Shown piece by piece: positions 1 through 64,000 of a DNA stretch of 64,000 bases. Every line of letters begins with the position of its first letter. Position 1 is the stretch's first letter. This stretch comes from Amorphus orientalis. Lineage in GTDB: Bacteria; Pseudomonadota; Alphaproteobacteria; Rhizobiales; Amorphaceae. The DNA is taken from positions 744,001-808,000 of the forward strand of contig NZ_JAUSUL010000002.1 of assembly GCF_030814015.1 (NCBI RefSeq), written 5' to 3'. A model generated the notes under the pieces. It made no database searches. It worked only from the letters and a program-made list of their open reading frames with translations, and was not told the origin of the DNA. A program made the translations under genes and the position numbers.

Positions 1-77
1 GCCGGCAGCGTCTTCGCGATCCAGGCGCGCAGATCCCGTCGGAAGGCCTCCTGTTCGGCGGTGAAGGAAACGTCCAT
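1..77 (-). CDS. Acyl-CoA dehydrogenase, N-terminal fragment (cut by window edge)
   Basis: Only the first 25 codons are visible, reading leftward from an ATG at 77. The start MDVSFTAEQEAFRRDLRAWI is the usual amphipathic opening of flavin-dependent acyl-CoA dehydrogenases, which oxidise an acyl-CoA to the 2-enoyl-CoA and pass electrons to electron-transfer flavoprotein. It lies 87 bp downstream of the CoA-transferase on the same strand, so it probably ends or continues that operon. The family is inferred from the N-terminus and the context only; catalytic residues lie outside the window. Confidence 0.6.
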   Translation of the reverse strand, partial: MDVSFTAEQEAFRRDLRAWIAKTLP

Positions 78-164
78 GGCCGTGTCCTCTCCCCGGTCGG
101 TCCGGGTGGTGGCTCTGGTTGCTCGGCGCCGGGCCTGAGGGTCTGCGCGCTGGTGCGTGCGCGC

Positions 165-1385
165 CTAGCGCGGTTGCGCGTCGGCCTTGCCGAACGCACC
201 GCGCGCACGCAGATCAGCCACCTCGTCGTCGGCGTAACCCGCCTCGCGCAGCACTTCTTCGGTATGGGCCCCCAACGCCGGCGGCGGAGTGCGCATTTCG
301 CCCGGCGTGTCGGACAGGTGGAACGGCGTGGCGACGTAGCGCGCCGGACCGGCGTCCCCCTCGTACGCGAAGATGCCGCCGATCGCCTCGAGCTGGGGAT
401 CCTCGGCGGCCTCGCCGAGATCCTGGACGATCGATACGTTGACCTTCACCGCGCTGAGGCGCGCGTGGATTTCGTGCTTGGACAGCGACCGTGTCACGGC
501 CGAGATCGCGGCGACCACTTCGTGGCGCAGACGCAATCGCTCCGAGGCCGTGCGGAATTCCGGCCGGTCGAGCGCCTCCGGGTCGAGCGCGTGAGTGAAG
601 CGCTGCCACATCTCGTCGCTCGGGGCGATGATCACGACGTGGCCGTCGCTCGCCGGAAAGGCCTGGTTGGGCACGCTCAGATGGTTCGCCGTGCCCATCG
701 GCCGGTGCTTGTGTCCGGTCAGCCAGTAGTCCTGGTAGAAATAGCTCATCAGGTGGGCCGAGCTCATCAGAAGCGATGTCTCGACCTTCTGGCCCAGGCC
801 GGTGCGCTCGCGGTGATAAAGCGCCGCCATCACGCCGCTGACGATGGCGAGGCTGGCGTGCAGATCGATGATCGCCGAGCCGGCGCGCACCGGTTCGCCA
901 CCTTCCTCGCCGGTGATGCTCATCAGGCCGGAATGGGCCTGCAGCGCCAGGTCGTTGGCGCCGACGCCGGCCAGCGGGCCCTTGCCGCCATAGGCATGGA
1001 AATCGCAGTAGATCAGCCGCGGATGGGACTCGCGCAGGTCGTCGTAGCCGAGCCCCCAGCGCTCCATCGTTCCGGGCCGGAAGTTGTTCACGAGAATGTC
1101 GGCGGACGCGATCAGCCTCCGCGCAACGTCGCGTCCGGCCTCGCTTGCGAGGTCCAGCTCGATCGATCGCTTGTTGCGGTTGAAGGCGCGAAAGGACGGG
1201 CTCGGCCCGCCGAGGCGCTCCAGCTCCTGGGTGGTCACACCCAGATAGCGGCAGTCGTCGCCCTTGACAGGGTTCTCGATCTTCACGACGTCGGCGCCGA
1301 GGTCGCCGAAAAGCTGGGTGGAATCCGGCGCTGCGAAGACGCGGGAGAAGTCGAGGACTTTGATGCCTTCCAGAACCGCGGTCAT
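165..1385 (-). CDS. CaiB/BaiF family CoA-transferase (class III)
   Basis: The 406-residue protein has the normal length for class III CoA-transferases, which move CoA between carboxylic acids through an aspartyl-CoA thioester. Family signatures are the N-terminal LEGIKVLDFSRVFAAP (about 5-20), GADVVKIENP (30-39), NNFRPGTMERWGLGYDDL (100-117) and the region around Asp174 (AGSAIIDLHA), which matches the position of the catalytic Asp169 of formyl-CoA transferase. It starts 37 bp after the upstream MaoC gene. The likely role is activation of an acid substrate to its CoA thioester for the neighbouring hydratases and dehydrogenase. The substrate cannot be read from the sequence. Confidence 0.9.
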   Translation of the reverse strand: MTAVLEGIKVLDFSRVFAAPDSTQLFGDLGADVVKIENPVKGDDCRYLGVTTQELERLGGPSPSFRAFNRNKRSIELDLASEAGRDVARRLIASADILVNNFRPGTMERWGLGYDDLRESHPRLIYCDFHAYGGKGPLAGVGANDLALQAHSGLMSITGEEGGEPVRAGSAIIDLHASLAIVSGVMAALYHRERTGLGQKVETSLLMSSAHLMSYFYQDYWLTGHKHRPMGTANHLSVPNQAFPASDGHVVIIAPSDEMWQRFTHALDPEALDRPEFRTASERLRLRHEVVAAISAVTRSLSKHEIHARLSAVKVNVSIVQDLGEAAEDPQLEAIGGIFAYEGDAGPARYVATPFHLSDTPGEMRTPPPALGAHTEEVLREAGYADDEVADLRARGAFGKADAQPR

Positions 1386-1422
1386 GTCCTACCCGTGGGT
1401 TTGCGCGCGTTGCTGAGCCGGC

Positions 1423-1878
1423 TCAGGATCCGGAAACGAAGACTGTGGCTTCGCCGATGGTCAGCCGGGTGCCGGCGTCGTCCTCGCACCACACGTCGAG
1501 CGTGATCTCCGTCGGCTGTCCGGCGACCGGCGCGATATGGGCGACCCGCGCACAGGTGATGACCACCTGATCCTCGTAGATCGGCGCGACATATTTCGTG
1601 CGCAGCCGGCAGCGTTCGGCGACGCCGCGCCCGAACAGGTCGATGAGCAGTGACAGGATCCAGTTGGTCGACACCATGCCGTCGGCGATGATGCCCGGCA
1701 GCCCCTGGGAGCGGGCGTAGGCGTCGTCGTCGTGGATGGTCGGTTCCTGGGTGTGGATGCGTCCGTCGTCCGCCGCAACGGTTGGCTGGGCGTCGACATA
1801 CCAGCGCATGCGCTCGCGGGTCATGGGGCGGGGCGGCAGACGGAACTCGGTGCCCACGGACGGTTCGAAACGGGTCAT
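1423..1878 (-). CDS. MaoC-like hotdog hydratase subunit with conserved His
   Basis: A 151-residue single hotdog-fold protein of the MaoC / FAS1-like dehydratase type, predicted to hydrate 2-enoyl-CoA. The segment EPTIHDDDAYARSQGLPG (45-62) corresponds to the hydratase-2 motif and keeps the catalytic-type His (H49), although the usual Asp/Asn arrangement before it is altered. It lies 13 bp after a second half-size MaoC gene on the same strand. Paired half-size hydratases of this kind (for example mycobacterial HadAB/BC or ChsH1/H2) act as heterodimers. I infer the same here: this would be the catalytic partner. Confidence 0.8.
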   Translation of the reverse strand: MTRFEPSVGTEFRLPPRPMTRERMRWYVDAQPTVAADDGRIHTQEPTIHDDDAYARSQGLPGIIADGMVSTNWILSLLIDLFGRGVAERCRLRTKYVAPIYEDQVVITCARVAHIAPVAGQPTEITLDVWCEDDAGTRLTIGEATVFVSGS

Positions 1879-1891
1879 GGGTGCGTCCCCC

Positions 1892-2338
1892 TCACGCTGC
1901 TTCGCCGTCGTCGGACGGTGTGTAGGACAGGATCACCCGGTCGAAGTAGCGAACCAGAAGCTCGTCCGTTGCGGCCCGGCGCAGCTCCATCTTCAGGACC
2001 ACATAGTCGCGGCCCTTCTTCTGGTAGCGCTCGGTGATGACGCCGGAGACGCGCAACTGGTCCCCCACATGGACCGGCGCGAACACTTCCGCGTCGTATT
2101 CGAAATGAATGCGGGCGGAAGGGCCGGTGCCTTTCGGGCAGGCGTGGCGGTAGAGCCGGAGCTTGTCGAGGTGTATCAGCGTCGGGGGCATGACCTGCCC
2201 CTCGCTTCCCTGGAAGCAGGGATTGTGCATCTCGACTGCGTGGCTGTATTCGCGGACGACGAAGGAGCTCAGCGTGTAGTCCACCGGACCGAGCACGTCG
2301 CCGGTGTCGAGATCGGATACGAAGCCGCCGACCGCCAT
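1892..2338 (-). CDS. MaoC-like hotdog hydratase subunit lacking the catalytic His
   Basis: A 148-residue single hotdog protein and the first gene of the leftward operon. Hotdog features are FVVREYSHAVEMHNPCF (26-42), VMPPTLIHLDKL and the strand-rich second half with FAPVHVGDQLRVSGVITERY. Where active hydratases have N-P-[LIV]-H, this one reads HNPCF, so the catalytic His is replaced by Phe42. It therefore looks like a structural or substrate-binding partner of the adjacent H49-containing protein (1423-1878). The start ATG at 2338 is about 200 bp from the divergent LysR gene, and the region between probably holds the regulated promoter. Confidence 0.75.
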   Translation of the reverse strand: MAVGGFVSDLDTGDVLGPVDYTLSSFVVREYSHAVEMHNPCFQGSEGQVMPPTLIHLDKLRLYRHACPKGTGPSARIHFEYDAEVFAPVHVGDQLRVSGVITERYQKKGRDYVVLKMELRRAATDELLVRYFDRVILSYTPSDDGEAA

Positions 2339-2464
2339 GGACCGTTCTCTCCCTGGGGGCCGGTCGGTGCCTCAACCGTTTGCGCCGCGTGCCCCGCGTT
2401 GTCTCTTGGAGGTCGAGTTAGCATGCGCGGCGAGCGGTCTGAACGGCGATGAGGCAAGGGTCTT

Positions 2465-2483
2465 CTTTGCAGAAATTGTAAAG
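2465..2483. promoter_or_regulatory. Candidate LysR-type regulator box
   Basis: CTTT, 11 bases, AAAG: an interrupted palindrome with the T-N11-A core that defines LysR-family binding sites (T2468, A2480). It lies 56 bp upstream of the LysR start and 127 bp upstream of the divergent MaoC start, the usual place for an autoregulatory and activation site. Seen in the sequence; function inferred from position only. Confidence 0.4.
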
Positions 2484-2538
2484 ATGGCGGCTTTGAGCTA
2501 CCAAAGCCCTCAGATCCAGGCGGTTCCGGGAGGGCGAG

Positions 2539-3456
2539 TTGGAGTGGATCCAGACGCTGAGATCGTTCACCACGGCCGTTCAGGAGGGCAGTCTGTCCGG
2601 AGCAGGACGCCTTCTCGGTCTGTCGCCGGCGTCCATCTCGCGGCACATCTCGTCGCTGGAGGACAGGCTCGAGACCCAGCTGCTCAAGCGGTCGAGCCGC
2701 CACCTCGCACTCACGGAAGCGGGTGAGATCTACTATGCCCGCGTCGAGCAGGTTCTGGCGCAGCTCGAAGAGGCCAATCACTCGGTCAGCCAGCTCCAGG
2801 CAAAGCCCCAGGGCGTGCTGCGGGTCCATTCCCGTATGCTCGTGGGGCAGCTCATGATCCTGCCCCACCTGCCGGAATTCCTGTCGATCTATCCCGACAT
2901 CACCGTCGACCTGATGATGTCCAACTCGATCGCCCCGGTGATGGACCAGGGCACCGACGTGGACATCCGCATCGGCCGGCTGGAGGATTCCTCGCTGATC
3001 GCCCGCAAGCTGACGTCCAGCGAACGGGTCGTCTGCGCCAGCCCGGGCTATCTCGCCGAGCGCCCCGCGATCGCGGAACCGGCCGACCTCAGACACCACA
3101 ACTGCCTGACCTACCGGATCAATCTCGGCACGCCCGTCTGGCGGTTCCTGGATGCGGCAGACCGGATCGAGGAGGTGCCGATCCGCGGCAATGTCCGCAC
3201 CGATTTCGGCTTCGCGCTGGTGACCATGGTACGTGACGGCGTCGGCATCGGCCTTTTGCCGGACTGGTCGGTCCATGAGGACCTGAAGAGCGGACGGCTG
3301 GTCCGGCTGTTGCCGGACTACAAGGTGAGCCACATCGACTTCGACAATGGTGTTTACGCCGTGTTTCCCGCCACGCGGCAGACGTCGGTGAAGCTGCGGC
3401 TGTTCATCGATTTCATCGCCGGCGTCTTCAAGCGCGAGCTGGATCCCGCCGGCTGA
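2539..3456 (+). CDS. LysR-family transcriptional regulator
   Basis: The 305-residue protein has an N-terminal winged helix-turn-helix (about 1-60: LRSFTTAVQEGSLSGAGRLL, then SPASISRHISSLEDRLETQL and LTEAGEIYYAR) and a C-terminal periplasmic-binding-like effector domain (about 90-300). I chose a TTG start at 2539 because it gives the usual LysR N-terminus and follows GGGAGG at a normal distance. The gene is divergent from the MaoC/CoA-transferase operon, the classical layout for a LysR activator of a catabolic operon, and a T-N11-A box lies between. The effector is unknown. Confidence 0.9.
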   Translation: MEWIQTLRSFTTAVQEGSLSGAGRLLGLSPASISRHISSLEDRLETQLLKRSSRHLALTEAGEIYYARVEQVLAQLEEANHSVSQLQAKPQGVLRVHSRMLVGQLMILPHLPEFLSIYPDITVDLMMSNSIAPVMDQGTDVDIRIGRLEDSSLIARKLTSSERVVCASPGYLAERPAIAEPADLRHHNCLTYRINLGTPVWRFLDAADRIEEVPIRGNVRTDFGFALVTMVRDGVGIGLLPDWSVHEDLKSGRLVRLLPDYKVSHIDFDNGVYAVFPATRQTSVKLRLFIDFIAGVFKRELDPAG

Positions 3457-3482
3457 GTGCACACAAGGGAAGGGCGCCTTCC

Positions 3483-4250
3483 CTAGACAGCCGCCTTCCG
3501 CATGAAACGGCGCATCTCGCTCACGAACCGTTCCGGCGCCTGGTAGGGCACGAAGTGGGCGGCCTCCGGCACCGGCACGATCTCGGCCTGGGGCACGAGA
3601 GCGCCGATCTCACGGGCGCCATCCGGCGGCATCAGAACGTCCTTGCCGCCCGGCATCAGGATCACGGGACAGGTCAGCTGCGGCAGGATCGGCCGGATGT
3701 CGATGTCGAGAAAGCCGAGGACGGAGAGGGCGTAGCCTTCCGCCGACTGGGCCGCATAGCGTTCGGCGAACCGCGCGTAGCGGGCGTCGCGCGGCATGTC
3801 GTGAAACGAGGTCTCCGGAGCCTTCGGCATCAGGACCGCCATACCGTGCCGACGCACCTCCTCGGTGCGGGCCCGCAGCATCTCCTTCACGTGCGGCAGG
3901 TTGCTGAGCCCCGGGTTGGTCATCACCAGGCCAGCGCAGAGCGCCGGCTCCCGTGCCGCCAGGATGGCCGCGACCATGCCGCCGATGGCGCACCCGGCGA
4001 GCGTCACGCGCGCAAGACCGAGGTCGTGGATCATCGCCGCCAGGTCGGCGGCGTGACCCTCCGCGTCGACCGGCTCTCGGGGCAGGGGCGCTTCGCCCGC
4101 ACCCTGAAGATCCGGCGTGACGCAGAAGAAGTCCCGCGACAGCTCCGCCACCGCCTCGTCCCAGAAGCGATGGTCGGTTCCGAGCGCATGGACGAACACG
4201 ATGGCCGGAGCCGAGCGGTCGCCGTGCGTGACGACGTGCAGACAGGCCAT
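3483..4250 (-). CDS. Alpha/beta hydrolase with cysteine in the nucleophile position
   Basis: A 255-residue single-domain alpha/beta hydrolase resembling 3-oxoadipate enol-lactonase (PcaD-like) proteins: oxyanion segment VFVHALGTDHRFW (18-30), nucleophile elbow and C-terminal His232 in EAAHFVPY. The elbow reads G-C-A-I-G-G (86-91), so Cys87 replaces the usual Ser, as in dienelactone hydrolases. The start at 4250 (MACLHVV) is chosen because the extra 29 upstream codons are Arg/Ala-rich and overlap the upstream gene. It follows the metallo-hydrolase gene by 13 bp and probably shares its transcript. Likely substrate: a lactone or ester from the pathway encoded around it. Confidence 0.8.
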   Translation of the reverse strand: MACLHVVTHGDRSAPAIVFVHALGTDHRFWDEAVAELSRDFFCVTPDLQGAGEAPLPREPVDAEGHAADLAAMIHDLGLARVTLAGCAIGGMVAAILAAREPALCAGLVMTNPGLSNLPHVKEMLRARTEEVRRHGMAVLMPKAPETSFHDMPRDARYARFAERYAAQSAEGYALSVLGFLDIDIRPILPQLTCPVILMPGGKDVLMPPDGAREIGALVPQAEIVPVPEAAHFVPYQAPERFVSEMRRFMRKAAV

Positions 4251-4263
4251 GGTGCCGCCTCGC

Positions 4264-5142
4264 CTACGGCGTTTCCGAAGGGCGCTCGAAGACGTAGCCG
4301 TTCGGACCGCTGCGCACATAGCCGCAATAGGGTGCAACGAAATGCGCCGGCAGGATCAGCGCGCCCTCGTCGGCAGCGTATTTCAGCATCTTCGCCCGGG
4401 TCTCGTTGGCCAGCTCCGGGTTCTCGCAGTACTTGCTGCTCCACTCCGGATGATAGATCTGGATCGGCTGATGCATGGCGTCCGCGATGAACAGCGCTTC
4501 CTTGCCGCCGCCGCGGACCCGGATCCCGACCATGCCCGGCGCGTGGCCGGGAAGCGGAACGAGATCGATGCCCGGCATGATGGTCTCGGTGCCTTCCACG
4601 ACCCGCATCTGGCCGGCGTCGACGATGGGCTGCACGCTGTCCAGATAGGTGGTCCAGGCCTGGGGCGGCTTCTCGGCGGCGCCCCGCTTCGGGTCGCGCA
4701 CCTCGAGTTCGGTCGCCGTCGCGACATATTCGGCGTTCGGGAAGGTCGGGACCCACGTGCCGTCCTGCAGGCGGGTGTTCCAGCCCACGTGATCCACGTG
4801 CAGATGGGTGAGCAGCACCATGTCGACGTCTTCGGGCTGGACTCCGGCCGCTGCAAGCCGCTCAAGGAAGCCGGTCTTGTTGTGATCGAAGCGCGGCGAC
4901 AGTGGCCGGTCCTTGTCGTCACCGCCGGCCGTATCGATCACAATCGTCTTGTCCGGGGTGCGCAGGATCCAGCTGTGGATCATGGAATAGAAGCAGTTGC
5001 GCTCGGGATTGTAGAAATCCGGGATCAGCCACCCGCCGTGCTCGGCGACCGTCTCCTCTCCGAAGTGCTTCAGCAGGCTCACGTCCTCATCGAGAACGAG
5101 TTCCTCGACGCGCGATATCCCGAAGTCACCGATCTGGATCAC
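4264..5142 (-). CDS. Metallo-beta-lactamase-fold hydrolase (lactonase-like)
   Basis: The 292-residue protein carries the full dinuclear zinc signature: H113-L-H115-V-D117-H118, H200 in PLPGHAPGM, D221 in ADAMHQ and H267 in LPAHF. The stretch DHVGWNTRLQDGTWVPTFPN resembles methyl-parathion-hydrolase and quorum-quenching lactonase relatives rather than true beta-lactamases. No signal peptide is visible, so it should be cytoplasmic. It is the first gene of a two-gene leftward unit with the Cys-type alpha/beta hydrolase and is divergent from the ABC transporter. Hydrolysis of a lactone or ester taken up by that transporter is an inference. Confidence 0.8.
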   Translation of the reverse strand: MIQIGDFGISRVEELVLDEDVSLLKHFGEETVAEHGGWLIPDFYNPERNCFYSMIHSWILRTPDKTIVIDTAGGDDKDRPLSPRFDHNKTGFLERLAAAGVQPEDVDMVLLTHLHVDHVGWNTRLQDGTWVPTFPNAEYVATATELEVRDPKRGAAEKPPQAWTTYLDSVQPIVDAGQMRVVEGTETIMPGIDLVPLPGHAPGMVGIRVRGGGKEALFIADAMHQPIQIYHPEWSSKYCENPELANETRAKMLKYAADEGALILPAHFVAPYCGYVRSGPNGYVFERPSETP

Positions 5143-5404
5143 GTGCTTCCTCCAATGTTTCGTTTCGAGGGAGTATATCGGCCATAAGACGGGGCATCAT
5201 TGCAGATCCCGCAACGAAGGTTTGCAGGCAGACCGCTTATCCGCCCCCCCGGGCTTGGCTAGTGTTGCGGCAACGAAAACAAGATCAGCCATAGGGAGAT
5301 GCCTTCGACGATGCGGCCATTCGAGCTGCGTTCCATTCGCCATGCGAACCGGAGCGCGGCGACGGACGGTCGGACATCAGAGGGGCTGTCGTCTGAAACG
5401 CCGC

Positions 5405-6178
5405 ATGAGCACGAGCCTTCTGGATATCTCAGGGGTGGGCATCACGTTCGGGGGCATTCGTGCGCTCAGCGACGTCTCCCTGTCGGCCGCCGCCAACGCC
5501 GTGACCGCGGTGATCGGACCGAATGGCGCGGGGAAGACGACGCTGTTCAACGTCATCTCCGGCTTCTACCCGGCCCGGGAAGGGTCGGTGGCCTTCGACG
5601 GTCACGACCTCCTCAGGCTCTCCGCGCACAAGCGCTGCGATATCGGCATTGCCCGCACCTTTCAGAACATCGCCCTTTTTCCCGGCATGACGGTCGCGGA
5701 AAACATCAAGCTCGGCGCCCATCACCAGTTGAAGACCGGGCTTGCCGCCGCTGCAGTCTATCTGGGGCTCGCCCGGCGCGAAGAACGGGCGCTGGACCGG
5801 CGCATCGACACAGAGATCCTGCCGCTGCTCGATCTGGAAGACGTGCGCGACCGCTCGGTCTCCGGGCTCCCCTACGGCGTGCAGAAGCGGATCGAGCTCG
5901 CCCGGGCGCTGGTCAGCCAGCCGAAGCTCCTGATGCTCGACGAACCGTTCGCGGGCATGAACACCGCCGAAAAGGCGCGGATGTCCCAGTATATCAGCGA
6001 GATCGTCCGGCAGACCGACCTGACGGTGATTCTGATCGATCACGACATGGAGTCGATCATGACGATGTCGAACCATGTCGTGGTCCTGAACTTCGGCCGG
6101 GTGATTGCTGCCGGCACGCCGGCCGAGGTCCAGTCCGACCCGGCTGTCATCGAAGCCTATCTGGGCAAGGAGGAATGA
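5405..6178 (+). CDS. livG: Branched-chain amino acid-type ABC transporter, ATPase 1
   Basis: A 257-residue LivG-type ATPase: Walker A GPNGAGKTT (38-46), Q-loop region GIARTFQNIALFPGMTV, Walker B PKLLMLDEPFAGMN and switch His in ILIDHDM. The ABC signature is unusual: GLPYGVQKRIELARAL in place of the common LSYGQQRRLEIARAL. Start ATG 5405 gives the standard N-terminus; the in-frame codons upstream encode implausible Arg-rich sequence. It is the first gene of the import operon livG-livH-livM-SBP-livF. Such importers also take up other small carboxylates, so the name is by homology and the substrate is unknown. Confidence 0.9.
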   Translation: MSTSLLDISGVGITFGGIRALSDVSLSAAANAVTAVIGPNGAGKTTLFNVISGFYPAREGSVAFDGHDLLRLSAHKRCDIGIARTFQNIALFPGMTVAENIKLGAHHQLKTGLAAAAVYLGLARREERALDRRIDTEILPLLDLEDVRDRSVSGLPYGVQKRIELARALVSQPKLLMLDEPFAGMNTAEKARMSQYISEIVRQTDLTVILIDHDMESIMTMSNHVVVLNFGRVIAAGTPAEVQSDPAVIEAYLGKEE

Positions 6179-6182
6179 GCCG

Positions 6183-7055
6183 GTGAGCCTGTTCCTCGAA
6201 TTCAGCCTCGTCGGGCTGGCGTCCGGCGGCATTTACGTGCTGGCGGCCCTCAGCTTCGTCATCGTCTTCAAGGCGACCAACGTCTTCAACTTCGCCACCG
6301 GCGAGATGATGATGCTCGGCGCCTATCTCTTCTTCTTCTTCGACCGCCAGCTCGGAATGGGCTGGGCCGGTGGGCTGGTGCTGGCGCTGGTCGCCGCTGC
6401 GCTGGTGGCGATGCTCACCGAACGAATCGTGCTCAGACCACTGGTCGGACGCCCGCACATCGTGCTGGTCATGGTCACCTTCGGGGTGGCCAGCGTCTTC
6501 CGCGGCATCGCGGGCCTGATCTGGGGACCCAACAACCAGCAGCTCACCGAGCTTCTGCCACGCACGCCGCTGTTCCTGGGCGACGTTCTGATCCCCGGCA
6601 AACTGGCCTGGGGCTTCGTCGCGGCGGGCGTGGTGGCGGCGCTCTTCATCGCCTACTACCGCTTCTCCAGGGCCGGCACGGCCATCCGGGCAACCTCCAC
6701 CGATCAGGTGACCGCCGAAAGTCTCGGCATCAACATCGGTTTCGTGTTCCTGCTGTCGTGGGGCCTTGCGGGCGTGCTCGCCGCGACCTCCGGCATCCTC
6801 GCCGGGTCGGTAAACGGCGTGACGCCGCAGCTCGGCCTCGTGGCCCTCAACGTGTTGGCCGTGGTGATGCTCGGCGGCCTCACCAGCGTCGGCGGCGTGG
6901 TCATCGGCGGCCTCGTCATCGGTTGGCTGGAGACCATCGTCGGCGCCTATCTCGGTGCCGCCTGGCAGAGCTTCATTCCCTACCTGGTCGTCCTCCTCGT
7001 CATGTTCGTTCGGCCGACAGGCCTGTTCGGCGAAAACCGGGTGCAGCGCATATGA
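6183..7055 (+). CDS. livH: Branched-chain amino acid-type ABC transporter, permease 1
   Basis: A 290-residue LivH-type inner-membrane permease with about eight hydrophobic segments. Family features are the start FLEFSLVGLASGGIYVLAAL, FNFATGEMMMLGAY, and the glycine-rich LGGLTSVGGVVIGGLVIGW near the C-terminus. I chose the GTG start at 6183, 9 bases after AAGGAGG at 6167-6173 and just after the livG stop. The last codons overlap the next gene in an ATGA, which indicates translational coupling with livM. Confidence 0.92.
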   Translation: MSLFLEFSLVGLASGGIYVLAALSFVIVFKATNVFNFATGEMMMLGAYLFFFFDRQLGMGWAGGLVLALVAAALVAMLTERIVLRPLVGRPHIVLVMVTFGVASVFRGIAGLIWGPNNQQLTELLPRTPLFLGDVLIPGKLAWGFVAAGVVAALFIAYYRFSRAGTAIRATSTDQVTAESLGINIGFVFLLSWGLAGVLAATSGILAGSVNGVTPQLGLVALNVLAVVMLGGLTSVGGVVIGGLVIGWLETIVGAYLGAAWQSFIPYLVVLLVMFVRPTGLFGENRVQRI

Positions 7056-8098
7056 GCGAGCAGGCCACCGCGATCGACAGAGCGCCGGCGCCAAGTGGCG
7101 CAGCGGCTGCGCGCAAGGTGGAAACCGTCAGCTGGGTGCTGCTGGCTTTGGCGATCGCCGGCCTGCCGTTCTTCGGCTCGGTCTACACGCTCTACATGGC
7201 CTGCCTGATCGGCATCAACGTGATCGCCACCGTCGGGCTCAACATCACGGTCGGCTACACGGGTCTGCTTTCGGTCGGCCATTCCGCCTTTCTCGGCGTC
7301 GGCGCCTATGTGAGCGCGCTCATGTGGCTCCATCTGGACACCCCGCTCGCCCTCAACATCGTCGGCGGCGCGGTGGCGGCGTTCCTGGTCGGGATCGTCT
7401 TCGGCCTCCCGGCACTGCGCATCAAGGGCGTCTATCTCGCCATCGCAACGCTTGCCGCTCAGTACATGCTTTACTTCGTGTTTCAGCAGTGGACGCCGGT
7501 CACCGGCGGCGACCGCGGCCTGTCGTTGCCGAAAATCGACGTTTTCGGGCTGGGGGACGACGGCTTCTACTATGTGGTCGCGGGCGTTGCCTTCGTGACC
7601 ACGCTGGCGGCGCGCAACCTGTTCCGCACCCGGGTTGGTCGATCGTTCATCGCGGTGCGGGAGAAGGACTACGCCTCGGAGGTGCTCGGCATCAACGTCG
7701 TCGCCACCAAGCTCGTGGCGTTCGGCCTCGGCGCTGCCTATGCGGGCGCGGCCGGCGCGCTGCTCGCCGTCTTCCTGAGGATCGTCAATCCGGACCAGTT
7801 TACGCTCCAGGTGTCGATCTTCTTCCTGGCGGCTGTGGTCGTCGGCGGGCGTGCGTCCATCCTGGGCTCGATCCTGGGGGCGCTGTTCATGACGCTGATG
7901 CCTGAATTCCTGCGCTTCGGCCTTGAAACGGCGGCGGGGCCGGGGGCGGATCTCGCCGGCCTCCTGTCGCCGCTGCGCGAGATCATCTTCGGCGCTCTCA
8001 TCATCGGCTTCCTGATCTTCGAACCTCGCGGGCTGGTGGGTCTGCTCCGTCGGGCTTTCGGTCAGGTCGAGGAGATTGACGCCAACTCTGAACACTGA
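7052..8098 (+). CDS. livM: Branched-chain amino acid-type ABC transporter, permease 2
   Basis: A 348-residue LivM-type permease. After a short polar N-terminus it has repeated membrane segments, the conserved GLNITVGYTGLLSVGHSAF block (about 58-76), FGLPALRIKGVYLAIATLA and the cytoplasmic EAA-like loop ending GSILGALFMTLMPEFLR. The ATG at 7052 overlaps the livH stop. It pairs with LivH to form the translocation channel driven by LivG and LivF. Confidence 0.92.
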   Translation: MSEQATAIDRAPAPSGAAAARKVETVSWVLLALAIAGLPFFGSVYTLYMACLIGINVIATVGLNITVGYTGLLSVGHSAFLGVGAYVSALMWLHLDTPLALNIVGGAVAAFLVGIVFGLPALRIKGVYLAIATLAAQYMLYFVFQQWTPVTGGDRGLSLPKIDVFGLGDDGFYYVVAGVAFVTTLAARNLFRTRVGRSFIAVREKDYASEVLGINVVATKLVAFGLGAAYAGAAGALLAVFLRIVNPDQFTLQVSIFFLAAVVVGGRASILGSILGALFMTLMPEFLRFGLETAAGPGADLAGLLSPLREIIFGALIIGFLIFEPRGLVGLLRRAFGQVEEIDANSEH

Positions 8099-8138
8099 CG
8101 GCAACGACGAACCAAGGACACAGCGGGAGGAAACGCTC

Positions 8139-9359
8139 ATGTTCGAGTTGAAACGGAGAAGCTTCATCGGCGGCGCGGCCGGTCTCGCATTCGCGCTGGC
8201 GGCCGGCGGTATTGCGCCGGCGTCCGCGCAGGAGGGAGAAGCACTCAAGTTCTGGGTGCCGCTGCCGCTCACCGGACCTCTCTCGGTCACCGGCCAGGCC
8301 CAGCAGGTCGGCTGGGAGCACGCGGTCGACTGGATCAACAAGGAGGGCGGCATCGAGGGCCGGCCGATCGACATCGAGTTCTACGATGACGAGTACAAGG
8401 TCGAGCTCGGCGTCGCCGGCTTCAAGAAGGCGGTCTCCGGTGGCGACGTCGTCTTCTCGGGCGGCGACGGCACCCCGTTCGTGCGTGCGATCTCGCCGGA
8501 GAACAACGAGACCTACAAGACGCTGATGTCGAACACCGGTGCTGCGTCGGATCTCGTCGACACCGACAAGTACAAATATCACTTCCTCGTCGGGCCGACT
8601 TACACGGACCAGGTCCACATGCTGTTCGACTACATCAAGGACAATCAGCAGGGCGACGCGGAGCCCAGGGTGGCACTTGTCTACTCCGCCTCGGAGTTCG
8701 GCCGCGATCCGCTGGAGAACGCCCGCGAGCTCGCTGACGAGATGGGCATCGAGATCGTCCTCGAGCAGGAAACCAAGTGGGTCGAGGTCGACGTGACCTC
8801 GCATGCCATCCGAATCCGCCAGGCCAGGCCGGACTACGTCATCTTCCACGGCTATGCCGCCAACGTCTGGCCGGAAATCGTCAAGCTGGTGCGCGACTAC
8901 GGCGTCGAGACCCAGTTCATGGGGACCCTGTTCGGATCGCATCCGGACGTGGTCGGAACCATCGGCGACGCGGCGAACGATTATCTCGGCACCGTCTCGG
9001 TCAACCTGCTGGTCGGCGAGGCAGACACGCCGATGATGAAGACCATCGACGAGTATCTGAAGACGTGGACCGACAAGCCGTACACCGGCTACGCCAATAT
9101 CGGCTACATGCAGAGCTGGGCCACCGCGATGGTGCTGCGCGAGGCGATCGGTGCGGCGATCCGCAATGGCGAGGAACTCAACGGCGACAACCTGATCAAG
9201 GAGATATCGGCGATCACGGACTTCGACGCCGGCGGCATTTTCGGGATGCCGATCAGCTTCGTCGACAACCGCATCCCGTACGGCGTCATCTACCGCTACA
9301 GCATCAAGGACGGCGAGCTGACCGTCTCGGAGGCTGCGCCCTGGATGAAGGTCGACTGA
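8139..9359 (+). CDS. Periplasmic substrate-binding protein of the ABC importer (Tat signal)
   Basis: A 406-residue type 1 periplasmic binding protein of the branched-chain amino acid/amide family (Peripla_BP_6): FWVPLPLTGPLSVTGQAQQV, GGIEGRPIDIEFYDDE and GPTYTDQVHMLFDYI are typical. The N-terminus has a twin-arginine signal, KRRSFIGGAAGLAFALAAGG, with cleavage likely after ASAQ, so it is probably exported folded by the Tat system. The start follows GGGAGG at 8124-8129. It lies 40 bp after livM. Its ligand would define the substrate of the whole gene cluster. Confidence 0.9.
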   Translation: MFELKRRSFIGGAAGLAFALAAGGIAPASAQEGEALKFWVPLPLTGPLSVTGQAQQVGWEHAVDWINKEGGIEGRPIDIEFYDDEYKVELGVAGFKKAVSGGDVVFSGGDGTPFVRAISPENNETYKTLMSNTGAASDLVDTDKYKYHFLVGPTYTDQVHMLFDYIKDNQQGDAEPRVALVYSASEFGRDPLENARELADEMGIEIVLEQETKWVEVDVTSHAIRIRQARPDYVIFHGYAANVWPEIVKLVRDYGVETQFMGTLFGSHPDVVGTIGDAANDYLGTVSVNLLVGEADTPMMKTIDEYLKTWTDKPYTGYANIGYMQSWATAMVLREAIGAAIRNGEELNGDNLIKEISAITDFDAGGIFGMPISFVDNRIPYGVIYRYSIKDGELTVSEAAPWMKVD

Positions 9360-9360
9360 G

Positions 9361-10116
9361 ATGGCCGCAGCCCTGGAGCTCGCTGACCTGAGCGTCGTTT
9401 ACGGCGGATCCAACGAAGCGTTGGACGGCGTCAGCCTCAGCGTGCCCCAGGGCGGCTTCGTCGCCCTGCTCGGCACCAACGGTGCCGGCAAGTCGACGAC
9501 GCTGAAGGCGATTTCCGGGCTGCTCCGCTTCGAGAACGGTTCGGTGAGGCGGGGCAGCATCCGCTACATGGGGCAGGACATCGGCGCGATGCCCTCCTAC
9601 CGCCGGGCCCGCCTCGGCATCCTGCACGTGCGCGAGGGACGGTGCGTGTTTCCCACCATGACGGTGGAGGAGAATCTCGAGGCGGCGCTGTTTGCCCGTG
9701 GCCGGCGCGGTCCGGCGGTGGCCCGGCGCACATACGACGAGATCTTCCACTATTTCCCGCCCCTGAGGGAGCGCCGGCAGTCCTCCGCGGGCTATCTCTC
9801 CGGAGGGGAGCAGCAGATGCTGGCGATCGGCCGCGCGCTCTTCGCCCAGCCGGAACTCCTCATGGTCGACGAGGCCTCGCTCGGCCTTGCGCCCAAGATC
9901 GCGGCCGAGATCTTCACCATCCTGCGGCAGATCAACGAGGAGCGGGGCCTGTCGATCCTTGTGGTCGAGCAGAACGTCGCGCTGGCGCTGCGCCGGGCCG
10001 ACTACGGCTATGTCCTGGAGGCGGGACGGATCGTCGAGGAGGGCAGTGCCGAGAGCCTCACCAACCGGGAAAGCCTGTCGAAACGCTATCTCGGTGGTGG
10101 GGAGAGTGCTCACTGA
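9361..10116 (+). CDS. livF: Branched-chain amino acid-type ABC transporter, ATPase 2
   Basis: A 251-residue LivF-type ATPase with Walker A GTNGAGKST (38-46), signature YLSGGEQQMLAIGRAL, Walker B PELLMVDEASLGLAP and the C-terminal GRIVEEGSAE block. The ATG follows the preceding stop by one base. It completes the five-gene importer. Compared with LivG, its ABC signature is canonical. Confidence 0.92.
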   Translation: MAAALELADLSVVYGGSNEALDGVSLSVPQGGFVALLGTNGAGKSTTLKAISGLLRFENGSVRRGSIRYMGQDIGAMPSYRRARLGILHVREGRCVFPTMTVEENLEAALFARGRRGPAVARRTYDEIFHYFPPLRERRQSSAGYLSGGEQQMLAIGRALFAQPELLMVDEASLGLAPKIAAEIFTILRQINEERGLSILVVEQNVALALRRADYGYVLEAGRIVEEGSAESLTNRESLSKRYLGGGESAH

Positions 10117-10162
10117 GCACCGAGACGCCGGCCGAGCGGCGCGACACGGAAGGATACGAGAC

Positions 10163-10921
10163 ATGGACCTGGAGACCTGCCGTCTGGAGGTATCCGACGG
10201 CATAGCGACCGTCACGCTTGCCCGGCCGCCGGTGAACGCGCAGAACCGGCAGATGCGCGACGAGATCATCCGCGTGTTCGATGCTCTCAGCGATCGGGAC
10301 GATGTCCGCGTCGTCATCCTGACGGCGGAAGGCAAGGTCTTTTCCGCCGGCGCCGACATCAAGGAGCGCCGAACCCTGGTTCAGGGCCCCGGCGACTACA
10401 TCAGCCACAACCGGGTGACGCGGGAATTTTTCTATGCCGTCGCCGACTGCACGAAGCCTGTCATCGCCGCCGTGCACGGAGCGGCGATCGGCGCCGGATG
10501 CGCGCTGATGCTCTATTGCGACATTATGATCTGCAGCGACGATGCTTTCATCCGGATGCCGGAGATCGATGTGGGCCTGGCCGGCGGCGGGCGCCTGATC
10601 ATGGACCATTTCGGCCGCTCCAACGCCCGTTACATCTATTTCACCGGCCGCGACGTGCCGGCCACCGAGTTGCACCGGCTCGGCATCGTCACCGCCTGCG
10701 TCCCGCGCGCGCAACTGATGGGCGAGGCCATGCAGATCGCCCGCGAGATCGCGGCCAAGAACCCCCAGGCGGTCCGCTGGATCAAGCGGTCGCTGGAGGT
10801 CGTGTCGAACCTGCCGGCCCGCGAGGCCTATCGCTACGAGCAGACCATCACCCACGACCTGTCCACCACGCGCGAGGCCCAGGACGCCCAGACGGCCTTC
10901 GTGGAGAGCCGGAACCGGTAG
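10163..10921 (+). CDS. Enoyl-CoA hydratase/isomerase family protein (crotonase fold)
   Basis: A 252-residue crotonase. The oxyanion-hole segments FSAGADIKE (60-68) and HGAAIGAGCALMLYCDI are present. Glu134 in RMPEIDVGLAGG matches the second catalytic Glu (Glu164) of rat enoyl-CoA hydratase, but the first (Glu144) is Ala in GAGCALML. Proteins with one Glu often catalyse isomerase, hydrolase or other reactions, so plain hydratase activity is not assured. The start ATG at 10163 follows an AAGGA-type site. It lies 46 bp after livF, which ties it functionally to the importer. Confidence 0.85.
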   Translation: MDLETCRLEVSDGIATVTLARPPVNAQNRQMRDEIIRVFDALSDRDDVRVVILTAEGKVFSAGADIKERRTLVQGPGDYISHNRVTREFFYAVADCTKPVIAAVHGAAIGAGCALMLYCDIMICSDDAFIRMPEIDVGLAGGGRLIMDHFGRSNARYIYFTGRDVPATELHRLGIVTACVPRAQLMGEAMQIAREIAAKNPQAVRWIKRSLEVVSNLPAREAYRYEQTITHDLSTTREAQDAQTAFVESRNR

Positions 10922-11129
10922 AGCATTTCCCGTTCGGATTGGAGCAATCTGACCGGCAAAGGAATCATTCAAGCCTTTGATCCTGGACCCATTTCCAATC
11001 GATCAGGTGTTTCCACCGGATCGGAAAAAGGCTTTAAGGCTCTCCTGTGTTGCCGGGCAAAGCGGAAAACGGTTCGCTGTTCGGATCCGGATCCAAGATG
11101 ATCAGGCCATTGAAGCCGGAGGAAAGCCG
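10922..11129. repeat. Intergenic stretch resembling degenerate Hyphomicrobiales REP-type repeats
   Basis: The gap starts GAGCATTTCCCGTTCGGATT, contains further partial palindromes (ATCGATCAGGTG, CCACCGGATCGGAAAA) and ends with AAGCGGAAAACGGTT. These resemble the short GAGCATTTCC / CGGAAACCGGTTTT elements scattered between genes in many Hyphomicrobiales genomes. The copy is imperfect and cannot be delimited by eye. The ribosome-binding site of the next gene (GGAGGA, 11118-11123) lies at its right end. Confidence 0.35.
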
Positions 11130-12104
11130 ATGACCGCGCACCGCTGCGCCGTCCTGGACGACTATCAGAATGTTGCGGCCGACATGGCGGACTGGTCGTC
11201 GCTGTTGCCTGAGGTGGCCGTCGATTTCATCGACCGGCCGCTGACCGCCGGCGAGCGCGCGGAAGCGCTGGCTCCCTATTCGATCGTCGTCGCCATGCGC
11301 GAGCGAACCCCGTTCGATGCTGAGCTGCTCTCCCGGCTGCCCAATCTGAAGCTGCTGGTGACAACCGGTATGGGCAACGCGGCCATCGACATGGATGCCG
11401 CCCGGCGGCACGGCATCGTCGTGTCGGGAACCCGCGGCTCCGTCGGCCCCGCCGCCGAGCTCGCCTGGGGACTGCTGCTGGCCGTGATGCGCCACATTCC
11501 CGACGAGCAGGTGAATTTCAGTGCTGGCGGAGACCGGTGGCAGCTCACCCTCGGCCGCGACCTCAAGGGCAAGACGCTGGGCGTCGTCGGGCTCGGCAAG
11601 CTCGGCAGCTTGGTCGCCGGCTATGGCCGCGCCTTCAACATGCGCGTGCTCGGCTGGTCGCGCAGCAACACCCCGGAGCGCTCCGCCGAGCTCGGCGTGG
11701 AGTACCGGGCGACGCTTGCCGAGATGCTGCCCGACTGCGACGTGGTCAGCCTGCATCTGACGCTGACGCCCGAGACACGCGGCATAATCGGGGCTCAGGA
11801 ACTGTCCGCGATGAAGCGCGACGCAGTGATCATCAATACCTCGCGCGGGCCGCTGATCGACGAGGCTGCGCTGATCGCGGCGCTGAAAGACGGCCGGATC
11901 GGCGGGGCCGGCCTCGATGTTTTCGACGCCGAACCGCTGCCCGCGGACCATCCGTTCCGCACGCTCCCGACCGTCGTCTGTACCCCGCATCTCGGCTACG
12001 TCACCCGCGAAACCTACGCGATCTATTACCGGGATGCCGTCGACGACATCTGTGCGTTCCTGGCCGGTGAGCCGAAGAGAATTCTCAACGCCTCAAATCC
12101 CTAG
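11130..12104 (+). CDS. D-isomer-specific 2-hydroxyacid dehydrogenase
   Basis: A 324-residue NAD(P)-dependent dehydrogenase of the D-2-hydroxyacid family. It has the dinucleotide-binding motif [14 protein letters not shown], the Arg of [11 protein letters not shown], the Glu of [11 protein letters not shown] and the His of CTPHLGYVT, the catalytic triad of the family. The ATG at 11130 is preceded by GGAGGA at 11118. It probably reduces or oxidises a 2-oxo/2-hydroxy acid in the catabolic region, but it is 208 bp from the crotonase and may have its own promoter. SerA-like biosynthesis is less likely because no ACT domain is present. Confidence 0.88.
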
Positions 12105-12423
12105 AACCGGGTATGCCCCGGGTCGCTTCAGATTCGTTATAAATCCCAATGGGATACAGGAACACGGTCTCGCGGGGCGGTCTGAGCCGAAAGCTTTCGG
12201 CTTGTCGGCAGATCGCCGGGCGAGGTCCGCGCGGTTGACCGCAAACGCGGCTGAGGCCAAAAGCGGACTGTTCGCGCCTTCGGCAACTCCTCAGCTGACC
12301 GCGCGCAAGCCCGGCGAAAGCGGACACCGGTTTTGTCGCGGCATTTCTTTCCTATCTTTCGGCACATGGCCGAACCAACCGCTTACCTGCACTCGTGGGC
12401 AGAGAGTGAGCAAGGAGATGACG
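12105..12423. other. Gene-free region upstream of thrS
   Basis: About 320 bp without a convincing gene. The left part has a TTATAAAT stretch near 12138 that could be a -10 region. The right part contains GCGAAAGCGGACACCGGTTT (from 12313), similar to the repeat-like sequence at 10922-11129. AAGGAG at 12412-12417 is the thrS ribosome-binding site. No T-box or other leader RNA could be recognised. Confidence 0.4.
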
Positions 12424-14418
12424 ATGGTGAACCTGACCTTCCCCGATGGCTCCGTGCGCGAATTCGACACCGGCGTGACCGGCGCCGACATCGCCGCATC
12501 CATTTCCAAGTCGCTGGCCAAGAAGGCCGTTGCCGTCTCGCTCGACGGTGCGCTCGCGGATCTCGCCGAGCCGATCACCGGCGACGCCGCGATCGAAATC
12601 GTGACCCGGGAGGACGACCGGTCGCTCGAGCTGATCCGGCACGACGCCGCCCACGTCATGGCGGAGGCGGTGCAGTCGCTCTATCCCGGCACCCAGGTGA
12701 CCATCGGACCGGTCATCGAGAACGGATTCTATTACGACTTCGCCCGCAACGAGCCGTTCACACCCGAGGAACTCCCGGCGATCGAGGCGAAGATGCGCGA
12801 GATCATCGCGCGCGACGCCGCCTTCACCAAGGAGGTCTGGTCCCGCGAGAAGGCGAAGGACGTCTTCCGCGACATGGGCGAGGCCTACAAGGTCGAGCTG
12901 GTGGACGCGATCCCGGAGAACGAGGACGTCAAGATCTACCGGCAGGGCGAGTGGTTCGATCTGTGCCGCGGTCCGCACATGCCCTCCACCGGCAAGGTCG
13001 GTGAAGCGTTCAAGCTGATGAAGGTGGCCGGCGCCTACTGGCGCGGCGACGCCAACAATCCGATGCTGACCCGCATCTACGGGACGGCCTGGCGCACCAA
13101 GGGCGAACTCGACGCCTATCTCCACATGCTGGAAGAGGCGGAGAAGCGCGACCATCGCCGGCTCGGCCGCGAGATGAACCTGTTCCACTTCCAGGAGGAA
13201 GGGCCGGGCGTCGTGTTCTGGCACGCCAATGGCTGGCGCATGTTCCAGTCGCTGGTGTCCTATATGCGCCGGCGTCTCGACGGCACCTACGACGAGGTCA
13301 ACGCGCCCCAGATCCTCGACAAGGGGCTCTGGGAGACCTCCGGCCACTGGGACTGGTACCAGGAGAACATGTTCGCGGTTAAGTCGGCCTACGGCTTCAC
13401 CCATCCGGACGACGACGAGGCCGACCACCGGGTGTTCGCGATCAAGCCGATGAACTGCCCGGGCCATGTGCAGATCTTCAAGCACGGCTTGAAGAGCTAC
13501 CGCGATCTTCCCATCAGATATGCCGAATTCGGCACCGTGCATCGCTACGAGCCGTCCGGCGCCCTGCACGGTCTGATGCGGGTGCGCGGCTTCACCCAGG
13601 ACGATGCCCACGTCTTCTGCACCGAGGATCAGCTTGCCGCCGAGTGCCTGCGCATCAACGACCTGATCCTGTCAACCTACGCCGATTTCGGCTTCGACGA
13701 GATCACCGTGAAGCTGTCCACCCGGCCGGAAAAGCGCGTCGGCTCGGACGAGAGCTGGGATCATGCCGAAGCGATCATGGCCGATGTGCTGAAGCAGATC
13801 GAGGCGGCGTCGCACGGCAAGATCAAGACCTCGATCAATCCGGGCGAGGGCGCCTTCTACGGGCCCAAATTCGAGTACGTGCTGCGCGATGCCATCGGCC
13901 GCGACTGGCAGTGCGGGACCACCCAGGTCGACTTCAACCTGCCGGAACGGTTCGGCGCGTTCTATATCGACTCCGATTCGGAGAAGAAGCAGCCGGTCAT
14001 GGTCCACCGCGCCATCTGCGGGTCGATGGAGCGCTTCCTCGGCATCCTGATCGAGAACTATGCCGGGCACCTGCCGCTCTGGCTGGCCCCGCTGCAGGTC
14101 GTGGTCGCGACGATCACCTCCGACGCCGACGCCTATGCCAGCGAAGTCGTGGAGAAGCTGAAGGCGGCGGGCCTCCAGGCCCATGCCGATCTGCGCAACG
14201 AGAAGATCAACTACAAGATCCGCGAACACAGCCACGCCAAAGTGCCGGTCATCCTGGTCGCGGGGCAGCGCGAGGCGGAGGCGGGCACCGTCAATGTCCG
14301 CCGGCTCGGGTCGCGCGATCAGGTCTCCATGGACCTGAACGAGGCGATCGCGGCGTTCGCGGACGAGGCGACGCCGCCGGATCTCAAGCGCCGTCAGGCG
14401 AAGGCCGCCGCCGCCTGA
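12424..14418 (+). CDS. thrS: Threonyl-tRNA synthetase
   Basis: The 664-residue enzyme attaches threonine to tRNA-Thr. Domains in order: TGS (1-60, [13 protein letters not shown]), editing domain (about 65-230, [11 protein letters not shown]), class II catalytic core with motif 2 ([20 protein letters not shown]), the zinc-binding Cys in [14 protein letters not shown], motif 3 ([18 protein letters not shown]), and an anticodon-binding domain from about 560. Two ATGs are possible: 12418 directly abuts AAGGAG (12412-12417), while 12424 has the normal 6-base spacing and is preferred. An intrinsic terminator follows. Confidence 0.97.
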
Positions 14419-14447
14419 TCGGCGACTGACGACGCCAACGAACACAG

Positions 14448-14480
14448 AAAAAGCCGCGTCCGATCGGGCGCGGCTTTTTT
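14448..14480 (+). terminator. Intrinsic terminator of thrS
   Basis: AAAAAGCCGCG and CGCGGCTTTTTT form a perfect stem around a roughly 10-base loop, ending in a run of T. It lies 30 bp after the thrS stop. Because of the flanking A run it may also act on the opposite strand for the gene at 14537-15547. Confidence 0.9.
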
Positions 14481-14536
14481 GACCCCAGCAGGGTAGAAAC
14501 CGGTTCCAGCTGCGGCCCGGCGCGCCGTTGCCGGGC

Positions 14537-15547
14537 TCAGCCTTCGGTTCGGGCCAGGACCTCGACCTCGCGGTCGGCGCCGGGATCGACGGTAAAGTTG
14601 CGGCTGTAAATCTGGTCCCGGTTCTTCGCGACAACGGAATAGTCACCGGCGGCCAGAACGAAGCTCGGGAATGCGCCGACGCTTTCCACCACGATGTCGC
14701 CGCCGGGCGTGTAGACGGTCCAGGCGGTATCGGCCAGCGCTTCGCCGCCTTCCTCACCCACCAGCTTTAGGGTGACGCTTGCCGCGCGGTGCTGCATCGT
14801 CGCTTCGATGACCTTGCCCGGCTTCACCTCGAGGTCGGCCCGGCGCATGGCGTTGACGCCGCCATAGTGGCTGACGACGTGATAGGTGCCGACCGGCAGC
14901 GGCACGATTTCGTCGGCAGAGGCCTCCGCGACGAGCCGCCGACCGTCCGGGAAGGCTTCGTCCGGCTCGTAGATCGAGAAGGAGAGGGGTTCCTTCGGCG
15001 GCTGATTGTCGTCGCCGATGACAGCCGACAGCTTCAGGCCACCGGCGTTGAGGACGAACGTCTCGGTCTGGACGTCGCGGAAGAGATCGATCCGCTTGGC
15101 GGCGGTCGCCCGTCCGAACGAGGCATGGACCAGATAGCGGCCCGGCTGCAGGCGGAATTCGGCATCGCCGCCCTCCCGCTCGGTGATCAGGGGCAAGCGG
15201 CCGTCGGCGTCGGGGATCACGCCGAACAGGCGCCAGTGAACGCCGTTGTCGAGCGGGCGTCCTTCATTGGTCAGCTTGGCGATCAGGTAGAGTGCGATCT
15301 CCTTCTCCGACGGGGTCCCGGTCTCGATGTCGGCCGGCGGCGCATACTGCGACAGCGCGGCGCTGAACTCGGGGCTGTTGAGAATCGGAAAGTTGGAGAC
15401 GGTGGAGAAATCCGGAATAGCCCGCTCGGGTGCATTGGGGTCGGGTTTTGCCTTCGGAACCGGTACGTCGGCGGCAATCGCGAGCGGGCACAGCGCAACA
15501 AGCAGCGCCGCCACTCCAGCGAGCCTTCCGATCGCCTTTGGCTTCAT
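14537..15547 (-). CDS. Periplasmic protein with repeated beta-sandwich-like modules, function unknown
   Basis: A 336-residue protein with a clear Sec signal peptide (GVAALLVALCPLAIAAD, cleavage after about residue 26). The mature part contains at least three similar modules ending in L-x-x-G-x-Y-x-V: LQPGRYLVHASFGR, LPVGTYHVVSHYGG and LAAGDYSVVAKNRD, each followed by strand-like sequence. This pattern fits carboxypeptidase-regulatory-like or PEGA-like beta-sandwich repeats. It is transcribed convergently with thrS and divergently from the nitroreductase. I do not recognise a characterised homologue; a role in the cell envelope is an inference. Confidence 0.7.
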   Translation of the reverse strand: MKPKAIGRLAGVAALLVALCPLAIAADVPVPKAKPDPNAPERAIPDFSTVSNFPILNSPEFSAALSQYAPPADIETGTPSEKEIALYLIAKLTNEGRPLDNGVHWRLFGVIPDADGRLPLITEREGGDAEFRLQPGRYLVHASFGRATAAKRIDLFRDVQTETFVLNAGGLKLSAVIGDDNQPPKEPLSFSIYEPDEAFPDGRRLVAEASADEIVPLPVGTYHVVSHYGGVNAMRRADLEVKPGKVIEATMQHRAASVTLKLVGEEGGEALADTAWTVYTPGGDIVVESVGAFPSFVLAAGDYSVVAKNRDQIYSRNFTVDPGADREVEVLARTEG

Positions 15548-15745
15548 CGGCCCTGATCCTTTCCCTGTTCCACGTCGCTACGTTGCATGGCGGGGCTCTC
15601 GGACGGCCCCGGAAACTGTATTCGCCACAAAACTGAATACGATGTCGATATCATGGCCACAAGCCCCGGGTGCTTGCGGAACCCGTGTTTCCGGTCGCAT
15701 AAGGGGCCGGATTTCCGCAGATAAGCCGGGGTTTTAGTCGTTCAA

Positions 15746-16333
15746 ATGACGGATCTGCTCACACACCTGCGCACACGCCGTTCGGTTCCCGCCGCCAATC
15801 TCGGCGCGCCGGGGCCCGATTCCGAAACGCTGACCGACATGCTGACCATCGCGGCGCGTGTTCCCGACCACGGCAAGCTCGCGCCCTGGCGGTTCATTCT
15901 GTTCGAGGGAGATGCGCGGCTTGCGTTCGGGGCAGCGCTCGCCGATCTGGTGAAGCGGCGCGACCGGGAGGCGAGCGAGGAGTTTCTGCAGCGCGAGCGG
16001 GACAGGTTCGCATCCGCGCCGCTGGTCGTCGGTGTGGTCAGCTGCGCCGGCCCGCACCCGAAGATCCCGGAGTGGGAACAGATCCTGTCCGCCGGGGCCG
16101 TCTGCCTCAATCTGGTTCATGCCGCCTATGGCCACGGCTTTGCCGCCCAGTGGCTGACGGAGTGGTACGCCTACGATCCCGAGGTGCTGGCGATGCTCGG
16201 CCTCGAGCCCCACGAGCAGATGGCCGGTTTCGTGCAGATCGGGACGGCGGATAGCGTTCCGACGGACCGCGCCCGCCCGACGCTGGCCGGTCTGATCACG
16301 AACTGGGATCCGGCCGCCCGCGCCGGAGAGTGA
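15746..16333 (+). CDS. Nitroreductase family protein (YdjA-like)
   Basis: A 195-residue single-domain flavoprotein of the short nitroreductase group typified by E. coli YdjA. RTRRSVPAANL at the N-terminus, ARVPDHGKLAPWRFILFEGD and AGAVCLNLVHAAYGHGFAAQWLTEW match FMN-binding and dimer-interface segments. These enzymes use NAD(P)H to reduce nitro or quinone compounds, but the physiological substrate is usually unknown. It ends 19 bp before the convergent CitE-like gene. Confidence 0.88.
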   Translation: MTDLLTHLRTRRSVPAANLGAPGPDSETLTDMLTIAARVPDHGKLAPWRFILFEGDARLAFGAALADLVKRRDREASEEFLQRERDRFASAPLVVGVVSCAGPHPKIPEWEQILSAGAVCLNLVHAAYGHGFAAQWLTEWYAYDPEVLAMLGLEPHEQMAGFVQIGTADSVPTDRARPTLAGLITNWDPAARAGE

Positions 16334-16352
16334 GACAGCGCGGACGGCGCGG

Positions 16353-17237
16353 TCAGACAGACAGCCCGGCGGCGCGGGCGCGCTCCAGTAGACGCTCGGC
16401 CCGCCGCAGATGCGGGCGGTCGACCATCTCGCCGTCGAGGCCGACCACGCCGGCGCCTGGTTTGGCCGCGAAGGCGTCCACGATCCGCCGGGCCGATGCA
16501 ATGGCGTCGGCGCCGGGCGTGAACGCCGCGTTGATGACAGGAACCTGAGCGGGGTGAATCGCCATCTTGGCGGTGAAACCGTCGCGAGCCGCCATCTCCG
16601 ATTCGCGCTTCAGCCCGTCGATGTCGCGAAAATTGGTATGGACGGTGTCGATCGGCGCGACGCCCGCATGGACCGCGCCGGCCAGGCACAGGCTGCGCGC
16701 CATCCGGAACGGATCGGTCAGGTTGCCGTCCGGGTCGCGCATCGATGCGGCGCCGAGCTCGGCGGAAAGATCCTCGCCACCCCAGGCAAGCCCTGCGAGC
16801 CGGGAACTGCTGTCGCGGTAGGAACCCAGCTGGAACAGAGCGCCGGCGGTCTCCGTGGCGACCACAAGGATCCGGGTCGACCCATCTGGAAGCCCCACCT
16901 CCGCCTCCCGGACGGCCAGTTTGGCATCCAGGCGCGTCACATCCGGGCCGCCGGCCGCCTTGGGCAGCATCACGCCTTCCGGCCGGGCAGGCATGACGGC
17001 TTCGAGGTCGGCATCGACAAGCTCGGTCTCGAAGGCATTGATGCGCACGAACAGACGCGGCCTGTCCGGCGCGTCGATGGTGTCGGCAAGAAACGCGGCG
17101 GTTATCCGTCGGGCCTCGGCCTTGGAGTCGGCGGAGACGGAATCCTCGAGATCGATGAGGAGGACGTCCGCGCCGGAGCCGAGGCCCTTGTCGAGCTTTC
17201 GGCGGCTGTCGCCGGGAACGAAGAGCAGGGAGCGCAT
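16353..17237 (-). CDS. HpcH/HpaI (CitE-like) CoA-ester lyase
   Basis: A 294-residue TIM-barrel lyase of the CitE / malyl-CoA lyase family. Characteristic segments are the start RSLLFVPGDSRRKLDKGL, DVLLIDLEDSV (24-34), RLFVRINAF, GVMLPKAAGGPDV, LVVATETAGALFQLG and the C-terminal KMAIHPAQVPVINAAF. The conserved Arg, Glu and Asp that bind magnesium and the acyl-CoA carboxylate are visible. It sits 13 bp after a MaoC-type hydratase on the same strand. The pair resembles modules that hydrate mesaconyl- or itaconyl-type CoA and cleave the product to acetyl-CoA and a 2-oxo acid. The precise substrate is not determined. Confidence 0.85.
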   Translation of the reverse strand: MRSLLFVPGDSRRKLDKGLGSGADVLLIDLEDSVSADSKAEARRITAAFLADTIDAPDRPRLFVRINAFETELVDADLEAVMPARPEGVMLPKAAGGPDVTRLDAKLAVREAEVGLPDGSTRILVVATETAGALFQLGSYRDSSSRLAGLAWGGEDLSAELGAASMRDPDGNLTDPFRMARSLCLAGAVHAGVAPIDTVHTNFRDIDGLKRESEMAARDGFTAKMAIHPAQVPVINAAFTPGADAIASARRIVDAFAAKPGAGVVGLDGEMVDRPHLRRAERLLERARAAGLSV

Positions 17238-17250
17238 GGCGGGACCCGGC

Positions 17251-17721
17251 TCAGGCCTGGGGCTTGCGACGAACCATGACGGTCCGCTTGCTCACCGCCA
17301 CCACGACGTCGTGCTGGTTGTAGGCCGTGTGCTCCAGTTCGAGGATGCCGACATCGGGCCGCGACTTGGATTCGCGCTTGGACAGCACCGTCGTCGTCGC
17401 GTGGATGGTGTCGCCGTGGAAGACGGGCGCCGGAAAACGCGTCTCGCTCATGCCGAGATTGGCGATGGTGGTCCCGACCGTCAGGTCGCTCACGGAAATG
17501 CCGATCAGCAGGCCCAGCGTGAACAGGCTGTTGACCAGCGGCTGGCCCCAGTCCGTCTCCGTCTCGCAGTAGTGGCGGTCGATGTGGAGCGGCTGCGGGT
17601 TCAGCGTCATGTTGGAAAACAGCATGTTGTCGGCCTCCGTCACGGTCCGGCGCAGCGTGTGCCGATAGACGGTTCCGACAACGAAATCCTCCAGATAGAG
17701 ACCGCCGCGTGCCGCCGACAT
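17251..17721 (-). CDS. MaoC-family hydratase (mesaconyl-CoA hydratase-like)
   Basis: A 156-residue hotdog protein with the opening GLYLEDFVVGTVYRHTLRRT and the active-site stretch FSNMTLNPQPLHIDRHYC, which keeps the catalytic-type His. It is complete as a single hotdog and distinct from the two half-hydratases at the left end of the window. It is co-directional with, and 13 bp upstream of, the CitE-like lyase, suggesting hydration followed by carbon-carbon cleavage of a branched dicarboxyl-CoA. Confidence 0.85.
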   Translation of the reverse strand: MSAARGGLYLEDFVVGTVYRHTLRRTVTEADNMLFSNMTLNPQPLHIDRHYCETETDWGQPLVNSLFTLGLLIGISVSDLTVGTTIANLGMSETRFPAPVFHGDTIHATTTVLSKRESKSRPDVGILELEHTAYNQHDVVVAVSKRTVMVRRKPQA

Positions 17722-17836
17722 GCTTTCCTCCGATGGTCCTTGTGATCTTGGACGTCGATAGTGAGCGATCGGCCGGCGGCCGACAACCGCGATCTGTGTG
17801 GCGCGGCTCGACCTCCCGGGACCTTATGCGATGCGG

Positions 17837-18616
17837 TCAGTAGCGGAACTGCTCGGCGAGGATGCGCTCGTCCCAGCTGTGGTCCGGATCGAACATGACC
17901 AGGCTTTCGGAGTGGTCGTCCTCGGCCACCTCGACCTCGACCACCGAGCGGATTTCCTGATGATCCGCCGCCGCCGCGACCGGGCGCTTGGCGGCCTCGA
18001 AGATCTCGACGCGGACCGAGGCGTGGTTCGGCAGAAGCGCGCCGCGCCAGCGCCTGGGCCGGAAGGCACTGATCGGCGTCAGGGCGAGCAACGGGGCGTA
18101 GATCGGCAGGATCGGCCCGTGGGCGGACAGGTTGTAGGCCGTCGAGCCCGCCGGCGTGGAGACGAGGATGCCGTCGCAGATCAGTTCGTCGAGCCGCACG
18201 CGGCCGTCGATGGAGATCCTGAGCTTGGCCGCCTGATGGGTCTGCCGCAGCAGCGAGACCTCGTTGATCGCCCGCGCGGTGTGTTCGGCCCCGTAGACGT
18301 CGCGCGCCGTCATCAACAGCGGGTGAATCGCGGTCGTCACGGCTTCCGCGATGCGCTCGTGCAGGTCCTCGGCCCGGTATTCGTTCATCAGGAAACCGAC
18401 CGAGCCCCGGTTCATCCCGTAGATGGGCTTGCCCGTGTTCATGAACCGATGCAGCGTCGCCAGCATGAGACCATCCCCGCCGAGCGCGACGATCACGTCG
18501 GCATCGTCAGGCGGCGTGTCGCCATAGCGCGCAATCAGCTCGCTCCGTGCGGCTTCCGCCTCGTCGGAGGGGCTGGCGACGAACGCAATCGAGGGGAGAG
18601 CAGTTGGCTGGATCAT
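17837..18616 (-). CDS. nadK: NAD kinase
   Basis: The 259-residue enzyme phosphorylates NAD to NADP. The diagnostic GGDG is in [17 protein letters not shown], followed by [15 protein letters not shown] and the NAD-binding [18 protein letters not shown]. The start at 18616 (MIQPTALPS) gives the normal length; 23 further upstream codons are unlike the family and run into the divergent cutA promoter region. Confidence 0.95.
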
Positions 18617-18704
18617 GGCGAATGTCCGGAGGGTGTGCAGCGCCGTACCATGGCCGCCCGTTCCTGCCAACTGATCCCCGCGCAACCAGAAGGACCGAAC
18701 GGCG

Positions 18705-19034
18705 ATGGACGACAGCGACCTGACCCTGATCTACACCACCTTTCCCGATGTGGAGAGCGCGCGCCGGGTCGGCGGCGATCTGGTGACCGACGGACTGGCG
18801 GCCTGCACGAACATCCTGCCGGGCATGATTTCGGTGTTCGCCTGGGAGGGAAAGATCGAGCAGGAAAACGAGGTGGCGATGATCGTGAAGACGCGCCGCG
18901 CCCTGATCGACGCGGTGACCCGGGCCGTGGTGGACAAACACCCCTACGACGAGCCGGCGGTGGTCGCGCTTCCGGTGACCGGCGGGTCGAAGTCCTTTCT
19001 CGACTGGATCCGCAGTTCAACGGCCGCGGCCTGA
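18705..19034 (+). CDS. cutA: Divalent-cation tolerance protein CutA
   Basis: A 109-residue trimeric CutA1 family protein. Typical motifs are [42 protein letters not shown] (read in two parts), [16 protein letters not shown] and [23 protein letters not shown]. It is linked to copper tolerance in E. coli, though the biochemical role remains unclear. The last 18 bases overlap the 3' end of the convergent mobA gene. Confidence 0.95.
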
Positions 19035-19685
19035 GAGGGGCGCCGCTGCGGACGGATCAGCGGCCAGGATCGCCGCGGCGGCCGCCAGATCGTCTTGCGT
19101 GTTGATGTTGAAGAAGGGGTCGACGTCCCGGCTGCCGATCCGGACGGGGTCGAAGACCACAATGTCGGGCGCGTGACGGTCGACCCAGGCCATCACCGAC
19201 GTCCGTTCGGCGCGTCCGAGATGGTCCTCGAGATCGTCCAGAAGCGTCGTGGAAAAGCAGCCCACGACCGGATGGACACGCCCTCCGGAGGCTGCGATGG
19301 AGATTGCGCTCCCGCCGGCCAACAGGCGCTCGAGACAATCCGTCGGCAGGAACGGGGCGTCGACCGGAACGAGCGCGACGCGGTCGCACTGGAGACTGTC
19401 GCGCGCCCACCTGAGAGCCGCTGCGAGCCCGGCCAGCGGGCCGCGACGATCGGCCGTGCTGTCGGAAAGGATCGGAAGGGCGTAGGTCCGGAGCCGCGGG
19501 TCGTCGGCATCGGCGTTGAGCGCGATCGGATCGGCCTGTGGGCGCAGGCGGGCGAGAACGTGGTCGAGGAGCGGGGTCCCGGAAAGACGCACGAAGGGCT
19601 TGTCACCGCCGATCCGGTGGCCATGTCCTCCCGCGAGAATCACCGCCGGCCGTACCGTCTTTTCGTCTGGCCGAAGCGCTGGCAT
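19017..19685 (-). CDS. mobA: Molybdenum cofactor guanylyltransferase
   Basis: A 222-residue nucleotidyltransferase that converts molybdopterin-Mo to the guanine-dinucleotide form used by DMSO-reductase-type enzymes. The N-terminus VILAGGHGHRIGGDKPFVRL carries the GTP-binding loop, and VALVPVDAPFLPTDCLERLL holds the metal-binding Asp. The start at 19685 is chosen because the 26 in-frame upstream codons do not resemble the family. It overlaps cutA by 18 bp, tail to tail. moaA lies about 2.6 kb further on. Confidence 0.9.
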   Translation of the reverse strand: MPALRPDEKTVRPAVILAGGHGHRIGGDKPFVRLSGTPLLDHVLARLRPQADPIALNADADDPRLRTYALPILSDSTADRRGPLAGLAAALRWARDSLQCDRVALVPVDAPFLPTDCLERLLAGGSAISIAASGGRVHPVVGCFSTTLLDDLEDHLGRAERTSVMAWVDRHAPDIVVFDPVRIGSRDVDPFFNINTQDDLAAAAAILAADPSAAAPLSGRGR

Positions 19686-19753
19686 TGACGGACCACGAAG
19701 CCTCAATAGGGTCGCACAAAATGATTTGGCCACTGAAGGGCAGGAAATCTCCC

Positions 19754-20914
19754 ATGGCAACACCGACGAAGGAGACCGTGCGCGAGCGGCTCAGCCATGT
19801 TCCCGGGCCGGACGGTACCGGGGACCTCGTCTCCTTGGGGCTCGTTTCCGAGATCTACGTCTCGGAGGGGCGGGTGGCGTTCTCGATTTCGGTTCCGGCC
19901 GAGCGGGCTCAGTCCCTGGAGCCCCTGCGCAAGCGGGCGGAGGACGAGATCGCGGCGATCCCCGGAGTGCAGCGGGTGATGGTTGCGCTCACCGCGGAAC
20001 GCGCGCCCGGTCAGGCGCCGGCGGCATCCTCCGCACCGCCGCCCAGGCCGGCCCAGTCCAAGGCGGGAGGCGGCGCCGGGCCGCAGCAGGCGCGCGGCGG
20101 GGCGATCCAGGGGATCCGGTCCATCATCGCCGTCGCCTCCGGAAAGGGAGGCGTCGGCAAGTCGACGACGGCGGCGAACCTGGCGTTCGCGCTGGCGCGC
20201 AACGGCCTGTCCGTCGGCATCCTGGATGCCGATATCTACGGGCCGTCAATGCCCCGGCTTCTCGGCCTGACCGCCAAGCCCGAGGCGATCGACGAAAAGC
20301 GGATCAAGCCGCTCGAAGCCCATGGCGTGAAGGTCATGTCGATCGGGTTTCTGGTCGATCCGGAAGCGCCGATGATCTGGCGCGGCCCGATGGTGGTTTC
20401 CGCGCTCACCCAGATGCTGCGCGACGTCGCCTGGGGCGACCTCGACGTGCTGGTCGTGGACATGCCGCCGGGAACCGGCGACACGCAGCTCACGCTGGCG
20501 CAGAACGTCCCGCTGGCGGGCGCGGTGATCGTCTCCACCCCTCAGGACCTCGCCCTGATTGATGCCCGCAAGGGTCTGGCGATGTTCGAGAAGGTGGACG
20601 TCCCCATCCTCGGGATCGTCGAAAACATGAGCCATTTCGTGTGTCCGCACTGCGGCGAGCGGTCCGACGTCTTCGGAACCGGCGGTGCGCGACACGAGGC
20701 GGAGCGGCTCGGCGCGCGCTTCCTCGGCGAGATCCCGCTGCACATGGCGATCCGTGAGCGCTCCGACAGCGGTACGCCCATCGTGGTCGCCGAGCCCGAC
20801 AGCCCCCAGGCCCGCGCCTTCATGGACGTGGCCACCGGCGTGCTGGAGGGCCTCGACGAGGCGGCGGCGGCCAGCCGGCCGATGCCGAAGATCGTGATCG
20901 AGGACGAAGCCTGA
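19754..20914 (+). CDS. apbC: Iron-sulfur cluster carrier ATPase Mrp/ApbC
   Basis: A 386-residue P-loop scaffold/carrier for Fe-S clusters. It has an N-terminal MIP18/DUF59 domain (about 1-90), an Ala/Pro-rich linker (about 90-115), the deviant Walker A GKGGVGKSTTAANLA, DADIYGPSMPRLLG and the cluster-binding C-x-x-C in CPHCGERSDVFG. Start 19754 (MATPTKETV) is preferred after AGGAAA; an alternative ATG at 19721 would add 11 residues. It could supply clusters to MoaA, LipA-dependent and other enzymes; this is inference. It is convergent with the MFS gene. Confidence 0.93.
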   Translation: MATPTKETVRERLSHVPGPDGTGDLVSLGLVSEIYVSEGRVAFSISVPAERAQSLEPLRKRAEDEIAAIPGVQRVMVALTAERAPGQAPAASSAPPPRPAQSKAGGGAGPQQARGGAIQGIRSIIAVASGKGGVGKSTTAANLAFALARNGLSVGILDADIYGPSMPRLLGLTAKPEAIDEKRIKPLEAHGVKVMSIGFLVDPEAPMIWRGPMVVSALTQMLRDVAWGDLDVLVVDMPPGTGDTQLTLAQNVPLAGAVIVSTPQDLALIDARKGLAMFEKVDVPILGIVENMSHFVCPHCGERSDVFGTGGARHEAERLGARFLGEIPLHMAIRERSDSGTPIVVAEPDSPQARAFMDVATGVLEGLDEAAAASRPMPKIVIEDEA

Positions 20915-20927
20915 AGCGGCGTGACGC

Positions 20928-22139
20928 CTAGCGCAGCAGGCTGTCGCGGGCGAACGCGCCGAGGATCAGTGCGCAGACGGCCCCGACGATCATCGGAAGG
21001 AACATCGGCCAGGCCGTGCCGGCGAGGGCGTCCACGTCGAACAGGCGTCCCACGATGACGGTGGCCACCGCTCCACCGCCGACCTGCACTGCGCCGGCCA
21101 CGCCCGAAGCTGCACCGGCGAGGTCGGGGTCGACGCTGACGGCACCGGCAATCGTGTTGGGCAGCCCGAATCCGTTGCCGATCCCCGTTATGACGAGCGG
21201 TCCGAACAGGGCGATCGGCACCTGGAAACCGGCGCTGAACAATCCCACCGAAAGGACCACACCGGTCAGCGTGAGGCTATTGCCGATGGTGATCATGCGC
21301 CCGATGCCGATTCGGGCGCCGAACCGGGCGGTGACGAAGTTTCCGAACATGTAACCGAGCACCAGCGGCATGAAGTACAGGCCGAAGGTCGCCGGGCTCA
21401 GGCCCAGGACGCGGATCGCGACGTAGGGTCCGCCGGATACGAGCGCGAAAAAGGTGCTCGATAGGAGCATCAGCGTTCCCGCGTAGATCCAGAAGGCGCG
21501 GTTGCGCAAAAGCCGCAGGCTGCCGTCGAGCATGGAGCGGGAGGACGCCGTTTCCGCGCTTCTGCGGCGCGTTTCCGGCAGAGCCATAAAGGCATAGATC
21601 AGGACCAGACCGCCGAAGGCGGCCATGAAGTCGAAGTTCGCGCGCCATCCGAAGGCCTGCTCGAACTGTCCGCCCAGCGCCGGCGCCAGAACCGGTGCGA
21701 TCGCCATTCCCATGTTCAGATAGCCGATCCGCGCCGCTGCGGCGTTGCTGGCGGACGTGTCGCGAACGATCGCGCGCGCCAGCGAGAGCCCGGCGCAGGC
21801 GCCGAATGCCTGAACCATCCGGGCCAGGAGAAGGGCGCCGATCGATCCGGCCATCGCACAGGCCAGACTGCCGGCCACGAACAGGACGAGTCCGCACAAC
21901 AGAACCGGGCGGCGGCCGAACCGGTCCGACAGCGGCCCCATGATGAGCTGCCCGATCGCGGTGGCGGCCAGATAGACGGTGATGGTGAGCTGGATGCTCG
22001 TCGCATCGGTTCCGAGCGCGCGCTCCATCGCCGGAAGCGACGGCACGTACATGTTCACCGCGATCGGCTGCAGCGTGGAGACCACGATGAGCACGAACAG
22101 GGAAGGCGGCGTGGAGCGGGAGGCGATCCGGGAGATCAT
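20928..22139 (-). CDS. MFS drug-efflux transporter, Bcr/CflA type
   Basis: A 403-residue protein with 12 hydrophobic segments. The family signature after TM2 is QLIMGPLSDRFGRRPVLLCG, and ARAIVRDTSASNAAAARIGY follows TM4/5; the start VVSTLQPIAVNMYVPSLPAM is typical of Bcr/CflA proteins. These drug:proton antiporters export bicyclomycin, sulfonamides or cysteine, but the substrate here is unknown. It follows moaA by 109 bp on the same strand. Confidence 0.92.
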   Translation of the reverse strand: MISRIASRSTPPSLFVLIVVSTLQPIAVNMYVPSLPAMERALGTDATSIQLTITVYLAATAIGQLIMGPLSDRFGRRPVLLCGLVLFVAGSLACAMAGSIGALLLARMVQAFGACAGLSLARAIVRDTSASNAAAARIGYLNMGMAIAPVLAPALGGQFEQAFGWRANFDFMAAFGGLVLIYAFMALPETRRRSAETASSRSMLDGSLRLLRNRAFWIYAGTLMLLSSTFFALVSGGPYVAIRVLGLSPATFGLYFMPLVLGYMFGNFVTARFGARIGIGRMITIGNSLTLTGVVLSVGLFSAGFQVPIALFGPLVITGIGNGFGLPNTIAGAVSVDPDLAGAASGVAGAVQVGGGAVATVIVGRLFDVDALAGTAWPMFLPMIVGAVCALILGAFARDSLLR

Positions 22140-22248
22140 CGTCTGGCTTTGGCAGCGCGGATGCCGGTTGGCAAGGCGAAAGCGTCCGCCTTGTTCCTGC
22201 GGGCATATCAGACCCGGATCGGGGACGGTGCGTGGCAGCGGCGAGCGG

Positions 22249-23283
22249 TCAGCCCCCGGTCACCGACATGTGCCGCGAGACGGCTGGTGCCTGGCGATCG
22301 CGGTCGATGATGAAATCGTGTCCCTTGGGCTTGCGCGCGATCGCCTCGTCGATCGCCGCATGGAGCGCCTCGTCGCCCTCCGAGGCCCGCAGCGGCGCGC
22401 GAAGGTCGGCTGCGTCCTCCTGGCCGAGGCACATATAGAGCGTGCCGGTGCAGGTGAGGCGCACCCGGTTGCAGGATTCGCAGAAATTGTGGGTCAGCGG
22501 CGTGATGAAGCCGAGCCGGCCGCCGGTCTCCCGGACACGGACATAGCGGGCCGGGCCGCCGGTGCGGTCGGGAAGGTCGTCGAGTGTGTAACGGGTCTCG
22601 AGCCGGCGCCGGACCTCCGACAGCGGCAGGAACTGGTCGGTGCGGTCGCCCTCGATGTCGCCGAGCGGCATCGTTTCGATAAGGGTCAGGTCGTGGCCGC
22701 GTTCATGGCAGAAGGCGAGCATCGTCTCGATCTCGTCGGCATTGACGTCGCGCAGCGCCACCATGTTGATCTTGACGTGGATACCCGCTTCCTCGGCCGC
22801 GCGAAGTCCGTCCATCACCTTGGAAAAATCGCCCCAGCGGGTGATCGCCTTGAATCGGTCCGGATCCAGGGTGTCGAGGGAGACGTTCAGGCGGCGAACA
22901 CCTGCCTGCCGGAGATCGTCGGCAAAGCGCGCCAGCTGCGACCCGTTCGTCGTCAGGGTGAGCTCTTCCAGCGTGCCGGCGTCCAGATGGCGGGAGAGCG
23001 AGCGGATCAGGTCCATCAGATTGCGGCGGACGAGAGGCTCCCCGCCGGTCAGCCGGAGCTTGCGGACGCCCCGGGCGACGAACGCCGAACACAACCGGTC
23101 GAGCTCTTCCAGTGTCAGAAGATCCCGCTTCGGCAGGAACGTCATATTCTCCGACATACAGTAGACGCAGCGGAAGTCGCACCGGTCGGTCACCGAAACG
23201 CGAAGATAGGTAATGGCCCTCGCGAACGGATCGACGAGGGGGCCGCGGTTGGTGTCCGGATTGAGAGACGCCATATCGGCCAT
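22249..23283 (-). CDS. moaA: GTP 3',8-cyclase, molybdenum cofactor biosynthesis
   Basis: A 344-residue radical SAM enzyme performing the first step of molybdopterin synthesis. The first [4Fe-4S] cluster motif is [12 protein letters not shown] (C-x3-C-x2-C), with [32 protein letters not shown] and [14 protein letters not shown] following. The second cluster motif is [23 protein letters not shown] in the C-terminal third. It ends SVTGG, consistent with the GG-type C-terminus essential in MoaA. Start 23283 (MADMASL) or 23274; upstream in-frame sequence does not look like the family. Confidence 0.96.
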
Positions 23284-23446
23284 TGCTCGTGTCTTTCCTG
23301 GCTTCCACATGAGGCCGAGCCTATCGCGGTGAGGCGCGACCGGGATATACAGCCGAATATGACGGTCATGCCGCGGGATCACAAGGTCCGGCGTTACCGG
23401 CTCCGCGGTCGGCGCGGAAACTCCGAAGACAGGATGGGGAGCGACG

Positions 23447-23827
23447 ATGTCGACGAATGCACTGGCTTGGCCCACCGAACTCCGCCTGAAGACGGGTCGG
23501 CGCGTTCTGACGGTCACCTGGGATGACGGATCGAGCGACGAGCTGACGGCGGAGCTGCTGCGGGTCCGCTCGCCGTCGGCGGAGGTGAAAGGGCACACGC
23601 CCGCCGAACGCAAGACGGTCGGCGGCAAACGCGAGGTGTCGATTTCGGCCATCGAGCCGGTCGGAAACTACGCCGTCCGGCTCGTGTTCGACGACGGTCA
23701 TTCCACCGGGCTCTATACGTTCCGCTATCTGGCGGAACTGGGCCGCGATCGGGAAACGGTCTGGGAGGCCTATCTCGGCGAACTGGAGGAGAAGGGCCTT
23801 TCCCGCGACCGGCCCGGCCAGCGGTGA
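23447..23827 (+). CDS. DUF971 domain protein
   Basis: A 126-residue protein with the DUF971 pattern (the N-terminal domain of gamma-butyrobetaine hydroxylases as a stand-alone protein): [64 protein letters not shown] (in parts) and RYLAELG. Stand-alone members are often next to Fe-S or Mrp genes. Here it is divergent from moaA and about 2.5 kb from apbC. Function unknown; a metal/Fe-S-related role is inference. Confidence 0.85.
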
Positions 23828-23985
23828 TCGCGGAACACATGTGGATTGTCCGGAACCGGGACCGAACTTTTCGCGCAAAGGCGGTTCCCAAACGCAGGCT
23901 CTTGTTTTAGGAAAACGCCTTCGCTAAATGGGGCTCGCTTCTCGACGAGCTCGATCGAGGCGACACCTGCCGCCCCGGCGGCCGG

Positions 23986-24059
23986 TGGGGGATAGTTTAA
24001 CGGTAGAACAGCGGACTCTGACTCCGTTAGTCCAGGTTCGAATCCTGGTCCCCCAGCCA
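23986..24059 (+). tRNA. tRNA-Gln (anticodon CTG)
   Basis: A complete cloverleaf. The acceptor stem TGGGGGA pairs with TCCCCCA, the anticodon stem GCGGA with TCCGT around the loop CTCTGAC (anticodon CTG, reading CAG), and the T arm has the GGTTCGAATCC core. The discriminator base is G and the CCA end is encoded (24057-24059). The gene stands alone between DUF971 and the EAL gene. Confidence 0.97.
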
Positions 24060-24396
24060 CTCCGCTTCCCTTCACGCTTCCCGCATTGCAGATGACCTCA
24101 CCAGCCGGACGATGTGTCGCGGCCTGGCAAGGCTTTATGTCCATTTATTAAGTTGCGAAACCGCGGGCCGGGCGCTAAGTAAAGCTTTCATAAGAAGAAT
24201 ATTAGGCGAAGCTTATTGATCCGTTGGCAACAGGCTTCACCATCTGTACGATTTTTATGACGCTGACAATTCGGGGGCGTGGTAGTCAAGAGGACGGTCG
24301 GTCCGAATCTTGAACCACCCATGGCCTGAGACGTCTCATAAAAATGATGGCTGAAAGCCGCGCTTCTACAGACTGGCAATCGAATATTAGGGGAGT
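24060..24396. other. Gene-poor, relatively AT-rich stretch after tRNA-Gln
   Basis: About 340 bp with lower G+C than the flanks, including TTTATTAAGTTGCG (near 24142) and AAGCTTTCATAAG (near 24182). A short open frame on the minus strand has no family resemblance or good ribosome-binding site and is not called. I see no integrase gene and no obvious repeat of the tRNA 3' end. It presumably holds the promoter of the EAL gene. Confidence 0.4.
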
Positions 24397-25272
24397 GTGA
24401 CAGTCCAGACGATGACGGCAAGCGACGGGTTTGAATTTCCGGCTGCCTGGGATGCGGACGGACCGAAAGCTTTTCATCTCCTGTCTCTGTCGACGCAGCA
24501 AGAGCTGCGGGGGCGCGTGCGGGAAGCCGTACGCCAGCATCAGGTCGTTCCCTACTATCAGCCGGTGGTGTCCCTGAACACGGAAACCGCCGTGGGGGTC
24601 GAGGCCCTGGCGCGCTGGACGTTGCCGACCTCCCGCATCATCGGCCCCGATCATTTCATTCCGGCCGCCGAGAGCGGCGGCTTCATCGGGGACCTCTTCT
24701 TCCAGATCCTGCGGCAGATGTGCGCCGACGTCGTCAAATGGGACCCGTCTATCCGCGTCGCGGTGAACGTGTCTCCGAACCAGTTTCGCGATCCCTTTCT
24801 TGCCAACAAGATCCTGTCGGTCCTGGATGGGACCGGGCTGTCCGCCGAGCGCCTCGAGATCGAGGTGACGGAAGGCAATCCGCTTGCCGACTGGACCCGT
24901 ACGGCCCGGACCATCAATTCACTGAAAGCTGAGGGCGTCCGGTTCGCGCTGGACGATTTCGGCACCGGATATGCGAATCTGGGTCAGCTCAATGGACTGC
25001 CGTTCGACAACGTCAAGATCGACCGGTCCTTCGTGACCACGCTCATGGAGCGGCGCGAGAGCCGGACCATCGTGAAGTCCATCATCTCGCTCTGCCGGGA
25101 TCTCGAGAAGACCTCGATCGCCGAGGGGGTGGAGACCGGTGCCCAGGCGGAGTGGCTGCACGACAACGGCTGCGATCTCGCCCAGGGGCACCACTTCTCC
25201 TATCCGTTGCCGGCGGATGCCGTGGACGAACTGTTCCGGGTCGGAGACGAGAGCGTCTACGGGCTAGCCTGA
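24397..25272 (+). CDS. Stand-alone EAL-domain cyclic-di-GMP phosphodiesterase
   Basis: A protein of 291 residues from GTG 24397 (286 from ATG 24412; the start is uncertain because AGGGGAG is very close to the GTG and far from the ATG). The EAL domain covers about 45-285 without a GGDEF partner or membrane segment. Metal and catalytic residues appear intact: E69 in VEAL, N124 in VAVNVSPNQF, E156 in EIEVTE, D186-D187 in LDDFGTG, K207 in NVKIDRSF and the Glu of AEGVET. Active hydrolysis of c-di-GMP is therefore likely. The C-terminal motif is QGHHFSYPLP rather than the common QGYLFSRP. It ends overlapping the convergent DUF815 gene. Confidence 0.9.
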   Translation: MTVQTMTASDGFEFPAAWDADGPKAFHLLSLSTQQELRGRVREAVRQHQVVPYYQPVVSLNTETAVGVEALARWTLPTSRIIGPDHFIPAAESGGFIGDLFFQILRQMCADVVKWDPSIRVAVNVSPNQFRDPFLANKILSVLDGTGLSAERLEIEVTEGNPLADWTRTARTINSLKAEGVRFALDDFGTGYANLGQLNGLPFDNVKIDRSFVTTLMERRESRTIVKSIISLCRDLEKTSIAEGVETGAQAEWLHDNGCDLAQGHHFSYPLPADAVDELFRVGDESVYGLA

Positions 25273-26211
25273 CCGCTGGTCGAGCGGCACACCCAGACGG
25301 CCGGCCAGATCCTGGATGAACTGCCACGCGACACGGCCCGAGCGGGCGCCGCGCGTGGTCGCCCATTCCAGCGCTTCGGCACGCATCGTTTCCGCATCGA
25401 CATCCAGCGCATGGTGCCGGGCGTAGGCTTCCACCATCGTCAGATATTCTTCCTGGCTGCATTTGTGGAACCCGAGCCAGAGGCCGAACCGGTCCGACAG
25501 CGAGACCTTCTCTTCCACCGCTTCGCCGGGATTGATCGCGGTCGACCGCTCGTTCTCGACCATGTCGCGGGGTAGAAGATGCCTGCGGTTCGAGGTCGCA
25601 TAGAAGATCACGTTGTCCGGCCGCCCCTCGATCCCGCCTTCCAGGACCGCCTTGAGCGATTTGTAGGACGCGTCGCCGCCGTCGAAGGACAAGTCGTCGC
25701 AGAACAGGACGAAGCGATAGTCGGAACTGCGCACCACGGACATCAGCGCGGGAAGGGTCTCGATGTCCTCGCGATGGATCTCGATCAGCTTGAGCGGAGG
25801 ACGGCCGCTCGCGGTGGCGTTGACGTGGGCGTGGGCGGCCTTCACCAGCGACGATTTGCCCATGCCGCGCGCGCCCCAGAGAAGCACGTTGTTCGCGGGC
25901 AGCCCCCGGGCGAATCGCTCGGTGTTATCGAGAAGCTGATCGCGGACGCGGTCGACGCCCTTGAGGAGCGAGAGGTCGACACGGTTGATCCGGACGACGG
26001 GCTCAACGCGGGCCGGAGAGGGGTGCCAGACGAATCCGTCGGCCTTGTCGAAGGTGATGGGTTCCGGCGCAGGTGGGACCGCGCGCTCGAGCAGCGCGAT
26101 CAGCTTGTCGAGCCGTGAGACAAGGGCATCGTCCTGGGAATTGGACACGAGCAGGGACCTCCAAGGCGACCGGGACTGCAGGCGGCGGGATTCGTTTGCA
26201 ATGGCGGTCAT
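25264..26211 (-). CDS. DUF815 family AAA-type ATPase
   Basis: A 315-residue P-loop ATPase with Walker A GARGMGKSS (113-121), Walker B FVLFCDDLSF (about 167-176), FYATSNRRHLLPRD as sensor-1 region and DRFGLWLGFHKCSQEEYL towards the C-terminus, all typical of DUF815. The role of this family is unknown. Its position divergent from yajC-secDF is one I associate with alphaproteobacteria. The 3' end overlaps the EAL gene by 9 bp. The first 20-25 residues are Arg/Ser-rich and the true start may be further in. Confidence 0.88.
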   Translation of the reverse strand: MTAIANESRRLQSRSPWRSLLVSNSQDDALVSRLDKLIALLERAVPPAPEPITFDKADGFVWHPSPARVEPVVRINRVDLSLLKGVDRVRDQLLDNTERFARGLPANNVLLWGARGMGKSSLVKAAHAHVNATASGRPPLKLIEIHREDIETLPALMSVVRSSDYRFVLFCDDLSFDGGDASYKSLKAVLEGGIEGRPDNVIFYATSNRRHLLPRDMVENERSTAINPGEAVEEKVSLSDRFGLWLGFHKCSQEEYLTMVEAYARHHALDVDAETMRAEALEWATTRGARSGRVAWQFIQDLAGRLGVPLDQRSG

Positions 26212-26444
26212 GGCCGCTATAGTCCGCGCCGTTTTCCGAGATCAAGGCGGACGACGGGATTTGGATCTTCGACGGGTCCGGAAGCGGGCGGCATATCGGA
26301 AACCGGTTTTGCTTTTCGTGGTCGCTTCCCACCTATGATGACGATGAGTGGCTGAGCGGCTCCGGCCTTTCCGGATCGCACCCGGCCGACCCGGACGAGC
26401 GGATCCCCCGAGATACGCCAAACAAACGGAGCTGAGAACGGTTC

Positions 26445-26780
26445 ATGTGGGTTACCCCAGCCTATGCCCAGGGTTTCGGCGGCGGGGGCGGCAGCGAGCT
26501 GATCGTGTCGCTGCTGCCGTTCATCCTGATTTTCGTGATCATGTATTTTCTGGTCCTGCGGCCTCAGCGCCAGCGCATGAAGGCGCACCAGGAAATGGTG
26601 TCTGCGCTGCGTCGTGGTGACACGGTCGTGACGGCGGGTGGCCTGATCGGGAAGATCACCAAGGTGGTGGACGAGAACGAAGTCCAGGTGGAGCTTTCCG
26701 AGGGGGTTCGGGTCCGTCTGATTCGCAACACCATCACCGAGGTCCGTGCCAAAGGCGAACCGGTCAACGACAACGGGTGA
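26445..26780 (+). CDS. yajC: Sec translocase accessory subunit YajC
   Basis: A 111-residue inner-membrane protein with one membrane segment (about 19-38, LIVSLLPFILIFVIMYFLVL) directly followed by RPQRQRMKAHQEM and the YajC core RRGDTVVTAGGLIGKITKV. It associates with SecDF in the SecYEG holotranslocon. It is the first gene of the yajC-secD-secF unit, 92 bp before secD. Confidence 0.95.
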   Translation: MWVTPAYAQGFGGGGGSELIVSLLPFILIFVIMYFLVLRPQRQRMKAHQEMVSALRRGDTVVTAGGLIGKITKVVDENEVQVELSEGVRVRLIRNTITEVRAKGEPVNDNG

Positions 26781-26872
26781 TCCACCCGCTGTTCCATGTG
26801 ACCGTGACAGCCACGGCATCGTCGGCGTTCGGCGGCGCGATGTCGGCCGCCGCGCTTATCGATAGGCTCTAA

Positions 26873-28483
26873 ATGCTCTACTTCGCCCGCTGGAAGATTG
26901 CCCTGATCATCGGTGTGGCCGTCATCGGCCTGCTGGCGGTCATTCCGAACTTCTTCCCGAAGTCGACTGTGGATTCCTGGCCGTCCTGGCTTCCGCATCG
27001 GCAGATCGTGCTCGGTCTCGACCTGCAGGGCGGAGCCTATCTGCTCTATCAGGTGGACCGGGAGGACTACGTCCAGAAGCGGCTTCAGTCGCTTGTGGGC
27101 GAGATCCGGCAGGAACTGCGGGAGGAGCCGCGGATCGGCTACACGGGGCTCGGCGTCGCGAATAACGGAGCCCAGGTCCGCATCCGCGACACGGCTCAGG
27201 TCGAGGCCGCCCAGGAACGTCTGGCCGATCTCGTGAACCCGCTCCAGTCCACTCTGTTCGGACAGGGCGCCGTCGACGAGTTCCAGATGACCACGGGCGA
27301 GGGCGGACTGATCCGGTTCACCTTCACCGAGGACGGGCTGTCCCAGCGGATCCGCTCGATCGTGCAGCAGTCGATCGAGGTGATCCGGCGCCGCATCGAC
27401 GAGCTCGGCACCACGGAGCCGAACATTCAGCGCCAGGGAGAGGACCGCATTCTCGTCGAGGCGCCAGGTCTGGATGATCCGGAGCGCCTCAAGGCGCTTG
27501 TCGGCCAGACCGCGCAGCTGACCTTCCATCTGGTCGACACCACCGTCGATCCGCGCCAGGCGATCGAGACGCGTCCGCCGCCCGGCAACACCGTCCTGTA
27601 TTCGATGGACGACCCGCCGCAGCCCTACGTGGTCGAGGAAAGTGCGCTCCTCGGCGGCGAGGATCTGGTCGACGCCCAGGCGACGTTCAACCAGCAGACG
27701 AACGAACCGATCGTAACGTTCCGTCTGTCGACCGGAGGCGCCCGCAAGTTCGGCAACGTGACCACGAACAACGTTGGCCGTCCGTTCGCCATCGTGCTGG
27801 ACGAAGAGGTCATCTCGGCGCCGGTCATCCGCGAACCGATCATCGGTGGATCCGGACAGATATCCGGCAACTTCACGGTACAGACTGCCAACGATCTGGC
27901 GATCCTGCTGCGGGCGGGCGCGCTTCCGGCCCGGCTCACGATCGTGGAAGAGCGGACCGTCGGACCCGGCCTGGGTCAGGATTCCATCGAGGCGGGCGAG
28001 ATCGCCGCCGTGGTGGCGGTGATCGGCGTGGCGGTCGCGATGCTGGCGGTCTACGGGCTGTTCGGCGTGTTCGCGAACATCGCCCTTGCCGTGAACGTGA
28101 TCCTGATTCTGGGGCTGTTGTCTTTGCTGCAGGCGACCCTGACGTTGCCGGGCATCGCAGGCATCGTATTGACGATGGGTATGGCGGTGGACGCCAACGT
28201 GCTGATCTACGAGCGCATCCGGGAGGAGGCCCGGCAGGGCCGATCGGCAATCACGGCGATCGATGCCGGCTTCTCACGCGCGCTCGGCACGATCCTGGAC
28301 GCGAACATCACCACGCTGATCGCGGCCGTGATCCTGTTCCAGCTTGGCTCCGGCCCCGTGCGCGGTTTCGCCGTCACGCTCGCCATCGGCATCGTGACCA
28401 CGGTGTTCTCGGCGTTCATGTTCACCCGGCTGCTCGTCGCCCAATGGGTTCGCATGCGGCGGCCGTCGGCCGTTCCGTTGTGA
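26873..28483 (+). CDS. secD: Protein translocase subunit SecD
   Basis: A 536-residue RND-like membrane protein that uses the proton gradient to help pull secreted proteins across the membrane. TM1 is near residues 6-25, followed by QIVLGLDLQGGAYLLYQVD, a large periplasmic P1 domain containing RRRIDELGTTEPNIQRQG, and a C-terminal bundle of five membrane segments. MGMAVDANVLIYERIREE holds the conserved Asp and Arg involved in proton use. It continues directly into secF. Confidence 0.97.
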   Translation: MLYFARWKIALIIGVAVIGLLAVIPNFFPKSTVDSWPSWLPHRQIVLGLDLQGGAYLLYQVDREDYVQKRLQSLVGEIRQELREEPRIGYTGLGVANNGAQVRIRDTAQVEAAQERLADLVNPLQSTLFGQGAVDEFQMTTGEGGLIRFTFTEDGLSQRIRSIVQQSIEVIRRRIDELGTTEPNIQRQGEDRILVEAPGLDDPERLKALVGQTAQLTFHLVDTTVDPRQAIETRPPPGNTVLYSMDDPPQPYVVEESALLGGEDLVDAQATFNQQTNEPIVTFRLSTGGARKFGNVTTNNVGRPFAIVLDEEVISAPVIREPIIGGSGQISGNFTVQTANDLAILLRAGALPARLTIVEERTVGPGLGQDSIEAGEIAAVVAVIGVAVAMLAVYGLFGVFANIALAVNVILILGLLSLLQATLTLPGIAGIVLTMGMAVDANVLIYERIREEARQGRSAITAIDAGFSRALGTILDANITTLIAAVILFQLGSGPVRGFAVTLAIGIVTTVFSAFMFTRLLVAQWVRMRRPSAVPL

Positions 28484-28508
28484 TTGACGGAAAGGCGGAG
28501 CAAAAATC

Positions 28509-29447
28509 ATGCGTCTAGTGTCCCTGCCCACCGACACGAAATTCCGCTTCATGAAGTTCTGGAAGCTGGGATTTGTGCTGTCGAGCGCCCTGTCGGTCGC
28601 CTCGGTGATCCTGTTCTTCGTTGTCGGACTGAACTACGGCATCGATTTCGAAGGCGGAACGCTCGTCGAGATCCAGACCAAGGACGGTCCCGCGAACATC
28701 GGCGAGCTGCGCCAGGAGATCGGCCAGCTCAATCTCGGTGACGTGCAGATCCAGGAGTTCGGATCGCCCAACGACGTGCTTATCCGTGTGGTGCGCCAGC
28801 CGGGCGGCGAGCAGGAACAGCAGCGCGCCATCCAGCTGATGCGCGACATGTTTCAGGATCGCGTCGAATTCCGCCGGGTGGAAGTCGTGGGGCCGGTGGT
28901 GTCCTCGGAGCTGGCCCAGGCCGGTCTGATCGCTGTCGTGTCGGCCCTGCTGGCGATCATGATCTACATCTGGTTCCGGTTCGAATGGCATTTCGCCGTC
29001 GGCGCCGTCGTCACGACGGTGCACGACGTCCTGATAACGATCGGCATGTTCGCGGTGGTCGGCTTGGAGTTCAATCTGACCAGTATCGCGGCGGTGCTGA
29101 CGATCGTCGGCTACTCGCTGAACGATACGGTCGTGGTCTACGACCGGGTTCGGGAGAACCTTCGCCGGTACAAAAAGATGCCGATGGCGGAGCTGATCGA
29201 CCTGTCGATCAATCAGATGATCTCGCGCACGATCATGACGTCGGTGACGACCCTGATCGCCCTGATCGCGCTGTTCATCTTCGGCGGCGAGGTCATCCGC
29301 TCGTTCACGTTCGCGATGATCTGGGGCATCCTGATCGGCACCTACTCGTCGATCTTCATCGCCGCGCCGATGCTGATCATGTTCAAGCTGCGACCGGACG
29401 ACAGTGCGGACGACGCTGAGGAAGCGGCCCCGGCGGGAGCGTCCTGA
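28509..29447 (+). CDS. secF: Protein translocase subunit SecF
   Basis: A 312-residue partner of SecD with six predicted membrane segments. LNYGIDFEGGTLVEIQT matches the conserved periplasmic entry, and TIVGYSLNDTVVVYDRVREN is the SecF transmembrane signature. It begins 25 bp after secD; the stop is one base before the next ATG, so the Mth938-like gene is probably co-transcribed. Confidence 0.97.
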   Translation: MRLVSLPTDTKFRFMKFWKLGFVLSSALSVASVILFFVVGLNYGIDFEGGTLVEIQTKDGPANIGELRQEIGQLNLGDVQIQEFGSPNDVLIRVVRQPGGEQEQQRAIQLMRDMFQDRVEFRRVEVVGPVVSSELAQAGLIAVVSALLAIMIYIWFRFEWHFAVGAVVTTVHDVLITIGMFAVVGLEFNLTSIAAVLTIVGYSLNDTVVVYDRVRENLRRYKKMPMAELIDLSINQMISRTIMTSVTTLIALIALFIFGGEVIRSFTFAMIWGILIGTYSSIFIAAPMLIMFKLRPDDSADDAEEAAPAGAS

Positions 29448-29448
29448 C

Positions 29449-29868
29449 ATGACGGAGCCTGAGGGCGGCGACCGGTCGGTCCCGCCGGGCATCGTTCTGA
29501 AGGAGGCGCACTATCCGGCGCGCGCGCCAATCGATTCCTATGGGGACGGCGGGTTCCGTTTCGCCGAGATGTCCCACAAGGGATCGATCCTTTGCGTGCC
29601 CTCCGGGATCTATGCTTGGGCACCCCGGTCTCTGGAGGATCTCGAAGCGGACGCGTTCGATCGCATCGTCGCGGAAAGCGATGACATCGAGCTGCTCCTG
29701 GTCGGGATGGGGACCATGCCGCTTCCGCTGCCGGAGCCTATCCGGGAACGGCTCCGGGACGCTGGCGTGCGCGTTGAGGTGATGCCGACCGGATCAGCCG
29801 TGAGGACGTTCAACGTCCTGCTGGCCGAGGAGCGCCGGGTCGCAGCGGCTCTGCTGGCTGTCGCATGA
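29449..29868 (+). CDS. Mth938-like (DUF498) domain protein
   Basis: A 139-residue protein of the Mth938 fold, also seen in mitochondrial NDUFAF3. It has DSYGDGGFRFAEMSHKGSIL, WAPRSLEDLEADAFDRIV, ELLLVGMGTMPLPLPEPI and the C-terminal PTGSAVRTFNVLLAEERRVA. NDUFAF3 is a complex I assembly factor. The next gene belongs to the family of another such factor (NDUFAF6), which makes a respiratory-assembly role attractive but unproven. It starts one base after the secF stop. Confidence 0.85.
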   Translation: MTEPEGGDRSVPPGIVLKEAHYPARAPIDSYGDGGFRFAEMSHKGSILCVPSGIYAWAPRSLEDLEADAFDRIVAESDDIELLLVGMGTMPLPLPEPIRERLRDAGVRVEVMPTGSAVRTFNVLLAEERRVAAALLAVA

Positions 29869-29982
29869 TCGGACGGCAGCGGACGCATACCCGACGCAGC
29901 GCGGCGGCCGTGACGTGTTTTCTTCGCTATCCGAGTTTCTGACCCGCGACGCGCGCCGATACGGCCCTATGTCCCGATCGAC

Positions 29983-30873
29983 ATGACCGACGTATTCGAT
30001 CAGTGCCAGCACCTGGTCCGCACCAAGGACCCGGACCGGTTTTCGGCGTCCCTGTTCGCGGCGGCCGAGCACCGGCCGGCGCTGATGGCGCTGTACGCCT
30101 TCCATTTCGAACTCGTTCGCGTGCGCGAGGTGGTTCGCGATCCGATGCCGGGAGAGATCAGGCTGCAATGGTGGCGCGATCTCCTGAACGGCGGCGGTCA
30201 CGGAGACGTCCGGGGCCATCCGGTCGCCGATGCGCTGCTTCAGACAGTGGATCGCTATTCGCTGCCCCGGGCGCCGCTGATCGCGATGACCGAGGCGCGG
30301 GTGTTCGACCTGTATGACGATCCAATGCCGGATCTTGGCACGCTCGAAGGATATGCCGGAGAGACCCATGGGGCGCTCTTCCAGCTTTCCGCGCTGGTTC
30401 TGGCCAACGGCTCTGATCCCGGAACAGGCACCCTGGCGGGACATGCCGGTGTTGCCGAGGCGATCGCGTCGGTGCTGCGGGCGCTCCCGCATCATCTCCG
30501 CCGCGGCCAGATGTTCCTGCCCCAGGAGATGCTAGAGCGGCACGGAACCGACGCGACCAGGGCGATCTTCGATCCGGTTGACCCCGGCACAAAGGCGGCC
30601 GCCTGGGAGCTCGACGAGCAGGCATGGCGGCATCTGGCCGAGGTGCGCAGCCTCGGCGACAGCGTTCCCGCCGAGGTGGCGCCTGCTTTCCTGACGCTGG
30701 CTCTGGTGCCGCGCGTCCTCAAGCGAGTGGCGGCCACCGACTACGATCCCTGGACGAGCGACGTCATGCCCTCGCGGCTGCAATCCCTGTGGACGTTGTG
30801 GCGGGGCGCGCGCCGCATGCGAAGTCGCGAGCGGAACGGACGGGTCCCGCTCGGCGCCTGCCTGGCGCGATAA
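29983..30873 (+). CDS. Squalene/phytoene synthase-family protein, NDUFAF6-like, probably not a prenyl synthase
   Basis: A 296-residue all-helical protein of the squalene/phytoene synthase fold: ALMALYAFHFELVRVREVV, EIRLQWWRDLL and ALPHHLRRGQMFLPQEML are family segments. In true synthases the first Asp-rich motif is D-x-x-x-D; here the corresponding helix reads RVREVVRDPM, and the second motif is also not evident. It therefore resembles the catalytically degenerate group related to mitochondrial NDUFAF6. No other carotenoid or hopanoid genes are nearby. The stop at 30873 is close to the convergent trmFO. Confidence 0.82.
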   Translation: MTDVFDQCQHLVRTKDPDRFSASLFAAAEHRPALMALYAFHFELVRVREVVRDPMPGEIRLQWWRDLLNGGGHGDVRGHPVADALLQTVDRYSLPRAPLIAMTEARVFDLYDDPMPDLGTLEGYAGETHGALFQLSALVLANGSDPGTGTLAGHAGVAEAIASVLRALPHHLRRGQMFLPQEMLERHGTDATRAIFDPVDPGTKAAAWELDEQAWRHLAEVRSLGDSVPAEVAPAFLTLALVPRVLKRVAATDYDPWTSDVMPSRLQSLWTLWRGARRMRSRERNGRVPLGACLAR

Positions 30874-30877
30874 GGGC

Positions 30878-32287
30878 CTATTCGGCGGCGACGCTTTCTG
30901 CGCCCTGGAGCCAGCGCGCGTAGTCCGCCCTGGCCCGCGCCGTCATCAGACGCTTCTTGGCCGCGCCCCGCGCGGACCCCGTGATCCGCTTGCCTTCGCC
31001 ATCGACCTTCGGGGCTTCCATCGGGGGAAACAGCCCGAAATTGACGTTCATCGGCTGGAAGGATCGCGGTGCGCCTTCGTCGTGCCCGACCACATGTCCG
31101 CCCGTGATGTGGCCCAGCAGGGCGCCCATGGCTGTGGTCGGTGGAGGCGCAGGCTGCGTCCGGCCGAGCCGGTCTGCGGCGGCGAACCTGCCCGCAAGCA
31201 ATCCGATCGACGCCGATTCGACATAACCCTCGCAGCCGGTGATCTGGCCGGCGAAGCGCAGCTGGGGCCGCGCCTTCAGCCGCAGGACCGGATCGAGCAG
31301 CGTCGGGGAGTTGAGATAGGTGTTGCGGTGCAGGCCGCCGAGCCGGGCGAAACGGGCGTCCTCAAGTCCGGGAATCAGGCGGAAGACGCGGGCCTGTTCG
31401 CCGTAGACGAGCTTCGTCTGGAAGCCGACCATGTTGTAGAGCGTGCCCAGGGCGTTGTCGCGGCGGAGCTGGACGACGGCGTAGGGCTTCTCGGTCGGCT
31501 TGTGGGCATTGGTCAGGCCGACCGGCTTCATCGGCCCGTGCCGGAGCGTCTCGCGGCCGCGCTCGGCCATCACCTCGATCGGCAGGCATCCGTCGAAATA
31601 GGGCGTGTCGAGCTCCCACTCGCGGAACACCGTCTTTTCGGCGGCGAGCAGCGCGTCGATGAAGGTCTCGTACTCCTCTTTCGACATCGGACAGTTGAGA
31701 TAGTCCTTGCCGGTCCCGCCGGGACCCGGCTTGTCGTAGCGGGACTGGAACCACGCCTTGTCGAGGTCGATGGAGTCGAAGTGGATGATCGGCGCGATCG
31801 CATCGAAGAAGGCCAGCGCGTCCTCACCGGTCAGGCTTCGGATGCCGTCCGCGAGCGCCGGCGAGGTCAGCGGTCCCGTCGCGATGATCGTGTCGCCCCA
31901 GTCCTCCGGCGGCAGCCCGTCGATCTCGCCCCGCTGAACCGTGACGAGCGGGTGCGCGGCCAGCGCCTCGGTCACCGCCGCCGAAAACCCGTCGCGGTCG
32001 ACGGCGAGCGCACCGCCCGCGGGCACCTGATGCCGGTCGGCCGCTGCCATGATGACGGAATCCGCATCGCGCAGCTCGGCATGGAGCAGGCCGACGGCGT
32101 TGTTCTCCGCATCGTCGGACCGGAACGAGTTGGAACAGACGAGCTCGGCCAGGCCGTCGGTCTTGTGGACCGGGGTCTCGCGCACGGGGCGCATCTCGTG
32201 GACGATGACAGGTACGCCGGCCTGAGCGATCTGCCAGGCGGCCTCGCTTCCGGCAAGGCCACCGCCGATGACGTGCAAGGGTTTCAT
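30878..32287 (-). CDS. trmFO: Methylenetetrahydrofolate-tRNA-(uracil-5-)-methyltransferase
   Basis: A 469-residue FAD enzyme that makes ribothymidine at position 54 of tRNAs using 5,10-methylene-THF. The N-terminal FAD site is [53 protein letters not shown] and [19 protein letters not shown] are TrmFO-specific, and [20 protein letters not shown] closes the FAD domain. It is convergent with the phytoene-synthase-family gene. The divergent gene to its right starts about 210 bp away. Confidence 0.96.
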
Positions 32288-32440
32288 ACGCGTTCCTATG
32301 AAGGGCGGTCCGGCTTCGGGTCAACCATGGCGACGGTCCGGCAGTGGGGTGCGACACGCCCGGCGACACACCGTATGTGTCTTCTCCGTGACAGCGCGGC
32401 CACAACCAGCGGCTTTCCGGCGCATGCGGCCATCAACCAG

Positions 32441-32458
32441 CTGGTCATCATTGACCAG
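32441..32458. promoter_or_regulatory. Short perfect inverted repeat, possible operator
   Basis: CTGGTCA and TGACCAG flank TCAT, a 7-bp perfect dyad 38 bp upstream of the probable lipoprotein start. The position would suit a regulator site, but no regulator gene is adjacent and such dyads arise by chance. Confidence 0.25.
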
Positions 32459-32495
32459 TCAGGGTAGGCCGAACGTTAGCAGAAAGGTGCGAGAC

Positions 32496-33113
32496 GTGGT
32501 GAGTCGGCTTTTTGGCGTCTTGATGGCCGTGTCGGTGCTGGCTGGCTGCATGCAGCAGCAGGTCGGTCAGCCGTCGATGTGGTATGCGGCCAACCAGGCC
32601 GTGCCGCCGACCGCCACCAAGCTGGTCGTCTGTCACGGCTTCGGCTGTGCGCGCAGGACATCGGTCTCGCTCAGCCCCAAGAACCTGGAAAAGCTCCGTG
32701 CCATCCTGGTGCGCGGTCGGTCGTCGCCGGAGGCGGAACGTCGGGCCATCGGCAAGGCGGTTGCCTGGATGGAGCGCACCGTGGCGCCCACGGTCGGATC
32801 GGAAGGGGATATCGGCGGCCTCGACATCTGGAATTCCGGCGTGGCCGGCCAGATGGACTGTATCGACGAATCGACCAACACGACGAGCTATCTGCTGCTT
32901 GCCGAAAAGCGCGGCTTCCTGAAGCATCACACCGTTCAGCGTCCGGTTGCTCGCGGATTCTTCCTCGACGGGCGCTATCCGCACGCGACCGCGGTGATCT
33001 CCGAGGCCGAAACGGGCGAGCGGTTCGCCGTCGATTCGTGGCGCAAGGCGAACGGCGAGCTGCCCATCATCATGCCTCTGCAGACCTGGTTCGACGAGAA
33101 GCCGAGCGTGTGA
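32496..33113 (+). CDS. Putative lipoprotein of unknown function
   Basis: About 205 residues. GTG codons at 32496 or 32499 follow AGAAAGG at 32481-32487. The N-terminus is a lipoprotein signal, LFGVLMAVSVLAGC, with the lipobox LAGC, so the mature protein should be lipid-anchored. The body contains KLVVCHGFGCARRTSVSLSP, QMDCIDESTNTTSYLLLAEK and HATAVISEAETGERFAVDSW. The C-x5-C pair and DCIDEST recall cysteine-containing peptidase-like folds, but I cannot assign a family. Composition is like that of its neighbours. Confidence 0.7.
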   Translation: MVSRLFGVLMAVSVLAGCMQQQVGQPSMWYAANQAVPPTATKLVVCHGFGCARRTSVSLSPKNLEKLRAILVRGRSSPEAERRAIGKAVAWMERTVAPTVGSEGDIGGLDIWNSGVAGQMDCIDESTNTTSYLLLAEKRGFLKHHTVQRPVARGFFLDGRYPHATAVISEAETGERFAVDSWRKANGELPIIMPLQTWFDEKPSV

Positions 33114-33122
33114 GGCGCGCGC

Positions 33123-34202
33123 TCAGGTCTGTCGGCTCGGATCGCCCGCCGAAAAGGTCCGGTCGGACAGGTTGAGCCGGCCGGCCGCGATCCGGCGCAC
33201 GCGGTCGCGCGCGGTGGCGTCGGCCTCGCTGGCGTCGAGATCGTCCAGGAGATTGCGGGCCACCAGCGTGAGGAGGTCGCGGCGGGGCGCGCCGTCCGCC
33301 GTCTCCGGCAGGGCATCGACCGGCTGGACGAGATCGGGTGTGCCGGGTGCTCCCAGCGATTCCCGGCACCAGGACTGGAGTTCGGCCGGATCGGCCGCGC
33401 CATGGGTCTCAACGAAGGCGTAGAGCCCGGCACCGTGGCGCGGATAGGGATAGCTGGCCACCACTGCGCGCGCGACATTCGGGTGAGCCTCGAGGCGCTC
33501 CTCGAGCCTTGCGCCGTACTCGCGCAGCCGGTCGTGTCCGCCTTCGCCGTCTGACCAGGAGAAGAGATCGCGGGTCACGGTGTTGTAGACGCGCTTGCCG
33601 GTCGCCATCCAGATGCGCGTCGGCAGGCTCTTGCGGGCCAGCACCGCACGCTCGCGCGGGGTGAGGGCGTCGGGACAGTAGCGGCGCTTGTGCTTGAGGA
33701 GGTGGCGCAGATCCTCGTAGGCGAGAACCCGGAAGAGCTTGCCCCGTCGGCGGAAGACGCTGGCGAGCTGGAAATCGATCAGCGCGGGGGTGCCGTCGGC
33801 AAGCCGCAGCCAGTTCTGCTGCTTGGCGAGGTCGTTGTGCACGACGCCGCGCCGGTGCAGCGCATGGAGCCGGCGCTTGGCTTCCCGGAAAAAGGCGGTG
33901 TCGCCGGTCGGCTGGGCGATGTGCAGCGGCACGCCGGACAGCCAGGAGCGGTAAAGATGGGTGCGGTCGGCCGCCACGAGCTGGGGGACACCCTCCAGAC
34001 CCGCCAGCCTGCGCAGGGCGCGGCGCTCGTGCCAGGCGAGCAGATGCGCCAGCGGCCTGGACCAGACCGGCGTCGGACCGACGTCGCGCTCCACCACCGT
34101 CGCCGGGCCGAGACGGCCGAGGGTCACCCGGCTGAAGACGTCGCTCTTCAGGACGCTTTCCGGCTCGAACGATGCAGCGGGGGCGGGGGTGTTGGCATCC
34201 AA
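33123..34202 (-). CDS. RIO/Ser-Thr kinase-like domain fused to an AMP-binding-enzyme C-terminal domain
   Basis: A 359-residue protein of two parts. Residues about 20-215 look like a small protein-kinase fold: a catalytic-loop-like HRRGVVHNDLAKQQNWL (H122-N123-D124) and a metal-binding IDFQLA (D143). The beta-3 lysine expected near residues 37-40 reads VVERDVG, with no Lys. Residues about 235-325 resemble the C-terminal domain of acyl-CoA synthetases (LEAHPNVARAVVASYPYPRHGAGLYAFVET), but the usual T-x-x-G-K motif is TADGAPRRDL, lacking the catalytic Lys. It may be a regulatory or sensing protein. Partner and substrate are unknown. Convergent with the lipoprotein gene. Confidence 0.75.
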   Translation of the reverse strand: MDANTPAPAASFEPESVLKSDVFSRVTLGRLGPATVVERDVGPTPVWSRPLAHLLAWHERRALRRLAGLEGVPQLVAADRTHLYRSWLSGVPLHIAQPTGDTAFFREAKRRLHALHRRGVVHNDLAKQQNWLRLADGTPALIDFQLASVFRRRGKLFRVLAYEDLRHLLKHKRRYCPDALTPRERAVLARKSLPTRIWMATGKRVYNTVTRDLFSWSDGEGGHDRLREYGARLEERLEAHPNVARAVVASYPYPRHGAGLYAFVETHGAADPAELQSWCRESLGAPGTPDLVQPVDALPETADGAPRRDLLTLVARNLLDDLDASEADATARDRVRRIAAGRLNLSDRTFSAGDPSRQT

Positions 34203-34300
34203 GGCGTCAGGCTCTCCGATTGGTCGACGCCTTCCCTAAAGCAATTCGCGCGGAATCGGAATTGATCCGTGGCGAACGAAACAGGGATCAGAAACAAGAA

Positions 34301-34332
34301 AACGCCCGCCGGGGGAGGGGCCGGCGGGCGTT
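34301..34332 (-). terminator. Strong GC hairpin, terminator of the DUF1127 gene
   Basis: AACGCCCGCCGG (34301-34312) pairs perfectly over 12 bp with CCGGCGGGCGTT (34321-34332) around an 8-base loop. On the minus strand the stem is followed by TTTTCTTGTTTC, so it should terminate leftward transcription from the 34419-34577 gene. On the plus strand CCTTTTC follows, so weak two-way action is possible. Confidence 0.85.
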
Positions 34333-34418
34333 CCTTTTCACCACGGCCCGAGGGGAGGGATTGGCCGTGGCTGACGACCCGGGATACGCAGAAACTACGT
34401 CCCGGTTCGAACTGAAAT

Positions 34419-34577
34419 TCAGGTGCGATGGGTGGTCCTGGAGCGGCCGACCAGCTTCTCGATGTCGAGCGAGGTCAGCCCGAGATCCATCTGCTGGCGA
34501 GGCGAGAGCTTCGTCAGCTCAGCCACATTGCGGTTGTCCTTCCAGGACTGAAACGTCCGAACAAAAATGTCGAACAT
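34419..34577 (-). CDS. DUF1127 small protein
   Basis: A 52-residue protein read from ATG 34577 to TGA 34419-34421, beginning MFDIFVRTFQSWKDNRNVAE and containing LTKLSPRQQMDLGLTSLDIE. This matches the DUF1127 core (L-x-x-L-x-[DP]-x-x-L-x-D-[IL]-G-[LI]-x-[RS]-x-[DE]-I). GGAG lies 7 bases before the start. DUF1127 proteins are small, basic and common in Hyphomicrobiales; some have been linked to phosphate, RNA turnover or central-carbon control. It lies between a 12-bp terminator and a hairpin/T-run that also serves as the uvrA 3' end. Net charge looks close to neutral to slightly basic. Confidence 0.85.
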   Translation of the reverse strand: MFDIFVRTFQSWKDNRNVAELTKLSPRQQMDLGLTSLDIEKLVGRSRTTHRT

Positions 34578-34590
34578 GGCGGCGCTCCAT

Positions 34591-34616
34591 AAAAAATGCC
34601 GGCCTGTTCACGGCCG
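34591..34616 (-). terminator. Hairpin with T6 run between uvrA and the DUF1127 gene (terminator or attenuator)
   Basis: On the minus strand CGGCC and GGCCG pair around a 7-base loop and are followed by GCATTTTTT. It lies about 200 bp after the uvrA stop and ends just before the GGAG of the DUF1127 gene. It can terminate uvrA transcripts, and must also be part of any DUF1127 leader that starts further upstream. Confidence 0.65.
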
Positions 34617-34663
34617 ACAGCGAAACTGCTCTCGTATCGGCGGCTCCATTGCGTTGTTCGCGA

Positions 34664-34692
34664 CCGTCGACTGCCCGCTATATGGGCTTGTT
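34664..34692 (-). promoter_or_regulatory. Candidate promoter for the DUF1127 gene
   Basis: On the minus strand, TTACAA is followed after 17 bases by ATATAG, a moderate match to a housekeeping -35/-10 pair. A transcript from here would carry the hairpin at 34591-34616 in its leader. The assignment is by eye and the boundaries are approximate. Confidence 0.3.
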
Positions 34693-34811
34693 TGCTTTCT
34701 TTGTAATCACCTAAAACGGCATGACTGTCCTGCAGTCCATGCATCGCCGTGTGACGGCTTCGTGCAAGAGCCGTCACGATCCAGCCACAATCTTTGAGGG
34801 CAGAAGCGGAC

Positions 34812-37694
<2,883 letters not shown>

Positions 37695-37836
37695 GGAAAC
37701 GAAGCCATCCGGTCTGGGTCTGACGCGGCGGGCCGAGCCGCCGGTGCGGCCTTCACCTACCGCCAAAAGGGAGGGGCCTGCAAACCCTGCGCCGGTAGCC
37801 GACTCGGGATCCCAGGCCTCGTGGACAAGAATGAAT

Positions 37837-37851
37837 GTTCTACCAATGTTC
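37837..37851. promoter_or_regulatory. LexA (SOS) box proximal to uvrA
   Basis: GTTC-TACCAAT-GTTC, an exact match to the alphaproteobacterial LexA consensus GTTC-N7-GTTC. It is 143 bp upstream of the uvrA start codon. uvrA is a well-known SOS gene, so LexA repression of uvrA is the natural reading. Confidence 0.85.
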
Positions 37852-37960
37852 CGGGCGTCGCGGCAACGCATCATGCCGCGCGAAAATGAGCCGGGCCGCA
37901 ACCTGCTCTCCAGATAGGATCGCGGACAGGAATGGCCAGAGGCACGGCCGGCGAAGTTTT

Positions 37961-37975
37961 GTTCCGTGAATGTTC
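37961..37975. promoter_or_regulatory. LexA (SOS) box proximal to ssb
   Basis: GTTC-CGTGAAT-GTTC, a second exact GTTC-N7-GTTC site, 187 bp upstream of the ssb start. Together with the site at 37837 it suggests separate SOS control of both divergent genes. Confidence 0.85.
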
Positions 37976-38161
37976 TTGTCTCCGCCGGCTGTTTCCGGCA
38001 CAAATCGATGGAAACGCTCAACCCGTGGAGAAAACCCGTGGATCGCGCCGCCGGGCGATTGGTCATGGCGCGTGAGCCCGTTATCGTCCGCGACGCACCT
38101 GGCGGCGCGTGATAGTCAGCCGCGACACGAACCGACCAAGACCCAGCTCAAGGAGACCACC

Positions 38162-38671
38162 ATGGCCGGCAGCGTCAACAAAGTGATCCTCGTCGGCAAT
38201 CTCGGTGCCGATCCGGAAATCCGCCGAACCCAGGACGGCCGGCCGATCGCCAACCTGCGGGTGGCGACCTCGGAGAGCTGGCGCGACAAGAATTCCGGCG
38301 AGCGGCGCGAGCGCACCGAATGGCACCGGGTGGTCATCTTCAACGAGGGCCTCTGCCGGATCGCCGAGCAGTATCTGCGCAAGGGCTCCAAGGTCTATCT
38401 CGAGGGCCAGCTCCAGACCCGTGAGTGGGAAGACCAGTCCGGCCAGAAGCGCTACTCGACCGAAGTCGTGCTACAGGGCTTCAACTCGTCGCTGACCATG
38501 CTGGACGGCCGCGGTGAAGGCGGGGGCGGCGGCGGCGGCTCCTCGGGCGGCGGATATGGCGGCGGCAGCTCGTCGGGCTCCGGCGGCTTCGGACAGTCCG
38601 GCCCGATGGACCAGGGCGGCGGTGGCGGCGGCGGATATGGCCGCGACCTCGACGACGAGATCCCATTCTAA
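38162..38671 (+). CDS. ssb: Single-stranded DNA-binding protein
   Basis: A 169-residue SSB. The OB-fold spans about 1-115 ([60 protein letters not shown]). A Gly/Ser-rich disordered linker (about 119-160) follows, and the protein ends in DDEIPF, the acidic tip that recruits repair and replication partners. Start ATG 38162. SOS box upstream, intrinsic terminator downstream. Confidence 0.97.
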
Positions 38672-38692
38672 ATCGCTCGGTCAGCCAAAAAA

Positions 38693-38716
38693 CTCTCAAA
38701 TACAATGATTTGAGAG
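38693..38716 (+). terminator. Intrinsic terminator of ssb
   Basis: CTCTCAAAT (38693-38701) pairs perfectly with ATTTGAGAG (38708-38716) around ACAATG, followed by GGGGCTTTTCG and preceded by an A run. It lies 21 bp after the ssb stop. Confidence 0.75.
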
Positions 38717-38823
38717 GGGCTTTTCGTTCGATGCTGCAGGTCTGAGCGGAATTCTTCCCGCTCGGTTCGCTGCCGCACATTCGTCGGGCGCCCGGCGGCT
38801 GTCTTCATCCCTGGAGTATCGAC

Positions 38824-39672
38824 GTGGCCTCAGTGGACATTCTGGACGCATGTTCGCGGGGCGGCATCCCTGATCGGCTCAACGAGGATGCGTTCGGCGC
38901 AGCCGGCCGCTTCGCCTGGGTGATCGACGGCGCGACCGGCGTCGGCGACGTCGAATGCCTCGACGGTCCGAGCGATGCGGCCTGGCTGTCGTCCACGGCG
39001 AGCGCAGTGATCGCGGAGCGAATCGCAGCCGGGACCGACGATCTGCCGGTGCTTCTCGACGCGACGATCCGCGAGCTTGCGGACCGGTTCGATCGCGAAG
39101 CTGTCCGAAGACCGAAGGCGCGGCATCAGCGTCCGACCGGCGCGATCCTCCTTGCCCGGTTCGACGATGCCGGGATCGACGTGATCGAACTCGGCGATTG
39201 CGTGCTCCTGGCGCGCGGCGAGAGCGGCGCCTTCGCATCGGTCGGTCTGGAACGGGCCGGGCGCGAAATGGAGCAGGCGGCGGCGCGGCGCATGCGGGAG
39301 GCCGGGGCGACGGTTGCCCATCCGGAGGTCCGCCGCCGGATGCAGGAGAGCCGCGACCGGCACAACACCGACGAGGGCTACTGGATCTTCGGCCTCGACC
39401 CGGAGGCCGCGCAGCATGCCCGCCGGCACCGGCTCGATCTCCCGGCTCCGTCGGTTGCCCTGTTGGCGACAGACGGGTTTGCGTCACTGTTCGAAGACTA
39501 CGGCCGCTACCCGCCGCGGGAGGCTCTCGACCTGGCCGTGAGGGATGGGCTCGCTCCGCTCTGCGACGAGCTGCGGCGCATCGAGCGCGACGAGGATCCC
39601 GACTGCCTCCGCTATCCGCGCTTCAAGCAGTCCGACGACGCGACGGCGCTTCTGGTGGCGACCGCACCATAA
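38824..39672 (+). CDS. PP2C-family protein phosphatase-like protein
   Basis: A 282-residue protein of the PPM/PP2C fold. Metal-site motifs are visible: RLNEDAF (N20-E21-D22), AWVIDGATG (D35-G36), ALLATDGFASLFEDYG in the second half and QSDDATALLVA near the C-terminus. It starts with GTG at 38824, the first codon after the ssb terminator region. It carries no membrane or sensor domain and has no adjacent Ser/Thr kinase; the kinase-like fusion at 33123-34202 is 4.6 kb away. The substrate is unknown. Confidence 0.85.
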   Translation: MASVDILDACSRGGIPDRLNEDAFGAAGRFAWVIDGATGVGDVECLDGPSDAAWLSSTASAVIAERIAAGTDDLPVLLDATIRELADRFDREAVRRPKARHQRPTGAILLARFDDAGIDVIELGDCVLLARGESGAFASVGLERAGREMEQAAARRMREAGATVAHPEVRRRMQESRDRHNTDEGYWIFGLDPEAAQHARRHRLDLPAPSVALLATDGFASLFEDYGRYPPREALDLAVRDGLAPLCDELRRIERDEDPDCLRYPRFKQSDDATALLVATAP

Positions 39673-39694
39673 GCGATTACCCCGGGGCCTCCGG

Positions 39695-40348
39695 TCAGGT
39701 CTGCCGCCGGGCAGGCATCGGGCCCCACTTGTTGTCGTGGGCCTGGGAGGGAATGAGCGCCACGACGATCATCGCGATGACGCCGACATAGAAGAACGAC
39801 ATGGCGTAAAACAGCAGCGCGAACCAGCCGGAAAGGCCGATGTCGTGCAGCCGGCGCACGAACACCGCGATGCCGGGCAGGAGCATGCAGAGATAGAACA
39901 GACCGAACAGGGCAATCGTAGCCACCGGAATGCCGCCGGAAACCACGTTCCTGATCACGCCGTCGATCACGAGCCCGACTGGAAGAATGAGGAACTGGGC
40001 AAGGATCGAGAAGACGAAGAACGCCCAGTATTCCTTCCGCCGCGCGCGGCCGGAGACCTGCACGTAACGGCTCGTCAGGCAGGCCCAGAAATATCCCCAG
40101 AAGCTCAGAGGCTGATCAATGGGCGCGCTTACGGCAAAGGGCGTCGCCGACACCGACGGATGAGGCGCCGGGGCGGGAAAGATGTCGCGGGCAACGGTCC
40201 CGTCGACGCGGAAATCGACGCGCTCGCCGGCGGCGATCGGCTCTGACCGGCCGAGGTCGCTGCGACCGAACGTGTATCGGGCGCCATCGTCGCCGCTGAT
40301 GTGGCCGAGGCCGGATTCAGAATCGTAATGAAGAACGTCGCCCCGCAC
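39695..40348 (-). CDS. Cold-shock-like OB domain fused to DUF805 membrane domain
   Basis: A 217-residue protein. Residues about 1-60 (MRGDVLHYDSESGLGHISGD, YTFGRSDL, GERVDFRVDG) look like a cold-shock/S1-like small beta-barrel, as found fused to membrane domains in DUF1294 or DUF805 proteins. Residues about 85-210 form a DUF805 domain with three to four membrane segments and the signatures SGRARRKEYWAFFVF and RRLHDIGLSGWFAL. DUF805 function is unknown. It is convergent with the PP2C gene. Confidence 0.8.
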   Translation of the reverse strand: MRGDVLHYDSESGLGHISGDDGARYTFGRSDLGRSEPIAAGERVDFRVDGTVARDIFPAPAPHPSVSATPFAVSAPIDQPLSFWGYFWACLTSRYVQVSGRARRKEYWAFFVFSILAQFLILPVGLVIDGVIRNVVSGGIPVATIALFGLFYLCMLLPGIAVFVRRLHDIGLSGWFALLFYAMSFFYVGVIAMIVVALIPSQAHDNKWGPMPARRQT

Positions 40349-40460
40349 GTCCGTATGCTCCCGTCAGCCCTGACTATTCGACACCCATACGCCGAATGCC
40401 TGGCTCTTGCACCGCTTTGCCGCTGTCGCGCAACCGGCCCTACCCCCCACGGCAGGACAG

Positions 40461-41162
40461 TCAGGCGGACTTGGTCAGCGTGATGATCCCGTCGGCGACG
40501 AACTGGACGGCAAGCGCCGCCAGGATCACGCCGAGAAGGCGGGTGAGAACGGCCTGTCCCGTTACGCCCAGGAACCGGTCGACCCGGGGCGCCGCGAGAA
40601 AGATCGCCAGTGTCGACGCGATCACCAGCGCGATGATGGCGATCATCGCACCGAACGCGGCGGTCGACGGAGCCCGGTCCGCCAGCAGGATCACGGCCGA
40701 AATCGCACCGGGCCCGGCCGTCAGCGGGATGGCGAGCGGAAACACGGCGATGTCGGAATGCTCGTCGTCGTCCGGGGCGGCTGCGGTGCTCCGTTGGGCC
40801 GCGGGCTTTGCGAGTTCACCGAGGCTCTCCTCGTGCTCGGTCTCGTGGGTCGCCTCCTGGGCGAGGGTCGCCTTGCGTTCGGTGCGTTTGGCGAACACCA
40901 TTTCGGCGGCGATCCAGAACAGGAGCAGCCCGCCCGAGACCCGGAACGCGGCCAGCGAAATGCCTAGGAAGCCGAGTAGAGCATTTCCCACGAGCGCGAA
41001 CGCAACGAGGATCCCGAACGCGACCGCGCAGGCCTTGATCGCCGCGCGCCGCCGCGCCGTCCGGGACCATCCCGGTGTCACCCCGAGAAAGATCGGCGCG
41101 AGCCCGATCGGATCGACCGTGACGAACAGCGTCGTGAGAGCGTACATCAGGTAATCGGTCAT
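40461..41162 (-). CDS. MarC-family inner-membrane protein
   Basis: A 233-residue protein with six predicted membrane segments. The N-terminus LTTLFVTVDPIGLAPIFLGV and PLAIPLTAGPGAISAVILLA are the two MarC signature segments. A hydrophilic, Glu/Ala-rich insert (about 90-135) lies between the third and fourth segments. The start at 41162 is the family N-terminus. MarC was once tied to multidrug resistance, but that has not held up and its role is unknown. It lies next to gyrA as in other Hyphomicrobiales. Confidence 0.9.
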   Translation of the reverse strand: MTDYLMYALTTLFVTVDPIGLAPIFLGVTPGWSRTARRRAAIKACAVAFGILVAFALVGNALLGFLGISLAAFRVSGGLLLFWIAAEMVFAKRTERKATLAQEATHETEHEESLGELAKPAAQRSTAAAPDDDEHSDIAVFPLAIPLTAGPGAISAVILLADRAPSTAAFGAMIAIIALVIASTLAIFLAAPRVDRFLGVTGQAVLTRLLGVILAALAVQFVADGIITLTKSA

Positions 41163-41360
41163 GCGCCGCTTCTCCCCCCGGTGCATGATGTGCGCATGGT
41201 CCGGCCGAAGGGCCTGGCAGAGCGGTTGTGAGGCCGCTGCAGCCGCCCCATTTGACACGATGGGGACGACAGATCCGATACCGAAATTCAGAAGTCAGCG
41301 GATTGTCTCGTAAGCTTTTGAATTCATTTGTCTATTTTGCTGCGATTTCTGCAGGGCGAA

Positions 41361-41390
41361 TTGGCCCCGGACGTCAGAATCGTCTATAGA
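41361..41390 (+). promoter_or_regulatory. Candidate gyrA promoter
   Basis: TTGGCC (41361-41366) and TATAGA (41385-41390) are separated by 18 bases (or CTATAG with 17), about 38 bp upstream of the gyrA start. A reasonable but unproven housekeeping promoter. Confidence 0.35.
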
Positions 41391-41427
41391 CATCGGAATC
41401 GACCTAACAATGAGAGCGTGACGTTCC

Positions 41428-44184
41428 GTGAGTGACGAGCAAGTTCCGCCGCCGAGCGACGATCCGAAGGGCGTACGCGGCATTTCCATCACCGACGAGA
41501 TGGAGCGGTCCTATCTCGATTACGCCATGAGCGTGATCGTTAGCCGCGCGCTGCCGGACGTGCGCGACGGCTTGAAGCCTGTGCATCGGCGCATCCTCTA
41601 CACGATGCACGAGAACGGCTACGACTGGAACAAGCCCTACAAGAAGTCCTCGCGCGTCGTCGGCGACGTCATGGGTAAATATCACCCGCATGGCGACCAG
41701 GCGATCTACGATGCGCTGGTGCGCATGGCGCAGGACTTTTCGATGCGCCTGCCGCTGGTGGACGGGCAGGGCAACTTCGGCTCGGTCGATGGCGATCCGC
41801 CGGCCGCGATGCGGTACACCGAGGTGCGTCTGGAAAAGGTCGCGAACGCGCTTCTGGACGACATCGACAAGGCGACGGTCGACTTCCAGGACAACTACGA
41901 CAATTCCGAGCGCGAGCCGGTCGTGCTTCCCGCGCGTTTCCCGAACCTTCTGGTCAACGGGGCCGGCGGCATCGCCGTCGGCATGGCGACCAACGTGCCG
42001 CCGCACAATCTCGGCGAGGTCATCGACGCGGTCATCGCGCTGATCGACGATCCGGAGCTCTCCGCGGAAGCGCTCTGGGACCTGATTCCGGGACCCGACT
42101 TTCCGACCGGCGGCATCATCCTGGGCCGCTCCGGAATCCGGAACGCGTATCTCACCGGCCGCGGGTCGATCACCATGCGCGGCAAGGTCGAGATCGAGCC
42201 GGCGGGCAAGGATCGCGAAGCGCTGGTGATCAAGGAGATCCCCTATCAGGTCAACAAGGCCTCGATGGTGGAGAAGATCGCCGAGCTGGTGCGCGAGAAG
42301 CGGATCGAGGGCATCTCGGACCTGCGCGACGAATCCGACCGCGACGGCCTGCGCGTCGTGATCGAGCTGAAGCGCGACGCCGTGGCCGACGTGGTTCTCA
42401 ACCAGCTCTACCGGTTCTCGCCGCTGCAATCGACGTTCGGCGCCAACATGGTGGCGCTGAACTACGGCCGTCCGGAGCTGATGCAGCTGCGCGATCTGCT
42501 GACCGCCTTCATCGGCTTCCGCGAGGAGGTGGTCACCCGGCGCACCAAGTTCCTGCTCAACAAGGCCCGCGACCGGGCCCACGTCCTGGTCGGTCTGGCC
42601 ATCGCGGTCGCCAACATCGACGAGGTGATCCGGCTGATCCGGACCTCGCCGGATCCGGCCACCGCGCGCCACGAGCTGATGAGCCGCGACTGGCCGGCCC
42701 GGGACATGATCCCGCTGGTCAAGCTGATCGACGACCCGCGCCATGCGGTCGCCGAGGACGGCACCTGCCGCCTCTCGGAGGAGCAGGCCCGCGCCATCCT
42801 CGATCTGCGCCTGCAGCGCCTGACCGCGCTCGGCCGTGACGAGATCGGCGACGAGCTCAACAAGCTCGCCGAGGAGATCAAGGACTACCTGGATATCCTG
42901 CGCTCGCGCATCCGGGTGCTGGAGATCATCAAGGACGAGCTGGGCGCCGTGCGCGACGAGTTCGCCACCCCGCGCCGCACCGAGATCGTCGAAGGCGGTG
43001 CGGACCTGGAAGACGAGGACCTGATCCAGCGCGAGGACATGGTCGTCACCGTCAGCCACGCCGGCTACATCAAGCGCGTGCCGCTCGCCACCTACCGGGC
43101 CCAGCGTCGCGGCGGCAAGGGCCGCTCCGGCATGTCGACCCGCGAGGCCGACTTCGTCGCACGGCTGTTCGTGGCCAACACGCACACGCCGGTCCTGTTC
43201 TTCTCCTCGCGTGGCATCGTCTACAAGGAAAAGGTCTGGCGGCTGCCGCTTGCCGCGCCTCAGGCCCGCGGCAAGGCGCTCATCAACATCCTGCCGCTGG
43301 AGAACGGGGAGGGCATCAGTTCCATCCTTCCTCTGCCGGAGGACGAGGAGAGCTGGGGCGAGTTGGACGTGATGTTCGCCACGACGAAAGGCACGGTCCG
43401 CCGCAACAAGCTGTCGGACTTCGTACAGGTGAACCGCGCCGGCAAGATCGCCATGAAGCTGGAGGACGGCGACGGCATCGTCGGCGTCCAGGTGTGCTCG
43501 CCGAACGACGACGTGCTTCTCACCACGGCTCACGGTCAGGCGATCCGGTTCCCCGTCACCGACGTCCGGGTGTTCGCCGGCCGCACCTCCACCGGCGTGC
43601 GCGGCATCGCGCTCGGCAAGAGCGACCGGGTGATCTCCATGTCGATCCTTCGCCATGTGGAGGCGTCACCGGCGGAACGCTCGGCCTATCTGAAGATGCG
43701 CCGGGCGATTGCCGGCGAGGGCGAGAGCGTCGTCGAGGTCGAGCCGGACGAGGGCGCCGCGGTTGAACTCGGCGGCGAGCGCTATGCGGAGCTTTCGGCG
43801 GCGGAGCAGGTGATCCTGGCCATCTCGGAGAACGGCTTCGGCAAGCGCACCTCGGCCTACGAGTACCGGGTCACGGGGCGCGGCGGCAAAGGCATCGTCG
43901 CCATGACCGTGAATGACCGCAACGGCGATCTGGTCGCGACGTTCCCGGTCGAAGATGCCGATCAGATCATGCTGGTCACCAACGGCGGCCAGCTCATTCG
44001 TTGCCCTGTCGACGGGATCCGGCTTGCCGGCCGCAACACGCAAGGCGTCATCGTCTTCTCGACCGCAGAGGGCGAAAAGGTCGTCTCGGTCGAACGCGTG
44101 TCGGAGGAAGAAGCCGAGGAAGCCGACGCGGACGATGCCGGCGATGTCGGAGAGGGCGGAGCGGGCGAGCCCTCCGAGGACTGA
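41428..44184 (+). CDS. gyrA: DNA gyrase subunit A
   Basis: The 918-residue cleavage-and-rejoining subunit of gyrase. Catalytic Tyr130 lies in AAMRYTEVR. The quinolone pocket reads [16 protein letters not shown], with Gln91 at the position of E. coli Ser83 and Asp95 at Asp87. The C-terminal beta-pinwheel contains the GyrA box [11 protein letters not shown], which separates gyrase from topoisomerase IV ParC. The tail (about 890-918) is acidic and Gly/Glu-rich. Start GTG 41428; the encoded start [20 protein letters not shown] fits the family. Confidence 0.97.
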
Positions 44185-44225
44185 TCCGAGACCTGGCCGG
44201 CTCTTGAGATGGGCCAGAAAAGATA

Positions 44226-44253
44226 TGCCCCGCAGCGTTGCCGCTGCGGGGCA
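44226..44253. terminator. Perfect 12-bp hairpin between gyrA and the small secreted-protein gene
   Basis: TGCCCCGCAGCG and CGCTGCGGGGCA flank TTGC. It is 42 bp after the gyrA stop. On the minus strand the stem is followed by TATCTTTTC, so it also suits the convergent gene ending at 44454. The plus strand has no T-run, so it would be a weaker terminator for gyrA. Confidence 0.65.
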
Positions 44254-44453
44254 CCCGTCATGGTGATGGGGGGGGCGTACCACCACGACGAAGACCTAAT
44301 CGGAGCTTTGTCCGTTTCGGACACTTCGTACCAGTCACGTGTCTGTGCGACCTGTCACGGTTGCGCGAGCCATCGATCGCCGCTTCCGGCATCCGCCCAA
44401 GGGCCACCGGGGCGGATAAAGGCCGCTTTCGGGTCTCCGGTTTCCGCCTGCGC

Positions 44454-44768
44454 TCAGCGCTGCGCGAGCTGCTGGGACGCCGGAACCCTATTTAAGGTTG
44501 TGGTCGCGTTCGCTTCGTCGGTCGTTACCCTGGTTACGAAACGAACCTTGCCTGCAGCTTGCCGATCGGACTTCCAGTTGACGCAGCCCGGCGAGATGTT
44601 CGGCCAGGACTGATCGGCACACAGGCCCTGGGTCACGGTCTGGAACCGGTCGGTCTTCGGCGTGGAGGTCACGCTGCTGCTTGAAACACCGGCCGAAACG
44701 GCAATTGCTGTGAAGGCCACTGCGGCGGACGCGGCAATCAAACGGGTCGTGAAACGATGCGCGATCAT
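44454..44768 (-). CDS. Small secreted protein of unknown function
   Basis: A 104-residue protein from ATG 44768 with a Sec signal peptide (TTRLIAASAAVAFTAIAVSA). The mature part has two cysteines in GLCADQSWPNISPGCVNW, a pattern (C-x-x-Q-x-W-P-x-x-[SA]-P-x-C) I associate with small secreted alphaproteobacterial proteins of unknown role. The same frame is open to an earlier ATG at 44981 with a strong GAGGAG site, which would add 71 residues in front of the signal peptide; see the separate finding. The hairpin at 44226 probably ends its transcript. Confidence 0.7.
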   Translation of the reverse strand: MIAHRFTTRLIAASAAVAFTAIAVSAGVSSSSVTSTPKTDRFQTVTQGLCADQSWPNISPGCVNWKSDRQAAGKVRFVTRVTTDEANATTTLNRVPASQQLAQR

Positions 44769-45102
44769 CTGTCCTTGCCCCTTGCCTCCTTCGCGGGAGA
44801 CTTTCTGGCTTCGATGATCTGAAGATGGCACGCGGCGGGCTTCACTCCAGTGATTCGCATCACAGTTGTGCCGCAATCCCAGAAATGCGCCCGCGCGGTG
44901 GGCGAGCTGGACTGGTTTGGAGGCGGTGCCGCCCGCCGAATAACGGAAGCGGTCGGCCGAATAGCTGGTGCTGTACATCATGGCGTTGCTCCTCTGCTTA
45001 ACAACTCGCTAAGCCGGAACGGGTTCCCGATCGCGATGCCGGGGTTGCAGCTTGGACGGCGAGGGGCTAGAGCCCGCTACGCCCGGCGGACAGGAAAACT
45101 CG

Positions 45103-45618
45103 ATGGCTGATCTGACCCGAATTGCGCTTTATCCCGGTTCGTTCGACCCGGTGACCAACGGTCATCTCGATGTGCTCGCCCACGCGCTCGGCATCGCCGA
45201 CAAGGTGGTCGTGGCGATCGGCGTGCATCCGGGCAAGGCGCCCATGTTCTCGTTCGACGAGCGGGTGGACATGCTGCGCGACTTGGGGCGCACCCTGTTG
45301 CCGGCCGATCAGCAGCATCGCCTGGAGGTTGTCGCCTTCGACAATCTGGTGACCGAGGCCGCCGTCGATCACGGTGCGACGCTTCTCATCCGGGGACTGC
45401 GCGACGGGACGGATCTGGACTACGAGATGCAGATGGCCGGCATGAACCGGACGCTCAGGCCGGACGTTCAGACGGTTTTTCTCCCGGCGTCGCCGGAAGT
45501 TCGTCACATCACAGCCACGCTTGTGCGCCAGATCGCGCGGATGGGCGGATCGACGAAGGACTTCGTTCCTGCCGACGTCGCCCGGCGCCTCGCGGACAAG
45601 ACCGCCGGCGCCTCCTGA
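45103..45618 (+). CDS. coaD: Phosphopantetheine adenylyltransferase
   Basis: A 171-residue nucleotidyltransferase that adenylates 4'-phosphopantetheine in CoA synthesis. The active-site motif [12 protein letters not shown] is near residue 10, with [18 protein letters not shown] and [20 protein letters not shown] later. ATG 45103 follows AGGA; 17 extra upstream codons are unlike the family. It is the first gene of the coaD-ppi-ppi-queA-tgt run. Confidence 0.96.
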
Positions 45619-45653
45619 GCCGACTACTCAGCACATCCGAGAGAGAGGTCTCC

Positions 45654-46202
45654 ATGTTCCTCCGCATCGCCGCCGCCGCGGCCCTTGCTCTGGCCTTCAT
45701 CGTTCCGGCCGCCGCTCAGAGCGCGCCGACGCCCGAAAACACCCTGGTCCTGGAAACCAACAAGGGGACCGTCGAGATCGCGCTTCGGCCGGATCTCGCC
45801 CCCAACCACGTGGAGCGGATCAAGCAGCTCGCCCGTGACGGGTTCTATGACGGCGTCGTCTTTCACCGGGTGATCGACAATTTCATGGCCCAGACCGGCG
45901 ACCCGACCGGTACCGGCACCGGCGGCTCTGACTATCCGGACCTGAAGGCCGAGTTCACCCCGACCCCCTACGAGCGCGGCACCGTCGGCATGGCGCGGGC
46001 CCAGAGCCCGGACAGCGCCAATTCGCAGTTCTTCATCATGTTCAACCGCGTGGACAGCCTCGACGGCAAATACACCGTCTTCGGTGAGGTCATCGACGGC
46101 ATGGACGTGGTGGATTCCATCAAGAAGGGCTCGCGCAGCGCCAACGGCCAGGTCTCCGATCCGGACCGGATCGAGAGTGCCTATATCGCGGCTGACCGGT
46201 AA
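45654..46202 (+). CDS. ppiA: Periplasmic peptidyl-prolyl cis-trans isomerase (cyclophilin)
   Basis: A 182-residue cyclophilin with a signal peptide (FLRIAAAAALALAFIVPAAA, cleavage after about residue 21). Core motifs are YDGVVFHRVIDNFMAQTGDP, GTVGMARAQSPDSANSQFFI and YTVFGEVIDGMDVVDSI. It folds secreted proteins by proline isomerisation. It is a close paralogue of the next gene, differing mainly in the signal peptide and a short C-terminal insert (SRSANGQVS). Confidence 0.94.
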   Translation: MFLRIAAAAALALAFIVPAAAQSAPTPENTLVLETNKGTVEIALRPDLAPNHVERIKQLARDGFYDGVVFHRVIDNFMAQTGDPTGTGTGGSDYPDLKAEFTPTPYERGTVGMARAQSPDSANSQFFIMFNRVDSLDGKYTVFGEVIDGMDVVDSIKKGSRSANGQVSDPDRIESAYIAADR

Positions 46203-46279
46203 GCCACCGCGCGCCAGATAATTCAATGCGACCGTGTCCGGCTCTCCTCGAGCCGGACCTCAACCCAAGGAGACCCGAC

Positions 46280-46744
46280 GTGGCGGATGCCGAGAACACC
46301 CTGGTCCTGGAGACCACCAAAGGACGCGTGACGATCGAGATGAAGCCGGATGTGGCTCCGAACCACGTCGCCCGCATCAAGGAACTCGTGCGGGACGGCT
46401 TCTATGACGGCATCGTCTTTCACCGCGTGATCGATGGCTTCATGGCCCAGACCGGCTGCCCCCGCGGCAACGGAACCGGTGGCTCCGGCAAGAAGCTGAA
46501 GCAGGAGTTCAACGACGCGCCTCACGAGCGCGGAACCGTCTCCATGGCCCGGACCCAGGACCCGGACTCCGGCGACAGCCAGTTCTTCATCTGCTTCGAC
46601 CGCCATCCCTTCCTGGACCGCCAGTACACGGTCTGGGGTCAGGTCACCGAGGGCATGGACGCCGTCGACCAGATCAAGCGCGGCGAGCCGGTTGCCGATC
46701 CCGACCGGATCGAGAAGGCCCACATCGCCGCCGACGCGGCGTGA
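46280..46744 (+). CDS. ppiB: Cytoplasmic peptidyl-prolyl cis-trans isomerase (cyclophilin)
   Basis: A 154-residue cyclophilin without a signal peptide. GTG 46280 lies 7 bases after AAGGAG (46267-46272). It has [40 protein letters not shown] and [20 protein letters not shown]. With the preceding gene it forms a tandem periplasm/cytoplasm pair. Its stop overlaps the queA start (GTGA). Confidence 0.95.
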
Positions 46745-47871
46745 CAGACGAGGCGTCCCGCGGCAGCGGCTCCGCCGCCGCGGGGCCGCTGTCACTCACC
46801 GATTTCGATTTCAATCTGCCGCAGGATCGGATCGCGCTGCGTCCAGCCAGGCCGCGCGACAGTGCGCGCCTGCTCGTCGTCCGTCCGGATGAGGAACCGG
46901 TTCTGTCCGACCGGATCGTCCGGGACCTGCCCGACCTGCTGCAGCCAGGCGACACGCTGGTCTTCAACGACACCCGCGTAATTCCGGCGCAGCTGTTCGG
47001 CGTGCGCGCCCGCGGCGATGCCGAAGCCCGGATCTCGGCGACCCTCCACAAGGATCTCGGCGGCGCGCGCTGGCGCGCTTTCGTGCGCCCGGCGAAGCGG
47101 TTGCGCGAGGGCGAGGTGATCCGGTTTGCCGCCGATCCCGACGGGGCAACGGCGGACGTCCTTGTTGCGACCGTGACCGATCTCGAGGGCGGGGAGGCGA
47201 CCCTTTGCTTCGATGCCCGGGAGGCCGACCTCACCGATCGGCTCGGCACGGTCGGGCACGTTCCTCTGCCGCCGTACATTGCGCGGCGCCGGGGCGACGA
47301 CGTGACCGACAAGGACGACTACCAGACCATCTACGCCCGCGATCCGGGATCGGTCGCAGCACCCACGGCGGGGCTCCACTTCACAGAGGATCTGGTCGGA
47401 CGCCTGCGGGCGCGCGGCATCGGCACGGAGTTCGTGACGCTCCACGTCGGCCCGGGCACGTTTCTGCCGGTCAAGAGCGACGATCTCGACGCCCACCACA
47501 TGCATGCGGAGTACGGCACCGTGACGCCGGAGACGGCAGACCGCCTCAATGCGGTGCGCGCCTCGGGCGGGCGCATCGTGTCGGTCGGCACGACCAGTCT
47601 CCGCCTTCTGGAATCGGCGGCGGACGAGACGGGGCGCATTCACCCGTTCGGTGAAGAGACCGCGATCTTCATCAGGCCCGGCTACCGGTTCCGGGCCGTG
47701 GACGTTCTCATGACCAACTTTCACCTGCCAAAGTCGACCCTGTTCATGCTGGTCGCGGCCTTTTCCGGATTGGAGACGATGCAGTCGGCCTACGCCCACG
47801 CGATCGACGCCGGCTATCGCTTCTATTCCTACGGCGATGCCTGTCTGCTGCATCGGGGGACCGACCGGTGA
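46741..47871 (+). CDS. queA: S-adenosylmethionine:tRNA ribosyltransferase-isomerase
   Basis: A 376-residue enzyme that turns preQ1-tRNA into epoxyqueuosine. The family motifs [70 protein letters not shown] and [19 protein letters not shown] are all present. GTG 46741 overlaps the ppiB stop. About 20 Ser/Ala/Gly-rich residues precede the core, so the true start might be further in. It is coupled to tgt by another GTGA overlap. Confidence 0.96.
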
Positions 47872-49010
47872 GCGAACGCTTTTCCTTCACGCTGCTGGCG
47901 AACGACGGGGCGGCCCGGCGCGGCCGCCTGTCGACCCCCCACGGGCTGGTGGAGACGCCCGCCTTCATGCCGGTCGGCACCCAGGCCACCGTAAAGGCGA
48001 TGCTGCCGGAGCATGTGCGCGAGACCGGCGCAGACGTGGTGCTCGGCAACGTCTATCACCTGATGCTGCGCCCGGGCGCGGAACGGGTCGACCGCCTCGG
48101 CGGTCTGCACCGGTTCATGAACTGGCCGCACACGATCCTGACCGACTCCGGCGGTTTCCAGGTCATGTCGCTGGCCGCGCTGCGCAAGCTCGATGCGGAC
48201 GGGGTCACGTTCAAGAGCCACATCGACGGCTCGATGCACCGGCTCACGCCGGAGCGCTCCATCGAGATCCAGGGCCTGCTCGGTTCCGACATCCAGATGC
48301 AGCTCGACGAATGTGTGCGCCTGCCGGCGTCGCGAGACGAGATCGCGCGGGGCATGCGGCTGAGCCTGGACTGGGCGGAACGGTCCCGCACCGCGTTCGA
48401 GGGGTTCGGTGGTCCGGAAGCGGGGCGGGCGCTGTTCGGCATCGTGCAGGGCGGCGATGATCTGGCGCTGCGCGAGGAATCGGCAACCGCGCTCTCCGCC
48501 ATGCCGTTTGAAGGTTACTCCATCGGCGGGCTCGCGGTCGGTGAGCCCCAGCAGGTGATGTTCGACGTCACCGCCGCGACGACGGCCTTCCTGCCGACCG
48601 AAAAGCCCCGCTACCTGATGGGGGTGGGCACGCCGGACGATCTGGTCGGATCCGTCGCCCGCGGCGTCGACATGTTCGACTGCGTGATGCCCACGCGGGC
48701 AGGGCGGCATGGCGTCGCCTACACGCGCTTTGGCAAGCTGAATCTCAAGAACGCCCGCCATGCGGAGCAGATCGCGCCCCTCGATCCGGAGGGGCCGACG
48801 GAAATATCGCGCAGCTACAGCCGCGCCTATCTGCACCACCTGATCCGGGCCGGCGAGATGCTTGGCGCGACGCTTCTGACCTGGAACAACATCGCCTACT
48901 ATCAGGCCCTGATGCGCCGCCTTCGAACGGCCATCGAGGAGGGGCGTTTCGACGACGAGGCGGCGGTCATTCGCGAGGGCTGGGTGCGGGGAGACGTCGT
49001 CTCCTCATGA
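47868..49010 (+). CDS. tgt: Queuine/preQ1 tRNA-guanine transglycosylase
   Basis: A 380-residue TIM-barrel enzyme that swaps G34 of certain tRNAs for preQ1. It has [24 protein letters not shown] (catalytic Asp), [31 protein letters not shown] and the [20 protein letters not shown] / [18 protein letters not shown] (nucleophile Asp) segments. The C-terminal zinc site appears lacking: the region expected to hold C-x-C-x2-C reads [12 protein letters not shown]-like sequence (here [20 protein letters not shown]), with the cysteines replaced. Proteins without zinc ligands exist, but this deserves checking. GTG start overlapping queA. Confidence 0.93.
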
Positions 49011-49092
49011 TCGGCTCCCGGCTGCCTTCAAGGGGTGGCCATTGCCGACGCCCGAACCCATTTTGGGGAGACGAAGAGACGGGGCAGCCATC

Positions 49093-50325
49093 ATGCATAC
49101 GAGCGGACCTGCGGAAGCGCGCACCGACGTGCCCCCGGATTCGCATGCGATCCAGCAGCTCAGCGACTGGCTCGTCGAGCAGGGCCTGACGCGTGACAAT
49201 CTCGACGTGCTGATCCAGGGCTTCTGTGAAGGCGTGGCCGCGCTCGATATCCCGCTCGTCCGCATGCACATCTCCATCGCTGCGCTGCATCCAACGGTGA
49301 AGGGCTATGGCGGCTACTGGTGGCGTGGCCGAGGCTTCGTCGCCGAGGAGTATGAGCGCTCCAGCATGCCGCAGATCGGCTGGCAGTCGAGCCCGCTGCG
49401 CGTCATGCTGGAAGACGGCGTGATGGCCATGCGCTTCCGGCTCGACACGAACGAGCCGCTGGAGTTCCCGATCCTGGACGAGTTCAGAGAGGAGGGCGGG
49501 ACCGATTGGGTCGGCCGCATGGTTCAGTTCGGAGATGGCGAGAGCAGCACCGGGCTCCCCGGTATGCTCATGTCGTGGCTGTCGGATCACCCGGGCGGCT
49601 TCAGCGAGGCTGATCTCGCGACCCTTGATCGGCTGGTGCCAAGGCTCGGCCTCTCCTGCTACCGGATTGCGCTGAAGCGGGCGGCGGAAGACCTGCTCGA
49701 CGCCTATGTCGGCACCGATGCCGGCCACCGGGTGCTGTCGGGCCAGATCGAACGCGGGGCGGCGAGCCGGCTCAACGCCGTCATCATGGTCGCCGACCTG
49801 CGCGGCTTTACCCATTTCGCCGACGAGACCGAGGGCGAGGACGTGCTTGCCTCGCTCAACGATACGCTTGGCAGCCTTGCCGACATCGTCGATGCCCACA
49901 AGGGCGACGTCCTGAAATTCCTCGGCGATGGCTTCCTGGCGATCTTCAGCCTGGAGGGACGCGACCCGCCCGCGGTATGTGCCGAGGCGCTGGCTGCGGC
50001 GGACGCCATGCAGAAAGCCAACGATGAGCTGAACGCCGAGCGGACGGCGGTCGGTCGTCCGCCGCTGGTCGTCGATGTCGCGCTTCATCTCGGGGAGGTG
50101 ATGTACGGCAACGTCGGCTCGATGCGCCGCCTCGATTTCACCGTGATCGGACCTGCCGTCAACGAGGCGAGCCGCATCGAGGCGCTGTGCGAACCGCTGG
50201 GCGAGCGGCTGCTGGTGTCGGAGAGCTTTGCCGGCGTGTGCGGCGTCGGCCTGCGGACCGTTGGGACGCATGAGTTGCGGGGAGTGGCGAGGACCCAGGA
50301 GCTTTTTGCGCCGGTCCCCGGTTAG
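49093..50325 (+). CDS. Class III adenylate/guanylate cyclase with N-terminal sensor-like region
   Basis: About 410 residues from ATG 49093 (a TTG at 49042 with AAGGGG in front would add 17). The N-terminal ~210 residues have no motif I recognise; they contain GYGGYWWRGRGF and LDEFREEGGTDWVGRMVQFG, a pattern seen in cyclases of the CyaA group with a GAF-like front. The catalytic domain (about 220-410) has both metal Asp segments, VADLRGFTHFAD and KFLGDGFLAIF, and FTVIGPAVNEASRIEAL with the transition-state Asn and Arg. It has no membrane segment. cAMP is the likely product. The sensed signal is unknown. Confidence 0.88.
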   Translation: MHTSGPAEARTDVPPDSHAIQQLSDWLVEQGLTRDNLDVLIQGFCEGVAALDIPLVRMHISIAALHPTVKGYGGYWWRGRGFVAEEYERSSMPQIGWQSSPLRVMLEDGVMAMRFRLDTNEPLEFPILDEFREEGGTDWVGRMVQFGDGESSTGLPGMLMSWLSDHPGGFSEADLATLDRLVPRLGLSCYRIALKRAAEDLLDAYVGTDAGHRVLSGQIERGAASRLNAVIMVADLRGFTHFADETEGEDVLASLNDTLGSLADIVDAHKGDVLKFLGDGFLAIFSLEGRDPPAVCAEALAAADAMQKANDELNAERTAVGRPPLVVDVALHLGEVMYGNVGSMRRLDFTVIGPAVNEASRIEALCEPLGERLLVSESFAGVCGVGLRTVGTHELRGVARTQELFAPVPG

Positions 50326-50617
50326 CGCTGCCTGCCGTATTCTGGCGAGGGCGTCGGAATCAAACCGCCTGAGTTGTTCTCTGCCTGCACGCGTGTGTAG
50401 ACTTCTGATCATCGCCCGCAACACTTGGACTAAGCAGAGCGAATAACCTTTGCCGACGGACGATCGGCCGTTGCCCAACTTCTGCGCGACGTCGAGCGAA
50501 AGCAGGAATTGTTTACGTGGTGGCGCGGGACATTGATAAATGTAACCTTCCGCGCACTGCCCATATTCGATACCTTATTTCATGCTCGGCGCGGCCAATG
50601 CCCCATAGGGATCAAAA
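50326..50617. other. Gene-free spacer with falling G+C
   Basis: About 290 bp after the cyclase gene. G+C drops towards the right end, leading into the AT-rich small ORF. I see no gene, clear promoter or terminator. Confidence 0.4.
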
Positions 50618-50833
50618 GTGCTCGAGCGTCTAGCGCTGGTAATATATATGGTTTGCGTCGCGATTTCAGTATTAATTGAAATCGCGACGATTGTTATTTT
50701 TATAATATATTTAAATCAACGTGGCTGGCACTTTGAAGCGCCTGCTATTTTGTTTTTCATTTTCTCGCTGATTTTTGGATGGATTGTTTACGGAGTAGGG
50801 CGTGCGATATTGTTTATCGTTGTAGGTAGGTAG
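50618..50833 (+). CDS. Small AT-rich two-segment membrane protein, possibly acquired
   Basis: A 71-residue frame from GTG 50618, with AGGG about 8 bases upstream. Two strongly hydrophobic stretches (about 5-30, LALVIYMVCVAISVLIEIAT; and 42-70, PAILFFIFSLIFGWIVYGVG) are joined by a short polar loop NQRGWHFEA. Composition is far more AT-rich than in any neighbour, with ATA, TTA and ATT codons. A 13-bp perfect inverted repeat followed by a T-rich stretch lies inside the frame (50656-50689), so the frame could be accidental overlap with a regulatory or terminator element. No family recognised. Confidence 0.5.
   Translation: MLERLALVIYMVCVAISVLIEIATIVIFIIYLNQRGWHFEAPAILFFIFSLIFGWIVYGVGRAILFIVVGR
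50656..50689 (+). terminator. 13-bp perfect inverted repeat followed by T-rich DNA
   Basis: CGTCGCGATTTCA (50656-50668) and TGAAATCGCGACG (50677-50689) flank GTATTAAT. ATTGTTATTTTTATAATAT follows. Structurally it fits an intrinsic terminator on the plus strand, perhaps for the cyclase gene, but it lies inside the small membrane ORF. An operator is the alternative. Confidence 0.5.
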
Positions 50834-50860
50834 CGCATTGTAGGCGCACCTGCGCGAGAT

Positions 50861-53316
<2,456 letters not shown>

Positions 53317-53400
53317 TCCGGGCGGGGCAACGCATCGTTAAGGCGGGTGTGCGAGAACCGGAAAGCAGCGCTTTTGTGAGTAGCGAGTCGCGCGTTTTCC

Positions 53401-53754
53401 ATGGCCACCCGCCATCGCCGTCCAACAATCCTGTCCCGTCTGGTGCCGCCGATCCTGATGATCGCTCTGATCGTCTATTTCGTGTGGCACGGGCTTCACG
53501 GCGACTATGGTCTGTTCGCGCGCATCCGGCTCGAAGAGGACATCGCCCGGCTGAGTGCCGCGCGGGACGAGATACGGGGCCAGCGCCAGGCGCTGGAGGA
53601 GCGGGTGTCCCTGCTTCGCGCCGATCCGATCGACGCCGACATGCTGGACGAGCGGGCGCGCGCCAATCTCAATCTGGCCCATCCCGACGAGATCATCATC
53701 TACACGTCGCCACGGCTCGCGGCGGCCGGTGATGGGTCCTTGGCGCTGCGATAA
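53401..53754 (+). CDS. FtsB/DivIC-like septum formation protein
   Basis: A 117-residue bitopic membrane protein. A short cytoplasmic Arg-rich end is followed by one membrane segment (about 15-32, VPPILMIALIVYFVWHGL), then a coiled coil (about 38-72, IRLEEDIARLSAARDEIRGQ and RQALEERVSLLRAD) and the conserved region DMLDERARANLNLAHPDEII. Related to FtsB, which joins FtsL and FtsQ at the division site. Its place between eno and pdhA is common in alphaproteobacteria. Confidence 0.88.
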   Translation: MATRHRRPTILSRLVPPILMIALIVYFVWHGLHGDYGLFARIRLEEDIARLSAARDEIRGQRQALEERVSLLRADPIDADMLDERARANLNLAHPDEIIIYTSPRLAAAGDGSLALR

Positions 53755-53866
53755 CACCATCTGAGATCGCGATTTCTCAACTGCGACCGTGTTGCGCTCT
53801 TTCACGGTCGTGTTCCCTTCGCTAATGTCCGTCCGACCCGCCTCGGAGGAATGCCGGAGAGCTTTG

Positions 53867-54997
53867 ATGGCTGAAAAGAAAACCACGCCGAGCCGAAAGC
53901 GCACCACGGGGACGTCCCGTTCGACGGGTGCCTCGCGCAGCCGGTCGACTTCGCGCAGCCAGTCGGCGAAGAGCTCCACGACCAAGGCGAGCACCGCCAA
54001 GACCAAAACGGCGGAAACGCTGACCGGCGAGACCGTCGAGTTCACCAAGGATCAGGACGTCTACGCCTACCGCGAGATGCTGCTCGTCCGCCGCTTCGAG
54101 GAGAAGGCGGGCCAGCTCTACGGCATGGGCCTGATCGGCGGATTCTGCCATCTCTATATCGGCCAGGAGGCGGTCGTCGTCGGGGTGCAGCTCGCCCTCA
54201 AGGAAGGCGACCAGATCATCACCGGTTATCGCGACCACGGCCACATGATCGCCTGCGGCATGGAAGCCAAGGGCGTGATGGCCGAGCTGACCGGCCGCCG
54301 CTCGGGCTACTCGAAGGGCAAGGGCGGCTCGATGCACATGTTTTCGACCGACAAGCACTTCTATGGCGGCCACGGCATCGTCGGCGCCCAGGTGCCGCTG
54401 GGTACCGGGCTCGCGTTCGCCAATAGCTACCGGGAGAACGATTCCGTCTCGGTGACCTATTTCGGCGATGGCGCATCCAATCAGGGCCAGGTCTACGAGA
54501 GCTTCAACATGGCGAAGCTCTGGAACCTGCCGGTCGTCTACGTGATCGAGAACAACAAGTACGGCATGGGCACGTCGGTCGAGCGGGCCTCGTCGACGAC
54601 GAACCTGTCCCACCGCGGCGCGTCCTTCGAGATTCCGGGCGAACAGGTCGACGGGATGGAGGTCCATGCCGTGCGCGCTGCCGCCGAGCGGGCCGTCGCC
54701 CACGCACGGGCGGGCAAGGGGCCTTATATTCTCGAGATGCTGACCTACCGCTACCGCGGCCACTCCATGTCCGATCCGGCCAAGTACCGGACCCGCGACG
54801 AGGTCAACAAGATGCGGACCGAGCACGATCCGATCGAGCAGTTGCGCAAGCGCCTGATCGACGAGCACGGCATGTCCGAGGACGACGTGAAGGCGATCGA
54901 CAAGGAAGTGCGCGACATCATCAACGACTCCGCCGAGTTCGCTCAGTCCGATCCGGAACCGGATCCGTCCGAGCTGTGGACCGACGTGGTGCGATGA
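53867..54997 (+). CDS. pdhA: Pyruvate dehydrogenase E1 component, alpha subunit
   Basis: A 376-residue thiamine-diphosphate enzyme subunit that decarboxylates pyruvate in the PDH complex. The TPP-binding motif is GDGASNQGQVYESFNMAKLW with the closing N; RDHGHMIACGM and TYRYRGHSMSDPAKYRTRDE (phosphorylation-loop region) are typical. Residues about 5-48 are a low-complexity Ser/Thr/Lys/Arg tail absent from many homologues. The start 53867 (MAEKKTTPSRKR) is chosen by an upstream GGAG; 26 earlier codons do not fit. Followed by pdhB after 68 bp. Confidence 0.95.
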   Translation: MAEKKTTPSRKRTTGTSRSTGASRSRSTSRSQSAKSSTTKASTAKTKTAETLTGETVEFTKDQDVYAYREMLLVRRFEEKAGQLYGMGLIGGFCHLYIGQEAVVVGVQLALKEGDQIITGYRDHGHMIACGMEAKGVMAELTGRRSGYSKGKGGSMHMFSTDKHFYGGHGIVGAQVPLGTGLAFANSYRENDSVSVTYFGDGASNQGQVYESFNMAKLWNLPVVYVIENNKYGMGTSVERASSTTNLSHRGASFEIPGEQVDGMEVHAVRAAAERAVAHARAGKGPYILEMLTYRYRGHSMSDPAKYRTRDEVNKMRTEHDPIEQLRKRLIDEHGMSEDDVKAIDKEVRDIINDSAEFAQSDPEPDPSELWTDVVR

Positions 54998-55065
54998 GCC
55001 ATCGCGTCGCGACAGTGCGGCGGATGAGCAAGAACAGATAACAGGCTTGTTGACGGGAGCCAGGA

Positions 55066-56496
55066 ATGCCGACCGAAATTCTGATGCCGGCGCTCTCGCC
55101 CACGATGGAAGAGGGCAAACTCGCCAAGTGGGTGAAGAAGGAGGGCGATAGCGTCTCGGCGGGCGACGTCGTCGCCGAGATCGAGACCGACAAGGCGACG
55201 ATGGAGGTCGAGGCGGTCGACGAAGGCACCCTCGGCAAGATTCTCGTCGACGAAGGCACCGACGGCGTGAAGGTGAATACGCCGATCGCGCTTCTGCTCG
55301 GCGAGGGCGAGGACGAAAGCGCCCTCAAGGAGGCGCCGAAGTCGAACGGCTCCGAGGCCCCCGCGCCCGCGGAAGAGAAGGCGGAAGAGAGCAAGGGCGA
55401 CAAGGACGAACCGTCCTCGGACGCCGCGAAGGTCCCGGCCGCACCGGCCACCGGTCCGGCGCCGGCCGAAAAGACCTGGGACGCCAAGGATCCGGAGATC
55501 CCGGAAGGCACCGAGATGGTCCAGATCACGGTGCGCGAGGCGCTCCGGGACGCCATGGCCGAGGAGATGCGCCGCGACGGCGACGTCTTCGTCATGGGCG
55601 AGGAGGTCGCGGAGTATCAGGGCGCCTACAAGATCACCCAGGGACTGCTGGACGAGTTCGGCGCCAAGCGCGTGGTCGACACGCCGATCACCGAGCACGG
55701 CTTCACCGGTCTCGGCGTCGGCGCCGGCTTTGCCGGCCTGAAGCCGATCGTGGAGTTCATGACCTTCAACTTCGCCATGCAGGCGATGGACCAGATCATC
55801 AACTCCGCGGCCAAGACCCACTACATGTCCGGCGGTCTGATCGGCTGTTCGATCGTGTTCCGCGGGCCGAACGGCGCCGCCGCCCGCGTGGCCGCCCAGC
55901 ATTCCCAGGACTACGCCTCCTGGTATGCCCACGTTCCGGGGCTGCGCGTGATCCAGCCCTATTCGGCGGCCGACGCGAAGGGTCTGCTCAAGGCGGCGAT
56001 CCGCGACCCGAACCCGGTCGTGTTCCTGGAAAACGAGATCCTGTACGGCCACACCTTCGAGATCCCGAAGATGGACGATTTCGTCGTGCCGATCGGCAAG
56101 GCGAAGATCGAGCGCTCCGGCAAGGACGTGACCATCGTCTCGTTCGGCATCGGCATGACCTACGCCATGCAGGCGGCCGAGGAACTCGCCGGAATGGGCA
56201 TCGAGGCGGAGGTCGTGAACCTGCGCACGCTGCGGCCGATGGACATCGAGACCGTGGTGGAATCGGTCAGGAAGACGAACCGCTGCGTGACCGTGGAAGA
56301 GGGCTGGCCGGTCTGCTCGATCGGTTCGGAGATCTCAGCCCGGCTGATGGAGATGGCGTTCGATCACCTCGACGCGCCGGTTCTGCGCATCACCGGCAAG
56401 GACGTGCCGATGCCCTATGCCGCCAACCTTGAAAAGCTTGCCCTGCCCACCGTCGCGGAAGTGATCGAGGCGTGTAAGAGCGTTTGCTATGTATGA
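55066..56496 (+). CDS. pdhB: Pyruvate dehydrogenase E1 component, beta subunit with N-terminal lipoyl domain
   Basis: A 476-residue protein. Residues 1-80 form a biotinyl/lipoyl domain with the lipoylation site [14 protein letters not shown], then an Ala/Pro/Glu-rich linker (about 85-140) and the E1-beta core ([60 protein letters not shown]). A lipoyl domain on E1-beta is a known alphaproteobacterial feature. The extreme C-terminus reads ACKSVCYV and overlaps the next, compositionally odd gene by 8 bp, so the last residues may have been altered by an insertion. Confidence 0.95.
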
Positions 56497-56869
56497 CAAC
56501 CACAAGATCTGCCCCGATCTTGACGTTGGAAGTAGATGCTTTGTCTTAGAGCTGAATAATTCAGGGAAGGTGGAGCGTAAGCTCCATCAGCATATCGATA
56601 AGAGACGCATGGGCAGAGAAGCGGTGGTAAGTGCCGTTCGCGGATTGGTTGCGCGATACTATTACGGTTCTGGAATGAGTGGTGAAATGATATTGGCCGC
56701 TCACTGCAATTCTCGCGGGGGCTCGCCCTCCAAAGATCCGGCGCTCGACGTGAGGTGCGCATTTATCGAGCCTGGGGTTAAACGGCTCTATTGCGGAAAA
56801 GACACGATCGCTTGGGTCGACGAGGTAGTTTCACCATCTTCGTTTCGCTCCGGCCAAGGTGAGGGATAA
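56489..56869 (+). CDS. Unknown protein inserted between pdhB and pdhC
   Basis: A 126-residue frame starting at ATG 56489 inside the pdhB stop region and ending 3 bp before pdhC. It contains [40 protein letters not shown] and [21 protein letters not shown] recognise no family; there is no signal peptide or membrane segment. G+C (about half) and codon use differ sharply from the flanking pdh genes, which suggests foreign origin. Translation is probably coupled to pdhB. pdhB and pdhC are usually adjacent or nearly so, so this is an unusual guest. Confidence 0.6.
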
Positions 56870-56872
56870 GAG

Positions 56873-58273
56873 ATGCCAACACCGATCCTGATGCCTGCCC
56901 TGTCGCCGACCATGGAGGCGGGCAATCTCGCCAAGTGGCACGTCAAGGAAGGCGATACCGTCTCCGCCGGCGACGTGGTCGCGGAAATCGAGACCGACAA
57001 GGCGACCATGGAGGTCGAGGCGGTCGACGAGGGCACCGTCGGCAAGATCCTTGTCGCCGAAGGCACGAACGACGTGCCTGTGAACGAGCCGATCGCGATG
57101 CTGCTCGAAGAGGGCGAGGACGCCAGCGCCCTGGAGAATGCGGACACGTCCGCGCCGGCGCCTGCGGCCAAGGAAGAGGCGAAGGCCGAACCGGCCGAGA
57201 GCAAGGCCGAGACGAAGAGCGAACCGGCTGCGCCGCAAGGCGCGAAGGTGCCCGCCGCCGGCGAGGGCGTGAGCCCGTCCGTTCCGTCGGCAGCGCCCAA
57301 GGCCAATGGCGACGGCCGCGTGTTTTCCTCGCCGCTCGCCCGCCGGCTGGCGGACGAGAACGGCATCGACCTGTCCCGCCTGTCCGGCTCCGGTCCCCAT
57401 GGCCGGGTGGTCAAGCGCGATGTGGAAAAGGCCCTGAAGGAGGGTGTGCCCGCGGCCGCGGAGGCGCCCAAGGCAGACAAGTCCGCTCCGGCATCCGCCG
57501 GTGGCGCGCCGTCCGCTCCGGCTCCGGCTGGCATGACCGACGACCAGATCCGCGCCATGTACAAGGAAGGGAGCTTTTCCGAGCTTCCCCATGACGGCAT
57601 GCGCAAGACGATCGCGCGCCGCCTTGTGGAGGCCAAGCAGACCGTCCCGCACTTTTATCTGACCATCGACACGGAGCTCGACGCGCTTCTGAAGATGCGC
57701 AAGGAGCTGAACGATGCGGCGCCGACCGACAAGGACGGCAAGCCGGCCTACAAGCTCTCGGTCAACGACTTCATCATCAAGGCGCTGGCCAGAGCCCTGG
57801 TGGCCGTTCCGATGGCGAACGCCACCTACACCTCCACAGCGCGCCTGATGCACGAGCACGTGGACGTGGGCGTCGCCGTTGCCATTCCGGACGGGCTGAT
57901 CACGCCGGTGGTGCGGGAAGCGGATCTGAAGCCGCTGTCGGTTATCTCCAATGAAGTGAAGGACCTGGCCAAGCGCGCTCGCGACAAGAAGCTGAAGCCG
58001 GAAGAGTACCAGGGTGGCGTCACGTCCGTGTCCAACCTCGGCATGTACGGCATTCGTGACTTCGGGGCTGTGATCAACCCGCCGCAGTCGACGATCCTGG
58101 CGGTGGGCCAGGGCGAGGAACGCGCCGTTGTGAAGGACGGGGCGCTCGCCATCGCGACGGTGATGACGGTGACCCTGTCGGTCGATCACCGGGCCGTGGA
58201 CGGCGCGCTCGGCGCGGAGCTTCTGGCCGCCTTCAAGCCGCTGATCGAGAACCCGCTGTCGATGCTGGTCTGA
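56873..58273 (+). CDS. pdhC: Dihydrolipoamide acetyltransferase, E2 of pyruvate dehydrogenase
   Basis: A 466-residue protein transferring the acetyl group from lipoamide to CoA. Domains: one lipoyl domain (1-78, lipoyl Lys in [14 protein letters not shown]), Ala/Glu-rich linker, peripheral subunit-binding domain (about 143-180, FSSPLARRLADENGIDLSRL), second linker, and catalytic domain (about 235-466) with TLSVDHRAVDGALGAELLAA holding the active-site His and Asp. The lipoyl domain is nearly identical to that of pdhB. Confidence 0.96.
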   Translation: MPTPILMPALSPTMEAGNLAKWHVKEGDTVSAGDVVAEIETDKATMEVEAVDEGTVGKILVAEGTNDVPVNEPIAMLLEEGEDASALENADTSAPAPAAKEEAKAEPAESKAETKSEPAAPQGAKVPAAGEGVSPSVPSAAPKANGDGRVFSSPLARRLADENGIDLSRLSGSGPHGRVVKRDVEKALKEGVPAAAEAPKADKSAPASAGGAPSAPAPAGMTDDQIRAMYKEGSFSELPHDGMRKTIARRLVEAKQTVPHFYLTIDTELDALLKMRKELNDAAPTDKDGKPAYKLSVNDFIIKALARALVAVPMANATYTSTARLMHEHVDVGVAVAIPDGLITPVVREADLKPLSVISNEVKDLAKRARDKKLKPEEYQGGVTSVSNLGMYGIRDFGAVINPPQSTILAVGQGEERAVVKDGALAIATVMTVTLSVDHRAVDGALGAELLAAFKPLIENPLSMLV

Positions 58274-58316
58274 GTTCCCGTCTGAGAGGGCGGGTGTAAA
58301 TCCCTGCCTGCACTGA

Positions 58317-59492
58317 TTATTCCTTCAGCGCAGCTGCGGCTGCCGCATATCCGCCTTCCGCGCCGTCGACGAAGTGGAAGTGGGTGTTCGACGTGATCGA
58401 CGGCACGAAACAGGTCATCACCGCCGACTGCTGACGCAGCAGTCCGAAGCGCAGTGTGCCTTCGTCGCGGGCGTGCTTTAAAATGCGCTCGATCCGGTTG
58501 GCGGTCGCGACGGGGCAGTCGACGGTCATCCGCATCCCGTCCTGGTATTTTCGGAAGTCGGCGTTGAGCGACGTGTAGGTCCGGTAGGCGACCGGATCGA
58601 ATTCGCCCAGATTGCGACTGGTCCGGTCCAGGACCCAGGCGATCAGGGAAATCATCCCGATCTTCAGCTTCTGCTTGAACAGCGAAGCCGTTCCGCGGGT
58701 CGCCCGCGCTTCCAGGTCGAGACCCTTCGGCGGCCATTGGAAATCCGGTCCCTCCGGCGGAACCGGCCGGCCGCCGTCGCGCTCATCCGCCAACTCGGCG
58801 ATCAGCTTCCCCATCGTCTCCAGAAAGGCCGGGTCGTCGTCTCCCCGGCTCGGCAGTGCGACGAGGGTCAGGATGGTTCCGTGCTCGGGCTCGAGCGCGG
58901 CCCAGCGACAGGAGAGGCCGGTCAGATCCGGGCGGGTGCCTTCGGGCGCGAGGAGATGCGGCAGGTCGCCCGCCTTCATAGCGGCTTCCGCCCAGGAGAT
59001 CCCGCCGCCGGCGAAGAGCGCGTAGACGGCGGCATCGGACGCGCCAAACCGGGCGACGCGCACATCGCGTCCCGCCGCGCGGATCTCGCCGATCGTGACG
59101 GTCGCGGCTCTCAGCGTCAGGTCCAGGTCTTCGGTAACCCAGCGGGCGGTCGCGGCGAGGGCCTGCTCCGCCGTCTCCCGATCCTCGGGCGGCAGGGCGA
59201 AGGCCGCGCCGTCGCCACCGAAGACGAACGGAAAGGACTGGTCGCCGCCGAGCGCGTTGGCGACGGCCGCGATCGACGCGGCGCCGGCCATGTTGACCGC
59301 CTTGTAGCGTCCGGCGCGGATCGCTTCGGTGGATGTGACGACGTCGGTCACGCCGACGAACCAGTCGTCCGGAAGCGGCGCATAGGCGTTCGGGTCGACG
59401 ACGGCGGCAAAGTCGATGAGGACCGGGCGGCTCGAATAGGCCGCGTAGGGCAGGGGCATGATCGGATGTTTGGGCGCGGAGATTGAGGTCAT
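58317..59492 (-). CDS. DUF3095 family protein (cyclase-related)
   Basis: A 391-residue protein with the DUF3095 layout: DWFVGVTDVVTSTEAIRAGR (about 43-62), KAVNMAGAASIAAVANALGG, FPFVFGGDGAAFALPPED, LKIGMISLIAWVLDRTSRNL and a C-terminal MTVDCPVATANRIERIL. VTDVVTS and FGGDGA look like degenerate versions of the two metal-Asp segments of class III nucleotide cyclases. Activity is unproven for the family. It lies on the opposite strand between pdhC and lpdA, splitting the PDH genes. The start could also be MPLPYAAYS a few codons in. Confidence 0.85.
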   Translation of the reverse strand: MTSISAPKHPIMPLPYAAYSSRPVLIDFAAVVDPNAYAPLPDDWFVGVTDVVTSTEAIRAGRYKAVNMAGAASIAAVANALGGDQSFPFVFGGDGAAFALPPEDRETAEQALAATARWVTEDLDLTLRAATVTIGEIRAAGRDVRVARFGASDAAVYALFAGGGISWAEAAMKAGDLPHLLAPEGTRPDLTGLSCRWAALEPEHGTILTLVALPSRGDDDPAFLETMGKLIAELADERDGGRPVPPEGPDFQWPPKGLDLEARATRGTASLFKQKLKIGMISLIAWVLDRTSRNLGEFDPVAYRTYTSLNADFRKYQDGMRMTVDCPVATANRIERILKHARDEGTLRFGLLRQQSAVMTCFVPSITSNTHFHFVDGAEGGYAAAAAALKE

Positions 59493-59698
59493 ATCCGCTT
59501 TACGCGGCGGGGCTGCGCCCGGTTTGCATAATCCGCATGGACCGGATGCGGTTCCGGGGTGGCGCAGCCGGCAAAGAGGCTCGACAATCCCGGTCGATCG
59601 GTGCTGAAACAGGGGCCGAAAACGCGGGCATCGCGCCCGCGACGAGTTGCCGGCCCGGTCAGAAGGGCCGAACCGGCAAAGCCGCTAAGGAGGGCGCG

Positions 59699-61138
59699 AT
59701 GGCCGACCAGTATGACGTGATCGTGATCGGAACGGGACCTGGCGGCTACGTGACGGCGATCCGCGCCGCCCAGCTGGGGCTCAAGACGGCTGTCGTCGAG
59801 CGGGAGCATCTGGGCGGCATCTGTCTGAACTGGGGGTGCATCCCGACCAAGGCGCTTCTCAGGAGCGCGGAGGTCTACGATCACATGGTCCACGCCAAGG
59901 AGTTCGGACTGTCGGCCGAGAAAGTGTCGGCGGATGTCGGCGCAGTGGTGAAGCGTTCGCGCGGCGTCTCTCAGCAGCTCGCCCAGGGCGTCGGCTTCCT
60001 GATGAAGAAGAACAAGATCGACGTCATCTGGGGCGAGGCGAAGATTGCCAAGCCGGGCGAAGTGGTCGTGTCGGAGACCAAGAAGAAGCCGATGGAGCCG
60101 CAGCCGCCCCAGCCGAAGGGGACGCTCGGTGCCGGGACCTACAAGGCCAGGCACATCATCGTGGCCACGGGCGCACGTCCCCGGGTCATCCCCGGCATGG
60201 AGCCGGACGGCAAGGCGATCTGGACCTATTTCGAGGCCATGGTGCCGAAGGAGATGCCGAAGTCGCTGATCGTGGTCGGCTCGGGGGCGATCGGGATCGA
60301 GTTCGCGTCCTTCTACCGCTCTATGGGGGCCGAGGTGACCGTCATTGAGCTCCTGCCGCAGATCCTGCCGGTCGAGGATGCGGAGATCGCCGGCCATGTG
60401 CGCAAGCGCCTGGAGAAGCAGGGCATCAAGATCCACACCGAGGCGAAGGTCTCAAAGGTCGAGAAGGCGTCGGGTGGCGTGTCGGCAACGGTGGAGATGA
60501 AGGGCGGCAAGACGGAGACCATCAAGGCCGACAAGCTGATCTCGGCCGTCGGCGTCGTCGGCAACATCGAGAATCTCGGGCTCGAGGACCTCGGCGTGAA
60601 GACCGAACGCGGCTGCGTCGTCATCGACGGCTACGGCCGGACCAATGTCGACGGGATCTATGCCATCGGTGACGTCGCCGGCCCGCCGATGCTCGCCCAC
60701 AAGGCCGAGCACGAGGGCGTCGTCTGCATCGAGAAGATCGCGGGGCTCGACGCCCACCCCATGGACAAGCTGAAGATCCCGGGCTGCACCTACTGCCAGC
60801 CGCAGGTCGCATCGGTCGGTCTCACCGAGGCCAAGGCGAAGGAGGCCGGCCGCGAGATCAAGGTCGGCCGCTTCCCGTTCATCGGCAACGGCAAGGCGAT
60901 CGCGCTCGGCGAGCCCGACGGGCTGATCAAGACGATCTTCGACGCCAAGACGGGCGAGCTTCTCGGCGCCCACATGGTCGGGGCCGAAGTGACCGAACTC
61001 ATTCAGGGCTTCGTGGTCGCCATGAACTGCGAGACCACCGAGGAGGAGCTGATCCACTCGGTGTTCCCGCATCCGACCATCTCAGAGACGATGCACGAGA
61101 GCGTGCTGGACGCCTACGACCGCGTCATCCACGTCTGA
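59699..61138 (+). CDS. lpdA: Dihydrolipoamide dehydrogenase (E3)
   Basis: The 479-residue flavoprotein that reoxidises dihydrolipoamide in PDH and other 2-oxoacid dehydrogenase complexes. FAD site VIVIGTGPGGYVTAIRAAQL, redox disulfide in GGICLNWGCIPTKALL, NAD site LIVVGSGAIGIEFASFYRSM, second FAD segment GIYAIGDVAGPPMLAHKAEH and the C-terminal His-Glu pair in FPHPTISETMHES. A Pro/Lys-rich insert (KKKPMEPQPPQPKGTLGAG, about 124-142) occurs in other alphaproteobacterial members. AAGGAGG precedes ATG 59699. No lipA follows. Confidence 0.97.
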   Translation: MADQYDVIVIGTGPGGYVTAIRAAQLGLKTAVVEREHLGGICLNWGCIPTKALLRSAEVYDHMVHAKEFGLSAEKVSADVGAVVKRSRGVSQQLAQGVGFLMKKNKIDVIWGEAKIAKPGEVVVSETKKKPMEPQPPQPKGTLGAGTYKARHIIVATGARPRVIPGMEPDGKAIWTYFEAMVPKEMPKSLIVVGSGAIGIEFASFYRSMGAEVTVIELLPQILPVEDAEIAGHVRKRLEKQGIKIHTEAKVSKVEKASGGVSATVEMKGGKTETIKADKLISAVGVVGNIENLGLEDLGVKTERGCVVIDGYGRTNVDGIYAIGDVAGPPMLAHKAEHEGVVCIEKIAGLDAHPMDKLKIPGCTYCQPQVASVGLTEAKAKEAGREIKVGRFPFIGNGKAIALGEPDGLIKTIFDAKTGELLGAHMVGAEVTELIQGFVVAMNCETTEEELIHSVFPHPTISETMHESVLDAYDRVIHV

Positions 61139-61274
61139 CCGCCGGACGATCGGGCGCGTTCGGCCGACCTGAGCCGGACGCCGTCGGGCCGGGCACGCTC
61201 CCGGCTTGGCGCGCCCGGCTTCCGGTGCGACGATGCCGGGGCCGGTTGGGGACAGGCAGCGCGGGGATCCGGAC

Positions 61275-62063
61275 GTGACCTTTCTGATTCGCATGGTGGA
61301 GCTGGCCGCTGCGGTCGTGATCCTGGTCGTCGCGTGGACGGCGATCTATCGAACCGACGAGTTCCGAGCCTTTTTCGCCGCCCCCATGGCCGAGCAGGTC
61401 GAGCCGGATGGGGACGATGAATTTGTCCGCGTGGGGCAGCACATGCTGGACACCGTCGAAGCCGATCACGCCGCCCTCCGCGACGCCAGCGTCGCGATCG
61501 AACATCTGACGCGTCAGCTCGCGGCGACCAACGCTGTGGTCCAGGACCTGCTGTCCGGGTCGTCCGACCAAGTGCGCAGCCGGGCGGAAGCGGTCCTGTC
61601 GACCAACGCGGCCCTTCTGGATGCCTCCGCCCAGGTTCAGAGGGAGGCGAAGGCCGCAGCGATCGCCGCGGCCGCCCAGACCAAGTCGTCGGTCCAGGGG
61701 CGCGATCTCGACGAGCGGGCGAAAGTCGCCGCGCTGATGCGGGGGACGGGCTCCGGGGACGAGGCCGGCCCCGACCCGATGGAGCCGCGCTGGGGCATCG
61801 TGTTCGGCTCCGAACTCACCGAGGATGCCGCCGAGCAGATGCTGTCCCGGGCCGAAGAGAGCGGGTCCAGCCTGCCGGCCATGCGGCTTTACCGACGCAA
61901 CGGCTTCTATCGCGGTGTCGCCGAGCTGCCGACCTATGCGGCCGCGCTGCAGGATCTGCCGGATATCCGCGAACGGGTGCGGTCGGATGCCTACATCATT
62001 TCGCTCGACCAGTGGTGCCCGGGGCCGAGGTCCGATCAGGGGACCGTGGAATGCGGAAGTTGA
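61275..62063 (+). CDS. Membrane-anchored protein with C-terminal SPOR-like domain
   Basis: A 262-residue protein from GTG 61275. One N-terminal membrane segment (about 5-23, IRMVELAAAVVILVVAWTAI) is followed by a helical, Ala-rich, probably coiled-coil region (about 50-135). The C-terminal ~80 residues (RWGIVFGSELTEDAAEQMLS, AMRLYRRNGFYRGVAELPTY and SDAYIISLDQWCP) resemble SPOR-like repeats, which bind denuded peptidoglycan in division proteins. The assignment is tentative. The gene is 136 bp after lpdA and 15 bp before the ModE-like gene. Confidence 0.65.
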   Translation: MTFLIRMVELAAAVVILVVAWTAIYRTDEFRAFFAAPMAEQVEPDGDDEFVRVGQHMLDTVEADHAALRDASVAIEHLTRQLAATNAVVQDLLSGSSDQVRSRAEAVLSTNAALLDASAQVQREAKAAAIAAAAQTKSSVQGRDLDERAKVAALMRGTGSGDEAGPDPMEPRWGIVFGSELTEDAAEQMLSRAEESGSSLPAMRLYRRNGFYRGVAELPTYAAALQDLPDIRERVRSDAYIISLDQWCPGPRSDQGTVECGS

Positions 62064-62078
62064 GGGTTCGGGAACGTG

Positions 62079-62471
62079 ATGGCGGCTGAGGACGACGGCG
62101 GGCCGGCCCTGCGCATCCGGATCGATTTCCCCGATCGTCCCTCGCTGGGGCCGGGAAAGATCGCGCTCCTGGAGGCGATCGAAAGTGCCGGCTCGATCAC
62201 GTCGGCCGCGCGGGCGATGAAAATGTCCTATCGCCGCGCCTGGCTGCTGGTCGAGGAGCTGAACTCGATGTTCGCCGAACCGCTGGTGACGACCCAGCTC
62301 GGCGGTGCGCGCGGCGGAGGCGCCATGGTGACCCCGGCCGGCCGCGGCGTGATCGAGAGCTACCGCGCGGTGGAGGCGCGGGCCGCCGAAGCGACGGAAG
62401 ACCTCCTGGGCGCGCTGTCCGATCCGGATCCGGCCGCAGACGATGGTCTGCAGGGGGAGGCCGGCCGGTAG
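62079..62471 (+). CDS. ModE-like winged-helix regulator (N-terminal domain only)
   Basis: A 130-residue DNA-binding protein of the molybdate-regulator type: LGPGKIALLEAIESAGSITS, AARAMKMSYRRAWLLVEELN and TQLGGARGGGAMVTPAGRGV match the ModE N-terminal winged helix. The C-terminal molybdate-binding TOBE/MOP domains of full ModE are absent, so it may not bind molybdate. No modABC genes are visible. GTG 62076 or ATG 62079 may be the start. Convergent with the prenyl synthase gene. Confidence 0.88.
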   Translation: MAAEDDGGPALRIRIDFPDRPSLGPGKIALLEAIESAGSITSAARAMKMSYRRAWLLVEELNSMFAEPLVTTQLGGARGGGAMVTPAGRGVIESYRAVEARAAEATEDLLGALSDPDPAADDGLQGEAGR

Positions 62472-62480
62472 CGTCCGGCC

Positions 62481-63515
62481 TCAGAACGCCCGGGCAATCG
62501 CGAACTCGACCACGTCGCCCAGCGTGTCGCGAAGCGGCGAGGGCGGCACGTCGGACAGGGCGTCCGTGGCCTTTTTGCCGAATCCACGTGCCACGGCGAT
62601 GGTGTCGTCGATCGCGCCCGTCGTGCGGACTTTCTCGATGGCCGCATCGAGATCCTCGTCCCGGATCTCGCCGTCCTCGATGCATCGTTTCCAGAAGGCT
62701 TTGTCGGCATCGTCGCTGCGCTGATAGGCGTAGATGACCGGCAGCGTCGCCTTGCCCTCGCGGAAATCGTCGCCGGTCTCCTTGCCGAGCAGATCCCGGT
62801 TGCCGCCATAGTCCAGCACGTCGTCGATGAGCTGGAAGGCCAGGCCGAGATAGAGACCGTAGCGGCGCATCGCGTCCTGCGCGGCACCACTGTTGCCGGT
62901 GATCACCGGACCGACCTCGGTTGCGGCGGAGAACAGCGCCGCGGTCTTGGCCTCGATGACGGCCATGTAGTGGTCCTCGCCCTTGGCCAGGCTCTTGGCA
63001 CCGGACAGCTGCAGGACCTCGCCCTCGGCGATGACGGCCGACGCGGTCGACAGGATCCGCAGGCATTCCAGCGATCCGGCCTCGACCATGGTCTTGAAGG
63101 CCTGGCCGAGCAGGAAGTCACCGACCAGGACGCTTGCCTGATTGCCCCAGATGACACGGGCCGCCGGCTTGCCGCGGCGCACGGCGCTGTCGTCGACCAC
63201 GTCGTCGTGGAGAAGCGTCGCGGTGTGCATGAACTCGACCGCCGCGGCAAGCTTCACGTGGGCGTCGCCGGTGGCGTCGAACAGATGCGCGCTGGCCAGC
63301 GTCAGCATCGGCCGGAGCCGCTTGCCGCCGGACGAAACGAGATGGTTCGCGATCTCCGGAATGAGATCCACGTTCGATCCGGCCATGGCGTAGATGAGCG
63401 CGTTTACGCGCTCCATGTCCGGTCCGACCGTGCGGATGAGCCGCTCGACGCCGCTCTCCGTCGCCGGGTCAGCGTCCTTCGACCCGATGCTTTCGGCTGT
63501 GTTGCCTATAGCCAC
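62481..63515 (-). CDS. ispB: Long-chain polyprenyl diphosphate synthase (octaprenyl/decaprenyl type)
   Basis: A 344-residue trans-prenyltransferase that builds the ubiquinone side chain. Two Asp-rich motifs: TATLLHDDVVDDSAVRRGKP (104-109) and FQLIDDVLDYGGNRDLLGKE. GGKRLRPMLTLASAHLF and AEGEVLQLSGAKSL are also typical. Small residues precede the first Asp motif, as in long-chain synthases, but chain length cannot be fixed by eye. It is divergent from the DUF2007 gene. Confidence 0.93.
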   Translation of the reverse strand: MAIGNTAESIGSKDADPATESGVERLIRTVGPDMERVNALIYAMAGSNVDLIPEIANHLVSSGGKRLRPMLTLASAHLFDATGDAHVKLAAAVEFMHTATLLHDDVVDDSAVRRGKPAARVIWGNQASVLVGDFLLGQAFKTMVEAGSLECLRILSTASAVIAEGEVLQLSGAKSLAKGEDHYMAVIEAKTAALFSAATEVGPVITGNSGAAQDAMRRYGLYLGLAFQLIDDVLDYGGNRDLLGKETGDDFREGKATLPVIYAYQRSDDADKAFWKRCIEDGEIRDEDLDAAIEKVRTTGAIDDTIAVARGFGKKATDALSDVPPSPLRDTLGDVVEFAIARAF

Positions 63516-63822
63516 GCGATACCATCCTCTTCATCGCTTCGCCGGGACATTAAGCAGGGCCTAGGCGCTCCTGCAAGGCCGGCCGTCTGGCAGCGCTGCT
63601 CCGAATGGAAGCCGATCACGCCCGCCGCCGGGCGGCGACGCGGTCGCACCCCGTGGAAACGCCGCGGGCCGGACCGGTCAGGACCTGCACAAGTTCCTGA
63701 AACTGGTGTCCTTTCCGTCGATCCGCGGTTTCCACCCGGTCGGAAAAGCCTCTAGGATCGGATATAGGCCGGGCGGCGGCAGAGTCCCGTCGTGCCCACA
63801 ATCGAACCTTCAAAGGTGACCC
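63516..63822. other. Divergent intergenic region ispB-DUF2007
   Basis: About 300 bp with no convincing gene. CCTCTAGGATCGGATATAGG near 63751 could include a -10 element for the rightward gene. AAAGGTGA at 63812-63819 is its ribosome-binding site. Confidence 0.4.
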
Positions 63823-64000
63823 TTGGAAGAACTCCTGAAGACCAACGACATGACGCTGATCGCCTATGTCGAGGCCTTGCTGAAGGACGCGAACATTCCC
63901 TATCAGGTTCTGGACCAGAACATGAGCGTCATCGAGGGATCGATCGGAATTCTGCCGCGCCGGGTGCTGGTGCCGGAAGACCGTCTGACGGAGGCCCGGA
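63823..64000 (+). CDS. DUF2007 domain protein, N-terminal part (cut by window edge)
   Basis: Fifty-nine codons are visible from a TTG start. The sequence includes EELLKTNDMTLIAYVEALLK, IPYQVLDQNMSVIEGSIGIL and PRRVLVPEDRLTEAR, the complete DUF2007 (putative signal-transducing) core pattern of small alphaproteobacterial proteins. AAAGGTGA lies 3-8 bases upstream. The gene continues beyond the window. Function unknown. Confidence 0.8.
   Translation, partial: MEELLKTNDMTLIAYVEALLKDANIPYQVLDQNMSVIEGSIGILPRRVLVPEDRLTEAR

Follow-up and report, generated by a model that had tools for sequence, protein, structure and literature searches.

Arginine in the beta-3 lysine slot of a kinase-like protein from Amorphus orientalis with an acetyl-CoA-synthetase-type C-terminal domain

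The beta-3 lysine is routinely used for calling kinases dead, and an open reading frame (ORF) of Amorphus orientalis raises the question of what a protein does in which a kinase-like domain lacking this lysine is joined to a C-terminal domain of the acetyl-CoA synthetase (Acs) type, which likewise lacks the catalytic lysine at its canonical place. The ORF lies in the window, by which we mean the whole analysed stretch of 64,000 nucleotides. A sequence-only reading had picked out the motifs HRRGVVHNDLAKQQNW, IDFQLA, VVERD and DGAPRR, all of which are present in the translated ORF, and had proposed a sensor or scaffold that borrows both folds.

The gene, its family and its surroundings

33123..34202, minus strand: whole gene, 359 amino acids, kinase-like plus acetyl-CoA-synthetase-type C-terminal domain (from the ORF and the NF006620/PRK09188 match)

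The minus-strand ORF comprises 359 codons beginning with TTG, 5' of which a GGAGAG stretch is found, and it is real and no chance ORF, because it is conserved in relatives and dN stays well under dS. Identity amounts to 75% to the homologue in the single further Amorphus genome searched and to 76% to the homologue of Amorphus coralli, the nearest named relative among the best 80 kept of at least 541. Values of dN 0.14 and dS 0.94 were obtained for the kinase domain and of dN 0.18 and dS 1.08 for the C-domain. Compared with L002, the closest relative, pN/pS is 0.130/0.537 in the kinase domain and 0.156/0.573 over C-domain residues 228-318, residues 319-350 being looser (0.286/0.385). Over 4282 pairs, chosen by dropping those more than 90% alike in the kinase, identity averages 0.58 in the kinase domain and 0.46 in the C-domain.

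The NCBIfam model NF006620/PRK09188, termed "serine/threonine protein kinase", matches residues 5-349 with positions 13-360 of its 365 (E 5e-130) and has the two-domain architecture in common with the window protein. The score of 433.8 bits is below the curated equivalog cut-off of 490, which among six other fused members scanned is surpassed by L098 (611) and L136 (580) and not reached by L045 (450), L063 (444), L002 (431) and L033 (326); G043, a homologue from the genome survey, is also over it. By these matches the window protein belongs to the same clade as NF006620/PRK09188, and it is not certified as the same equivalog. The kinase-only model NF008910/PRK12274, which shares the kinase domain but is devoid of the Acs domain, gives 226 bits at a cut-off of 372; its members over the cut-off (L035-L038) have both of the residues discussed below, Lys19 and Arg39. 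Thus, where the sequence-only reading knew of no characterised function for such a combination, a literature search by family or model name or by architecture indeed found no study of the family's function, but the fusion of a kinase with an Acs C-domain is already known as annotation (PRK09188). What is new, at the level of sequence, is that the lysine slot has a fixed arginine and that a lysine of the glycine loop is invariant alongside it.

Of the Pfam kinase models, Pkinase (PF00069) aligns with residues 106-155 only, at 18.5 bits versus a gathering score of 31.7, and none of Kdo/WaaP (PF06293), RIO1 (PF01163) and APH (PF01636) matches the window protein, even with E values of up to 10 allowed. 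Elsewhere, PF06293 matches five of the six other clade members scanned, all under the gathering score, RIO1 is passed only by the outgroup proteins L054 and L055, and APH is just passed by the clade member L063 (24.4 versus 23.2), with two others matching under the cut-off. PADLOC (best E 0.0007, to a kinase motif) and PHROGs (best E 0.015) produced only weak matches, on which ground a phage or defence gene was rejected.

A contig scan recovered at least 541 relatives among at least 591 pattern matches, the best 80 of which, the ones kept, derive from Rhizobiales, Rhodobacterales and other Alphaproteobacteria; Brucella, Bartonella, Bradyrhizobium and marine Roseobacter-group bacteria are all represented in the clade. 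The distribution is patchy. Four full-length homologues (G000, G001, G043 and G084) occur among the matches listed for 101 genomes mostly of the same order, where a fifth, G057, is aligned over residues 10-187 only (34%), and class-wide, matches at E 1e-30 were found in 4 of 385 genomes, including the window genome and the unfused L034. Nine different kinase-only members are known in our sample, eight from another class (probably Gammaproteobacteria, judged by likeness) and L034 from the window's class.

The gene is located between trmFO (30878-32287, minus strand) and a uvrA gene ending at 34812 (minus strand), both over the NCBI cut-off. A short ORF between trmFO and the kinase gene (32523-33113, plus strand) has, by eye, a lipobox-like start, LAGCMQQQ, and gave no match in a Pfam scan (best E 0.27); its homologue adjoins the kinase gene in L002 and L058, and it was matched in 3 of 80 named loci. 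In the neighbour survey of these 80 loci, 67 of which have full flanks, queries for trmFO were matched in 11, for uvrD in 26, for rluA in 29 and for an aldehyde dehydrogenase (named by eye) in 32, and queries for LpxB, PAP2, DedA and ACP in 0 of 80 at E 1e-10. As neighbours vary by lineage across the 80 named loci and form no consistent pathway, reading the function from the gene neighbours was rejected. Elsewhere in the window, two adjacent plus-strand ORFs (45654-46744) resemble each other in an early segment, ENTLVLET(N/T)KG; they are apparent tandem paralogues and by eye perhaps peptidyl-prolyl isomerases.

A few loci are organized differently. In one genome belonging to the window's class (L156, 4189-10579), the gene of the fused kinase L033 is flanked by a PAP2 gene on one side and by lpxB, in divergent orientation, on the other; beyond lpxB come lpxD, an ACP gene and, by eye, a beta-ketoacyl-synthase-like gene. 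In L158 (5360-8599) and L159 (5373-8707), from two congeneric genomes outside this class (by likeness probably Gammaproteobacteria), a kinase-only gene directly precedes a DUF2867-type gene, stop and start touching, and stands divergent to a large gene. In L158 the former neighbour carries a DUF2867 domain and the latter VTT (DedA), PAP2 and LssY domains, the genes of L159 being named by likeness. The link to a lipid substrate offered by the neighbours of L033 and in L158 is a lead, no more.

The kinase-like domain: Arg39, Lys19 and the catalytic residues

33540..34175, minus strand: kinase-like domain, residues about 10-221 (AlphaFold2 model, AfRio2 and CurKC matches)
34131..34151, minus strand: glycine-rich-loop equivalent LKSDVFS, residues 18-24 (beta-1 end and turn to beta-2 in the model)
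34080..34094, minus strand: end of beta-3, VERDV, residues 37-41, with Arg39 in the catalytic-lysine slot (alignments, StkP/CurKC profile)
34026..34028, minus strand: Glu59 in helix C (46-65), invariant in 103/103 clade and 20/20 outgroup proteins
33807..33839, minus strand: catalytic loop HNDLAKQQNWL, residues 122-132 (invariant residues)
33768..33776, minus strand: metal-site motif DFQ, residues 143-145 (clade conservation)

According to an AlphaFold2 model built from 76 aligned sequences (mean pLDDT 90.5, pTM 0.74), the protein is folded into two lobes like a protein kinase, and beta-3, helix C, the catalytic loop and DFx are all present. The model places beta-1 at 12-20, beta-2 at 25-31, beta-3 at 34-40 and helix C at 46-65, followed by a short C-lobe and then the second domain. 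VIA-align ranks Archaeoglobus fulgidus Rio2 at the top (AfRio2, 1tqi; Z 18.8, 179 residues, 4.3 A), together with the lanthipeptide synthetase kinase CurKC (7wj6; Z 17.9, 179 residues, 2.8 A, 26% identity) as best matches, so that the fold is shared with RIO and LanKC kinases; Foldseek lists the lanthipeptide synthetase 8sam first and then mostly CK2, and a profile of clade plus outgroup finds CurKC first, StkP second and Rio2 third among solved chains. The LPS heptose kinase WaaP is reportedly likewise a small bacterial kinase, RIO-like and with a short activation loop, whose C-lobe binds acyl-ACP; it keeps Lys51, whereas the window clade is without a beta-3 lysine.

For the comparison of residues, 110 kinase-bearing loci recognized by profile, equal to 104 different proteins, were supplemented with 19 further loci from a search of one other class, and 26 loci matching only in the C-domain were left out. 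The resulting sample of 123 contains 103 clade members and 20 outgroup kinases. A tree computed for 51 of them, 31 from the clade and all 20 of the outgroup, separates the two groups by one branch (100/99). The scan patterns for the named loci excluded positions 19 and 39.

At the beta-3 lysine column, arginine is found in 103/103 clade members and lysine in 20/20 outgroup kinases. A clade-only profile has lysine in the slot in all outgroup rows that it covers (11 of 20), and a second MAFFT alignment does so in 18/20, L154 and L155 being shifted with their lysine plain in the sequence (VIKDY and VVKDY). In a wider profile, StkP and CurKC, two kinases of solved structure, have their beta-3 lysine in the column of Arg39. 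By all these alignments, Arg39 is a clear change of the clade. The sequence-only reading had placed VVERD at the lysine position, correctly as regards the absence of lysine, although the residue in the slot is Arg39 and not Glu38.

The remainder of the active site is kept. Glu59 corresponds to the helix-C glutamate, the partner of the beta-3 basic residue in kinases. H122, N123, D124, K127 and N130 of the catalytic loop are invariant in the 103 clade members, as are D143 and Q145 of the metal-site motif, with F144 present in 95/103. The loss of the kinase lysine and the retention of HND and D143, which the sequence-only reading suggested checking among homologues, are hence general to the clade, with the exception of F144.

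The glycine-rich loop is the second place of change. Lys19 and Asp21 occur in 103/103 clade members, and position 24 is serine in 91, glycine in 11 and asparagine in 1. We take position 19 to be the first glycine of the GxGxFG loop, with LKSDVFSRV matched to LGTGSFGRV of PKA. Asp21 falls on the important second glycine position, unusual for an ATP site. CurKC keeps its beta-3 lysine, in contrast to the window clade with Arg39 and invariant Lys19. The suspicion that the lysines might be present at shifted positions is therewith partly borne out for the kinase, Lys19 being invariant in all 103 clade members, with a role that is putative.

Absence of the beta-3 lysine combined with a lysine in the glycine-rich loop, as in all 103 clade members, is the pattern of WNK kinases, which use a glycine-loop lysine (PMC4718504); the WNK loop lysine is located at the third glycine position, however, and Lys19 at the first. 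One outgroup row, L140, aligns a lysine at position 19 in both MAFFT alignments and in the profile, as well as in BLAST against the window protein and against L040, and carries both lysines (beta-3 and position 19) in all three alignments. The tree places L140 next to the clade (91/83); its branch is very long (1.88), however, and its composition is odd, so the both-lysine state, coming from one long-branched sequence, is a hint. Its order holds only the genome of L140 itself, and a search of 398 genomes for its relatives gave 9 matches, each of them to the window itself, to a row already in the alignment or to a single genome sampled before. In addition, a lysine precedes the beta-3 lysine by 20-25 residues, the clade spacing, in 10/20 rows of the outgroup, whose loops align poorly; only the lysine of L140 aligns with Lys19, and the outgroup lysines are not conserved. 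Lysines at this spacing make a migration of the lysine somewhat less likely. That this proteobacterial clade is the bacterial counterpart of WNK, its ATP-binding lysine having moved from beta-3 to the start of the glycine loop (Lys39 to Arg39, with Lys19), with L140 as a living both-lysine relative and the Acs C-domain gained later in Alphaproteobacteria as a ligand- or partner-sensing module, is accordingly a tentative proposal that we consider rather doubtful.

The same observations bear on an active kinase in which Arg39 alone would replace the lysine as in choline kinases, and Lys19 would serve substrate binding or loop structure with no migration involved. Arg39 and Glu59 are both invariant, choline kinases stay functional with arginine at the slot (PMC1821047), and loop-region lysines are present in half of the outgroup rows that keep the beta-3 lysine. 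Yet Lys19 is as invariant in the clade as Arg39, and the outgroup lysines are not conserved; this explanation, which overlaps with the one we favour and differs only in the role of Lys19, seems unlikely to us.

The acetyl-CoA-synthetase-type C-terminal domain

33165..33521, minus strand: acetyl-CoA-synthetase C-terminal domain, residues 228-346 (PF13193 and structure matches)
33279..33299, minus strand: degenerate A10 motif ADGAPRR, residues 302-308, catalytic-lysine slot Ala305 (94 fused members compared)
33159..33179, minus strand: family-specific tail RLNLSDR, residues 342-348 (94 fused members compared)

AMP-binding_C (PF13193) matches residues 233-304 with E 7e-11 and 43.3 bits, above the gathering score of 24.5, and the modelled domain superimposes on Acs C-domains in VIA-align: 8w0h (Z 16.6, 117 residues, 2.2 A), 8sf3 (Z 16.4, 118 residues, 1.9 A, starting at 224) and 5jrh (Z 15.6, 115 residues, 30% identity, model residues 222-341). 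The fold of the AcsA C-terminal domain is thus common over the whole domain, at 1.9-2.2 A over 117-118 residues in the two closest cases, and the 135-residue Acs chain 4u5y_D is matched by sequence (E 6e-11). The fusion of a kinase-like domain to an AMP-binding-C-type domain, as originally read, is confirmed by the Pfam score and the structures, and the reservation that the C-terminal part might be something else falls away. Unlike Acs, the window protein has no N-terminal adenylation domain, as Pfam reports only AMP-binding_C and the weak Pkinase match.

In four other fused members, PF13193 is passed by L136 and gives no match at E up to 1 in L045, L063 and L098; because of these three, the C-domain appears to have diverged far in other fused members. 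L033, an early-branching member, matches acetate-CoA ligase models with E 1e-24 and 5e-26 and Acs chains with 5e-25, suggesting that the C-domain came from Acs. A C-domain tree has the fused rows on one side of a branch versus 26 Acs rows (98/88, with a bootstrap that had not settled); it fits one capture from Acs or two, with L033 separate, and nothing outside Acs roots it.

The lysine of the A10 motif has a different fate from that of the kinase. Among 94 different fused proteins, the slot is lysine in 12, another residue in 77 and part of a deleted loop in 5. The residues following the A10 glycine are T 26, S 14, K 12, A 10, R 7, E 7, M 4 and N 4, with Q 2, I 1, L 1 and H 1 as the rarer ones. 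By this comparison, the adenylation lysine of the Acs-derived domain is not maintained. The sequence-only reading, which saw DGAPRR in place of the synthetase G-K motif, was right about the window protein, where Ala305 occupies the slot. Its more general statement that both catalytic lysines are missing applies to the canonical positions, but the kinase change is fixed in the clade and the synthetase lysine is variable and present in L002. The A10 loop is lost in five fused kinases of the Rhodobacterales group (L103, L111, L115, L129 and L132), which keep the sequence after the loop.

The tail of the domain, RxNxxDR, is conserved among the fused proteins and absent from the Acs chains compared, with R342 in 94/94 and N344, D347 and R348 in 93/94 fused members; L033 has only the first arginine. 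Since the A10 lysine is not maintained, yet purifying selection acts and RxNxxDR is near-invariant, the C-domain is probably a non-catalytic binding or regulatory module.

Alternatively, the C-domain might act in trans on Acs or another acyl-CoA synthetase, as a decoy for the lysine acetyltransferase of that synthetase or as a competitor of the synthetase's own C-domain, and the kinase domain would then direct or control it. The domain is Acs-like and the window genome has a separate C-domain match inside a 723-aa frame, which could be accommodated by such an action; a lysine decoy misfits most members, however, as the slot holds the target lysine in the minority counted above and lacks the loop altogether in five, so we regard an action of this kind as improbable.

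A pseudogene was rejected on the open frame, the conservation and the purifying selection. The related idea that the fusion is decaying towards a pseudogene would draw on the A10 residue that differs between the two closest relatives, Ala305 here and lysine in L002, and on the patchy clade with its four full-length representatives among the matches listed for 101 genomes. It is hardly credible against an open frame, the low pN relative to pS towards L002 in both domains, the invariant residues and the conserved tail.

Kinase activity and the use of the two domains

By comparison of the residues kept and changed, the protein is probably functional as a kinase and not dead. Arg39, the changed loop KxDxFS and DFQ for DFG, with the other catalytic residues kept, form a choline-kinase-like pattern which favours an active kinase. 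As described by Kannan et al. (2007; PMC1821047), arginine occupies the beta-3 slot in most choline/aminoglycoside-kinase subfamilies, correlated changes of the glycine loop and DFG occur in two such subfamilies, the loop takes over the charge in WNK and in one chloro subfamily, and exchange of the choline kinase beta-3 arginine for alanine leads to a several-fold loss in rate. Choline/aminoglycoside-type kinases and WNK likewise have lost the beta-3 lysine, with a basic substitute and glycine-loop changes, and the DFG glycine is changed in choline kinases also, to DFE, where the window clade has DFQ (DxQ in 103/103; comparison based on PMC1821047). From the choline-kinase set of the Arg72 type, which combines the arginine with DFG Gly to Glu and loop Gly55 to Asn, only Arg39 is shared.

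The sensor or scaffold of the sequence-only reading would be a pseudokinase with both folds kept for binding only, perhaps sensing ATP/ADP plus an acyl metabolite. It could appeal to the canonical beta-3 lysine, absent in 103/103 clade members, to the A10 lysine that is not maintained in the C-domain, and to a 2025 review (PMC12599244) which classes bacterial families with arginine at beta-3 as pseudokinases, the missing beta-3 lysine being one criterion for the designation, and in which models suggest ATP binding. A scaffold, on the other hand, need not retain a catalytic Asp, the two metal ligands (Asn and Asp) and the glutamate of helix C, all of which are invariant in 103/103 members, and the second basic residue, at the loop, is invariant as well. 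Weakened by these residues and by the arginine of choline kinases (PMC1821047), the pseudokinase is a reading to which we assign a low probability.

A catalytically competent small kinase of RIO/LanKC/LPS-kinase-like type, with a rearranged ATP site and a captured Acs C-domain that is now non-catalytic, is what we cautiously favour. We infer kinase activity, the roles of Lys19 and Arg39 and the role of the C-domain in the following way. Arg39 of beta-3 would pair with Glu59 and, together with the glycine-loop Lys19, would hold the ATP phosphates, with the metal held by Asn130 and Asp143 and Asp124 acting as putative catalytic base. The short C-lobe, free of a long activation segment, may receive a small-molecule, lipid-headgroup or protein substrate, and the Acs-derived domain would serve in binding or regulation, its counterpart being another protein or an acyl or adenylate ligand.

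The catalogue name 'serine/threonine protein kinase' hides the change in the arginine slot as well as the recycled C-domain. In this family, an Acs C-domain has apparently been recycled as a module without its catalytic lysine, and this widespread clade, with its possible both-lysine relative, would be a tractable natural test of how the beta-3 lysine can be replaced or moved.
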